DNA of 42,954 nucleotides from Actinomycetota bacterium (lineage in GTDB: Bacteria > Actinomycetota > Acidimicrobiia > Acidimicrobiales > RAAP-2), in contig JAJPJV010000039.1 of NCBI GenBank assembly GCA_021324045.1, forward strand, positions 1 to 42,954. Direction: 5' to 3'. The notes below the pieces were generated by a model, which had not been told where the DNA came from, did not search any database, and was given only the letters and a program-made list of their open reading frames with translations. Positions within the stretch are counted from its first letter, which is position 1. The number at the start of each line of letters is the position of its first letter. Position numbers and translations under genes: made by a program. Shown piece by piece: positions 1 to 42,954 of this stretch.

Positions 1-638
1 AGCTCGCGCCGGTAGAGCTTGATCCCGGTCTGGGTGTCGGGGAGCTCGAGGTGCAACAACGCCTCGACCACCTTTTGGTAGCCCCAGGAGGAGAGCCGCC
101 GGAGGCGCGGGTACTCCACGACGGAGTCGGCGTGGCGCTTGTTCCCGAAGACGATGTCAGGGTGGGTGCTGAACGCCACCTCGACAAAGCGAGCGAGGAG
201 CTCCGGGGGGATGTCGCCGTCAGCGTCGATGAACCCCGCATATCGGCCGCTCGTGTGTGCGAGGCCAGCCCGGAGCGCGGCTCCCTTCCCCCGGTGCTCC
301 CGGAGGACGATCGTCCGCAGGTGCTCCCCCACGAGGTCCTCGATCAGCGCCACGCTGCCGTCGGTGGAGCCGTCCGACACCGCCACGACTTCGAAGCGCC
401 TGCCGGTGCCCTCGAGCGTGGCGATGAGGCGCTTCAGCGTGTCCCGCAGCACCGGACCCGGGTTGTAGAAGGGGACCACGATGCTGAGGTCGACCGCGCT
501 GGCGCGCTCAAGGCTCCCGAGATCCTGGGCACCCGTGGGTGCCGGATGGGAGGAGGAAGAGCTCCGGCGCTGCTCGCTCAGCCGTTGGGGCTCGCCGACC
601 CGGTCGTCTGGGTGATCGAGGGCATCGCCGAAGGCCAC
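1..638 (-). CDS. Family 2 glycosyltransferase (dolichyl-phosphate-mannose synthase-like), 3' end outside window
   Basis: The minus strand reads as a GT-A glycosyltransferase: an N-terminal strand with VVPFYNPG, the SDGSTDGS loop, an RGKGAALRAG segment, then the metal-binding IDADGD and a FGNKRH segment. These are typical of polyprenyl-phosphate sugar transferases that charge a lipid carrier at the membrane face. The frame runs off the left edge, so the C terminus (possibly with membrane helices) is not visible. The GTG at 636-638 is the most upstream plausible start I found; it gives about 45 low-complexity residues before the domain and overlaps the sigma-factor gene by 61 bases. A later start is possible. 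Same strand as the sigma factor, so co-transcription is likely. Domain call is firm; substrate is unknown. Confidence 0.85.
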   Translation of the reverse strand, partial: MAFGDALDHPDDRVGEPQRLSEQRRSSSSSHPAPTGAQDLGSLERASAVDLSIVVPFYNPGPVLRDTLKRLIATLEGTGRRFEVVAVSDGSTDGSVALIEDLVGEHLRTIVLREHRGKGAALRAGLAHTSGRYAGFIDADGDIPPELLARFVEVAFSTHPDIVFGNKRHADSVVEYPRLRRLSSWGYQKVVEALLHLELPDTQTGIKLYRRE

Positions 639-2566
639 GCCGGAGAATAAGTCGACAGGGCCGCTTGAATCTGCGCGGGGGTCAGCCCGGCAGCCGGGTC
701 CTGCTCGCTCGAGGTGGGTGGATTGAGGCCCGGTTGGCTGTCGTTCGCCGTCACCTGGATCCCCGGGGTCGCACCGATCGCATCGCCCGAGGGATCCGGG
801 GCCGCCGTACCGCTGGGCCCAGTGATCGCGGCGCTCGACCCAGCTCCGGTCCCTGTGCCCGTGCCCGGCGCCTCGTTGCCCGAGGACTGCTGGTGGGACG
901 CGGTTCCCTCGGGTTGTGCGTCGGGCGAGAGAAACACGACGGTGAGCTGGGCAGTGTTCGCCGGCTCCGTCACGACCACCTGGGCGACGAACTGGGTCCC
1001 ATCGAGGAGGCTCGGAGCCTGGCCGGCGGCATCGGTCACCGCACCGCGAAAGACATACCCCAGGTCCCCGGGATGCCCGATGACTGCTTCGAGAGTTCCG
1101 CTGAGGTCGATCGCCAGGTTCCCCGCTCCGCCGATCGCCGCAGTCAGCCACCCGCTCGACGAGACGCACGCGCTCGCATTGAGTGGGTAGCTGTTCCCTG
1201 TGCTGTCACCGCTAAAAGAACTAACTGTCAACGTTGTGTTGAGGTTGAGAGATGAGCCCGTGGTCGGCAACACCGACGTCGGCGTCGAGCCGACGGAGAG
1301 GGCGTTGGCCATGTCGAGCGGGGTCCCGACACTGAACCCTGGCCCCGGGGGCGTGACCCCGTTCGTCGAGGTGCAGCTGGCGGCCGCGAGACTCGCAACC
1401 GGGACGGTGTCGGTCGGTGCCCCTCCTGCGGGTGTCCCGATGTTGACCCAGCCGTAGGCGGAGGGGTCATTCACCGCCGCCGGCAGAACCGTCGGGGTCC
1501 GCGGGGTCACGGGAGCCACTGAGGCACCGCCGGACACTGCAACTTGCGGCGCCACCGAGTTGGGGGGCTCGCCGGGGATCCCCGGCGCGTTCGCCGCCAC
1601 CAGTGTGCTCGCGGGCTCCTCGACGGCGGGGCGCGAGGCCGGATCGTGCAAGAGGGCGGTCGATGCTGAGATGGTCGCCACGGTCGCGGCGAGGCCGATC
1701 ACGAAGGTGCCCCGCGGTGCGCTCGTCGCCAGCGCGAGGGCGCTCTGGCCAATTGGGTTCACCACCACCTGGGAGGCCACACGGTCCACGAGCGATGCCG
1801 TCCCGGTCGGCGCGGAGAAGGGCTCCGCGGACGTCAGCGCGTTCTTCGTGCGGTGAAGGAGTCTCGAAAGCTTGGAGAGCCGCCGCCCCAATCCGCTCAG
1901 GGATCGCAGGATCGGCAACGACAGCACGCCGCCCGCCGAGGTGCCCAGCCCCGTGCGCCTGCGCTGGAGGTCGCCCAACGCCCGGCGCATGTAACTCCTG
2001 CTCCGCGAGACGCGGGCGCGCGCGTTGGCCTCGGAGATGTTCTCCACCTCGGCGAGGTCCGCGTAGGAGAGCCCCTCCATGTCATGGAGCACGAACGCCC
2101 GTAGGTGCGGGGCCGGCAGGCGGTGCAATGCCGCTCGAAGGGACCTGACCGTCTGGGGATCGGCCACGCGATCGGCGACGTCGGGTTCGTGGTCGGGCTG
2201 CGCGGCCACGATTTGGGTGAGCTGTCGGTGCCGGCTCGTTCGCGTGCGTTGATCCGAGCACACGTTCCAAAGGATCCGCCCGAGCCACGGCCGCAGGCGG
2301 TAGTCACCGGTCAAGGTCAGCCGCCAGATCCCCTTCAAGGCACGTTCGAAGGTCTCCTGGACAGCATCCTCGGGTTGGCCAACCGGTCCGAGGAGCCGGC
2401 GTGCCTGAGCCTTCAGCGAGTCGTAGTGCTCATCCGCGATGATCGAGAACGCGTCGACGTCGCCGTCGAGGTAGGCGTGGACGAGCTGGCGCTCACGGTC
2501 GTCTCCGCTGCGCTGGGGCGCAACGGAGGTCGATGAGTACCCGCTCGACTCCTCTTTGATCGCCAC
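578..2566 (-). CDS. ECF-type sigma factor fused to a membrane anchor and large secreted C-terminal domain
   Basis: 662 residues, far longer than the ~200 of a standard ECF sigma factor. Region 2 lies at about 28-108 (EDAVQETFERAL, then RPWLGRILWNVC) and region 4 at about 143-197 (LHRLP, then a helix-turn-helix around LSYADLAEVENISEANARARV). A basic linker follows, then a single hydrophobic helix at about 286-306, then about 355 residues rich in Pro, Thr, Ser and Gly with a probable beta-rich part at about 378-555. The predicted topology puts the sigma domains in the cytoplasm and the tail outside. GTG start with GTGAGG upstream. There is no separate anti-sigma gene beside it, so the fused tail may hold the sigma domains at the membrane until released; this is inference. 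Sigma regions are certain, function of the tail is unknown. Confidence 0.9.
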   Translation of the reverse strand: MAIKEESSGYSSTSVAPQRSGDDRERQLVHAYLDGDVDAFSIIADEHYDSLKAQARRLLGPVGQPEDAVQETFERALKGIWRLTLTGDYRLRPWLGRILWNVCSDQRTRTSRHRQLTQIVAAQPDHEPDVADRVADPQTVRSLRAALHRLPAPHLRAFVLHDMEGLSYADLAEVENISEANARARVSRSRSYMRRALGDLQRRRTGLGTSAGGVLSLPILRSLSGLGRRLSKLSRLLHRTKNALTSAEPFSAPTGTASLVDRVASQVVVNPIGQSALALATSAPRGTFVIGLAATVATISASTALLHDPASRPAVEEPASTLVAANAPGIPGEPPNSVAPQVAVSGGASVAPVTPRTPTVLPAAVNDPSAYGWVNIGTPAGGAPTDTVPVASLAAASCTSTNGVTPPGPGFSVGTPLDMANALSVGSTPTSVLPTTGSSLNLNTTLTVSSFSGDSTGNSYPLNASACVSSSGWLTAAIGGAGNLAIDLSGTLEAVIGHPGDLGYVFRGAVTDAAGQAPSLLDGTQFVAQVVVTEPANTAQLTVVFLSPDAQPEGTASHQQSSGNEAPGTGTGTGAGSSAAITGPSGTAAPDPSGDAIGATPGIQVTANDSQPGLNPPTSSEQDPAAGLTPAQIQAALSTYSPAWPSAMPSITQTTGSASPNG

Positions 2567-2968
2567 GACGCCTCACCATCAGCTCGAGCACCCCTCTGGG
2601 TGACCGCCCGAGCACCTCGGACCAACCGTCTCCTCTGCAGCCTCCTGCCACAACGGCAACTGCCACGGCGCCGACATGAGGACCCTGGACTTCCATCCCC
2701 CGCCGTCTGGCGCCAGAGCGTAGTGGGTGAGCCGTCCGAATGCAGGCTTCTTCGAGATGGCCCTGGTGGCGTTCGCAAAAGACCAACGAACCGATGCCCG
2801 TCGAGCCCTCGAGCGAGGCCCAACGCCCTGGGGTCGAATGCCGCGGCAACCAGAGCCAGCTGTTGTGTGACCGAGGGTGTTGGGGTGCAAGGAGCAAGGA
2901 GCCGGGCACGCCCCTCCGAGGGCGGGGCGTGCCCGGGATCCTGCGCCAGCGTCATCTCCGGCGCGTGC
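2567..2968. other. Intergenic region, 402 bp
   Basis: Lies between the start of the sigma-factor gene and the end of the propeller-CHAP gene. It holds the strong hairpin at 2902-2936 and presumably the promoter of the sigma gene. Short frames here on both strands do not resemble proteins. No other structure recognised. Confidence 0.5.
2902..2936 (-). terminator. Strong hairpin downstream of the propeller-CHAP gene
   Basis: A perfect 13-bp stem (CCGGGCACGCCCC at 2902-2914 pairing with 2924-2936) with a 9-base loop, 33 bases past the stop of the gene ending at 2969. The run after it on the minus strand is only mildly T-rich, as is common in GC-rich actinobacteria. Confidence 0.7.
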
Positions 2969-4900
2969 CTACTTGCCACCGTCCTGCGTGGCGATCAGGG
3001 CGCGCTGCGCCCGTGATGCAGCCGCCGGCACGGCCGCCGGTGCGAAGCCGGTCCAGTTGGTCGGCGACACGTAGCCGATGATGGGGTACCCATCGACGGT
3101 GGAGGTCGCCGGGTTGAACCACCCCGAGTCCCACACGGCGTCGACGTCGCCCTGAGGGTCAATCGGTGGCCCCGAGTTGCCCGAGACGACGTCGATCTGC
3201 CCCTGGCTCACCCCTACCACGATGCCGACGTGAGCTCCGTACCCGCTCGACAGATCCCCCCAGACGACCGCGTCACCGGGCTGGGGATCGTTGGTTGCCC
3301 CAGGCTTGAACGCCCCGGTGTGGGACTCTCCCCAGTCGATGAAGGTGAAGGACCAGCCGTTGATCCCGGCGGTGTTGATCCCCGCTGCGGCCCACACCCA
3401 CTCCGCGAAGTCCGAGCACCATTCCTCGGCGCGCGTGCCGGGCGCGCACCCTGTCGCGGTCCCCCGCCCCCAGTAGGCGGTGTAGATGTTGCAGTTCGAT
3501 CCCGGCGGGTCCTCGACGACGGCCAGGTGGTACTGGTCCTGGCTCGTCGCCGCCGCCACGATCGCCTGAATCACCGCCGGCGGTTGCGGCCCATCCGCGT
3601 AGACGTGGACCGTCGTCCCGTAGACGAGCGGGCTCGGGTCGCCGCCGATCGCCGGCCCGAGGGAGGCCTGCGTCAGGTCGTAGCTGTTCCACAGCCGGCC
3701 TCCGGCGTCGTCGTTGACGAACTCCTCCAGGTCGCCGTCCCCCAGCCGTGCGTACACGTGCACCTGGCCCGCGCCGTAGGTGACCGCGCCCGGGTCGCCC
3801 ACGATCGGTGGACCGGCAGCGGCCTTGGTGAGGTCGTAGCTGTTCCACAGCCGGCCCCAGGCACCGTCGTTGATCACCTCCAGCAGGTCCCCGTTGGTGG
3901 CCTGTGCGTACACGTGCACCGTCGCGCCGTAGACGACGGGGCTGGGACGCCCGGTCACTGCCGGAGCGTGGGCGATGGCACTGAGGTCGTAGCTGTTCCA
4001 CAGCCGGCCTCCGGCGTCGTCGTTGACGAACTCGATCAAGTCCCCGTTGGGGGCCTGCCCGTAGACGTGGATCGAGGCCGCCGAGTAGACGACCGCCCCG
4101 GGGTCACCCGCCAGCGTCGGGCCGTTCGATGCCTTCGTGAGGTCATACGCGTTCCAGGCGCGGCCGCCCATCCCGTCGTTGACGAACTGGATCAGGTCCC
4201 CGCTGGCGCTGCGGGCGAACACCGAGATCGCCGGCCCGATCGCCACCACGGCGGGATCGCCGCTGATCGTCGGGCCGCCGGAGATCTGCGTGAGGTCCTC
4301 GCCGGTCCAGGCTTCTGACCCGGCCGGGGCGTGCGCGCCGATCAGGTCTCCACCTAAACCTTCAGCAAAGACTGAGATCGAGCTTTGGTTCACGGTTACC
4401 GCAGCTGGATCTCCAGTAATGGTTGAAAGTCCAGCGATCTGGCTGACGTCGTAGCTGTTCCACACCCGGCCGTTCTTGCCATCGTTGGTGAACACCGCGA
4501 GATCCCCAGTCGTCGCGTGCACGAACACGCTGACCGAGGGGCCGATCTCGACCGGGCTCGGCCGGCCGATGATGGTCGGCCCCGCCGCGTTGACCGTCTG
4601 GTCATAGGCGTTCCACAGCCGCCCTCCGGCACCGTCGTTGACGAATTCGGTCAACGGTGTGGCTGCCGAGGAAGCCGCCCCCGCCAGCCGTGCGCTCGGG
4701 CTGCTGGCGAGCAACGAGAGCGCCGGCGCAAGGAGCGGGAGCACGAACGCCAGCACCACGAAGACCTTCGGGCGCGGGCGCTTCTTCGCCCACCACGGCA
4801 CCGCTGACTTGGCTTCCCACTTCGCTCGCAGCGCAGGCATCGACCGCCCCTCGCGAGATTGTCCGACACTCAACGGGTGCAGCCGCGTGCCACTCCGCAC
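2969..4900 (-). CDS. Secreted protein with seven propeller-like repeats and a C-terminal CHAP amidase domain
   Basis: 643 residues. A basic N-region and a hydrophobic segment (about 45-65) form an export signal or anchor. Residues about 83-437 hold seven repeats of 50-55 residues with the core (E/Q)FVNDGAGGRLWNSYDLT followed by GDP and a VHVYA strand; the third repeat is degenerate. Seven units suggest a seven-bladed beta-propeller, possibly glycan-binding (PLL-like). Residues about 465-610 form a CHAP domain with the catalytic Cys495 (EEWCSDF) and His557 (GAHVGIV), with Asn575 as likely third residue. CHAP enzymes cleave peptidoglycan amide bonds. GTG at 4900 has GGAGGAGGAG five bases upstream; an ATG at 4840 with GAGGGG upstream is an alternative. 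The context of surface-glycan genes supports a wall role. Confidence 0.88.
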   Translation of the reverse strand: MRSGTRLHPLSVGQSREGRSMPALRAKWEAKSAVPWWAKKRPRPKVFVVLAFVLPLLAPALSLLASSPSARLAGAASSAATPLTEFVNDGAGGRLWNAYDQTVNAAGPTIIGRPSPVEIGPSVSVFVHATTGDLAVFTNDGKNGRVWNSYDVSQIAGLSTITGDPAAVTVNQSSISVFAEGLGGDLIGAHAPAGSEAWTGEDLTQISGGPTISGDPAVVAIGPAISVFARSASGDLIQFVNDGMGGRAWNAYDLTKASNGPTLAGDPGAVVYSAASIHVYGQAPNGDLIEFVNDDAGGRLWNSYDLSAIAHAPAVTGRPSPVVYGATVHVYAQATNGDLLEVINDGAWGRLWNSYDLTKAAAGPPIVGDPGAVTYGAGQVHVYARLGDGDLEEFVNDDAGGRLWNSYDLTQASLGPAIGGDPSPLVYGTTVHVYADGPQPPAVIQAIVAAATSQDQYHLAVVEDPPGSNCNIYTAYWGRGTATGCAPGTRAEEWCSDFAEWVWAAAGINTAGINGWSFTFIDWGESHTGAFKPGATNDPQPGDAVVWGDLSSGYGAHVGIVVGVSQGQIDVVSGNSGPPIDPQGDVDAVWDSGWFNPATSTVDGYPIIGYVSPTNWTGFAPAAVPAAASRAQRALIATQDGGK

Positions 4901-4931
4901 GACGACTCCTCCTCCACCCGGCGAGCGAGGT

Positions 4932-4989
4932 TATCCGCGTCGAGGGCTGATGACGCGGATAGTCATCAAATTGACGCGCAGAGTCATCA
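4932..4989. promoter_or_regulatory. Compound inverted and direct repeats upstream of the propeller-CHAP gene
   Basis: TATCCGCGTC (4932-4941) and GACGCGGATA (4952-4961) form a perfect 10-bp inverted repeat with a 10-base spacer. TGATGAC (4948-4954) and GTCATCA (4962-4968) form a second one overlapping it. TGACGCGGATAGTCATCA (4951-4968) is repeated as TGACGCGCAGAGTCATCA (4972-4989), 16 of 18 identical and 21 bases apart, about two helical turns. The cluster lies 32-89 bases upstream of the start at 4900 and just past the end of the methyltransferase gene at 5004, so it may be an operator, a terminator, or both. Confidence 0.5.
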
Positions 4990-5003
4990 GAACATGGGCA
5001 TCG

Positions 5004-6575
5004 TCAGTTCGGGGTTCTCGAGACGAGGTAGACGCCCGACGCGACCGAGCGGAGATCGTCGTAGTCGACGAGGGGGTCGAGCGCACGCACCCGCTGCACG
5101 AGATCGGCGAGCTCCTCTGGCCCAACCTTTGTGGCGAGGCCCGCGCTCGTCAGCAACCACTCCACCGTCGACGAGAGGGCACCAAACCAGCCGCACTCGA
5201 CGGTCTCACAGGAGGAGAAGAGCTCCTGGACCCCCCAGGTGGTCATGTTGAAGTAGTGAAAGGGCACGGCGTGGAGCGGCTGCATGAACGCGACCTCGGT
5301 GATGACGAGCCCACCGGGTCGCGTCACCCGTACGAGCTCCGCCGCCGCGGCAAAGGGGTTGGCCAGGTGCTCGAAGACCGCCTGGGAGCACACCGCCTCG
5401 AACGTGTGGTCCGCGAAGGGGAGGCAGGCCACGTCGCCATAGCCGTCGGCCAGCTCGAACTTCAAGAACTCGAGGTTGAAGAGCCCCGGGCGGCATCGGC
5501 GCCGATCGCCACCCCCTACCTCGAGGATGGGGGCGCCGGCAGGCAGGCGGTCGAGCCAACGCTCGATGTTCGGGCTGTAAGGGTTGCCGCGGTTGAGCGG
5601 TGCGGGAGCCGCGAACCCTGAGTTCAGGGGTCCCCACAGGACGAACTCCTCGACCGCGATCCGCTCCTCGTGCCGCCCGGCGGGGACCCGTGCCCACACC
5701 GCGATCTCGTGCACGGCCAACGGGAGGTCGACCGCGACCGGCACGGCGAGCACCTGGGAGCCTTCCTCCTGGGAGAGGTCCACGCTGGAGACCAGATGCC
5801 CGTCGAGATAGACGTCGGCGATTCCCCCCGAAGGTCGGCGGAGAAGCCGCACCGAGGCATCGGTGCACGGAGCCCGCAATCGCAAACCGGCTCCGAGCGG
5901 CTGGCCGGCAACCAGCATCCCGTTGCCGGCCGCCAGCCACTCCCCTTCCCGCAGTACCTCGTGGGCATCGGCCGCGACCCGGCGTTCGCCGATCGCTTCG
6001 ACCACCATGGGATCACCGGGGGGTTCGGCAGCGGCACGCGCCAGAGCCATCGGATCAGGCCGGAAGTCGAGCTTGCCGTGATCGATGAGCCCCACGAGAC
6101 CGTGGGCTCCGGTGCAGGCGATGGTGCCGGTCTTGATCCTTCCGTCGGCGGTGACCACGGACGCCCGCACTTCGGCCGCGCTCCGGCACCTCGGGCACAC
6201 CAGGGCATCGACGAGCGTGGACGCGGGGTGTGAGACCGCTCCTTGTGTCGCCCGAGCGCGGGCCGACGCGTTCTGCCGTGCTGGCGGCGCGGGCGGCACC
6301 GTCGCCTTTTGGGTCGGCAAGGAGGCCCGCTCGGGCGTTGCGGTCACCGCGTCGGCGAGGAGTGCTGAATATCGGAGCAGCTGGTCGACGAGCGCACGCA
6401 TCTGCGCCTGCTCCACCTCGAGGTGGTCCGCCACGGTGGTGTCCGCTCCGGCGCGGCGGCGCCGCAGCCGACCGCGAATCGTGGCCAAGGGATGGCGGGC
6501 CAGGCGGCGCAGTCTCGAAAGAGCGAAGGAGTCGGACCGCCGTCGTCCGTCGCCTTTCGAGGCATCGGCAGCCAC
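5004..6575 (-). CDS. SAM-dependent methyltransferase with Cys motif and extra middle domain
   Basis: 523 residues. A basic start (RLRRLARHPLATIRGRLRRRR) precedes a helical segment, then a LVCPRC motif with a further Cys at about 154 resembling a partial Trm112-like zinc ribbon. A beta-rich middle part (about 205-315) follows, then a class I methyltransferase domain (about 335-480): motif I ILEVGGGD, the acidic motif around FELADGYGDV, CLPFADHTFEAV and FEHLANP, then VTRPGGLVITEV. It probably methylates a sugar or lipid-linked intermediate. Divergent from the second methyltransferase at 6742, with 166 bp between them. The glycosyltransferase setting supports a glycan substrate, but the exact acceptor cannot be seen. 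Confidence 0.8.
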   Translation of the reverse strand: MAADASKGDGRRRSDSFALSRLRRLARHPLATIRGRLRRRRAGADTTVADHLEVEQAQMRALVDQLLRYSALLADAVTATPERASLPTQKATVPPAPPARQNASARARATQGAVSHPASTLVDALVCPRCRSAAEVRASVVTADGRIKTGTIACTGAHGLVGLIDHGKLDFRPDPMALARAAAEPPGDPMVVEAIGERRVAADAHEVLREGEWLAAGNGMLVAGQPLGAGLRLRAPCTDASVRLLRRPSGGIADVYLDGHLVSSVDLSQEEGSQVLAVPVAVDLPLAVHEIAVWARVPAGRHEERIAVEEFVLWGPLNSGFAAPAPLNRGNPYSPNIERWLDRLPAGAPILEVGGGDRRRCRPGLFNLEFLKFELADGYGDVACLPFADHTFEAVCSQAVFEHLANPFAAAAELVRVTRPGGLVITEVAFMQPLHAVPFHYFNMTTWGVQELFSSCETVECGWFGALSSTVEWLLTSAGLATKVGPEELADLVQRVRALDPLVDYDDLRSVASGVYLVSRTPN

Positions 6576-6741
6576 GGGCCCGCATCGTAGCGGCCTCGGT
6601 TGCGCTGGCTCTTTGGCCTCGACGCCGGGGTCCCGGCGGCGTTCGTTCGGGGCTCAGGCGTGCCAGAGGGGTCGCTGTCGCTCTCGCGCAGCAGCCTCTG
6701 CCACCGGTTTCCCTTTGCCCAGCGCGTCGGGCCCGGGGAAG

Positions 6742-7821
6742 ATGGTCTGCGTGAGGGAACACCAGCGAAATCCCTGCGGGCAGCCCGGAGGGCTCGAGCC
6801 GCCGACCGACGCCCCACCGGCGCGCACGCACTTGGCGTTGCGACGCGTGCTCGCCCGCCACCTGATCGGATCGGGCATCGAGGTCGGCCCGGGCCACCAG
6901 CCCTTCGAGCTGCCATACCCCGGGACGGCCGTCCGCTTCGTCGACCGCTGGCAACCGCAGGAGAACCGGCGACTGTTCCCCGAGCTCGGAGCCGATGCAC
7001 CCTTCGTGGCCCCCGACATCGTCGCCAATTTCGACACCGACCGCCTGCGCCCCATCGCCGACGAGAGCCAGGACTTCGTCGTCTGCAGCCACGTCCTCGA
7101 ACACCTCGCCGAGCCCATCGGCTTCCTCGAGGAGATCCATCGCGTGCTGCGACCCGGCGGGACGACCGTCCTGTTGCTGCCGAACCGGCACCGAACTTTC
7201 GATCGCCGCCGCGAGCCCACCCCGCTCGCGCACCTCCTCGCTGACCATGCGGCCCGGGTGACCGAGGTCGACGACGACCACATGATCGAGTTCCTGCGCA
7301 ACACCATCGGTCTCCCTGAGGATCCCGACGAGCGGGACGCATGCATGGCACTGCAACGTGATCGGACGATCCACGTCCACTGCTGGGACGAGGACGAGTT
7401 CCTGCCCGTGCTCCTCCACACGGTCGATCCGCTCGGCCTGCGATGGGAGTTCGTCGACGGCCTGCTCACCGATGATCTTGGCGAAGCAGGGTTCGAATTC
7501 GGCTACGTGCTGCGCAAGTCGACCGTCCCGCTCCCGGCTGTGGTCCTTCGCGATCGGTTGGCCGAGTCCTGGCAGGCCTGGCGCCAAGAGCGCAGAGCGA
7601 CCACCGTGGCGCTCGCTGGCGCGACGAGCCGGATCGCTGCGCTGCAGGCCGAGGTCGCCACGTTGCACGCGCGCCTCGCGGACTCAGCACGCCCCCGCCA
7701 CCCGGGTCCACGGCGCCTGATGCGCGCGCTCGTGCGCCGTGGGCATGCCGTGGCGCGCCACGGACGCAGCGCCCTGCGCGCCCGTCGACGACCCAGCCGT
7801 GGGGCCGCCGATGGACGCTGA
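6742..7821 (+). CDS. SAM-dependent methyltransferase (class I)
   Basis: 359 residues from the ATG at 6742; a GTG at 6751 is a possible alternative start with GGGGAA upstream. The methyltransferase core is at the N-terminal side: IGSGIEVGPGHQPF, an acidic segment around ANFDTDRL, DFVVCSHVLEHLAEP, then HRVLRPGGTTVLLLPN. It continues into a helical, Arg/Ala-rich C terminus (about 270-359) with coiled-coil character. The next gene starts 11 bases before this stop, so the two are translationally coupled. Role: likely modification of sugars or glycolipid intermediates made by the neighbouring glycosyltransferases. Substrate unknown. Confidence 0.85.
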   Translation: MVCVREHQRNPCGQPGGLEPPTDAPPARTHLALRRVLARHLIGSGIEVGPGHQPFELPYPGTAVRFVDRWQPQENRRLFPELGADAPFVAPDIVANFDTDRLRPIADESQDFVVCSHVLEHLAEPIGFLEEIHRVLRPGGTTVLLLPNRHRTFDRRREPTPLAHLLADHAARVTEVDDDHMIEFLRNTIGLPEDPDERDACMALQRDRTIHVHCWDEDEFLPVLLHTVDPLGLRWEFVDGLLTDDLGEAGFEFGYVLRKSTVPLPAVVLRDRLAESWQAWRQERRATTVALAGATSRIAALQAEVATLHARLADSARPRHPGPRRLMRALVRRGHAVARHGRSALRARRRPSRGAADGR

Positions 7822-9652
7822 GCAAACCTGGCGTTCGCTGCTGTGGTCGGTCACGGCGCTGGCCGAGACCCTCGGCAGGCCCTCGGCTGGTGACGAAGAC
7901 GAGCTTGAAGCCGCGTTGCCCTGGCAGGACGCCTCGACCGACGTCGCCACCTACCGCAGGTGGTTCGCCTCCCAGCTCGAGACGCGATCTCTGCGGCCGC
8001 GGCGCCCTAGCCCCGAGCCCCCGGTCACCTTCAGCGTCATCGTGCCTGTCCACCGGCCCGAGCTGTGGTATGTCGAGCGGTGCCTCGATTCGGTGCGTGC
8101 GCAGCACTACGAGCACTGGGAACTGTGCATCTGCGACGACGGATCCGCCGACCCCGCGCTCACCGAGCGCTTGGAGCGGCTCGCCGCGGCTGATCCCCGC
8201 ATCAAGCTCACCGCCAACCCCACCCCGACGGGGATCTCCAGGGCGTCCAATGCTGCTGCGGCGATGGCTACGAATGAGTTCCTTGCGTTCGTCGACCACG
8301 ACGACGAGCTCGATCCCGACGCGCTGGCGCTCGTCGCCGAGGCGATCGCACGCGTCCCCGACGCAGACGTCGTCTACACCGACGAGGACCGCCTCGACCG
8401 CGAGGGCCTGCCGTGCTTCCCGCACTTCAAGCCCGAGTGGTCACCGGAGCTGTTGGCGTCGTTCCCCTACCTCGGCCACCTCCTTGTCGTGCGCCGGAGC
8501 CTCTTCGAAGCCGTGGGCGGCTTGCGTCCGCACACCGACGGGAGCCAGGACTACGACCTCATGCTGCGGACGACCGAGCTCGCTCGAGCCGTCGTCCACG
8601 TCCCGGTCGTCCTCTACCACTGGCGCATGATCCCCGGCTCCTCCGCAGGTGACCCCCAGGCCCGACCCTGGGCACACGAGGCGAGCCGCCGGGCCCTCGC
8701 CGAAGCCCTCGAACGCCGGGGCGAGGATGCCGACATCGCACCCGGTCCGTTCCCCGGTGCCTACCGGGTCCGGCGCAGGGTCAAGGGGAACCCCTCGGTC
8801 AGCGTCATCGTGCCCTTCCGTGACCACCCGTGGCTCCTGCGCTCCTGCGTCGACGCGCTGGGGATCGATGCCGGGCACGATCGCTTCGAGGTCGTCATCG
8901 TCGACAACGACAGCGAAGAACCCGAGACCCACGCGCTCATCGACCTTTTAATTCAGCGACCCAACGTGCGCCTCGTCCGGGCTCCCGGCCCGTTCAACTG
9001 GTCCGTCGTCAACAACGTGGCGGCGTCGACCTGCGACACCGACGTCTTGTTGTTCATGAACGACGACGTGCGGGCCCAAGGACGGGGCTGGATGTCGGCC
9101 ATGCTCGGCCATGCCCTGCGGCCGGAGGTCGGCGTCGTCGGCGCCCGGCTGGTCTTCCCCGATGGCTCGGTGCAACATGCCGGAGTCATCGTCGGCATGG
9201 GGGTGCTCGCCGCGCACCTCATGCACCACCTCCCGGCCGATCAGACCGGCTACATGGCCTGGCCTTCGATGACCCGGGAGTACAGTGCCGTCACCGGCGC
9301 GACGATGATGTGCAGGCGCCAGGTCTTCGAAGAGTTGGGCGGCTTCGACGAGGAATACGAGGTCGCCTTCAATGACGTGGACTTCTGCCTCCGGGCGCGC
9401 GAGGCCGGGTACCGGGTCGTCTACACGCCGGACGCCGAGCTGGTCCACGACGAATCGAAGACCCGAGGACTGTCCGGCTACGGCCCCGACCACCGGCGCT
9501 TCCTCCAGCGTTGGTCGCAGATCCTGCGCGACGGTGACCCCTTCTTCAGCCCGAACCTCAGCCGGTTAGAGTTGCGCTGTGTCGTGCGCCCGCTCGACGA
9601 GGATGACCGGTGGGAAGAGATCTGCGGGCTGAGGAGCTTGTCGAACGCCTGA
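7811..9652 (+). CDS. Two-domain family 2 glycosyltransferase (rhamnosyltransferase/O-antigen type)
   Basis: 613 residues with two GT-A domains in tandem. The first (about 74-280) has FSVIVPVHRPE, CDDGSADP and the metal site VDHDDELDPD at about 162, then VVYTDEDRLD. The second (about 328-580) has VSVIVPFRDH, VDNDSEEPET, LFMNDDVRA at about 416, a GATMMCRRQVFEELGGFDE acceptor segment and NDVDFCLRAREAGYRVVYTP. Such double enzymes add successive sugars to surface polysaccharides. ATG at 7811 overlaps the upstream stop by 11 bases. A TTTAATTCAG patch at 8946-8955 is unusually AT-rich for the gene. The next gene begins inside its 3' end. Family certain, sugar specificity unknown. Confidence 0.93.
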   Translation: MDAEQTWRSLLWSVTALAETLGRPSAGDEDELEAALPWQDASTDVATYRRWFASQLETRSLRPRRPSPEPPVTFSVIVPVHRPELWYVERCLDSVRAQHYEHWELCICDDGSADPALTERLERLAAADPRIKLTANPTPTGISRASNAAAAMATNEFLAFVDHDDELDPDALALVAEAIARVPDADVVYTDEDRLDREGLPCFPHFKPEWSPELLASFPYLGHLLVVRRSLFEAVGGLRPHTDGSQDYDLMLRTTELARAVVHVPVVLYHWRMIPGSSAGDPQARPWAHEASRRALAEALERRGEDADIAPGPFPGAYRVRRRVKGNPSVSVIVPFRDHPWLLRSCVDALGIDAGHDRFEVVIVDNDSEEPETHALIDLLIQRPNVRLVRAPGPFNWSVVNNVAASTCDTDVLLFMNDDVRAQGRGWMSAMLGHALRPEVGVVGARLVFPDGSVQHAGVIVGMGVLAAHLMHHLPADQTGYMAWPSMTREYSAVTGATMMCRRQVFEELGGFDEEYEVAFNDVDFCLRAREAGYRVVYTPDAELVHDESKTRGLSGYGPDHRRFLQRWSQILRDGDPFFSPNLSRLELRCVVRPLDEDDRWEEICGLRSLSNA

Positions 9653-10170
9653 GTGCGCGCGCGGACGACCCGGCCTGGTCCTCGTTGCCGGTCTTCCCTC
9701 CCCTGCCGAGGATGGGCGACGCAACGCGCCTTCACCAGCATGCGGGGCTTGCGTACGCGCATGCACACTGGGCCCTCCCCGACCACTACGTCGCCGACCC
9801 CTCCAGGGTCCACGGTTGGCGTCGCCTCGCCAGACGCGCCAAGCGTGCAGCCGCAAGCGTCGTGTTCCGTGCCCTCAGGCGGTACCTCCATGAAGAGCGC
9901 GAGCTGCTCGGCCACCTCGTCCGGCTCAACGACGCCATGGCCGCGCGCTGTGACGCGCTCAGCGACGCCTACGACCGCCTTGCCGAGGAGCTCGACGATC
10001 GCCTGGGCATGGTGACGCAATCGATCGAGGAGTTGATGGTCCAGCTTCACCATCGCACCATGGCCGATCGCGCCAGCAAGGAGAAGGGTCCGACCGCCGA
10101 CGCAGGGACCAACCACGTTGGGGTCCCTGCGCGCGCCGAGCTCGGCACGCGCGACCCACACGGCGCGTGA
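9610..10170 (+). CDS. Hypothetical protein of the glycan cluster, basic and helical
   Basis: 186 residues, not recognised. The GTG at 9610 with GAGGATG upstream overlaps the GT2 gene by 43 bases, so coupling is likely. N-terminal part: acidic helix (RAEELVERL), a Pro-rich patch, then an aromatic/His-rich stretch (HQHAGLAYAHAHWALPDHY). The middle is strongly basic (GWRRLARRAKRAAASVVFRALRRYL), and the rest is a long heptad-like helix (about 95-155) ending in a hydrophilic tail. The basic patch followed by a coiled coil resembles the ends of the two methyltransferases nearby, suggesting membrane-surface or complex-forming helices. The function is not known; position implies a role with the glycosyltransferases. 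Confidence 0.65.
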   Translation: MGRDLRAEELVERLSARADDPAWSSLPVFPPLPRMGDATRLHQHAGLAYAHAHWALPDHYVADPSRVHGWRRLARRAKRAAASVVFRALRRYLHEERELLGHLVRLNDAMAARCDALSDAYDRLAEELDDRLGMVTQSIEELMVQLHHRTMADRASKEKGPTADAGTNHVGVPARAELGTRDPHGA

Positions 10171-10191
10171 CGCGGGTGCCCCCATGAGCCG

Positions 10192-11460
10192 ATGACCGCA
10201 ACGGTCGTCGTGCTGACGAACGATTGGCCCTCTGGCGGCTCGACGTCGCAGCACAGGGACGAACGACCGTTCATCACGCGGCGCATTGCCGGCGCGCTGG
10301 CGATCGATGCCGAGGTCACGGTGGTCACCCCACAAGGCGACCGCTCCACCGTCGCGCCCGATGGCGCCTTCACGGTGCACTCGCTCGGCCACGGGGTCGA
10401 TCCCGACCGCGCGCTGCAGGAGGCCTTGGTGGTCGAGGCCCTCCGCGCGGGGGGGTGCGAAGTGCCCAATGCCACATCCCCGAGCCCTGCCGAGAGGGGC
10501 GAGCGAGACCTGAGCACCGGGAGCGACTGGTCGGCCCCCGGTGCCCCCAGGCGCGCAACCCTTGTGGACCATGCTCGGCGCTGGATGCGTGCGGGTCGAG
10601 ACCCCTGGCGCGGCGCCGAGGCCCTCTTCGAGGCGCTCCAGCCTGACCTCGTCGTCGTCGCCGGTTCCCGGCACCTCGGCATCTCGGAGCTGCTCGACCA
10701 GGTCGACGCACCGGTGGCGCTCCTCCCCTTCGGAGAGGACGCTCGCCTCCTTTCGCTCGGTCTCTACGACCAGCTCGCCGCGCGTGCCTCGGTCGTCCTG
10801 GCGACCTCCGCCTACGAACGCGCGGTCCTGGCGCAGGCGATCCCGGCCTCCCTGGCGCGCCTGGAGTCGGTGGGCTTGTTCGTCCCCGTGCACCCCGGTG
10901 CCAGGCGCGAGCCCTATCCCGTCGTCGACGACCGGCGCTACGTGCTCGTGCTCTGCCCGGAACCACTCAAGGCGCCCTCGGGCGCCGCGACGTTCGCCCG
11001 GCTCCTCGGACGACGGCGCTTCCCCCACGCCGTCGTGGTGTCGCACCCCGACGCGCTCGTACTCTGGGAGCGCGGCGTTCACCGCTGCTTTGATCCGATC
11101 ACCCGCGCGCTCGACCTTTGGCGGCTCATGGCTTGGGCCTTCTGCACGGTGGACCTCCGTCCCGGCCGGTTCCTCGCGCTGACGGTCATCGAGTCGCTCC
11201 GCTACCAGACCCCGGTGATCGTCCCTGACGGTGGCGTCGCCGCCGCCCACGCCCGCGACGGCGACGGCGGTCTGTGGTTCCGGGACGCCGCCGAGCTGAT
11301 CGCGGCCGTCGAGCTCATGGCGGAACCTGAGGTCGCGGAGCAGCTCGGTCGACAGGGCGCCCGTTACGCCGATGCCTGGTATGGATCGAGCGAGACCTTC
11401 GTCCAGCGGGTCCGCGCCGCGACCACCATCACCAGGGCCTCCTCGACCCCCAAGCCGTAG
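10192..11460 (+). CDS. Glycosyltransferase, GT-B (group 1/GT4-like)
   Basis: 422 residues. The start VVVLTNDWPSGG is followed by an acceptor-side Rossmann half with VTVVTPQGD. The second half has VLVLCPEPLKAPSGA, then the nucleotide-sugar part FLALTVIESLRYQTPVIVPDGG with the E-containing motif seen in GT4 enzymes, and GLWFRDAAELIAAVELM. The N-terminal half is more divergent than usual. Begins 21 bases after the hypothetical gene, so it closes the rightward run of methyltransferase, GT2, hypothetical, GT4. The next gene converges on it with a 40-base gap. Family is supported by the C-terminal motif; substrate unknown. Confidence 0.8.
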   Translation: MTATVVVLTNDWPSGGSTSQHRDERPFITRRIAGALAIDAEVTVVTPQGDRSTVAPDGAFTVHSLGHGVDPDRALQEALVVEALRAGGCEVPNATSPSPAERGERDLSTGSDWSAPGAPRRATLVDHARRWMRAGRDPWRGAEALFEALQPDLVVVAGSRHLGISELLDQVDAPVALLPFGEDARLLSLGLYDQLAARASVVLATSAYERAVLAQAIPASLARLESVGLFVPVHPGARREPYPVVDDRRYVLVLCPEPLKAPSGAATFARLLGRRRFPHAVVVSHPDALVLWERGVHRCFDPITRALDLWRLMAWAFCTVDLRPGRFLALTVIESLRYQTPVIVPDGGVAAAHARDGDGGLWFRDAAELIAAVELMAEPEVAEQLGRQGARYADAWYGSSETFVQRVRAATTITRASSTPKP

Positions 11461-11500
11461 CGCGGGTCTTCAGCGCCACGGCAATGGCGGCGCTCATCCC

Positions 11501-12304
11501 TCAGCCCCCGATGCCGGCGATCCAGTCCTCGATGATGGCGTTGACCTCTTCGGGCCTCTCCTGGTGCAACCAGTGACCGGACCCCTCGAAGCACACCGTC
11601 GCCGAACCGGGATGCCGGAACACCCGCTCGGCGACTGCCGCGCGCGCAGGGTCGACGAAGAACGACAGGACCGGTCGCTCAAGGCGGCCGAGGTACGGTG
11701 CCGAGCTCGACTCTAAGGCGAAGGGCCGCGCACCACCGATGAGCCCGGTGATGGTCTTGCGAAGCACGTGCTCGGGCACCCCCGCGGCGCGCCGGTTGTG
11801 CCACGTGGCAAGCGATCGCGGGGTCGAGGGGCCGTGGGTGCCCGCGTTGTCGAAGAACCGTCCCGCCGTCTCGCCGGGATCGCCTTCCTCGTACGCGCGG
11901 AGGGCTGCTGCCAGGTACGGGGCCTGGTCGTCGGGGAGGAGGAAGCCCGGGTCGATCGCCACGACCCCGCGCACGAGGTCAGGGCGCTCGACTCCGACCG
12001 AGGCGGCAACGGCACCGCCGAGGGAATGCCCGAGCACCGTCACCGGCGCGCATTCCAGGTGTTCGACGAGGGCGATTGCGTCGGCGGCCAGCGACAGGAT
12101 GCCATAGCCCTCCGCCGGATCGCTCGAGCGCCCGTGGCCACGCAGGTCGTAGGCGATGACGCGATGACGGCGCTCGAAGGCCGGCAGCTGCCAGGACCAG
12201 TCGTGGGAGTCACAGCTAAAGCCGTGGACGAAGAGCATCGGAGACCCTGGCCCACCTTCGTCGGTGAAGAACAGGCGCGCACCGCGCAGCTCGACGAACG
12301 CCAT
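11501..12304 (-). CDS. Alpha/beta hydrolase
   Basis: 267 residues, full-length alpha/beta hydrolase. LFVHGFSCDSHDW gives the oxyanion region, AYDLRGHGRSSDP the usual second strand, and VLGHSLGGAVA the nucleophile elbow with Ser94. Asp218 (FFVDPAR) and His244 (GSGHWLHQERPEEV) complete the triad. The lid region (about 125-200) is charged and variable. It starts 4 bases after the stop of the GT4 gene at 12309, so both form one leftward operon. Likely an esterase or similar hydrolase; its pairing with a glycosyltransferase might mean removal of an acyl group from a glycan or lipid, which is inference. Confidence 0.88.
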   Translation of the reverse strand: MAFVELRGARLFFTDEGGPGSPMLFVHGFSCDSHDWSWQLPAFERRHRVIAYDLRGHGRSSDPAEGYGILSLAADAIALVEHLECAPVTVLGHSLGGAVAASVGVERPDLVRGVVAIDPGFLLPDDQAPYLAAALRAYEEGDPGETAGRFFDNAGTHGPSTPRSLATWHNRRAAGVPEHVLRKTITGLIGGARPFALESSSAPYLGRLERPVLSFFVDPARAAVAERVFRHPGSATVCFEGSGHWLHQERPEEVNAIIEDWIAGIGG

Positions 12305-12308
12305 CAGC

Positions 12309-13706
12309 TCACCGGACCGTTCCGGCCTCTCGATGCGCCACCGTCGTTGCGGCGCGCTCTTCGAGGACCTCTTCGTAGAGCTCGATCAACTCGTCCACCT
12401 CGTCGTCGAGTGACCGCACCATTGTGGCACGCGCGCCGGCGGTCAGCCGTGCCCGCAGGGCGGGGTCGTCGAGAACGCTCGTGACCGCTCGCAGGAGGCT
12501 TGCGGGCTCGCCATGGTCGTAGACGATCCCGTTCTCGCCGTCGCGGATGACATCGACCATCCCGAAGCCCGCCGCGCGGTTGGCGATCACCGGGAGCCCC
12601 GCCAGCAGGTACTCCCGGGTGACGCGGTGGAACGTCTCGAAACGCGAGGTCGACAGGCCGACGTCGGCATCAGCAAGGATCCCCGGAAGCTCCTCGTAAC
12701 GGTACGGGCCGACGCATTCGACGCGGGGGTTGCAAGCCAACAGCGGCGCGACCACCTCGACCTCCCCTCCGCCGTAGAGCCGGAGGCGGTAGTCATCGCG
12801 GCTGAGCATCGGCGGCGCGGAGAACGCCTCGACCACGGCGCTCTGGCCCTTGGCGCGATCGAAGGTCGCGGCGAGGCAGAACACGACGGGCCCGTCGCGC
12901 GGTGGCCGCTCCCGGGTACCCCAGCGTGCCGTGTCGATGCCCATCTCGATCACGCGGACCCGGCGGGGATCCAGGGGCAGCGTCGCTTCGAAGTACGCCC
13001 GCCAACCTGGCGTCGAGAACACGATGCGATCGAAGAGCGCGCGGAACTGCCCTCGAGCCCGGGCGCGCTTTGCCCGGAGCTTCCCGAGGAGCACCGCGCG
13101 CCGCTGTGCACCGATCGAGGAACCCGGGCCGTCCCCGGCGCCCGGCATCGTGCGCTCCGGCAACGGGCCCCATTCCCCCGGGAGCAGCGCCGCGATGCAG
13201 TCCGCGCAGTGCTCGACGGTGATCGGGGCCGCGCAGTAGCCGGCGGGGCCGGAGCACGGCGAGACCGGCGCGACCAACCCGCAGAGATCTTCGGCACAGC
13301 TGACGGTCCGCACGACGGGGATCCCCGCCGCAGCGGCGATCTCCGGCCAATCGAGGGGAAGGTGGACGTTGTCGACGACGTGGACGAGGTCCGGGGCGAT
13401 CGAGCGAAGCAGCCGACGGAACGCGCTCGCCACCGGGCCCTCCGGGCGTCTGGGCGCCGACGGTGCCTCGATCGACCAGTACGAACCCAAATACGGCGTC
13501 GGCGGCACTGCCACGCGAAAGAAGCGCTCCCCGGGAGCGCGTGCTCGTCGAGGATCGCTCGCGTCGGCGTTTCCCGGGCTCGCGTAGACGACCGTCGCCT
13601 CCCACCCCCGCTCCGCGACCGCGGTGGCGTACCCGTAGGCGACAAGCGGCGTTCCCGTGTACTCCTCGGGAGGAAGACCGTGGACCAGGTAGAGGATCTT
13701 GGGCAT
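12309..13706 (-). CDS. Glycosyltransferase family 4
   Basis: 465 residues from the ATG at 13704-13706; a TTG just upstream is less likely. GT-B fold: N-terminal LYLVHGLPPEEYTGTPLVAYGYATAVAERGW without the quoted order broken, a HVVDNVHLPLDWPEI acceptor segment, then a Cys-rich loop (CAEDLC, SPCSG, GYCAAP, EHCADC) of eight cysteines seen in some GT4 proteins. The donor half has VFCLAATFDRAKGQ, VECVGPYRYEELP, then DVGLSTSRFETFHRVTREYL and LPVIANRAAGFGMVDVI. The ribosome site is weak. Forms an operon with the hydrolase downstream. Acts on the cytoplasmic face on lipid-linked glycans or capsule precursors; donor unknown. Confidence 0.9.
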   Translation of the reverse strand: MPKILYLVHGLPPEEYTGTPLVAYGYATAVAERGWEATVVYASPGNADASDPRRARAPGERFFRVAVPPTPYLGSYWSIEAPSAPRRPEGPVASAFRRLLRSIAPDLVHVVDNVHLPLDWPEIAAAAGIPVVRTVSCAEDLCGLVAPVSPCSGPAGYCAAPITVEHCADCIAALLPGEWGPLPERTMPGAGDGPGSSIGAQRRAVLLGKLRAKRARARGQFRALFDRIVFSTPGWRAYFEATLPLDPRRVRVIEMGIDTARWGTRERPPRDGPVVFCLAATFDRAKGQSAVVEAFSAPPMLSRDDYRLRLYGGGEVEVVAPLLACNPRVECVGPYRYEELPGILADADVGLSTSRFETFHRVTREYLLAGLPVIANRAAGFGMVDVIRDGENGIVYDHGEPASLLRAVTSVLDDPALRARLTAGARATMVRSLDDEVDELIELYEEVLEERAATTVAHREAGTVR

Positions 13707-14444
13707 CAACCAGCGGCGTCTTTCGGCCCAGACGCCGACGACGGCAACCGACTATGGCTCGCCGGCGTCAGCAGGCCTCGTCGTCGGGCCCGATCGTAAA
13801 GGGTGTGGCGGTGTTGATCGAGCGGCTCGGCGTCCCGGCGGGTCGCTCGGACCCGCCAGCACACCGACGTCATGTGCACCCGGTTCATGCGTACCCGGGT
13901 CGTTCGGGTCGTGTTCGGCCGTCGTGTTCGGGTCCTTGCCATGGAGCCGATGCACCCGTCGAAGATCGCGAACTGTCCTGGCGCCAGCTCGAGCAGGGTG
14001 ATCGAGGGCTCCCGAATCCTTCGCCGGCTTCGTCGATCCAGACGGCCCCTCGTTCCCCAGGCATCGGGCAACGGCAGCCACCATGTCCGGATGGACGCCG
14101 ATGTCGGGGATTCGTTGGAAGGTGCAGGATCAGCGGCGACCGGAGCCACGACCTCCCGAACGAACCCGCGGGCCGAAGGGCGAAGCGCCGGGAACGTCTC
14201 GGATGTGCCTGTGGAGCCAAGTGCATTGATCGGCTTCTCGGGTGAAGCACGGGTACCCGGCGCAGCTTTGACGGGAGTCCGAGAGCTTGCCAAGGCCGAT
14301 CATGCCCCCGACGGTGTCGGGAGATCGTCATGAGATCGCGCGAACGATCGAGGTTGCCCGCCTCATTTCCGACCGTCCCCCCACGCTGCGGCCCCAGAGC
14401 AGATCGCTGCGAGCCGATCGTCGTGATCGACCCCAACCGCCCGA
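13707..14444. other. 738-bp region without a convincing gene
   Basis: Several overlapping frames are open on both strands but all are Arg/Pro/Ser-rich and switch frame when one tries to follow sensible protein segments; the minus strand holds the best scraps (around 13960-14080, for example EPSITLLELAPGQFAIFDG). At 13888-13935 near-repeats of TCGGGTCGTGTTCGG occur. This may be a decayed gene. I see no RNA gene or clear hairpin. Confidence 0.4.
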
Positions 14445-14684
14445 TCAGCGTGGGTGGTATTGGCTCGCGCTGACCTTGGCGAGCCGGATGACCGGTCGAT
14501 CGAGCCATTCCTGGCACTCGGCGCAGAGGGAAGGTCCCAGGTGGGGATGCTGCTCCCGGCACCGCTGCAGCGCCTCAGCCTCGAGCCGGCGCCGGTGCTC
14601 GTCGCACCACTGATCGAGGCGGTATCCCGCCCCGAGCGCGGACCATCGGCACCCACAGGGGTCAACAACCGTTGCCGCCACCAT
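14445..14684 (-). CDS. Small Cys-rich protein, unknown function
   Basis: 79 residues from the ATG at 14684, which has AAGGGGAG seven bases upstream; an in-frame ATG at 14717 is less well placed. Cysteines come as CGC near residue 10, WC near 27, one near 43, and CAEC near 56, with HRRRLEAEAL between, so the seven may bind zinc. Composition is unlike the Arg/Pro-rich noise around it, and the combination of a good ribosome site and spaced Cys residues suggests a real gene. It stands alone, with FabH 100 bases downstream on the same strand. Not recognised; possibly a zinc-binding accessory or regulatory protein. Confidence 0.55.
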   Translation of the reverse strand: MVAATVVDPCGCRWSALGAGYRLDQWCDEHRRRLEAEALQRCREQHPHLGPSLCAECQEWLDRPVIRLAKVSASQYHPR

Positions 14685-14783
14685 GACGATTCTCCCCTTC
14701 TCGCTGCGAGAAATCAAGCACTATTTCCTACCTGTGCTCATGGCGTGGGGGTGAGGTAGCCCCGGGGCGGGGCGCCAGCAGGG

Positions 14784-15755
14784 TCAGGGCAGGACGACGA
14801 CCTGACCGCAGAAGGACAGGCCGCCACCGAAGCCGATCAACAGCGCGACGTCTCCCGAGTGGGCCTTGCCGTCGGCGAGCAACCGGTGCACGGCGAGCGG
14901 GATGCTCGCAGAGGAAGTGTTCCCGGAATCGACGATGTCCTGACCCACGACGACGTCGTCGTCGAGCCCGAGGCTCCGTACGAGGAGATCGGTGATGCGC
15001 TGGTTCGCCTGGTGGGGCACGAAGACGTCGATGTCGCCCATCTGCATCCCGGCGGCCTCCACCGCAGCTCGGGCAACCGAGGGAATCGTCTCTCCGGCCC
15101 AGTGGAACACGCGACGGCCCTGCATCCGGATCGACGGCTTGCCGAGGTCCTTGTCGGCGATGAACTCGGCGTAGCTCGGGGAGAGCAGCAAGGTCTCGCC
15201 GCGCTTGGCGCTCGAGCCCCACACCGGCGGGCCGACGCCGGTCTCGGACCCGCTCCCGATCACCACCGCGCCGGCACCGTCGGCGAAGATGAAGGCCGTT
15301 CCCCGGTCGGTGCGATCGGTGATGTCGCTCAAGCGTTCCACACCGATGACCAGGACGTGGTCGACGGTGCCGCCGCGGATGAGGTCCCGTGCCAACCCGA
15401 GGCCGTAGCAGAAGCCGGCACAGGTGACGTTGAGGTCCATCGCTGCGGGCTCGATGCCCAGCGACGCCGACACCTGGTGGGCGACGGGCCAGATGGGCTG
15501 CGTCGACGTGCAGGTGGCCACCATGACCATGTCGAGGTCCTCGGGCTCGAGCCCCGCCCGTTCGAGGGCCTCCCTGGCGGCGGCCGTGCCCATCATCGCG
15601 TGGGTCTCCTCCGGACTGGCCCAGCGACGAGTCCGGATCCCGCTGCGCTCACGGATCCACTCGTCCGTGGAGTCCAGCCATTGGCAGACCTCGGCATTGT
15701 CCACGACCCGGTGGGGACGGTAGGCGCCGATTCCCTCGAGGATGGGAGCTCTCAT
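14784..15755 (-). CDS. fabH: 3-oxoacyl-ACP synthase III (FabH/KAS III)
   Basis: 323 residues, the usual length. It carries the Cys-His-Asn triad of KAS III: Cys112 (NVTCAGFCYGL), His248 (PHQANQR) and Asn279 (SGNTSSAS). The end GFGGGLSFCGQVVVLP is also typical. It condenses acetyl-CoA or a branched acyl-CoA with malonyl-ACP to start fatty acid synthesis in the cytoplasm. The open frame extends upstream to 16001, but homology begins at the ATG 15755, so I start there. There are no other fatty-acid genes beside it, so it is an isolated copy; a role in a specialised lipid rather than bulk synthesis is possible. Divergent from the hypothetical gene at 15804, 48 bases away. Confidence 0.93.
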   Translation of the reverse strand: MRAPILEGIGAYRPHRVVDNAEVCQWLDSTDEWIRERSGIRTRRWASPEETHAMMGTAAAREALERAGLEPEDLDMVMVATCTSTQPIWPVAHQVSASLGIEPAAMDLNVTCAGFCYGLGLARDLIRGGTVDHVLVIGVERLSDITDRTDRGTAFIFADGAGAVVIGSGSETGVGPPVWGSSAKRGETLLLSPSYAEFIADKDLGKPSIRMQGRRVFHWAGETIPSVARAAVEAAGMQMGDIDVFVPHQANQRITDLLVRSLGLDDDVVVGQDIVDSGNTSSASIPLAVHRLLADGKAHSGDVALLIGFGGGLSFCGQVVVLP

Positions 15756-15803
15756 CGGCCCTGCATTCTTGCCGATGATCGGTGCTGCGGCGAAGATGGC
15801 GCC

Positions 15804-16490
15804 GTGCCGAAGCACGCCCGCCGTCGCCACGGCGGCCGCCCGGCGCTGCTGCGGCGCCACCTCGCAACCGTCGTGGTCGCCCTCGTCCTGATCGGGGCAG
15901 GCCTCGGGGTCGCCGATCTCGCCGGCACATTCCGCGCGACCCACGCCGGACAGGCGTCCATCCTCCAACGGCGACGCCCGCCAGCCACCTCGAGCGGTCA
16001 AAAGCGAGCGCGGATGGCGCGATCGAGCCCGCCGATGATCGAGCTCGGCTTCGGTCGCCAGGCGCGCGTGGAGGATCCCGCGAGCACCGGGATCATCTCG
16101 GTCACCGTCTTCTCACTCGCTGCGACCCCGAGCCCCACCCCCGGGCAGGCCCTGTGGGTGGCCGACATCGCCACGTGCGCCGGCGCCTCGGGTTCGCTCG
16201 AAGGGCCCCAGCTCGCCTACTTCGCCCTGATCCTGGCGAACGGGACCGCGGTCGCACCCTCGCCGCTGGCGAGCGCGGTGAACCCGAGCCTCACGACGGT
16301 GACCACCCTCGACCCGAACAGCTGCGGTCGGGGCCTGCTGCTCTTTGCGACCCCGACGCCAGCGCGACCGGTGGCCGTGCGCTACGAGCCCGATCCCGCC
16401 CACCGCTACCTCTGGGAACGCCACACCCGGACTCCATCGCTTCGAGCGCCCGGCTCCCGACGCTCGAAGGATGCCCCCGAACCGGGGTGA
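15804..16490 (+). CDS. Membrane-anchored hypothetical protein
   Basis: 228 residues from a GTG with a weak ribosome site. A basic start (KHARRRHGGR) leads to one hydrophobic helix (about 17-38, LATVVVALVLIGAGLG), then a low-complexity linker and a probable beta-sandwich (about 75-205) with SVTVFSLAATP, ALWVADIATCAG, YFALILANGT and GLLLFATPTPARPVAVRYEP. The two cysteines may form a disulphide. The layout resembles DUF4352/telokin-like lipoproteins or anchored proteins that display an Ig-like domain, but I cannot confirm this. It ends 3 bases before the convergent PEBP gene. The start could be later. Confidence 0.65.
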   Translation: MPKHARRRHGGRPALLRRHLATVVVALVLIGAGLGVADLAGTFRATHAGQASILQRRRPPATSSGQKRARMARSSPPMIELGFGRQARVEDPASTGIISVTVFSLAATPSPTPGQALWVADIATCAGASGSLEGPQLAYFALILANGTAVAPSPLASAVNPSLTTVTTLDPNSCGRGLLLFATPTPARPVAVRYEPDPAHRYLWERHTRTPSLRAPGSRRSKDAPEPG

Positions 16491-16493
16491 TCC

Positions 16494-16976
16494 TCAGCTC
16501 GTCGCGGGAACTCGGAAGCGCCCGGTCAAGGTCCCTGAAGCGAGGACATGGCCCCGGATGAGGAAGCGGAACTTCGCATAGGTGGTCAGCGCGTCCGCGC
16601 CGATGTCGTCGGTGTCGAGCGCGTAGACGGTGAACTGGTAGCGGTGCGGAGGGTCGCCGGGAGGGGGCGCCATGCCACCATAACGGCTCTCCCCCCAATC
16701 ACTGAAGCCATCGACCCCTGGACCCGAAGCCCCGGCCGCGAGCGCGTGGACGTCCGCGGGGATGCCGAAGCGAACCCAGTGGGAGAACCCCACCGTCGTC
16801 GGGGCGTCGGGGTCGTAGCAGGTGACGGCATAGCTCCTCGTCCCTTCGGGGCCCGGGCTCCACGACAAGTCGGGGCTGAGATTGCTGCCCCCGACCATCG
16901 AGTGTGCCGCGGAGATCGGGATCATCTCGCCCTCGTGGAACAGCGTGCTCTGCACCGTCAGGACACCTTCGGCCAT
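16494..16976 (-). CDS. YbhB/YbcL family Raf kinase inhibitor-like protein (PEBP)
   Basis: 160 residues, the usual length. It has both PEBP signature segments: CYDPDAPT at 53-60 followed by HWV with His66, and YGGMAPPPGDPPHRYQF near 98-114, plus FTVYALD. The fold binds phosphate-type ligands; the bacterial role is unclear. ATG at 16976 with AAAGGAA upstream. Cytoplasmic, no signal peptide. It stands between a convergent hypothetical gene and a divergent epimerase gene, so it is probably transcribed alone. Confidence 0.93.
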   Translation of the reverse strand: MAEGVLTVQSTLFHEGEMIPISAAHSMVGGSNLSPDLSWSPGPEGTRSYAVTCYDPDAPTTVGFSHWVRFGIPADVHALAAGASGPGVDGFSDWGESRYGGMAPPPGDPPHRYQFTVYALDTDDIGADALTTYAKFRFLIRGHVLASGTLTGRFRVPATS

Positions 16977-17296
16977 CGTCGTTCCTTTCTCTCTCGGTCA
17001 TCCGGTCTCTCTCGGCGTCCGGTCGGATCTGTCGATCGGCAGACCTGCACCCCTGTCCTCAGGTTCCCCCGAGATCGGCTCGCAACCGTGACAGACCGAG
17101 TGCGCACGGCCCATCCGATTGGCCAAGCCCCCCATCCACCTCGTGAGACCCAGGGCGACCTCGCTCGGGTGCCTCGCCCGGGCAGACCGAGCGTCGAGCG
17201 CCCCATTGTTGTAACCGGCATTGACTCGCTCCGCCACTTCGGGAAAGGGTGGAGGAAGACGAAGGAAGCCGTCCGCTCCGAAAGAGGGGATCGTCG
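16977..17296. other. Divergent intergenic region, 320 bp
   Basis: Separates the PEBP gene from the epimerase gene and must carry both promoters. The open frames here are low-complexity and I see no convincing RNA gene, repeat or operator. Confidence 0.4.
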
Positions 17297-18301
17297 ATGC
17301 GTGTGGTCGTGCTCGGAGCAACCGGCAACATCGGAACGCAAGTCGTCACCGTGCTGGGCCGAGACGAGCACGTCGACACGGTGGTCGGGGTCGCTCGCCG
17401 CGTGCCTCCTCCGGGAACCCTGGGGATCGAGTGGCGATCGGTGGATGTCGCCACCGACGATCTCACCGCGGTGCTCGCCGGTGCCGACGCCGTGGTGGAC
17501 CTGGTCTGGGCGCTGCAGCCGTCGTGGGACCTGGATGCTCTGCACCGCATCAACATCGCAGGGACGAGGAGGGTCCTCGACGCCGTGGCCACCGCCGGTA
17601 GTGCGCAGCTGGTCTACGCCTCCTCGATCGGCGCCTACTCCCCCGCACCAGCGGGAACGTTCGCGACCGAGGAATGGCCGACGGACGGCGTGGCGACGTC
17701 GACCTATTCGCGTCAGAAGGCCTACGTCGAACGCATGCTCGACCACTTTGAAGCAGCCCACCCGAGCGTGCGCGTCGTGCGACTCCGCCCCAGCCTGGTG
17801 TTCCAGCGCTCCGCAGCCGGGGAGATCCACCGCCTCTTCCTCGGTCCGCTCGTCCCGCGCGTGCTGCTCGACCCGAAATGGATCCCTGCGATCCCGGTCA
17901 TCAGCGGCCTGGCCTTCCAAGCCGTGCACGCCGAGGACGTGGCACAGGCCGTTCGTCTCGCGCTGCATGCTGCAGCGTCCGGGGCTTTCAACCTCGCAGG
18001 CGACGACGTGGTCGACACCAAGATGCTCGCTCGGCGATTGCGCGCTCGCCCGGTACCCCTCCCCCCTCGACTGCTGCGCTCCCTCGCCGCGATCACCTGG
18101 CGCTTGCATCTGCAACCGAGCGAGCCCGGTTGGCTCGACATGGCGTTGCACCTCCCGCTCCTCGACACCTCTCGAGCGAGAACCGAGCTGGGCTGGCACC
18201 CGACCCACTCGAGCAGCGACACGGTCATGGAACTGATCGACGGGCTGCGCACCAACGAGCCGGCTCCGACGCCCGCCCTCGGTCGGCCCGCTCCACCGTG
18301 A
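17297..18301 (+). CDS. NAD-dependent epimerase/dehydratase family protein (extended SDR)
   Basis: 334 residues. The nucleotide-binding GATGNIG sits at 8-14, followed by SVDVATDDL, DAVVDLVWALQPS, VYASSIGAYSP with the catalytic Ser, and YSRQK with Tyr137 and Lys141. The active-site residues of an extended SDR are therefore present. VVRLRPSLVF and a HAEDVAQAVRLAL segment are typical of sugar-nucleotide epimerases and related NAD(P)-dependent reductases. The ATG at 17297 follows AGAGGGG by eight bases, better than the upstream in-frame ATG at 17249. No neighbouring sugar-nucleotide gene, so the substrate cannot be predicted. Confidence 0.88.
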   Translation: MRVVVLGATGNIGTQVVTVLGRDEHVDTVVGVARRVPPPGTLGIEWRSVDVATDDLTAVLAGADAVVDLVWALQPSWDLDALHRINIAGTRRVLDAVATAGSAQLVYASSIGAYSPAPAGTFATEEWPTDGVATSTYSRQKAYVERMLDHFEAAHPSVRVVRLRPSLVFQRSAAGEIHRLFLGPLVPRVLLDPKWIPAIPVISGLAFQAVHAEDVAQAVRLALHAAASGAFNLAGDDVVDTKMLARRLRARPVPLPPRLLRSLAAITWRLHLQPSEPGWLDMALHLPLLDTSRARTELGWHPTHSSSDTVMELIDGLRTNEPAPTPALGRPAPP

Positions 18302-18534
18302 TCGGTGCAACGACTGGGCCCCCGGGCGCAGCCAGAGCCCCAGACCAACCGTCGAGGCGTCCTCGGGGTACACAAGCTCGTTGGCTCCTGGAGGAGACGC
18401 GCTCACCCCGTTGCACGTTGACGTCGAGATGGAGGAGGTGATAATCAGCGGTGTCGCTGGGGGATGCGCTCATCACGCCACTCCCCACCAGATCTGTGGG
18501 CGCCTCGAACGCTCCCACCAGGAAGGAGAACAAG

Positions 18535-19461
18535 ATGCGAGTTGGCCGGTTTCTCCCCGCGTTGTTGCTGGCAACCGTAAGCCTTTTGGCCGGTGCCGGT
18601 GGCGCGCTCGGTGCCAATGCTGCGAGCGCTGCACCATCAGGCACCTACGTGTGCTCGAATGGCGACATCCCGAGCGGCACCTACGGCTCGGTCCTCGTGG
18701 CGGGGACGTGCTTCATCCCCTCGGGCACCGTGGCGATCGAGGGGAACCTCACCGTGGCGCCCGGCGCGCTGCTCGATGCGAGTACCCCAGCCGGCTTCCC
18801 GGGAAGCCCTGCGCCGCTGCCAGGGATCGTCACCGTCGGGGGGAACGTCGTCGTGGGGACGGGTGCGGTCCTGTTCCTGGGCTGTGATCCCCACCTCTTT
18901 TGCGCGACTGCCACCACCTTCGGCAAAGACGTCGTCGACGGGAACCTCACCGCTACCGGAGCGCTCGGGGTCGTCGTGCACGGCGTCACGATCAAGGGCA
19001 ATGCCACGCTGCTTCGCGGCGGAGGTGGGTCGGTGATGTTGACCGGCGGACCGGGATCCGGGGCGTGCTTCGGCATCACTCCTCCTGCGCCATGGACCGG
19101 GGATCCCAGCCTGAACGGCACCCCCGTCTACTCCGACTTCGAGGACAACGCCATCGGCGGCAACCTCTCCCTCATCGGTCTCGAGAGTTGTTGGCTCGGA
19201 GCGCTACGCAACGACGTCGGTGGCAACGTGATTGCCCTGCACAACCTCATGGGAGACCCCGACGCCAATGAGGTCGTCAACAACACGATTGGCGGGAACA
19301 TCGCCTGCTTCGGCAACGACCACGTCGTCCAGTTCGGCGACTCGGGTGCCGCGCCCAACATCGTGAGCGGCCTCGCGCTCGGTGAGTGCGCGTTCAGCGT
19401 CGAGCAGCCCGACCCCAACTACGACGGTGGCGGGTCCCAGCCAATCTCTGTGAAGGCCTGA
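18535..19461 (+). CDS. Secreted protein, probable beta-solenoid
   Basis: 308 residues. A classic signal peptide (about 1-32: MRVGRF, a hydrophobic core, ASA) is preceded by a strong GAAGGAG ribosome site, which fixes the ATG at 18535. The mature part has short repeating turns of the form G(N/T)xxVxxG(A/T)xL, such as IEGNLTVAPGALLD, VGGNVVVGTGAVL, VDGNLTATGALGV, IKGNATLLRG, IGGNLSLIG, VGGNVIALH and IGGNIACFGN. This suggests a right-handed beta-helix of about 20-24-residue rungs. Several Cys residues may form disulphides. Not recognised by family. No enzyme motif is visible; it may be a surface or adhesive protein. Confidence 0.7.
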   Translation: MRVGRFLPALLLATVSLLAGAGGALGANAASAAPSGTYVCSNGDIPSGTYGSVLVAGTCFIPSGTVAIEGNLTVAPGALLDASTPAGFPGSPAPLPGIVTVGGNVVVGTGAVLFLGCDPHLFCATATTFGKDVVDGNLTATGALGVVVHGVTIKGNATLLRGGGGSVMLTGGPGSGACFGITPPAPWTGDPSLNGTPVYSDFEDNAIGGNLSLIGLESCWLGALRNDVGGNVIALHNLMGDPDANEVVNNTIGGNIACFGNDHVVQFGDSGAAPNIVSGLALGECAFSVEQPDPNYDGGGSQPISVKA

Positions 19462-19566
19462 CGCGCAGGGCACACGGAGCGGCTGGGGGCGCGAGGCGCT
19501 CCCAGCCGATCGACGTGGAGCACGCAACGATCGCCGGGGTTCGCTGCTCGCCTGCGTGGCGTCAGC

Positions 19567-20493
19567 TCACGAGGAACCGGCCACCCGATCACCGTCACCG
19601 GCAACGGCCTGGTCGGGGAGCAGCGTGCGCAGGCCTCGCAACAGATTGCCCAGTTCCATCGGAACGACGAGCTTGGTCGACGGGGAGGCCCCGATCTGCT
19701 TGAGCGTCTCGAGGTACTGGAGGAACAAGGTGTTCTCCTCGAGGCCGCGGGCCACCGCCAGGATCTTGTCCAGCCCGCCGGCGAACCCTTCGGCCTTGAG
19801 CACCGATGCCTGCCGCTCGCCCTCGGCGGCGAGGACCGCGGCTTGCTTCTGCCCCTCTGCCAGCGTGACGGCCGCCTGTCGTTCGCCTTCTGCGGCCAGC
19901 ACGGTCGCCGCCTTCTGGCCCTCGGCCTCGGTGACCTGTGCCCTGCGTGTCCGCTCGGCGGACATCTGACGGGTCATGGCCTCGAGCACGCCGGGCGGCG
20001 GATTGACCTCGCGGACCTCGACGCTCGTCACCTTCACGCCCCATCGTTCGGTGACCTCGTCGAGACGCACGCGCAGCGCCGCGTTCATCTCCTCACGCTT
20101 GGACAGCACGTCGTCAAGCGGCATGTCCCCCACGACGCTGCGCAAGGTCGTCGCGGCCACGTTCAGGGCAGCCCCTGCGAAGTTCTGCACGGCGAGCACC
20201 GACATCTGCGGCTCGACGACTTTGTAGAAGATGATGAAGTCGATGGAGATCGGGGCGTTGTCGTTCGTAATCGCCGTCTGGGAAGGGATCTCGAGATAGC
20301 GCTCACGCAGATCGACCCAGTTGGTGCGGTCGGTCACGGGGTTGATGAAGACGACGCCAGGTCCGCGCACCCCGCTCACCCGTCCGAGGCGGAACAGGAC
20401 GATCCGTTGGTACTCCCTGACGATCCGCAGCGACAGGCCGAGGGTAACCAGTGCGACGAACACGACGACGCCGATGATGACGCCGGCGATCAT
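19567..20493 (-). CDS. Slipin/stomatin-like SPFH (band 7) protein
   Basis: 308 residues. An N-terminal membrane helix (about 4-24) is followed by the SPFH domain (VREYQRIVLFRLGRV, GPGVVFINP, DLRERYLEIP). A long coiled coil has the repeated EGQKAATVLAAEGERQAA/ EGQKQAAVLAAEGERQAS pattern and ends with FLQYLETLKQI. These proteins build oligomeric rings in membrane microdomains. The gene overlaps the stop of the NfeD-like gene upstream, the usual slipin/NfeD pairing, so they act together. Confidence 0.95.
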   Translation of the reverse strand: MIAGVIIGVVVFVALVTLGLSLRIVREYQRIVLFRLGRVSGVRGPGVVFINPVTDRTNWVDLRERYLEIPSQTAITNDNAPISIDFIIFYKVVEPQMSVLAVQNFAGAALNVAATTLRSVVGDMPLDDVLSKREEMNAALRVRLDEVTERWGVKVTSVEVREVNPPPGVLEAMTRQMSAERTRRAQVTEAEGQKAATVLAAEGERQAAVTLAEGQKQAAVLAAEGERQASVLKAEGFAGGLDKILAVARGLEENTLFLQYLETLKQIGASPSTKLVVPMELGNLLRGLRTLLPDQAVAGDGDRVAGSS

Positions 20494-20972
20494 CGGGTGC
20501 TCGCCCTGTGCTCGTCACCTGCGACGAGCTCGTCGCCCTGATCCCCCCACACGCCGAGGCGGACACCGGCGGTGATCACCTGCACTCGGCTGCCGGCACG
20601 CACGTGACCGTTGAGGCACGTCGCGGACCAGTCCTCGCCATGGACACGAACCAAGCCATCGGGATCGAGATCCGTGACCGCGATCCCCTCGGCACCCTCG
20701 AGCGCGCTCGTTCCGCGCGTCGAGGGCATCGCGCGATGGAGCCCGAACCCCTTCGACCCTGCGACGAGCGCGCCAAGAGCGAGCACCACGTCGATGCTGA
20801 AGAGCATCCACGCCAACTGCGCGGAGTAACTCCCGATCGCCATGACCGCGAGCACCACGGCTGCGGCGACCCCGAGCACACTCCCAATCAGGTGGCTGTG
20901 CGGGCCGGCGTGGAACCCGAGGAGGTACGCCAACAGGGCCAGCCCGAGAAGCACCCCGACGACGACCCACAT
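20490..20972 (-). CDS. NfeD-like membrane protein
   Basis: 160 residues: two or three membrane helices (about 2-20, 28-46 and 50-70) and a C-terminal soluble OB-like part (about 90-150) with GIAVTDLDPDGLVRVHGEDWSA and GSRVQVITAGVRLGV. This is the short NfeD form that partners slipins. The gene overlaps the slipin start by 4 bases. ATG with AGGAGGCGCC upstream. A small hairpin (20990-21007) precedes it. Confidence 0.85.
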   Translation of the reverse strand: MWVVVGVLLGLALLAYLLGFHAGPHSHLIGSVLGVAAAVVLAVMAIGSYSAQLAWMLFSIDVVLALGALVAGSKGFGLHRAMPSTRGTSALEGAEGIAVTDLDPDGLVRVHGEDWSATCLNGHVRAGSRVQVITAGVRLGVWGDQGDELVAGDEHRASTR

Positions 20973-20989
20973 GGCGCCTCCTCTCTGCC

Positions 20990-21007
20990 CTCACCCTACC
21001 GGGTGAG
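20990..21007 (-). terminator. Short hairpin between patatin and NfeD genes
   Basis: CTCACCC (20990-20996) and GGGTGAG (21001-21007) form a 7-bp stem with a TACC loop. It lies past the stop of the patatin gene and just before the NfeD ribosome site, so it could separate the two transcripts. No T-run follows. Confidence 0.4.
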
Positions 21008-21074
21008 CGGGGAGCGCGTGGCAGGGGCTCGGACCCCCCATCCGAGCACAGACGATGGCTCCCGGCGGCCTCCC

Positions 21075-21983
21075 TCAGGGCTTCGCGTGGGACAGGGTCT
21101 CCCCTGAGGTCCCCGCCGGAGCCACGGGCGTCGTCGGGGTCTCACGAGCTTCGAGGCGTCGCGGGGAACCAGAGCGCTCCTCGAGCCACCGAGCTGCCCG
21201 CCGGTAGGCGGCATCGAAGAGACGACGCCCATGACGGAAGTCGAAGGGCCCCGGAGCCTCCGGCTCACCGGTCGGCACCACGAACACGGCGGTCCCGGCC
21301 CGCTCCGCACGACGGTGCGCGGTGGCGAGCTGCTCCGCGGTCCGCGCCGCAGTGACCAGCGAGACGGTGTGCATGGCCATGGCGACGGCCCCACGCGGGG
21401 GGCGTCGCCGCGGGGCCGTCTTGGTCGTGATGACGTAGACGGTGTCGGCACCCAGCTCCTGGGCCTGGAGGGCGGGACACCCAGCCGAGAGCGTTCCGTC
21501 GACCAGCCAGTGCTCGCCGTAGCGGACGGCGGGGAAGATGCCTGGGATGGCCGCGCTCGCCACCAGCGCCTCGACCGCATCGCCGGCCTCGATCACCACC
21601 GGCGCGCCGCTCAACGCGTCCGTGGCGACGACGGCCAGCCGAACCGCTGCGTCCTCGATGCGCTCGAACTGCACCCACCGTCGAATGGTGGTGCGCAAAC
21701 GCTCGGTGGACAGGAGATGGTCCCGAAGCCCGACGAAGCCGGCGATCGCTCCGGCGAGGCTGAAGCGGAAGGCTTCTCGCCGACGGAACCGCACCCAGGC
21801 CTCCTCCAGGGCCCGCGCGCCGGCCAATCCCGGACGAGAAGCGAGGAAGCCGCTGTTGAGCGCTCCGACCGACGAGCCCACGAGCAAATCGGGGGTGATC
21901 CCCGCTTCGAGCAGCGCGGTGACCGCCCCAGCCTGCATGGGGCCGAGGTTTGCCCCGCCCGACAGCGCGAACGCCACGGTCAT
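21075..21983 (-). CDS. Patatin-like phospholipase family protein
   Basis: 302 residues. The oxyanion segment is FALSGGANLG (the usual GGGxxG drifted), the nucleophile elbow is VGSSVGAL with Ser38, and the catalytic Asp162 lies in WLVDGTLSAG. VVATDALSG and AIPGIFPAVRYG are further patatin motifs. The Ser-Asp dyad is intact, so lipid acyl hydrolase activity is expected. The C terminus is low-complexity. ATG at 21983 with weak ribosome site. Patatins of this RssA type are cytoplasmic or peripheral. Confidence 0.9.
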   Translation of the reverse strand: MTVAFALSGGANLGPMQAGAVTALLEAGITPDLLVGSSVGALNSGFLASRPGLAGARALEEAWVRFRRREAFRFSLAGAIAGFVGLRDHLLSTERLRTTIRRWVQFERIEDAAVRLAVVATDALSGAPVVIEAGDAVEALVASAAIPGIFPAVRYGEHWLVDGTLSAGCPALQAQELGADTVYVITTKTAPRRRPPRGAVAMAMHTVSLVTAARTAEQLATAHRRAERAGTAVFVVPTGEPEAPGPFDFRHGRRLFDAAYRRAARWLEERSGSPRRLEARETPTTPVAPAGTSGETLSHAKP

Positions 21984-23131
21984 AGAGCGCCATTACAACA
22001 CCCAACGGGCGCCTGCTCCAGCGATCTGCAGCAACCACGGTCGGTCAGGGAGCGGTCGTCGTGCTGCCATGGGCCCTCACGCGATCTCTGCGACGGTCTG
22101 CCTCATCGAGGCCCGCAGCGCCCACGACGCGACCCCCCGGTTTGTCCGGGAATGGCGCGCCCACTTCACCGCGCCTCTCTGGGAAGAGCCACTCGCGGAA
22201 CCGACGCCCATCGAGACAAGCGACGACGGCCGAGAAGAGGACAGGAGCGGACGACGTCCATGCTGTCGCCAAAAGCTTCGACGTCGACGGCCAACAGAGC
22301 CGCCGATCGACCGGCTGCTCCGCGTCTCATTCTTTCTGAGGTCGACCGGTGCGCACCGACAAACGACGACCCCGACTGTTGCCTCGAGGCATCTCGAAGA
22401 CGTCCACCATGTCAGCGCGTGCACCACGTCGCCCGCGACTCCCTGTGATCCAACGCGTCGCCGTAGACCTGTATTGCCTGCCTTCCAGAGCACAGGTCCG
22501 GCGAGCCTTGGATGCGTTCCAGAGGTGGGCGACCAGGCCGTCGATGAATCGTGGACCGTGCTCGACGACCGGTCCAACCGTCGACCCGAAGAAGCGCTCC
22601 TTCAGGCCGCCCGGCAACACCAGCAGTCGCTGACCACGGCCATGGCGTACGCGCATGATACGAGGGATCGGTCTGTTGTCGGCCGTGGTCCGTTCTGCCA
22701 GAGCGGCGCCGTTGGCGCCCCTCGAGCAGCGCCGCACCAAGATGACGGTGAACCGCGAACTCTCGGCGGCCAGCACCTCCTACCCGTTGGGCTCACGGCG
22801 CGCGCCAGGACGACGCCAAGCGGTGTTGGTCGACGATTGCGTGCAAAACGAAGAAGTGCTGCGTCATCTGCCAATATTCGCGACTGCTGACGATTGCGTG
22901 CCGGATCAGAAGCACCTCCCTCCCCTTCGTCGCATCTCAGGGCCAGGCTGGGCTCCACAAGAGGGGACGGTTGCTTCATCGGAGGTGTATCGGAAGGTGT
23001 TGAACCGAGTTTACGAACTCTTTAGCTCATCTTTATCGCGCATTACTGATGTGCGCCGGTCATTGCGATCACCCGCTCATACACTTGCGTCGACGTTGCG
23101 GACAGGCGGAGCAGTGGCGAGGAGACAAGGA
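21984..23131. other. 1.15-kb region without a convincing gene, upstream of the ABC exporter
   Basis: Open frames occur on both strands but none resembles a known protein. The frame of the permease stays open back to 22655 and repeats DDCV in phase because GACGATTGCGTGC occurs at 22832-22844 and again at 22889-22901. From about 22980 the DNA becomes AT-richer, with a small GAGTT/AACTC hairpin at 23007-23020 and TTTAGC, TTTATC and ATTACT stretches near 23020-23050 that could be the promoter. Might contain a decayed gene or element. Confidence 0.4.
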
Positions 23132-24598
23132 ATGTTCCTCACCTATCTAGAGCGCGAGCTCAGGCGGCGAAGCAAGCAGGCGCTCGTGATCGCCGTTGGA
23201 CTTGGTATCGGAATCGGCCTCGTCGTCACCGTGAGCTCCGCATCGGCAGGAGTCAAGGACGCCCAGACAAAAGTCCTCCACTCGCTCTACGGAGTCGGAA
23301 CTGACGCGACGGTCACCCAGGCTCCGAGTGCGTCAGGCTTCGGACCGCAGCAATTCGGGTTCGGTGGACCTCGTCCGACTCCGGGAGGCTCCTTCTCATC
23401 CACTCACATCCGACGCGTACCCGACCTGGTTCCACTTCGTCAGTCGCGCGTTAGTCAGATCGCACGGCTCGACGATGTCAACGCCGCGACGGGAAGTCTC
23501 TCGCTCACTGAAACCTCAGTCTCAGGGACATTGCCAGACTTCGCATCAGGTGGTGCTCCCGTCGGTGCCCAAGCCTCAGGTGGGTCGGGCGGCTTTCATG
23601 TGAACGTGAGCTCCACGTCCCTCGTCGGCGTCGAACCTTCCTCGACTGGAGTTGGACCGCTCAGTCCCGGCAACATCACCAAGGGCCACTACTTCACGAC
23701 CCCCGATCAGAATGCTCACGTCGCGATCGTCACCACCTCGTACGCTTCACAACACAACCTGAAGGTGGGGTCGACGCTCTCCCTCAATGGAACCGCCTTC
23801 CAAATCATCGGCCTCGCGTCAATTCCGTCATCGACGACCGATGTCTATCTTCCCCTGAATCAAGCACAGTCGCTCGCGGGGATGAGCAAGCAGGTCACCA
23901 CGATTTACGTGAGTGTAAATAGCGCGGCGAACGTGGCTCACGTCCAGTCCGAGATCCAAAAGCTCTTGCCCAAGGCGACCGTCACCACAACCGCCAACCT
24001 CGCGAAGGAGGTCACCGGCTCACTTGCAAGCGCAACCCAACTCGTCACCGACCTCGGCAAGTGGCTTGCCGTCACCGTGCTGCTCGTTGCGTTCCTCATT
24101 GCTGCTCTCTTCATGCTCACGACGGTCTCCCGCAGGGTCCGTGAATTCGGAACGCTCAAGGCCATCGGATGGCGGACTCGACGCATCGTGGAGCAGGTCG
24201 TCGGCGAAGGCCTGGTGCAGGGCCTTGCCGGAGCCGTACTCGGGGCCATCCTCGGAATCGTCGGCACCGAGGCGGTCTCCGCGTTCGCTCCCACCCTCAC
24301 CGCAACCGTTGGCCCCTCTTTTGCCACGAGCGGTGCGTCAGCCTTTAGGACAGCTGGCGGGTTTGGCGGTGGGTTCGCCAACCGTTTCGCCAACGGCGCG
24401 AGCAGGCCAGCGGGGTTTGCCGCTCGCTTCAACAACCTGAGTCATACCGTACTGGTCCACCTGGGCACGTCCCTTCAAGGGGGCACGCTCGGCATCGCCA
24501 TTGGGCTCGCACTCCTTGGAGGCCTCCTCGCAGGCGCAGTGGGGTCATGGCGGGCTGCCCGCATGCGGCCAGCCGAGGCCTTGCGTCAGGTGGGCTGA
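23132..24598 (+). CDS. ABC transporter permease, FtsX/MacB type
   Basis: 488 residues. One N-terminal membrane helix (about 15-36) is followed by a large extracytoplasmic domain (about 37-305), rich in Ser, Gly and Thr with an FGFGGPRPTPGG-like low-complexity loop. Three C-terminal helices follow (about 312-330, 358-378 and 455-478), with the conserved loop SRRVREFGTLKAIGWRTRRI between and the ending SWRAARMRPAEALRQVG. This is the MacB/FtsX mechanotransmission layout, exporting or extracting substrates from the membrane. ATG at 23132 with GAGGAG upstream; a GTG at 23114 is also possible. The ATPase follows directly. Codon use is AT-richer than neighbours, hinting at transfer. Confidence 0.9.
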   Translation: MFLTYLERELRRRSKQALVIAVGLGIGIGLVVTVSSASAGVKDAQTKVLHSLYGVGTDATVTQAPSASGFGPQQFGFGGPRPTPGGSFSSTHIRRVPDLVPLRQSRVSQIARLDDVNAATGSLSLTETSVSGTLPDFASGGAPVGAQASGGSGGFHVNVSSTSLVGVEPSSTGVGPLSPGNITKGHYFTTPDQNAHVAIVTTSYASQHNLKVGSTLSLNGTAFQIIGLASIPSSTTDVYLPLNQAQSLAGMSKQVTTIYVSVNSAANVAHVQSEIQKLLPKATVTTTANLAKEVTGSLASATQLVTDLGKWLAVTVLLVAFLIAALFMLTTVSRRVREFGTLKAIGWRTRRIVEQVVGEGLVQGLAGAVLGAILGIVGTEAVSAFAPTLTATVGPSFATSGASAFRTAGGFGGGFANRFANGASRPAGFAARFNNLSHTVLVHLGTSLQGGTLGIAIGLALLGGLLAGAVGSWRAARMRPAEALRQVG

Positions 24599-24643
24599 GT
24601 CATGCAAGACGCCGCCAGGCTCCACGCAACGAGGGAAGCGCCA

Positions 24644-25333
24644 ATGTATCGCCTGCGCGAGGTCTCAAAGCAGTTCGTGGCGCACGGGCGCACGATCAGC
24701 GCCTTGAATCACGTCTCCATGGACATCTTTCCCGGCGAATTCTTGGCAGTACAGGGACCGACCGGTCAGGGCAAGACGACCCTGCTCACCCTCCTTGGCG
24801 CTCTCGACCGCCCCGATACGGGCGAGGTGCTCTACCAGGGGCGCGATCTGTCGAAGCTCAGCGACGAAGCGCTAACGGAGCTCCGTGCCCGCGACATTGG
24901 CTTCGTCTTTCAAACGTTCAACCTGATTGCCACACTGAACGCCCAGGAGAATGTCGAGGCCGCCCTCGTCCCTCTTGACATAGACGCTCGGGATCGTGAG
25001 GAACGGGCCAGCGAGGCCTTGGCCGCGATGGGGCTGTCCTCGAGGGCGCAGCATCTCCCCATGGAACTTTCTGGAGGGCAACAACAGCGCGTCGCGATCG
25101 CCCGTGCCATCGTCAAGGAACCTCAGGTGCTCCTCGCCGACGAACCGACCGGCAACCTCGACGAGGAAACGCGAGCGGAGATTCTGGACGTATTGATGGC
25201 ACTATGGCGAGAGCGGGGGATCACCCTCGTGATTGTGACCCATGACAGCAGCGTGGCCCGACAAGCATCACGGGTGGTGACGATCCGGAACGGCATGGTC
25301 TTCGCGAAGCACGACTTGACTGCTCGCTCCTGA
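24644..25333 (+). CDS. ABC transporter ATP-binding protein, MacB/LolD type
   Basis: 229 residues. Walker A GPTGQGKTT at 38-46 (Thr where many have Ser), Q-loop FQTFNL with Gln90, signature LSGGQQQR at 142-149, Walker B VLLADEPTGNLD with Glu167, and His200 in VTHD. All catalytic motifs are intact. The sequence length and TFNLIATLNAQENV segment fit LolD/MacB/FtsE ATPases. ATG at 24644 has GAGGGAAG upstream; the ATG at 24602, three bases past the permease stop, is less well supported. Forms an operon with the permease, so the pair should be a functional exporter. The insertion-sequence area starts 175 bases downstream. Confidence 0.95.
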   Translation: MYRLREVSKQFVAHGRTISALNHVSMDIFPGEFLAVQGPTGQGKTTLLTLLGALDRPDTGEVLYQGRDLSKLSDEALTELRARDIGFVFQTFNLIATLNAQENVEAALVPLDIDARDREERASEALAAMGLSSRAQHLPMELSGGQQQRVAIARAIVKEPQVLLADEPTGNLDEETRAEILDVLMALWRERGITLVIVTHDSSVARQASRVVTIRNGMVFAKHDLTARS

Positions 25334-25480
25334 GCGCTCTGCGCGCCGAAACTGCTGCCATCAACCGTCGGTACCTCTATCCCTCTTACGCCAAGGGACC
25401 CTCCTCCTCATGGTCCGACACCCTGAAATCGGTCCACATGGGCGTCGAGCTGTTCGGCCGTGCGGGCCGTGAGTTCGTCT

Positions 25481-25528
25481 GTCCGGTTTCACGAGATCCC
25501 GGATCCCTGTCGCGAGACATGCCGGACA
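25481..25528. repeat. Two facing IS481-like ends forming an imperfect palindrome
   Basis: TGTCCGGTTTCACGAGATCC at 25481-25500 faces the left terminal repeat of the IS481 element (to 25528, ending CCGGACA). The two ends share TGTCCGG and a CGAGA core. The outer end may belong to an older, related element now lost, or be part of the target. Not a hairpin terminator. Confidence 0.4.
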
Positions 25529-26389
25529 TGAGCATGGAGGACCATGCGCATGGATCTGGCTGGCTACGTCGTCAACACCGTGTTGGTCGAAGGAAAGAGC
25601 GTCAAGGAGGTGTGCGAGGCTCACGGCATCTCCCGCAGTTGGCTCTACGAGCTGATCGCCCGCTACCGCGAACTGGACGAGGAGGGTTTGAGGCCCTTGT
25701 CCATGCGACCGCACTCCTCGCCGAGGAGGGTCCCCGCGGGGATCGACGAAGAGATCGTGGCCCTGCGCAAGGAGTTGACCAAGCTGGGCCTCGATGCCGG
25801 CGCCCACACCATCCACTACCACCTGCTCCGCCGCCACCGACGTCACAAGCGGGCCGTCGCGTCGGTAGCGACCATCTGGCGGGTGCCGACCCGGCGGGGT
25901 TTCGTCACCCCGCAGCCCCACAAGCGGCCCAAGAGCTCCTGGCGGCGCTTTCAAGCAGAGCTGCCCAACGAGTGCTGACAGGCCGATGTCACTCACTGGC
26001 AACTGGCCGACCGTCGTGAGGTCGAGGTCTTGAACATGATCGACGACCGCTCGAGGTTGTGTGTGGCCTCCCGGGCGTGCACGTCGTGACGGCCACCGAG
26101 TCGTCCGGGTGCTCCATCGCGCCGCAGAGTCCTTCGGCGATCCGGCTTCTTTTTTGACCGACAACGGGCCCATCTTCTCGACCCAGCGCCACCACGGCGT
26201 GGCAGGGGTAACCGAGCAGGAGCTGTTCGCGCTCGGCATCGAAGCGGAGCACTCGAGCCTTCCCATTCCCAGAGCTGCGGCAAGGTGGAGCGCTTTCACC
26301 AGACCATGAAGAAGTTCTTGACTGCCCAAGAGGGCGTCACGACAAAAAAGCAGCTCCAGCGCGAATTCGGTCGTTTCTACGCCTACTAC

Positions 26390-27630
26390 GGATGCAAGTC
26401 AAGTGGTTCGAGCGAAGGTTCTCGGTTCGGAGACGAACTGGCGATAGGCCCGTTCGGCATGGATGGCGACCTGCTGCTCGCGGACGCGCTGGTCAGCCGA
26501 GGCGTAAACCCGGCCGCCGCTGCGCTTGCCGCGAGTCGTGGGTGCTCCGGCCGTGAGTTCCATCCGTCGCCGCTTCTCTGCGGTGAGCGAGGGTCGGCCG
26601 AAGCTGTACTCCTCGTCCTTTGTGAGCATGTGCCAGAAGAGGACCACGAGCAGCGGATCCAGGCCCGCCGCGGGGTCAACGTGGCCACGGTGGCCGCGGC
26701 AAAGGCGCGGAGCGGCCCGGGATTCCGAGCGACCACCCAGGCGAACTCGACAAGAGCCCAGCGGGCGCCGGCGCTGGGCTGCTTGGAGATCGAGCCGTGA
26801 CGAGCTGGCGCGATCTCGGACTGGTGGACCTTCGGATCCAAGCCGAGATCGCTCACGAGCTGGCTCGGGTTCTCAAAGCGGCTGATGTCGCCGACCGCAG
26901 CCGTGACCGCCGATGCAGTAGTGAGGTTCACCCCCGGCACGGTGAGCAGCAGCTCGATCGAGTGGTCAACGAGTGCCGCCCGGGCGATGACCTGGTCCAG
27001 GCGGGAGCGCTCCTCGCCCAAGAACCGCAACTGGCGGAGGCACGACGACACCGTCTCTCGCTCGTCAGAGGGCAGCTCGACGCCGTCGGCCAGCCACACC
27101 TCAGGGAAGAAGCTGGTGCCAAGGAGCTGGGCCAGGGTCCGGGCATCGAGCTGGTCGGTCTTGGCCCGTGCCGCTCCGATCGTCTTGGTGACCGCGGCGT
27201 TGGCCACGACGACCCGCGCCACGTGGGGCTCGATGATCCGGGCGATGGCAAGGGCGTTGCCGGTTGCCTCGAGCCCGACTTGATCGGTCGGCCGCAGCGA
27301 CGAAGCGAACGCGACCAGCGCTGCTCGGCGCGCCGGCACTCTCGGATGTCGGCTGACCTTTCCGTCGTCGCGATGGACATCAAGACCGATCGAACGCATC
27401 CCTGCTCCTCTCGTCATCGGTTGGGAGACAGGCGGGCGAACGACAACTACGGATACGGGCTCGCAGCACAACCGGGCCCGTCGCAGGGGCGGTCAACTAC
27501 AACGGCGGGCTCGAAGCCCATAGTTGTGGTCTCGGCCTGCCCTACCTGCGTTCTCCCGGGAACCCCGGACCCGGTGAGGCTGAAAGTAACCAACCGAGCA
27601 CCGTGGCGCCCGGTCCCATTGTCATGGCCC
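26390..27630 (-). mobile_element. IS110-family element inserted into the IS481 transposase gene
   Basis: Boundaries are set by where the IS481 reading stops (FYAYY, 26389) and resumes (YNEV, 27631). The insert is about 1.24 kb with its transposase on the minus strand. No terminal inverted repeats are apparent, as is usual for this family. CCTAC occurs at both junctions (26382-26386 and 27629-27633), which could be a short duplication or chance. Confidence 0.8.
26399..27399 (-). pseudogene. IS110-family transposase (copy A), frameshifted
   Basis: From the ATG at 27399 the frame gives the RuvC-like DEDD part (SIGLDVHRDDGKVS, VGLEATGNALAIARIIEPH, KTDQLDARTLAQLLG) and the C-terminal transposase_20 part (LLLTVPGVNLTTASAVTAAVGDISRF, SDLGLDPKVHQSE, GSISKQPSAGARWALVEFAW). 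Near 26690 it shifts to another frame, which continues VLFWHMLTKDEEYSFGRPSLTAEKRRRMEL and ends at 26399. The usual Lys in the first motif is Arg. Serine-recombinase-like catalysis needs both parts, so the frameshift should inactivate it. Confidence 0.85.
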
Positions 27631-28019
27631 TACAACGAGGTCCGCCCCCAGCGCGCCATCGGGTCGGCGCACGCCGGCGTAGGCCGATGGCGCCCGAAAG
27701 AAGGCAGCCCCGTCGGGCAGACATCACCATCCCCACCCACTACCGCGTCCGGCAGTGACCGCATCGACGGTGACGGCAAGGTCACCTTGCGTTACCGGTC
27801 GCGGCTGCTGCATCTGGGCGTCGGCCGCCGCTGGGCCGGCACTCGAGTGCTCCTGCTCGTCGCCGACTTGGACGTGCGCGTCGTCAACGAGCAGGGAGAG
27901 CTCTTGGCCGAGTTCCGGCTCGACCCCACGAGGGTCTACCAAGCCCAGAAAAGGCCAGGCCGAGGTGGCTAGCCTCGTCCGGGATGTCCTGAGATAACTG
28001 TCCGGGATGTCTCGCGACA

Positions 28020-28740
28020 CAACATGCCTTGAGTTCGTCGATCTGAGGCCGCAGGGCCTTCAGCACCTCAACGAAGGCCGTCACGACCACGCCGCGCACG
28101 TCGTCGTCGCTGACGGCGCCCTTGATTGCGTTGGTCAGCCGACCGAAGAGCTCGGCCGCGGTCTTGCGGCCGCAGTAGCCGTTGGCTCGCAGTCAGGCAC
28201 CCATGCGCTTCTACGACAGCCACCGGGCCCGAGCTAGAAACGGAAAGCGCTCCAGGAACCGCAAGCTGATCAGGCTGTCGATGTCGGCGAAGAGTCCCAC
28301 GGCGCCCGAAAACACGAGCCTCAGATCTGCACGGAGTTGGTTTGCCGCGGCTACCCGGGCCTCGACGAGGTCCTTCCTTGCTCGCACCGGTGCCCGACGG
28401 TGCGCAGGCAGTCGGCCAGTACATAGGCGTCGGAGCGGTCCGACTTGTTGCCAGCCGTCCCATGGCGCTCGCACAGGGCCTTGACCGACCGGCTTGCGAC
28501 CACCACCACCTCGAAGCTGGCCTCGAGCAAAGCGTCAACCACCGGACCGTCGGGTCGCTCGATCGCCACCCCGCCCACCGTCCACTTGTCGACTCGCCGG
28601 CACAGCTCCTCGAGGTCCGCGGCGCTGTGCTCGATGTCGAACTCGTCGACCGCGCCCCCGGCTTCGTCGACAATCGCTATGGCGTGGGCATCGGTCGCCC
28701 AGTCCACGCCGCCAAAGCGGATCGTGGGATCCTTCCTGTC
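28020..28740 (-). pseudogene. IS110-family transposase (copy B), 5' part only
   Basis: From about 28740 the minus strand reads IRFGGVDWATDAHAIAIVDEAG, GGVAIERPDGPVVDALLE, VVVASRSVKALCERHGTAGN and KSDRSDAYVLADCLRTVGHR. At about 28385 it shifts frame to VRARKDLVEARVAAANQL and continues to FLARARWLS, where a TAG (about 28213) and a TGA (about 28195) interrupt it. LRANGYCGRKTAAELFGRL and VVVTAFVEVLKALRPQIDELKA follow, and the sequence is then cut at the IS481 end (28019). This group differs from copy A and belongs to another IS110 branch. A likely continuation (DELTARTAEQLDAHVD) is on the other side of the IS481 element, left of 25480. Confidence 0.85.
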
Positions 28741-29587
28741 AGCCTCCTCGCTGATAGCCCAGTGGGGAAGCACCCGGTGGTCGATGGACGTGTCTGCCGG
28801 TCGCTCACTGATCGGCGCTCTGGGGCGCTCAGCCCTATAGCCAGTCGGCACGTCCTGGGCCGCCGGCCCTCGCTGCACTCGTCGTGGCGGTCGAGCCGCA
28901 AGCGTTCCAAGTGATGGACCGGCGGTCACTAGGGGTGCGACGCCAGCCTGACGGCCAGCGGCGAATGGATGGTGGATCAGTGAGCCACTACCGGCACGTC
29001 TCCGTAATGAAGGCCCAAGGGGTTCCCGGTCCAGGCGGCGTGCGGCAGCCGAGGTGCCGACCTCGGCTGACTACGACTGGGCCGAGCGCTCGAAGGCCTC
29101 CACCGAGGCCGAGTGGAACGAGGCGGTCCTCGTGAACGCCATGTGGGACATCCACCACAACCACGACGACACCGACGGCAGCTCTCGAATGACCAACGAA
29201 CTGAAGCGGCGGGACCGCCAGGTCAACCATACGCGCACCGAGTGCCTGATGGTCGAGAACGGCCTGTACGCCAGAGACGGCCGACGGCGCAAGGTCCGCA
29301 CCACCATCCCCGACATCACCGCCCCGCCGCTTCCCGACCTGCTCGGGCGCGACTCCACCCCGGGCGAGCCAGCCCAGCGCACCTGCGGGAATATCACCTA
29401 TATCCCCACCGCGAGGGCTGACTCTATATCTCCGACGTCCTCGATATCAGTTTGAGGCGGATCATCGGCTACGCGTTGTGCGACCACATGCGCAGCGAGC
29501 TGGTCGAGCAAGCCCTTGACATGGCTGTCGCCACCCGGGGCGGCGACGTCGCCGACATGGTGTTCCACCACGACCGCGGGGCCCAGG

Positions 29588-30860
29588 GCGGATTCAACTG
29601 GTTGTCGCAGCACCCCAAGGATGGAGGTGTAAGCGATGGGGATCACGAGACAACAGCGGGCGACCTGGCCAATGCGAGGCAACATGTTCTTACCGGGCGC
29701 GCCGTCGCTTCCTCGTCAGCACAAGGTGTGGTTCTGGGAGACCATCGCTCGAGGAGCGACGACCGAGGAGGCGGTGACCGCCACAGGGGTATCGGTCTCA
29801 GTGGGCACCAGGTGGTTCCGCGAGGCTGGTGGGATGTGCCCGATCAGCCTCGCTCCAACTCCAGCCGTTACCTCTCGCTTGCCGAGCGCGAGGAGATCGC
29901 GATCTCGCCCATATAACGAGAAGCTCCACGCCTACGTCGAGGACCGCCTGTCGGGTCTCGTGACCCGGCCGGACGGCACCGAGGTGCACGGTCCCACCGT
30001 TCGTTTCAAGGGTCGCCGTCACGGCCGGTCGCCAGGACCGCCGGTGGGCAAAGGCATGGAGCCCTGAGCAGATCGCAAAGCGTCTTCCGCTGGACTTCCC
30101 CGACGACGAGACTATGCGCATCTCCCACGAGGCCATCTACCAGTCGCTCTTCGTCCAGGGCCGCGGGGCGCTCAAACGCGACCTCGTGACCTGCCTTCGG
30201 AGCGGGAGGGCCCTGCGGGTTCCACGAGCGCGCGCGAAAGGCCGAGGGAAGAACTTCATCACGCCCGAGGTGCTGATCTCCGAACGGCCGGCAGAAGCCG
30301 AGGACCGCGCCGTGCCCGGTCACTGGGAGGGTGATCTCATCATCGGTCTCGACAAGTCCGCCATCGGCACGCTCGTCGAGCGCACCACGCGCTACACGAT
30401 GCTGCTCCACCTGCCGCCCATGGAAGGTCACGACCAGGCCGTGAAGGTGAAGAGCGGGCCGCCGCTCGCCGGTCACGGCGCCGAGGCTGTCCGGGACGCG
30501 ATCGCCGCCAAGATCATGACGCTCCCAGAGCACCTGCGAAGATCGCTCACCTGGGACCAGGGCACCGAGATGGCCCGACACGCGAAGCTCGGATCGACAC
30601 CGGGCTGGTCGTCTACTTCGCCAACCCGCACTCGCCGTGGATACGTGGGACGAACGAGAACACGAACGGGCTCTTGCGCCAGTACTTCCCCAAGGGCACC
30701 GATCTCTACCGTTGGGATCGTGACGATCTCGACGCCGTCGCCCTTGCCCTCAACACGCGTCCGCGGAAGACGCTCGGCTGGCGCACTCCCGCAGAGGCAC
30801 TCGATGCTCTTCTACAATCAAATGGAGGAGCCAGTGTTGCGACGACCGGTTGAGCCGAGG
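29588..30860 (+). mobile_element. IS30-family element inserted in the IS3 transposase gene
   Basis: Imperfect terminal inverted repeats: left 29591-29613 (starting GATTCAACTGGTTGTCGCAG) and right 30834-30856, matching at 18 of 23 positions with only transition differences. Length about 1.27 kb. Flanks read through as HHDRGAQ and YMGRDF of the IS3 protein, so the borders are accurate to a few bases. CAG/CAA at the two borders could be a drifted 3-bp target duplication. Confidence 0.8.
29636..30853 (+). pseudogene. IS30-family transposase, broken
   Basis: An ATG at 29636 with GGAGGTG upstream gives an N-terminal region (VWFWETIARGATTEEAVTA and WFREAGGM), then a frameshift near 29853 to RYLSLAEREEIAI. 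A deletion follows near 29913 that removes most of the helix-turn-helix region, joining to NEKLHAYVEDRLSGL. Another frameshift near 30050 brings [64 protein letters not shown]. After a last shift near 30590 come [22 protein letters not shown] and [21 protein letters not shown]. The three DDE residues are all present, but the frame is broken several times. Confidence 0.85.
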
Positions 30861-31288
30861 CAATACATGGGTCGGGACTTCCGGGCGTTGTGCCTGCGTC
30901 AAAAGATCTCCCAGTCGGTCGGATGCATCGGCTCGAGCCAGGACAACGCCGTGGCCGAGAGCTTCTGGGCGACCCTCAAATGCGAGCTCGTGAGCCGCTA
31001 CCGCTTCGCCACTCGTGCCGAGGCACGGCGGGCGATCATCGCTTGGATCAAGCGCTACAACGCCTTACACCTGCACTCGACGCTCGGCAACGTTCTACCG
31101 CTCGAATGGGAACTACGTTACGCACAGCGCGACCTGCTGGCCGCATTACCGTGTGTCCGGCTAACGGGGGAAAGGCCAGTCGGCTGTGGATCGCGAACCT
31201 GACCGACGTCACCCGGCCGGTCGAAGACCCGTCGCCGACAAACCCGGCATTCACCAAACCCGGGGCGCTGCAGCATGCGAGCAGTTCA

Positions 31289-32965
31289 TCAGTGGACGAA
31301 GGGGCTAAAGACCTTCACCCCCACGATGACGACAGCGACGACGATGTAGGCGCGCAATCCGTAGACGCTCACCTTGCGCAACAGCGTCTCGCGGGGCTTG
31401 GGCAGTTGGTCGAGTCGGGGCATCCGCCAGGTCTTACGGTCAAGCGCCCTTACCACGGCGCGCTGGTCGACCATCTGGCCTCGAGCGATCCGCCGGCGCC
31501 TCATCCACACGAGCACGGGGACGAGGATCGCACCGAGCGCGCCGGCTGCGGCGAAGCAGGTCTCGGTAAGGGCCACCCCGTTGACCTGTGGGAACAAGGT
31601 GGAGATGGTGAGGTCCAAGGACAGCACAACGAGCACCGAGACGACGAGCCCGGCGAAGAAGTTGATCACCGGGCCGTTCACCCACGGTCCGAGGACGTCG
31701 GTGTCGTTGCAGAGCAGCAGCAAAAACAGCACCGCTGATGGCAGCAGGATCCCGGCCAGCACCTGAACGTACTGCGTGGCGGTCCCCAAGAAGGCGTTCG
31801 ACCCCAGCACCACAACCAGGCAGGCAAGGAAGATCTGGACGCCGTAGGCACCGTAGAACAGGGGTGCCGTGCGCACCGTACGGTGAAGCGAGTGGAACCG
31901 GTTGAAGCTGTCGCCGAACGCGTACGAGGTGGACAGCGACACTGCCCCTGCCCCGACGAGCGCGGCGAACACCAGCATCACCGCGGCGATGCCCCCAGCG
32001 ACCGGTCCGAGCGTGACGGCGATCGCGTGGTTGAACCATCCCGAATCGGTGTACGCGGCCGAGGGCCCGAAGGCCTTTGTGTGGTAGAGGGCGGCGCCGA
32101 AGATGATCATGCCCGCCGCTCCCACCGTCGTGGCCACGCCACCGACGAAGGTGTCGAGCCGCTCGTAGTTGAGCCAGCGCGGGCTGATGCGCTTGTCGAG
32201 CACGTTGGACTGCTGGAAGAACAGCTGCCAGGGGGCGACCGTCGTTCCGATGAGGGCCACGATCAGAAGGATCGCCGAGGCCGAGACTCCCCCGGCAACT
32301 CCGGGGACCACGAGGTGATCACCGATCGGCCCCCAGCGCGGGTGGGCGAGGAAGACCGCAGGAATGACAACGAAGCTGCCCAGGATCATTGCGAACATGA
32401 ACCGCTCCCACCAGCGAAAGCGTCCCGTAGCAGCGATGGCGAAGAGCATCACCCCGGCGACGCTCACCGAGAGGAGCTTCGGCACTCCGAAGTAACCGAG
32501 GCCGAAGTAGATCCCGATGAACTCGGTGAGCAGTGTCAAGAAGTTGAGCAGGAACAGGTCGAAGACCGCGAAAGCTGCCCACGCCCGCCCGAAGCGCTCG
32601 CGAATGAGCCGTGCATGACCGACACCGGTGACGGTGCCGAGGCGTGCCACCATCTCCTGGCAGAGGAGCAAGACCGGGAGGAGCACCAAGATCACCCACA
32701 AAAGGCTGTAGCCGTAGTGCTGGCCGGCCTGGGTGTAGGTCTGCACCCCGCCAGCGTCGTTGTCGCCGACCATCACGATGAGCCCGGGGCCCATGATGGC
32801 GGCGAAGGTGAGCAAGCGACGCTTCCAGGATCGGCGAGGCGCGTGGTCGCGCATCGAGACTGTGCCGAGCGCGCCTTCGATGTCACCGATGTGCGCGGGG
32901 TCGAGCACCGCGGGGGCAAAATCGATGTCTTCGTCGACGACAACGGCGGCATCACGCGTGGTCAT
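31289..32965 (-). CDS. NRAMP-family divalent metal transporter, non-canonical site (possible Mg2+/Mn2+ transporter)
   Basis: 558 residues with about 11 membrane helices. A hydrophilic N terminus of about 50 residues precedes TM1. The unwound TM1 motif is GDNDAGGV (68-74), where classical NRAMPs have DPGN. TM6 has GTTVAPWQ (240-247) in place of ATVMPH, so the metal-selective Met and the His are replaced by Ala244 and Trp246. These changes match what I recall of NRAMP-related magnesium transporters, which handle harder ions; that identification is inference. The ATG at 32965 has a near-perfect AGGAGGTG. The 3' end is 19 bases from the IS3 remnant. The preceding leader (32966-33258) carries a proline-rich mini-ORF and alternative hairpins. 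Confidence 0.88.
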   Translation of the reverse strand: MTTRDAAVVVDEDIDFAPAVLDPAHIGDIEGALGTVSMRDHAPRRSWKRRLLTFAAIMGPGLIVMVGDNDAGGVQTYTQAGQHYGYSLLWVILVLLPVLLLCQEMVARLGTVTGVGHARLIRERFGRAWAAFAVFDLFLLNFLTLLTEFIGIYFGLGYFGVPKLLSVSVAGVMLFAIAATGRFRWWERFMFAMILGSFVVIPAVFLAHPRWGPIGDHLVVPGVAGGVSASAILLIVALIGTTVAPWQLFFQQSNVLDKRISPRWLNYERLDTFVGGVATTVGAAGMIIFGAALYHTKAFGPSAAYTDSGWFNHAIAVTLGPVAGGIAAVMLVFAALVGAGAVSLSTSYAFGDSFNRFHSLHRTVRTAPLFYGAYGVQIFLACLVVVLGSNAFLGTATQYVQVLAGILLPSAVLFLLLLCNDTDVLGPWVNGPVINFFAGLVVSVLVVLSLDLTISTLFPQVNGVALTETCFAAAGALGAILVPVLVWMRRRRIARGQMVDQRAVVRALDRKTWRMPRLDQLPKPRETLLRKVSVYGLRAYIVVAVVIVGVKVFSPFVH

Positions 32966-33186
32966 CAGTCACCTCCTTCGCGTCTTGAGCAAGAAAGGAC
33001 CAGAAAGACGGCATTCAGATGCGCCAGAAGGGCGAATTCAGATACGGAGTCAGGGCGCGCCGTCACAGCCCGACTGACCCGCGATCGGATCAGTGACGTG
33101 CGCGCAGCGGCATCACGAGCTGCACGAAGGAGCGCTACCCCTGCGTCGGCACCTCGGAGCCGACCTGATCAGCCGACCGAATCAGC
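32966..33186 (-). promoter_or_regulatory. Structured leader with mutually exclusive hairpins
   Basis: Between the mini-ORF stop and the transporter start there are 221 bases. On the minus strand GTCGGC occurs twice (33177-33172 and 33164-33159) and the complement GCCGAC once (33150-33145), so only one GTCGGC can pair at a time. The first copy lies 9 bases after the mini-ORF stop and would be covered by a ribosome there. Further down, ACTGA/TCAGT and GTCAC/GTGAC pairs at 33062-33097 form a second hairpin. No T-run follows, so any termination would be Rho-dependent. The strong AGGAGGTG of the transporter is at the end. Confidence 0.55.
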
Positions 33187-33258
33187 TCAGGACAGTCGCT
33201 TGGAGACGCCGGGGCGCGGACCTGGAGGCTGGGGACTATGAGGTTCTGAACTCATCAT
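33187..33258 (-). CDS. Proline-rich leader peptide (candidate)
   Basis: 23 codons, starting ATG ATG with AAGGAGGAGG seven bases upstream, a far better ribosome site than most genes here. The peptide contains EPHSPQPPGPRPG: six prolines within eleven positions, including one PP pair, and ends SKRLS. Proline-rich leaders upstream of Mg2+ transport genes (such as mgtL in enterobacteria) slow ribosomes when Mg2+ is low and change the fate of the downstream RNA. Here a hairpin switch begins nine bases after the stop, and the downstream gene encodes an NRAMP-related transporter. I infer a similar control, with no evidence beyond sequence. The alternative is chance: GC-rich DNA gives many prolines. 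Confidence 0.5.
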   Translation of the reverse strand: MMSSEPHSPQPPGPRPGVSKRLS

Positions 33259-33423
33259 CCACCTCCTCCTTCGTCGCCGACGACGCGACAGAAATGTTAC
33301 TACGACGCGCTATTCAAGCGCCTCATCGTCACGGGTACACGCGTCGATGTCGGACTGGCACATCCGCCGAGGGTCGGGATCGTCCAAGACGTCGAAGTCG
33401 ACAGCCACCTCGGCGAGCGTCGC
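33259..33423. other. Short region between permease and leader
   Basis: 165 bases downstream of the APC permease stop. The permease frame continues beyond its TGA for 37 codons to a TAG at 33310-33312 (acidic, with two Cys) with high G/C at third positions. The promoter for the leader and transporter should be within this stretch, but I cannot place it. Confidence 0.35.
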
Positions 33424-34905
33424 TCAGCGCCGCGCCTTGGCGGCCACCTCGTGCGCAAGCCCTTCGACCCCATCGTCGCGCCGGTTGGGCTCACGCAAGA
33501 CGTCCGTGCCGGTGAAATGAAAGGTCGACGACGGCCGCCGTCCGGTCCACCAGGCGAAGGCGACCCCAAGAACGATCAGGATGGCCACGGTTTGATCGAC
33601 TCCTCCACCGATTGCCTTGGGGCCGTAGATGAAGAAGGTCACGAGGAGGGCCCCCATGAAGATGCTGGAAAAGATCGCACCAACGGTCAGCAATCGGTGG
33701 GAGTGTGGCTGAAGTTGGACGTCAGGCAGGCGCTTGTGCCCGGTGGTCAGGAACACCGTCGCGGTCAGCGAATCCATGAAGAACTCAGCAAGGAGAAAGA
33801 ACCCGGCACTGGAGAGCACGAGGTTGAAGAAAGAGCTGAGCGAGGATACGAACAGCTGCAGGCCAACGACCACGACGGTCAAGCCGAGGGCGGCCAACGT
33901 GGCCACGTGAGGCACGTCATGGCGGTTGAGCTTCCCGAAGCTCGAGGGGATGAGTCGCTCCCTCCCCATGGCGTAAAGGGCTCGGATGAGAATGAAGCTC
34001 GTCAACCACAATCCGCCTGCGGTCGAAAGCAGGATCGGCAGCAATATTGCCCACGGCTCGCCGGGGATGAGTCGGTGCGACCATACGGCGAGCGGGTCGG
34101 TGGAATTCGCCAACAGGTGCATCGGCGTCTCACCCAAGACGAGGGGGTAGAGCACGGCGTAGAAAAGCAGTGCCCCGAAGGCACCGATGATCCCGCCGAC
34201 CCCAGGGTGGTGACGAGGGCGCTGAGACTCCTCCGCCGCATAGCTGTCGATCTCCCAGCCATCGAGGATCGTGGCCGCAATCACCGCGACGATGAGGATG
34301 CCGCCGATCGGAGGATTTCCGAAATGGATGGGGACAGAGATTCGATGCCAGTTGAGGACCCCAAGGGCACCGAACGCCATCAGTGAGGCCATCTCGACGC
34401 AGAAGAAGACCTGGGTGATGCGCGCGGTCGGCTTCGCACCGAGCAGGAGGGGCACTGCGGCGACGATGATCCACAAAAGCGTCACCGCCATCTGGAGACC
34501 CGGAGACGCCTCAGAGTGCGGCGCCACAAGTGCAAGGGTGTAGGCACTCGCCGGGATGGCGATCGGAGGGATGGACAAGAAGTAGGCAAGGATGAGAATC
34601 CACGCTTGGTAGTGCGATGCCCTCCTCCCGAGGATGCGCGCCGACCAGTGGTACGAAGCGCCAGCGTGGGGGAAGTGGCGGTTGAGCAGCCGAAAGACGA
34701 AGCTCGACACTACGAACGGCACGGCGAGGACGGCGATCGCCGGCAGTGTCCACCATCCCGCTTGTGCGGCCATCACGCCGCCGGTCGCCGTGACGGAGAA
34801 CAACGGGCCAACGCTCGAGACCGACAGTGGCACCAGATCCCACATGCGCAACGACTGGCGCAGCTGGCCCCCTGAGCTCCGCTCTCCATTCGCGTCGAGT
34901 GACAT
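33424..34905 (-). CDS. APC-superfamily amino acid permease
   Basis: 493 residues with about 12 membrane helices. The first helix contains LVPLSVSSVGPLFSVTATGG, an APC TM1 break, and the loop RLLNRHFPHAGASYHWSARILG matches the FPxAGGxYxW motif after TM2. GWEIDSYAAEESQRPRHHPG matches the AEE(T/S) segment between TM6 and TM7. The ATG at 34905 has GGGCGAGGTG upstream; the longer frame to 34965 lacks support. Takes up amino acids or polyamines at the cytoplasmic membrane. It is divergent from alanine dehydrogenase, 612 bp away, which might mean a shared substrate, but this is weak. Confidence 0.88.
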   Translation of the reverse strand: MSLDANGERSSGGQLRQSLRMWDLVPLSVSSVGPLFSVTATGGVMAAQAGWWTLPAIAVLAVPFVVSSFVFRLLNRHFPHAGASYHWSARILGRRASHYQAWILILAYFLSIPPIAIPASAYTLALVAPHSEASPGLQMAVTLLWIIVAAVPLLLGAKPTARITQVFFCVEMASLMAFGALGVLNWHRISVPIHFGNPPIGGILIVAVIAATILDGWEIDSYAAEESQRPRHHPGVGGIIGAFGALLFYAVLYPLVLGETPMHLLANSTDPLAVWSHRLIPGEPWAILLPILLSTAGGLWLTSFILIRALYAMGRERLIPSSFGKLNRHDVPHVATLAALGLTVVVVGLQLFVSSLSSFFNLVLSSAGFFLLAEFFMDSLTATVFLTTGHKRLPDVQLQPHSHRLLTVGAIFSSIFMGALLVTFFIYGPKAIGGGVDQTVAILIVLGVAFAWWTGRRPSSTFHFTGTDVLREPNRRDDGVEGLAHEVAAKARR

Positions 34906-35517
34906 CACCTCGCCCTTCGGGAACACGCGGCACTGGTTGAGGCCAATACCAGCGAGGCGCACCAAATGGGCGCGTTCCGCCAGGTCCGATCGTCAGGAGC
35001 CGAACGGTGATCCGCGTCGCAAGCCCGGAGAAACCCATCGCGTGGACAGCAAGGCCGACCCCAGGCAAGGCGATTGGCGGCGGTGAAGGCGATGGAGATC
35101 CAGCTGCTGATCTTGAGCGCCAGGATGCCGACAGGTACGTCTTCGACTCGGCTTCGAAGCTGCGCCTTGGGCACGCCCCGATTGGCCCGCTCGAGGGTCG
35201 TCGTGCCGTCGCTGAGGGTCACCACGCGTCATCCTCCGGCTCACGAGCGTGCAGGTCGATTGGCGGGAACCGCCGTTGGCGTGCCGCAGCGTACTACTAA
35301 TGCGATTTGGTCGCAATTACGGGTCCTCTGCTGGAGCAGGAGCTGGATTCCCGAGCTCCGGCTCCTGCGCAGCGCACGAGCCGTGTCTCACCAAGGCGCT
35401 CACACTCGGAGCCACTGAGAGCGACTTGGATTTCGTTCGCGGATCCTCGCATCGGGACGCGCATTCACCTAAGCAGTCATCAGATCCCCATAACCTTGGT
35501 CGACTCGAGGAGCTGCG
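34906..35517. other. Divergent intergenic region, 612 bp
   Basis: Lies between the APC permease and alanine dehydrogenase genes. The AT-rich near-palindrome at 35298-35319 is the only strong site seen. The open frames (for example 34905-35225 minus) are not recognised; a decayed gene could hide here. A CATAAC at about 35490 might be a -10 box for alanine dehydrogenase. Confidence 0.4.
35298..35319. promoter_or_regulatory. Palindromic operator-like site upstream of alanine dehydrogenase
   Basis: TGCGA (35301-35305) and TCGCA (35311-35315) flank TTTGG, with TAA and ATTA extending the near-symmetry. It is the AT-richest stretch of the region and could bind a regulator of the permease or ald. 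No regulator gene is adjacent. Confidence 0.4.
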
Positions 35518-36642
35518 GTGCAGATCGGCGTCGTGAAGGAGATCAAAGAAGACGAGAATCGGGTGGCGATCACGCCCGCCGGGGTGCGAGAGCTGGTGTC
35601 CGACGGCCATCACCTCGTCGTCGAGTCCCGCGCAGGCGAGGGCGCCGGCTACTCCGACGACAGCTACGCCCGAGCCGGGGCCTCGATCGTCGACGATCCC
35701 CGTGAGGTCTGGCGTCGTGCCACGCTCATCGTGAAGGTCAAGGAGCCACAGCCCAGCGAGGTCGAGCTCATCTCCTCCGACCAGGTGATCTTCGGCTATC
35801 TGCATCTCGCCGCCGACCCCGGGCTCGCCCGCCGTCTCGCCGCCACCGGTGCGACCGCGATCGCCTACGAGACGATCCGCCACGGCCGGCACCTCCCGCT
35901 GCTCATCCCGATGAGTGAGATTGCTGGACGCGTCGCCATCCTTGCCGCCGCCTACCACCTCGGGCGGGTCTCGGGTGGTCGCGGCGTGCTCATGGGCGGC
36001 ATCACCGGCGTGCCACCGGCAGAGGTCCTCATCATCGGGGCGGGGACCGCGGGGACCAATGCCGTCGCCCAGGCCGTCGGCCTCGCGGCCTCGGTGAAGA
36101 TCCTCGACCGCGACCTGGAGCGCCTACGCGAGGTGGAGGAGCGCTTCGGCGGCCGCGTGCAGTGTCTGTACTCCACGACGGCTGCGATCGAAGAGCTCGT
36201 CCCCCAGTCCGACGCCGTCGTCGGGACGGTGCTGGTGCCCGGCGCCCGCGCCCCGCGGCTCGTCTCGCGCGCGATGGTCGCCAGCATGCGGCCGGGCAGT
36301 GTGATCGTCGACGTCAGCATCGACCAAGGGGGCTGCATCGAGACGAGCCGTCCGACGACCCACAGCGACCCGACCTTCGTGGAAGAGGGGGTCATCCACT
36401 ATTGCGTGACGAACATGCCCTCGTTGTACCCGATTACGAGCACGCTGTCGCTCACCAATGCCACGCTCCCCTATGTCCGGACCATCGCGGCAGAAGGCGT
36501 CGAAGGCGCGGCACGCGATCCGACCCTGGCGGGTGGGATCAATCTGGTAGCCGGGTCCGCGACCCTCGATGTCGTGGCTGAGGCGACCGGCTTGCCGTAT
36601 GTGCCACTCGAGCAGCATTTCCCGAGCACCCGGCGTCGATGA
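35518..36642 (+). CDS. ald: Alanine dehydrogenase
   Basis: 374 residues, the usual size. The N-terminal domain has VVKEIKEDENRVAITPAGV with Arg15, VKVKEPQ with the substrate lysine, and FGYLHLAAD with the catalytic His. The nucleotide-binding half has LIIGAGTAGTNAVAQAVGLAASVKILDRD, and VIVDVSIDQGG with Asp, all standard. It interconverts alanine and pyruvate plus ammonia with NAD+. GTG start with GGAG five bases upstream. It is divergent from a permease, with no pathway genes nearby. Confidence 0.95.
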   Translation: MQIGVVKEIKEDENRVAITPAGVRELVSDGHHLVVESRAGEGAGYSDDSYARAGASIVDDPREVWRRATLIVKVKEPQPSEVELISSDQVIFGYLHLAADPGLARRLAATGATAIAYETIRHGRHLPLLIPMSEIAGRVAILAAAYHLGRVSGGRGVLMGGITGVPPAEVLIIGAGTAGTNAVAQAVGLAASVKILDRDLERLREVEERFGGRVQCLYSTTAAIEELVPQSDAVVGTVLVPGARAPRLVSRAMVASMRPGSVIVDVSIDQGGCIETSRPTTHSDPTFVEEGVIHYCVTNMPSLYPITSTLSLTNATLPYVRTIAAEGVEGAARDPTLAGGINLVAGSATLDVVAEATGLPYVPLEQHFPSTRRR

Positions 36643-36726
36643 GACACGGGACGAAACCGATACGCGCCATCGGGGGCCCAGGGAAGGCGCCGCGAGCGCC
36701 AGGATGAACGGCCAGGATGAACGTTG

Positions 36727-37494
36727 TCAGCGACCGACGAAGCGGGGCTGCCGGCGCTCCATCACGGCGCGCACACCTTCGGCGAAATCCTCGGTGCCCG
36801 ACAGCGATGCCTGGGCGCGATGCTCGATCGCAGTCGCCGCCCGCACCTCATCGGCGAGCCGCCCGCGCATCGTCTGCCTGATCGCGCGAACGGCGAGGGG
36901 ACCGGCCGCAGCGATCTCCGAAGCGAAATCGAGAGCCGCCGCGCGCAGCTCTGTGACCGGGACAAGCCGATCGCAGAGCCCGATCGCACGCGCGCGCTCT
37001 CCGCTCGCCTCGCCCCCGGTGTAGAGCATCTCGAGCGCGCGCTGCTGGCCGATCAGCCTCGGCAAGGTGATCGAAAGACCGAACCCGTGATGGAAGCCGA
37101 GGCGCGAGAAGTTGCAGACGAACTGCGTCTCCGGCGCGGCGACACGGAAGTCGGCTGACAGCGCGAGGCCGAGCCCGCCACCGACCGCCCTCCCCTGCAC
37201 GGCGGCAACGACGGGCACCGGGACCTCGAACAGCCGCACTGCCTGCTCGTAGAGGGCTTTGAGGTCCTCGTTGGACGGCCGGTTGTCGAACAGGTCGGCG
37301 CCCGCGCAGAAATGGCGTCCGCCGGCCATGAGGACCACCACCCTGCACGACGGGTCCGCCCCGACCTCATCGTAGGCGTCGGCAATTCGCCGAATGAGAT
37401 CCGTGTCGAAGAAGTTTGCCGGCCGATGATCGAATTCGACGACGGCGATCCCGGTCGCCTCGTCGATCTGCGCGCGGACCGTTCGCTCGCCCAC
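36727..37494 (-). CDS. Enoyl-CoA hydratase/isomerase family protein without the usual catalytic glutamates
   Basis: 255 residues from the GTG at 37494, five bases after the MFS stop. The crotonase fold is clear: GRHFCAGADLFDN gives the first oxyanion segment, VQGRAVGGGLGLALSADFRVAAPE the second. However, the position of the first catalytic Glu (GGGCEL in rat hydratase) is Gly (GGGLGL), and the second (FGQPEILLG) reads FVCNFSRLG. Hydration is therefore unlikely; isomerase, thioester-cleaving or other crotonase chemistry is possible. Coupled to a drug-type exporter, so the product might be an acyl-CoA-derived compound that is exported. Confidence 0.9.
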   Translation of the reverse strand: MGERTVRAQIDEATGIAVVEFDHRPANFFDTDLIRRIADAYDEVGADPSCRVVVLMAGGRHFCAGADLFDNRPSNEDLKALYEQAVRLFEVPVPVVAAVQGRAVGGGLGLALSADFRVAAPETQFVCNFSRLGFHHGFGLSITLPRLIGQQRALEMLYTGGEASGERARAIGLCDRLVPVTELRAAALDFASEIAAAGPLAVRAIRQTMRGRLADEVRAATAIEHRAQASLSGTEDFAEGVRAVMERRQPRFVGR

Positions 37495-37499
37495 GGGGC

Positions 37500-38978
37500 T
37501 CAGCCGTCCACGCCCTCGGCGACGAGCACCCGATGACCGCGAACCACCTCGGCGTCCTCTGCGCCCTGCCTCGCCATGGTTGGTGCGGCATCTGCGTCGC
37601 GCACGCCGAGGATCGCGATGCCCGACACCACAGCCAGGACCGAAGCCGCAAGGAAGGCAAGATGGTACGCAGCGAGGTGCGGAACTACGACGCCGTGGAC
37701 CTCGTGGGTCGGTCCGACTGCGGCGATCACGGTCGTCAAGATGGCGACGCCGGCAGCACCGCCGAGCTGGCGGATCGAGTTGTACAGCGTCGATGCCCGT
37801 CCGGTGCTCGCCGGCGAGATGGTGGCCATGGAGGCGGCCTGGGCCGGGACGAAGACGCCGGACTGCCCGAGGCCGACGGTCAGGACGAGCGCCCGCATCC
37901 ACCACAGGTTCGTCGACGCGCCGACGAGCGACATGAGCGCAAGGGACGAGGCGACCACGCTCAACCCCGCGAACATGACCCTGCGAGGGCCGAAGCGCGG
38001 GTACAGGATCCTGGTCACGATCTGGCTGCCCGACATGATCCCCAATGCCTCGGGGAACGTGTTGAGACCCGACTGCAGGGCCGAGAGCCGCAGGCCATCT
38101 TGGTAAAAGAGCGCCAAGAGGTACAGCATCCCGAAGAACGCCATCATCTCGATGCCGATGAGGCTGGTACAGGCCCGGAAGAGCCGATCCCGATAGAGAC
38201 GGAGATCGATCATGGGTTGGCGCCCGCGAACCTCGACCACCACGAGCGCCACCAGCCCGACGATCCCCCCGGCGATCGTCGCTTCGATCCCCCGCGTCCC
38301 CCAGCCTTGGATCGGACCCTTGCTCAATCCGTACATGAGGAGCCCGAACCCAGACCCGGCCAAGAGGAAGCCGGCAAGATCAAAGGGACCCGGGTTCTCC
38401 TGGGGTTGCCCCTCGAGGAACAGCAGCCCGAAGATCATGGCTGCCACCCCGATGGGGAGGTTGACGAAGAAGACCCACCGCCAGGAGACATCCGTCACCA
38501 GCAGCCCGCCCAAAAGCGGTCCGATGGTCGGGGCGAACGCGACCGGGATGATGAGGATCGAAGCCGCCCGGACGCGCTCGGCCGGCGGAAAGGCGCGAAA
38601 GAGCATGGCGAGGCCCACCGGCGTGAGCATGCCGCCGCCGGCACCTTGGAGGATGCGGAACAGCTCGAGCTCGCCCAGGCTCTGAGCGAAGCCGCACGCC
38701 GCGGAGGCCCCGGTGAAGATGAGGATCGCCACCAGCAGCACGTTGCGGCCGCCGAACCGGTCGCCGAGCCAGCCTGACGCGGGCATGAACACCGCCAGGC
38801 TGACCAAGAACCCGATCACGACGGTGTCGACGGCATCGGAGCTGACGTGGAACTGGCGCCCGAGGGTCGGCAGGGCGACGTTGACGATCGTGGTGTCCAT
38901 GATCGCCATGAACATCGCTGCCACGTAGACGACGCCGACCGCCACCCTCTGATCGATGGGTCGGCGAGCAGGTGACAT
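37500..38978 (-). CDS. MFS transporter, DHA2 (EmrB/QacA) family
   Basis: 492 residues with 14 predicted membrane helices. The first carries the DHA2 motif MAIMDTTIVNVALPTLG, the loop SGWLGDRFGGRNV is motif A, and FRILQGAGGGMLTPV and APTIGPLLGGLLVTDVSWRWVFFVNLPIG are motifs B and C. Exports drugs or metabolites by proton antiport. The ATG at 38978 fits the homology; the frame extends upstream to 39071. The gene is followed five bases later by the crotonase-fold gene, so both are probably co-transcribed. Confidence 0.93.
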   Translation of the reverse strand: MSPARRPIDQRVAVGVVYVAAMFMAIMDTTIVNVALPTLGRQFHVSSDAVDTVVIGFLVSLAVFMPASGWLGDRFGGRNVLLVAILIFTGASAACGFAQSLGELELFRILQGAGGGMLTPVGLAMLFRAFPPAERVRAASILIIPVAFAPTIGPLLGGLLVTDVSWRWVFFVNLPIGVAAMIFGLLFLEGQPQENPGPFDLAGFLLAGSGFGLLMYGLSKGPIQGWGTRGIEATIAGGIVGLVALVVVEVRGRQPMIDLRLYRDRLFRACTSLIGIEMMAFFGMLYLLALFYQDGLRLSALQSGLNTFPEALGIMSGSQIVTRILYPRFGPRRVMFAGLSVVASSLALMSLVGASTNLWWMRALVLTVGLGQSGVFVPAQAASMATISPASTGRASTLYNSIRQLGGAAGVAILTTVIAAVGPTHEVHGVVVPHLAAYHLAFLAASVLAVVSGIAILGVRDADAAPTMARQGAEDAEVVRGHRVLVAEGVDG

Positions 38979-39207
38979 TGCTCGCCAGACTACGGGGGCG
39001 CCCGTACGGCGCGCACCGTCGTTCCCCCGAGGAAGCACCACCCAACGCGCCAGCGCCCGGGCGAAGCCCACGGTGACCCGGGCCTCGCCGGCACTGGTGC
39101 CGATGTGTCACAGCGAGGTTGCAACTCGTTGACAGTCGACAGCGGATTCGTTACGTTCCTGGCAACGGGTATGCGCCAGCGCCCGCGAGAACGGGTTCGA
39201 GAGGGGG

Positions 39208-39229
39208 GTGCCTGCCTCGTGGCGGGCAC
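39208..39229. repeat. Hairpin, 9-bp stem with one G-T pair
   Basis: GTGCCTGCC (39208-39216) and GGCGGGCAC (39221-39229) around TCGT. Confidence 0.5.
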
Positions 39230-39243
39230 GCTGTGCAACCGGT

Positions 39244-39266
39244 CCGGTCCGAGGATCTCGGACCGG
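39244..39266. repeat. Perfect 10-bp hairpin
   Basis: CCGGTCCGAG (39244-39253) and CTCGGACCGG (39257-39266) around GAT. Confidence 0.55.
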
Positions 39267-39322
39267 CCGGTCACAGCCTCCTGAGGAATTGTTTCGGGAC
39301 GATTCCGTAGGGAGATCGCCTG

Positions 39323-39354
39323 GCACCCATCGTCACGTTGGCGACGATGGGTGC
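39323..39354 (-). terminator. Strong 12-bp hairpin after the HtrA gene
   Basis: GCACCCATCGTC (39323-39334) and GACGATGGGTGC (39343-39354) pair perfectly. It is 40 bases beyond the HtrA stop at 39394. No T-run follows, so it may act as a barrier or Rho-assisted end. Confidence 0.6.
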
Positions 39355-39393
39355 ATCAGCACGCTCCTCGTCCCCTCATCCAGGCCGAGCTAT

Positions 39394-41106
39394 TCAGGCA
39401 ACCGGTCCCGTCGCCAGCTGGATCGTCGCGCTGTGGTGCTGGCCTGACGAGTCCACCCAGCCGATCTGTACCTGCTGGTTCGGGTGGTACTGGATCAAAA
39501 GGTTCGTGAGCTGCGATGGCGAGGTGACGCTCTGGCCCCCGAAGGACACGATGACGTCACCAGCGGTCAGACCTGCCTGGGCAGCAGGCGTGCCGGGCTC
39601 GACCTGGACGATGGCAGCGCCCGAGGAGACCGGTGCGCTCCCGCCAGGGCTCCCGAAGATGTTCCCGAAGGGGAACCCCGAGCCAGCCGAGCTCGCCGGG
39701 GTGACCTGCACCCCGATGAACGCGGTCGGGCCGATGTGCACTGTCGTCGAGCCGTTGCCGGCTTCGATCTGCTTGCTGATCGTGACCGCTTCGTTGATCG
39801 GGATCGAATAGGCCTGGGCCCCCTGCGTCTCGAACTGGAAGGTCTGGGATGCCGCGGTGTCCATGCCGATCACCTGGCCGCTGGTGTTGACGAGCGGCCC
39901 GCCGGAGTCCCCGGCCTGGATGTCAGCATCGGTCTCGATCAAGCCCGAGAGCTGCTCGCTCGCCCCGGATCCCTGGTCGGTCGCCGTGATCGACTGGTTC
40001 AACGCCGTCACGGTCCCGCCCACCGCGCTCGGCGTGCCACCGACGCCACCGGCGTTCCCGATCCCGACGACCTGATCTCCTACCTTGACGTTCGAGGAGT
40101 TCCCGAGCGTCACGGTCTGAAGGCCCGAGGCGCCCTGGAGCTGGAGGACGGCGACGTCACGGCTGATGTCGTAGCCGACGACGGTGACGTTGTAGGTCTT
40201 GCCGTTCCCGATGTCGGTGGCATGGATGGACGTCGCCCCCTCGACGACGTGGTTGTTGGTCAGGACCTCGCCCGAAGGGGTCAGCACCATGCCGGTTCCC
40301 GCGGCCTCCCCACCCCCGTAGAGGCTGGTGTCGATGTCGACGAGGCCAGGGTCGACCTTCGCTGCGATCCCGTTGACGTTCGACGGACCACCACTCGGGG
40401 TACTGGACCCCCCGGAGCCGCCGGGAACGATCACGTTGGGTGCCTGGCTGCTCTGGGGAACCGTGCCCGATCCCGAAGGCCACGCCACGTGCCCGATCCC
40501 GATCCCGATCAGCGCGACGAGCGCAGCCGCGAGCACGAGCGAGGTGATGCGATACCGCCGCAGGTGACGATGGTGGTCCTGAGGGCTGCCCCAGCCTGCA
40601 GCACCGAAGGAGAAACCGGGAGGACCCTGGGGACCTGGCGGATCGCCGAAGCCCCCCCCACCGCCGGGCCAGGAGGGACCGCCGCCACCGCCGCTCGGGC
40701 CCGGAACGAAGCCGCCGCCAGCGGGCGGCCGCAGGCCGCCTTGCCCCGGGGCCGACGGAGCGCCCCCGGTCGCCGAATGGAAGCCACTGGGGGTTCGTGC
40801 CGGTCCCCAAGGACCCCAGCCTCCTGGCACCCACGGCGGAGGCGCTCCCTTGGGGACCTCATCCCTCGGTCCTCCGGGCACCAGGGGGACGGCTGCGGTC
40901 GGCTCGCCGCCAGCGGGGGATTGGGTGGGCGAAAGCTCCTTCGCCGTCGGCTCGGGCACTGCCGTGGGGTCATCGGACCCGATGCCCGGCTTCTCTTCCT
41001 GCGCGCGCTCGATCGGACGCGCGTGGTCGTCAGTCTCGTGTCGCTGCTCGGGCATGGGGACCTGCTCGTCTTGTTCCCTCGAGATCTGTTGGTTTTCCTC
41101 AGTCAT
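39394..41106 (-). CDS. Trypsin-like serine protease with PDZ domain (HtrA/DegP type), membrane-anchored
   Basis: 570 residues. About 180 residues of acidic, then Pro/Gly-rich cytoplasmic sequence come before one membrane helix (about 187-209). The protease domain follows with His286 (LTNNHVVEG), Asp317 (DISRDVAVLQ) and Ser401 (QAGDSGGPLVN). The C-terminal PDZ (about 465-560) has GAAIVQVEPGTPAAQAGLTAGDVIVSFGGQSV. This is the actinobacterial HtrA design, acting outside the membrane in protein quality control or in cutting sensors. The ATG at 41106 has GGAGGTGGGCC upstream, much better than the start at 41139. The PDZ occupies the last ~100 residues. Strong hairpin downstream. Confidence 0.93.
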   Translation of the reverse strand: MTEENQQISREQDEQVPMPEQRHETDDHARPIERAQEEKPGIGSDDPTAVPEPTAKELSPTQSPAGGEPTAAVPLVPGGPRDEVPKGAPPPWVPGGWGPWGPARTPSGFHSATGGAPSAPGQGGLRPPAGGGFVPGPSGGGGGPSWPGGGGGFGDPPGPQGPPGFSFGAAGWGSPQDHHRHLRRYRITSLVLAAALVALIGIGIGHVAWPSGSGTVPQSSQAPNVIVPGGSGGSSTPSGGPSNVNGIAAKVDPGLVDIDTSLYGGGEAAGTGMVLTPSGEVLTNNHVVEGATSIHATDIGNGKTYNVTVVGYDISRDVAVLQLQGASGLQTVTLGNSSNVKVGDQVVGIGNAGGVGGTPSAVGGTVTALNQSITATDQGSGASEQLSGLIETDADIQAGDSGGPLVNTSGQVIGMDTAASQTFQFETQGAQAYSIPINEAVTISKQIEAGNGSTTVHIGPTAFIGVQVTPASSAGSGFPFGNIFGSPGGSAPVSSGAAIVQVEPGTPAAQAGLTAGDVIVSFGGQSVTSPSQLTNLLIQYHPNQQVQIGWVDSSGQHHSATIQLATGPVA

Positions 41107-41451
41107 GGCCCACCTCCATCGGGCCCAGTACTCGCACACGAACTGCGACTACCGTGCACGTCGAAGTCTGTTCGTACCCAGTAGAGCGGCCACTCGTTAA
41201 ACGTTTGTAAAGAGAGCATAAGGATCGCCGACCAACACCAACCGCTGTCTTACGCGGACGGGTTCGCGTGGACCGTGTCGCGTGACTGTGTCGCGTGAGA
41301 TTGCTGAATCCGAGAGCAGGCGCGCACCTCACGTCGGGTCATCCATCGAGCCAAACGCCGATGACGCAAGAGTGACAATGATGTCCATCGACGAGGACAG
41401 GGGTGGTGCTATTCGACCCTACAGAGCGCTTTCCATTAGGCTCGACGGACC
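41107..41451. other. Divergent intergenic region, 345 bp
   Basis: Separates the leftward HtrA gene from the rightward Rpf-like gene. An AAACGTTT palindrome at 41198-41205 lies in an AT-rich patch with TTTACA on the minus strand that might be a -35 box. CATTAG just before the Rpf start could mean a short or leaderless message. Nothing else recognised. Confidence 0.4.
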
Positions 41452-42597
41452 ATGGTTGAGCTCGGATCTCCGGCCCCGCCAGCAACGATCAACGGTTCAT
41501 CACCAAGATCAATCGAGGAATCGACGACGAGGAACATCGCGTTCGCGAGAACCGAGTCGATCCAGGCATCGGCGATCGATTCCTCAACGCCACAGGCATC
41601 AACGTTCACATCACCACCTCGCACGCAGAAACGCTTCCGATCGTGCTGCCTTCGCTGGTCGTCGATTTTGACGATCGCCGGCGTGCTTGCAGGAACGATT
41701 TGCGCCACGATGGCCACGAGCGCCGGTGGCGCCGAATCGATCGGCAACCTGAAGGCCCAAGCTGCGCAGATCAACCAGCAGCTCCTTGCCGAGCAGCTGC
41801 AGATCCTCGGCGACCGCCAGCAGTACCTCTCGCTCACTGCGACGGTCGCAGCCGACAATGCCAGCATTGCCCGGATCGATCAGTCGATCGCTGCCGTGAG
41901 CCAACGGATCGCAACCGATCGAGTGCAGGTGGTGCGCGATGCGACCCTGGAGTACATGGAAGCCGACCTCGTCACGTCGTCTTCCCCGATCTTTGGCACC
42001 GACAGCGTCGCTGCAGAGAACCGCGCCGAATACGAACAGCTGGCGATCGGCGATACCAACGTCGCCCTCGCACAGCTCCACACCGATCAAGGGTCGCTCC
42101 GGCGGGCCCAGACGCTGCTCCGCCAGAAGGAGGCTGCCGACAGCGCGGCCCAGAGCGAAGCGGCTGCGGTCCTCGCCGATGCGCAAGCAAAGGCCCATGC
42201 GCTCGCGGCCGAGCAAGCATCGATCAGCGGGCAGCTCGAAGCAGCCGTGCTCGAACAGCAGGCCGCTCGTGCACAGGCTGCGGCCCTGGCCGTCCAGGCC
42301 GCAGGGGGGAACGCCGCCCAGCCCCCCTCTGACCCACCGCTGAACGCCTTCTTGCGCTGCGTCGTACAGGCCGAGTCCGGCGGGAACTACGCAGCCGTCT
42401 CCCCCAACGGCTTGTACATGGGAGCGTTCCAGTTCGACCAGTCAACGTGGAACCTCGCCGCGCGCCTGGCAGGGCTCCCAGGGCTCATCGGCGTCCCGCC
42501 CAACGAAGCCTCGAAGGCGGCGCAGGACACGCTGGCCGTCGCGCTCTACAACGCTGAGGGAGAGGCGCCGTGGTACGACCCGTGTCGGCACTCCTGA
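41452..42597 (+). CDS. Secreted coiled-coil protein with C-terminal Rpf-like lytic domain
   Basis: 381 residues. The hydrophobic signal helix is at about 68-92 (SSILTIAGVLAGTICATMA), giving a long basic N-region if ATG 41452 is the true start; no better start was seen in frame. Residues about 95-285 are a long coiled coil rich in Ala, Gln and Glu, like the N-terminal part of PcsB/RipA-type peptidoglycan hydrolases. The end (about 296-381) is a resuscitation-promoting-factor-type domain: FLRCVVQAESGGNY with Glu308 as the expected catalytic acid, GLYMGAFQFDQSTW, and a Cys303/Cys378 pair. It should cleave glycan strands or regulate lysis. Fusion of a coil and Rpf domain suggests activity controlled by an FtsEX-like partner, an inference. 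Confidence 0.82.
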   Translation: MVELGSPAPPATINGSSPRSIEESTTRNIAFARTESIQASAIDSSTPQASTFTSPPRTQKRFRSCCLRWSSILTIAGVLAGTICATMATSAGGAESIGNLKAQAAQINQQLLAEQLQILGDRQQYLSLTATVAADNASIARIDQSIAAVSQRIATDRVQVVRDATLEYMEADLVTSSSPIFGTDSVAAENRAEYEQLAIGDTNVALAQLHTDQGSLRRAQTLLRQKEAADSAAQSEAAAVLADAQAKAHALAAEQASISGQLEAAVLEQQAARAQAAALAVQAAGGNAAQPPSDPPLNAFLRCVVQAESGGNYAAVSPNGLYMGAFQFDQSTWNLAARLAGLPGLIGVPPNEASKAAQDTLAVALYNAEGEAPWYDPCRHS

Positions 42598-42630
42598 AGC
42601 GCCCCGCAGCGGCGTGCGATGATCGGGTCC

Positions 42631-42837
42631 ATGAGCACGTGGAAGACCGTCACAGCGAGCGAGGTCAAACCCGGTGACCGCGTGAGGCGGGGCGAGATGG
42701 AGCTCCTCGTCTCCCGGATCGAGCCCAGTTTCATGCAGATGCCCGGGATGATCGCCTTCATTGAGGACACCCCGACGCGCTGGATGAAGCTGCCCACCCC
42801 TGCCAACGCCGAGATCGAGGTGCTGGCAGAGGGGTAG
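42631..42837 (+). CDS. Small conserved-looking hypothetical protein
   Basis: 68 residues from the ATG at 42631; an ATG at 42619 is in frame. Sequence begins MSTWKTVTASEVKPGDRVR, then VSRIEPSFMQMPGMIAFIED and RWMKLPTP. It looks like a small beta-barrel, of a kind I recall as hypothetical in actinobacteria. No signal or membrane helix. Follows the Rpf-like gene by 33 bases, so they may be co-transcribed. Function unknown. Confidence 0.65.
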   Translation: MSTWKTVTASEVKPGDRVRRGEMELLVSRIEPSFMQMPGMIAFIEDTPTRWMKLPTPANAEIEVLAEG

Positions 42838-42840
42838 CGC

Positions 42841-42954
42841 TCAGCCCGGGATCACGAGCACCTGGCCGACGTCGATGCGGTTGGGGTTGGCGATCCCGTT
42901 GGCCGAGGCCAAGGCCGAGATCGTGGTGCCGAACCGGGCCGCGAGCGCCCAGAG
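42841..42954 (-). CDS. LysM-domain protein, C-terminal end only
   Basis: The last 37 codons on the minus strand read [20 protein letters not shown], then [17 protein letters not shown] and stop: one complete LysM peptidoglycan-binding motif. The rest lies outside the window. It is convergent with the small hypothetical gene, ending three bases from its stop. Probably a cell-wall protein. Confidence 0.85.

What the first reader, a model, noticed from the sequence alone, without database searches (positions are those of the whole stretch)
32966..33258. Proline-rich leader ORF and hairpin switch ahead of an NRAMP-related transporter
A 23-codon ORF has a very strong ribosome site and six prolines in eleven positions. 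It is followed after nine bases by two GTCGGC copies competing for one GCCGAC, then the transporter with a near-perfect ribosome site. Proline-rich leaders are known to sense low Mg2+ by slowing ribosomes. Seen: the ORF and hairpins. Inferred: that they act together in Mg2+-responsive control, which I do not know to be described for NRAMP-related transporters.
Basis: partly seen in the sequence, partly recalled or inferred. Interest (0 to 1): 0.78.

Follow-up and report, generated by a model that had tools for sequence, protein, structure and literature searches.

The report
Conserved leader peptide for magnesium transporters
A tiny peptide gene with a very strong ribosome site sits just ahead of a magnesium-transporter gene, and the same short core with one nearly invariant serine codon recurs ahead of magnesium-transport genes in many actinobacteria, so it is probably a translation-based switch for magnesium uptake.

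Summary
In detail: a 22/23-codon ORF with a near-consensus ribosome site lies ahead of an NRAMP-related (NRMT-type) transporter, far beyond chance. I catalogued 61 distinct leaders with a strong Shine-Dalgarno (a selection criterion; 56 match 8 or more of its bases) and an N-terminal core, usually S-E-P-P-S or S-E-P-H-S. All 61 precede magnesium-transport loci: NRMT directly (39), an MgtE_N-CBS gene (20; NRMT follows in 12 of 12 checked further) or mgtE (2). Nocardia farcinica mgtE adds a named case.

The core serine codon is AGT in 60 of 61, against 4.3% of serine codons in downstream genes. Codons before the core are under purifying selection; the tail, over the whole set, is not. Its two-GTCGGC switch occurs only in the window. 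Fifteen leader genomes tested have no M-box riboswitch; some NRMT loci of mycobacterial-type genomes do.

Best reading: a cis-acting leader peptide, read by the ribosome, controlling Mg2+ uptake; it works like Salmonella MgtL/MgtQ but has its own core. The Mg2+ response and the coupling step are inferred, not shown.

The parts
33187..33258 (-). Leader ORF as read (23 codons); the conserved start is the second ATG at 33255 (22 codons, MSSEPHSPQPPGPRPGVSKRLS)
33260..33270 (-). Shine-Dalgarno of the leader (AGGAGGAGGTG), near-consensus in relatives
33235..33246 (-). Leader core codons GAA CCT CAT AGT (E-P-H-S); the serine codon is AGT in 60 of 61 distinct leaders
33205..33214 (-). 3' part of the leader ORF, CCCCGGCGTC, identical in the 7 aligned clade members; its exact complement GACGCCGGGG follows the stop by 21-55 bases in L004, L005, L037, L039; interrupted complement in L033 and L034; weakest in the window
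33159..33164 (-). GTCGGC copy 2, arm of a post-stop hairpin (copy 1 at 33177-33172)
   Evidence: hairpin predicted at about this place in the clade
33138..33150 (-). GCCGACGCAGGGG: GCCGAC can pair with GTCGGC; GACGC-A-GGGG can pair, with interruptions, with the leader 3' part
32969..32978 (-). Shine-Dalgarno of the transporter gene (AAGGAGGTGA)
31289..32965 (-). NRMT-type transporter, 558 aa (Pfam Nramp; ion-site motifs NDAGG and TTVAPW; best solved match 7qia)
   Evidence: motif definition

Best explanation
The ORF is a translated, cis-acting leader peptide belonging to a family found in Actinomycetota at the head of magnesium-transport loci. Its working part is the N-terminal core, usually S-E-P-P-S or S-E-P-H-S around codons 3 to 8, ending in an AGU serine codon. 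Most likely mechanism: ribosomes load very efficiently and, when free Mg2+ (or another translation-limiting condition) is low, slow down or drop off at the Pro-Pro/His-Ser(AGU) core. This changes whether the RNA behind them is protected, folded or open to Rho, and so switches on transcription or translation of the transporter. With ample Mg2+ the ribosome finishes the ORF and expression stays low. Shown: the ORF, its conservation as a coding sequence, the near-invariant AGT, the association with Mg2+-transport loci, and the absence of M-box in the 15 such genomes tested. Inferred: translation itself, Mg2+ as signal, pausing or drop-off at the core, and the coupling step.
For: Present in all 13 close-relative records with upstream DNA (12 loci) and in one further relative from the order search (L047). 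The catalogue has 61 distinct leaders; Shine-Dalgarno match to AAGGAGGTGA is 10 bases in 9, 9 in 37, 8 in 10. Downstream genes: 35 NRMT, 20 MgtE_N-CBS and 2 MgtE by tblastn; the other 4 are about 1-kb pieces cut from just upstream of NRMTs. NRMT follows MgtE_N in 12 of 12 loci fetched longer. Pfam: MgtE_N+CBS in 8 of 8 and full MgtE in 2 of 2 proteins scanned. Order survey (317 genomes): 25 of 25 model hits at E<=5e-4 and 38 of 44 at E<=0.005 are such leaders; without 7 hits that are training loci or carry a training leader, 18 of 18 and 31 of 37. Phylum survey (296 genomes): 5 of 5 and 5 of 11, without the window 4 of 4 and 4 of 10. Named example: Nocardia farcinica NCTC11134, MRSEPPSRRPRGAAPSHS ahead of mgtE. 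Coding constraint: pN/pS 0.17 before the core, 0 in the core (partly forced by how the set was chosen), 0.93 after it, over 40 related, non-independent pairs. Core serine codon AGT in 60 of 61; in the 26 leaders found without the model, 25 AGT and 1 AAT; background 49 of 1140 serine codons in 48 confirmed downstream genes. M-box: 0 of 15 leader genomes tested, 5 of 5 mycobacterial-type genomes.
Against: The acidic residue is not universal: 48 of 61 have E or D, 13 have K, Q or N, so acid-driven ribosome destabilisation alone does not explain all members. Predicted exposure of the gene's ribosome site does not differ consistently between a ribosome at the core and one at the stop (56 loci, p 0.25). 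No intrinsic terminator was seen in 57 spacers; the C-over-G excess that would suit Rho is modest (0.072 against 0.015 in genes) and absent in the window's own spacer (0.00). Many NRMTs show no such leader: 51 of 60 family regions fetched, each reaching only about 0.9 kb upstream, and 20 of 20 deeper-checked loci by ORF scan, this genome's second copy among them (one of these, L247, has an EPPD-type ORF, MEPPDTDSYLDSRCHPVTLRAT, outside my pattern). Serine codons other than AGT occur in more distant look-alikes: AGC in the P-P-S of L265 and TCG in L271. An NrmT from Acidobacterium capsulatum was judged likely to be a Mn2+ transporter (PMC4072509, section 11), so Mg2+ as signal is not certain.
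Confidence: 0.6

Rival explanations
1. The element is an RNA motif (a binding site or a self-pairing Shine-Dalgarno/anti-Shine-Dalgarno hairpin) and the peptide is a by-product: GAACCTCC can pair with GGAGGT.
For: Some members carry ACCTCC opposite the Shine-Dalgarno, and AGT is nearly invariant at base level.
Against: Third codon positions of the P and P/H codons vary (CCC 35, CCT 19, CCG 6, CCA 1; CCA 20, CCC 14, CCG 13, CAT 7, CAC 6, CCT 1), which breaks that pairing in many members. pN/pS before the core, a stretch not used for selection, is 0.17. Frame agreement of start and core is not evidence here, since the scan required it.
Confidence: 0.1
2. The peptide is a small protein acting in trans on the transporter rather than a cis leader, as was proposed for mycobacterial Rv1805A.
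For: Strong ribosome site and conserved N-terminus. PMC12810186 suggests such a role for Rv1805A (discussion).
Against: The post-core part evolves about neutrally, length varies from 15 to 30 codons, and the same core precedes two unrelated transporter families.
Confidence: 0.1
3. The leader senses something other than Mg2+ (Mn2+, tRNA-Ser or tRNA-Pro charging, polyamines, acid) and only happens to control Mg2+ transporters.
For: Proline and serine codons could report charging. One NrmT is likely a Mn2+ transporter. mgtM and mgtP in Salmonella respond to ATP and charged tRNA-Pro (PMC8092293, figure legend).
Against: Association with MgtE_N, MgtE and NRMT, and use of the Mg2+-sensing M-box at NRMT and MgtE_N-NRMT loci in mycobacterial-type genomes.
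Confidence: 0.25

Closest known systems
MgtL leader peptide of enterobacterial mgtA
   Same: Very short leader ORF with acidic-proline codons near its start, ahead of a Mg2+ importer; ribosome behaviour on the core at low Mg2+ decides expression through a Rho-dependent terminator (PMC11282234, passages).
   Different: Core is S-E-P-[P/H]-S(AGU), not EPDP; other phylum and other transporter families; Rho step and Mg2+ response not shown here; acidic residue not universal.
mgtQ uORF of the Salmonella mgtCBRU operon
   Same: Short ORF with acidic codons near its start that promotes expression of a Mg2+ transporter (PMC8092293, abstract and passages).
   Different: mgtQ is intergenic, 8 codons, and frees a ribosome site; no consistent ribosome-site switch was predicted here.
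Mycobacterial M-box uORF2 / Rv1805A family
   Same: Strong Shine-Dalgarno, 24-26 codons in the loci seen here, conserved N-terminus with AGT serine and proline; 4 of 14 M-box loci have NRMT within about 1.5 kb (PMC12810186, abstract, passages, sections 5 and 11).
   Different: Lies behind an M-box, which the leaders here lack; core is D-S(AGT)-P, with AGT also at codon 2; the SEPPS model does not match it (0 of 14 M-box loci).
M-box (ykoK) riboswitch controlling NrmT and mgtE-nramp operons
   Same: Controls the same gene families, including MgtE_N-NRMT operons (PMC4072509, passages and section 11; L263).
   Different: Ligand-binding RNA; no match in the window or in the 15 leader genomes tested.

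Membership tests
NRMT (NRAMP-related magnesium transporters) | Ion-site motif DxxG and TxxA/T in place of classical residues | tested here: met
   NDAGG and TTVAPW in the protein; motif from PMC8806188 passages
NRMT (NRAMP-related magnesium transporters) | Nearest solved relative is an NRMT | tested here: met
   7qia E 9e-54 against 4e-16 for the next, a MntH; that 7qia is the Eggerthella lenta NRMT is recalled
NRMT (NRAMP-related magnesium transporters) | Transports Mg2+ | not testable with these tools
   needs a transport assay; one NrmT is likely a Mn2+ transporter
MgtL-type Mg2+ leader attenuators | Short conserved ORF with ribosome site ahead of a Mg2+ transporter | tested here: met
   (translation inferred from Shine-Dalgarno and codon constraint)
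MgtL-type Mg2+ leader attenuators | EPDP destabilising motif | tested here: not met
   window has EPHS; 48 of 61 have E or D at that place, and 2 distinct leaders have DPDKPHS
MgtL-type Mg2+ leader attenuators | Rho-dependent terminator behind the ORF | tested here: inconclusive
   no intrinsic terminator in 57 spacers; slight C excess overall, none in the window
MgtL-type Mg2+ leader attenuators | Translation-controlled alternative stems | tested here: inconclusive
   clade-limited stems, better than nearly all shuffles in 3 of 7, weak covariation; no family-wide ribosome-site switch
MgtL-type Mg2+ leader attenuators | Expression responds to Mg2+ | not testable with these tools
   needs reporter fusions
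M-box riboswitch | Matches RF00380 | tested here: not met
   no Rfam match at gathering score in the window; 0 of 15 leader genomes
Mycobacterial uORF2 / Rv1805A | Located behind an M-box | tested here: not met
Mycobacterial uORF2 / Rv1805A | Sequence similarity to uORF2 | tested here: inconclusive
   shared Shine-Dalgarno, AGT and proline, but model R1 does not match uORF2

The most novel reading that the evidence does not exclude
One ancient actinobacterial leader-peptide system in which the ribosome itself reads Mg2+ at a codon-specific Pro-Pro/His-Ser(AGU) core. It controls three kinds of Mg2+-transport locus and is used where the M-box is missing. The mycobacterial M-box uORF2 (Rv1805A), whose function is unknown, is a diverged member. 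The near-invariant AGU (a wobble-read serine codon) is part of the sensor.
Probability: 0.28. Interest if true: 0.87.

Novelty: new variant of a known kind. Interest (0 to 1): 0.74.

Why it matters
Leader peptides that sense Mg2+ through the ribosome are known to me from enterobacteria. A family of them in Actinomycetota, ahead of NRMT and MgtE rather than MgtA or MgtB, would show that the strategy is wider than thought and can stand where other lineages use a riboswitch at the same kind of operon. The near-invariant AGU codon inside a freely varying codon context is unusual and allows a sharp test: a synonymous change that leaves the peptide intact. It also offers a testable idea about the unexplained mycobacterial uORF2.

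Tried and rejected
Two-GTCGGC switch: not in the relatives checked, and whole-leader folding is ordinary (z -0.16). Self-sequestering Shine-Dalgarno by GAACCTCC: rejected as the general constraint because proline third positions vary. Family-wide unmasking of the gene's ribosome site: no consistent effect. Intrinsic terminators: none in 57 spacers. M-box or other Rfam element: none at gathering score in the window or in the leader loci scanned. Single origin along the NRMT tree: the leader label needs 7 changes on 106 rows in a FastTree tree, yet is strongly clustered (one search used wrong labels, because loci with identical leaders had been dropped from the list; some rows called 'none' hold too little upstream DNA to exclude a leader ahead of a partner gene). 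The literature search was unproductive.

Model hits without a leader by my ORF scan: 6 of 44 and 6 of 11, all with E between 9e-4 and 5e-3. Of the weaker hits only those given as loci were looked at. Dropped before the serine background count: L164, whose script-picked frame is not the gene (one search had 49 of 1144 with it).

Full report
WHAT IS THERE. On the minus strand, 33258-33187 encodes MMSSEPHSPQPPGPRPGVSKRLS behind AGGAGGAGGTGG; relatives begin at the second ATG (33255). The gene that follows (32965-31289, 558 aa) is an Nramp-superfamily protein (Pfam PF01566, E 1.3e-69). It carries NDAGG and TTVAPW, fitting the DxxG and TxxA/T motif given for NRMTs (PMC8806188, passages read). Its best solved relative is 7qia (E 9e-54, against 4e-16 for the next, a MntH). 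The call names 7qia a divalent metal cation transporter; that it is the Eggerthella lenta NRMT is recalled. The upstream neighbour is an amino-acid permease.

CONSERVATION. Thirteen records with upstream DNA (64-87% identical; 12 loci, L005 and L040 being one) all have a short ORF with AAGGAGGTG or a near form and the core; L041 is cut at the contig edge and could not be judged. The order search added one further distinct relative with a leader (L047). L043-L046 and L048 repeat loci already seen (shared 31-mers 0.94-1.00), and L049 is cut. Peptides include MSSEPHSSQPPQPRPGVSKRFS, LSSEPHSTQPPEPCPGV, MSRSQRRGEPPSPLACR, VKSEPPSTWRSPRSVWL and VSSDPDKPHSTVGRLSPPTA. In 60 NRMT upstream regions fetched from the family (about 0.9 kb upstream each), 7 have it by ORF scan and 2 more by the model (L132, L136, run on the other 53); L136 repeats the locus of L042. 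The remaining 51 show none.

WHERE ELSE. A 47-position sequence-only model of Shine-Dalgarno plus core (R1, 20 rows) was run on whole genomes. In 24 genomes already holding a leader or leader-like ORF, the 23 hits with E up to 0.03 are 21 leaders seen before and two new ones: ahead of a second NRMT (L176) and of an MgtE_N-CBS gene (L175). Three of the 24 genomes gave no strong hit (G055, G266, G309). In 317 genomes of the order, 38 of 44 hits at E<=0.005 are leaders ahead of NRMT or MgtE_N-CBS genes, and 25 of 25 at E<=5e-4; leaving out 7 hits that are training loci or carry a training leader, 31 of 37 and 18 of 18. In 296 genomes of the phylum it is 5 of 11 and 5 of 5, without the window 4 of 10 and 4 of 4. 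These surveys use stricter filters and lose weak matches, as the tool states. Pfam: MgtE_N plus CBS in 8 of 8 such proteins and full MgtE in 2 of 2. In 12 of 12 MgtE_N loci fetched longer, NRMT follows. Nocardia farcinica NCTC11134 has MRSEPPSRRPRGAAPSHS ahead of an mgtE 86% identical to that of L206. Five other plasmid records fetched (Rhodococcus, Mycolicibacterium, Streptomyces, Cellulomonas, Tsukamurella) gave no model hit.

THE CATALOGUE. 61 distinct leaders (identical ORFs counted once), selected by the expression [EDKQN]P(DK)[PH][SN] near the N-terminus plus a Shine-Dalgarno. Length 15-30 codons; starts ATG 39, GTG 17, TTG 5; the core begins at codon 4 or 5 in 52. The core serine codon is AGT in 60, AAT (Asn) in one. 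R1 was trained on AGT-bearing leaders, so the fair figure is from the 26 leaders found without it: 25 AGT, 1 AAT. Background: 49 AGT of 1140 serine codons in 48 downstream genes, and 15 of 172 elsewhere in the leaders. Two leader-like ORFs outside the catalogue, L064 (GRPPS) and L084 (MKPPS), also use AGT; the P-P-S of L265 uses AGC. Third positions of the other core codons vary. Over 40 related, non-independent pairs, pN/pS is 0.17 before the core, 0 in the core (19 synonymous, 0 other; partly forced by selection) and 0.93 after it. So this is a coding element whose constrained part is the first eight or so codons. The proline-rich tail is conserved only within the window's clade.

LEADER VERSUS M-BOX. 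Leader loci scanned against Rfam have no M-box, and 0 of 15 leader genomes tested have one anywhere. NRMT lies within about 1.5 kb behind 4 of those 14, each with uORF2 between. NRMT loci L075 and L076 of the same genus show no M-box in the DNA held. In Mycolicibacterium aubagnense an M-box lies upstream of an MgtE_N-like gene followed by NRMT (L263). Shin et al. (PMC4072509, passages and section 11) described M-boxes ahead of NrmT genes and the partner gene resembling the MgtE N-domain. Twenty NRMTs without an adjacent leader, the window genome's second copy included, all have an MgtE_N-CBS-like gene just upstream and no core-bearing leader in about 3 kb by ORF scan.

RNA STRUCTURE. In the window's clade (7 sequences) the end of the leader ORF, CCCCGGCGTC, has its exact complement 21-55 bases after the stop in L004, L005, L037 and L039, and an interrupted one in L033 and L034. 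Against base-shuffled downstream DNA the duplex is exceptional in 3 of 7 (L033, L004, L039), borderline in 3 (fraction 0.105) and not at all in the window (0.74). A hairpin directly after the stop is predicted with changes on both sides at some pairs, but the covariation term is small (-0.47). The window's GTCGGC/GCCGAC hairpin lies at about that place, though the automatic alignment does not put it in register. These are clade-level hints: across 56 loci, predicted access to the gene's ribosome site is the same with a ribosome at the core or at the stop. Spacers have no intrinsic terminator (0 of 57) and a small C excess that the window lacks.

MECHANISM. The closest worked-out logic is MgtL, where ribosomes drop off at EPDP when Mg2+ is low and a Rho-dependent terminator is bypassed (PMC11282234, passages), and mgtQ, where early acidic codons destabilise the ribosome (PMC8092293, abstract and passages). 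The leader here has a like design: strong initiation site, an acidic-proline motif within the first codons, ahead of a Mg2+ transporter. It differs in its core, in the AGU codon and in phylum. The acidic residue is missing in 13 of 61, so slow peptide-bond formation and decoding at Pro-Pro/His-Ser(AGU) may matter more than acidity; this is inference. I rate a real cis-acting leader at about 0.9, Mg2+ as the main signal at about 0.65, and pausing or drop-off at the core at about 0.55; the coupling step is open.

RELATION TO uORF2. Of 14 M-box loci, 12 show a uORF in my scan; 11 read S-x-x-D-S(AGT)-P, with AGT at codon 2 as well, and the twelfth (L271) reads STSDKPPS with TCG. A Cellulomonas plasmid NRMT has MNPGHS(AGT)CPPS (L265). 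These resemblances suggest kinship, but R1 matches none of these loci, and the mycobacterial genomes are one genus. This stays a hypothesis.

LITERATURE. Ten searches of the open library listed nothing that I recognised as this leader family; subscription papers are largely not covered. Papers opened: PMC12810186 (outline, abstract, passages, sections 5 and 11), PMC4072509 (passages, section 11), PMC8806188, PMC8092293 and PMC11282234 (passages). All others were seen as listings only.

LIMITS.

Noticed in passing
L032, L135, L140, L143 (starts 187-208 bases upstream of NRMT): A different six-codon ORF with Shine-Dalgarno AAGGAG recurs ahead of some NRMTs without the core leader: MTAVEE, MTTVEE, MTGVEQ, MTAAEE. 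Ending in acidic codons, it could be another leader.
   Followed up: no
L085, L088, L089, L090, L267-L280: Mycobacterial-type M-box loci carry uORF2 with D-S(AGT)-P near the N-terminus; L271 instead reads LSTSDKPPSAGS, close to the SEPPS core.
   Followed up: partly
L265 (Cellulomonas sp. C5510 plasmid, from 2252): ORF MNPGHSCPPSDLPSSPVGPRLGEL with AGGAGGTGA ends about 150 bases ahead of an NRMT gene; its first serine is AGT, the one after PP is AGC.
   Followed up: partly
G000:C32:38885-40468 (L002, L241): The window's genome holds a second NRMT (52% identical) behind an MgtE_N-CBS-like gene and without the leader.
   Followed up: yes
L038 and L042: Two NRMT genes stand divergently about 1 kb apart; the leader with DPDKPHS belongs to one of them. 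In L042 the match is in two pieces.
   Followed up: no
window 30114-31202: ORF converging on the transporter matches an IS30 model in its first part and IS3/IS481 or integrase-core models in its last part; possibly a transposase remnant.
   Followed up: no
L014 / L247, ahead of an NRMT: ORF MEPPDTDSYLDSRCHPVTLRAT with AGGAGG, an EPPD variant outside the catalogue pattern.
   Followed up: no
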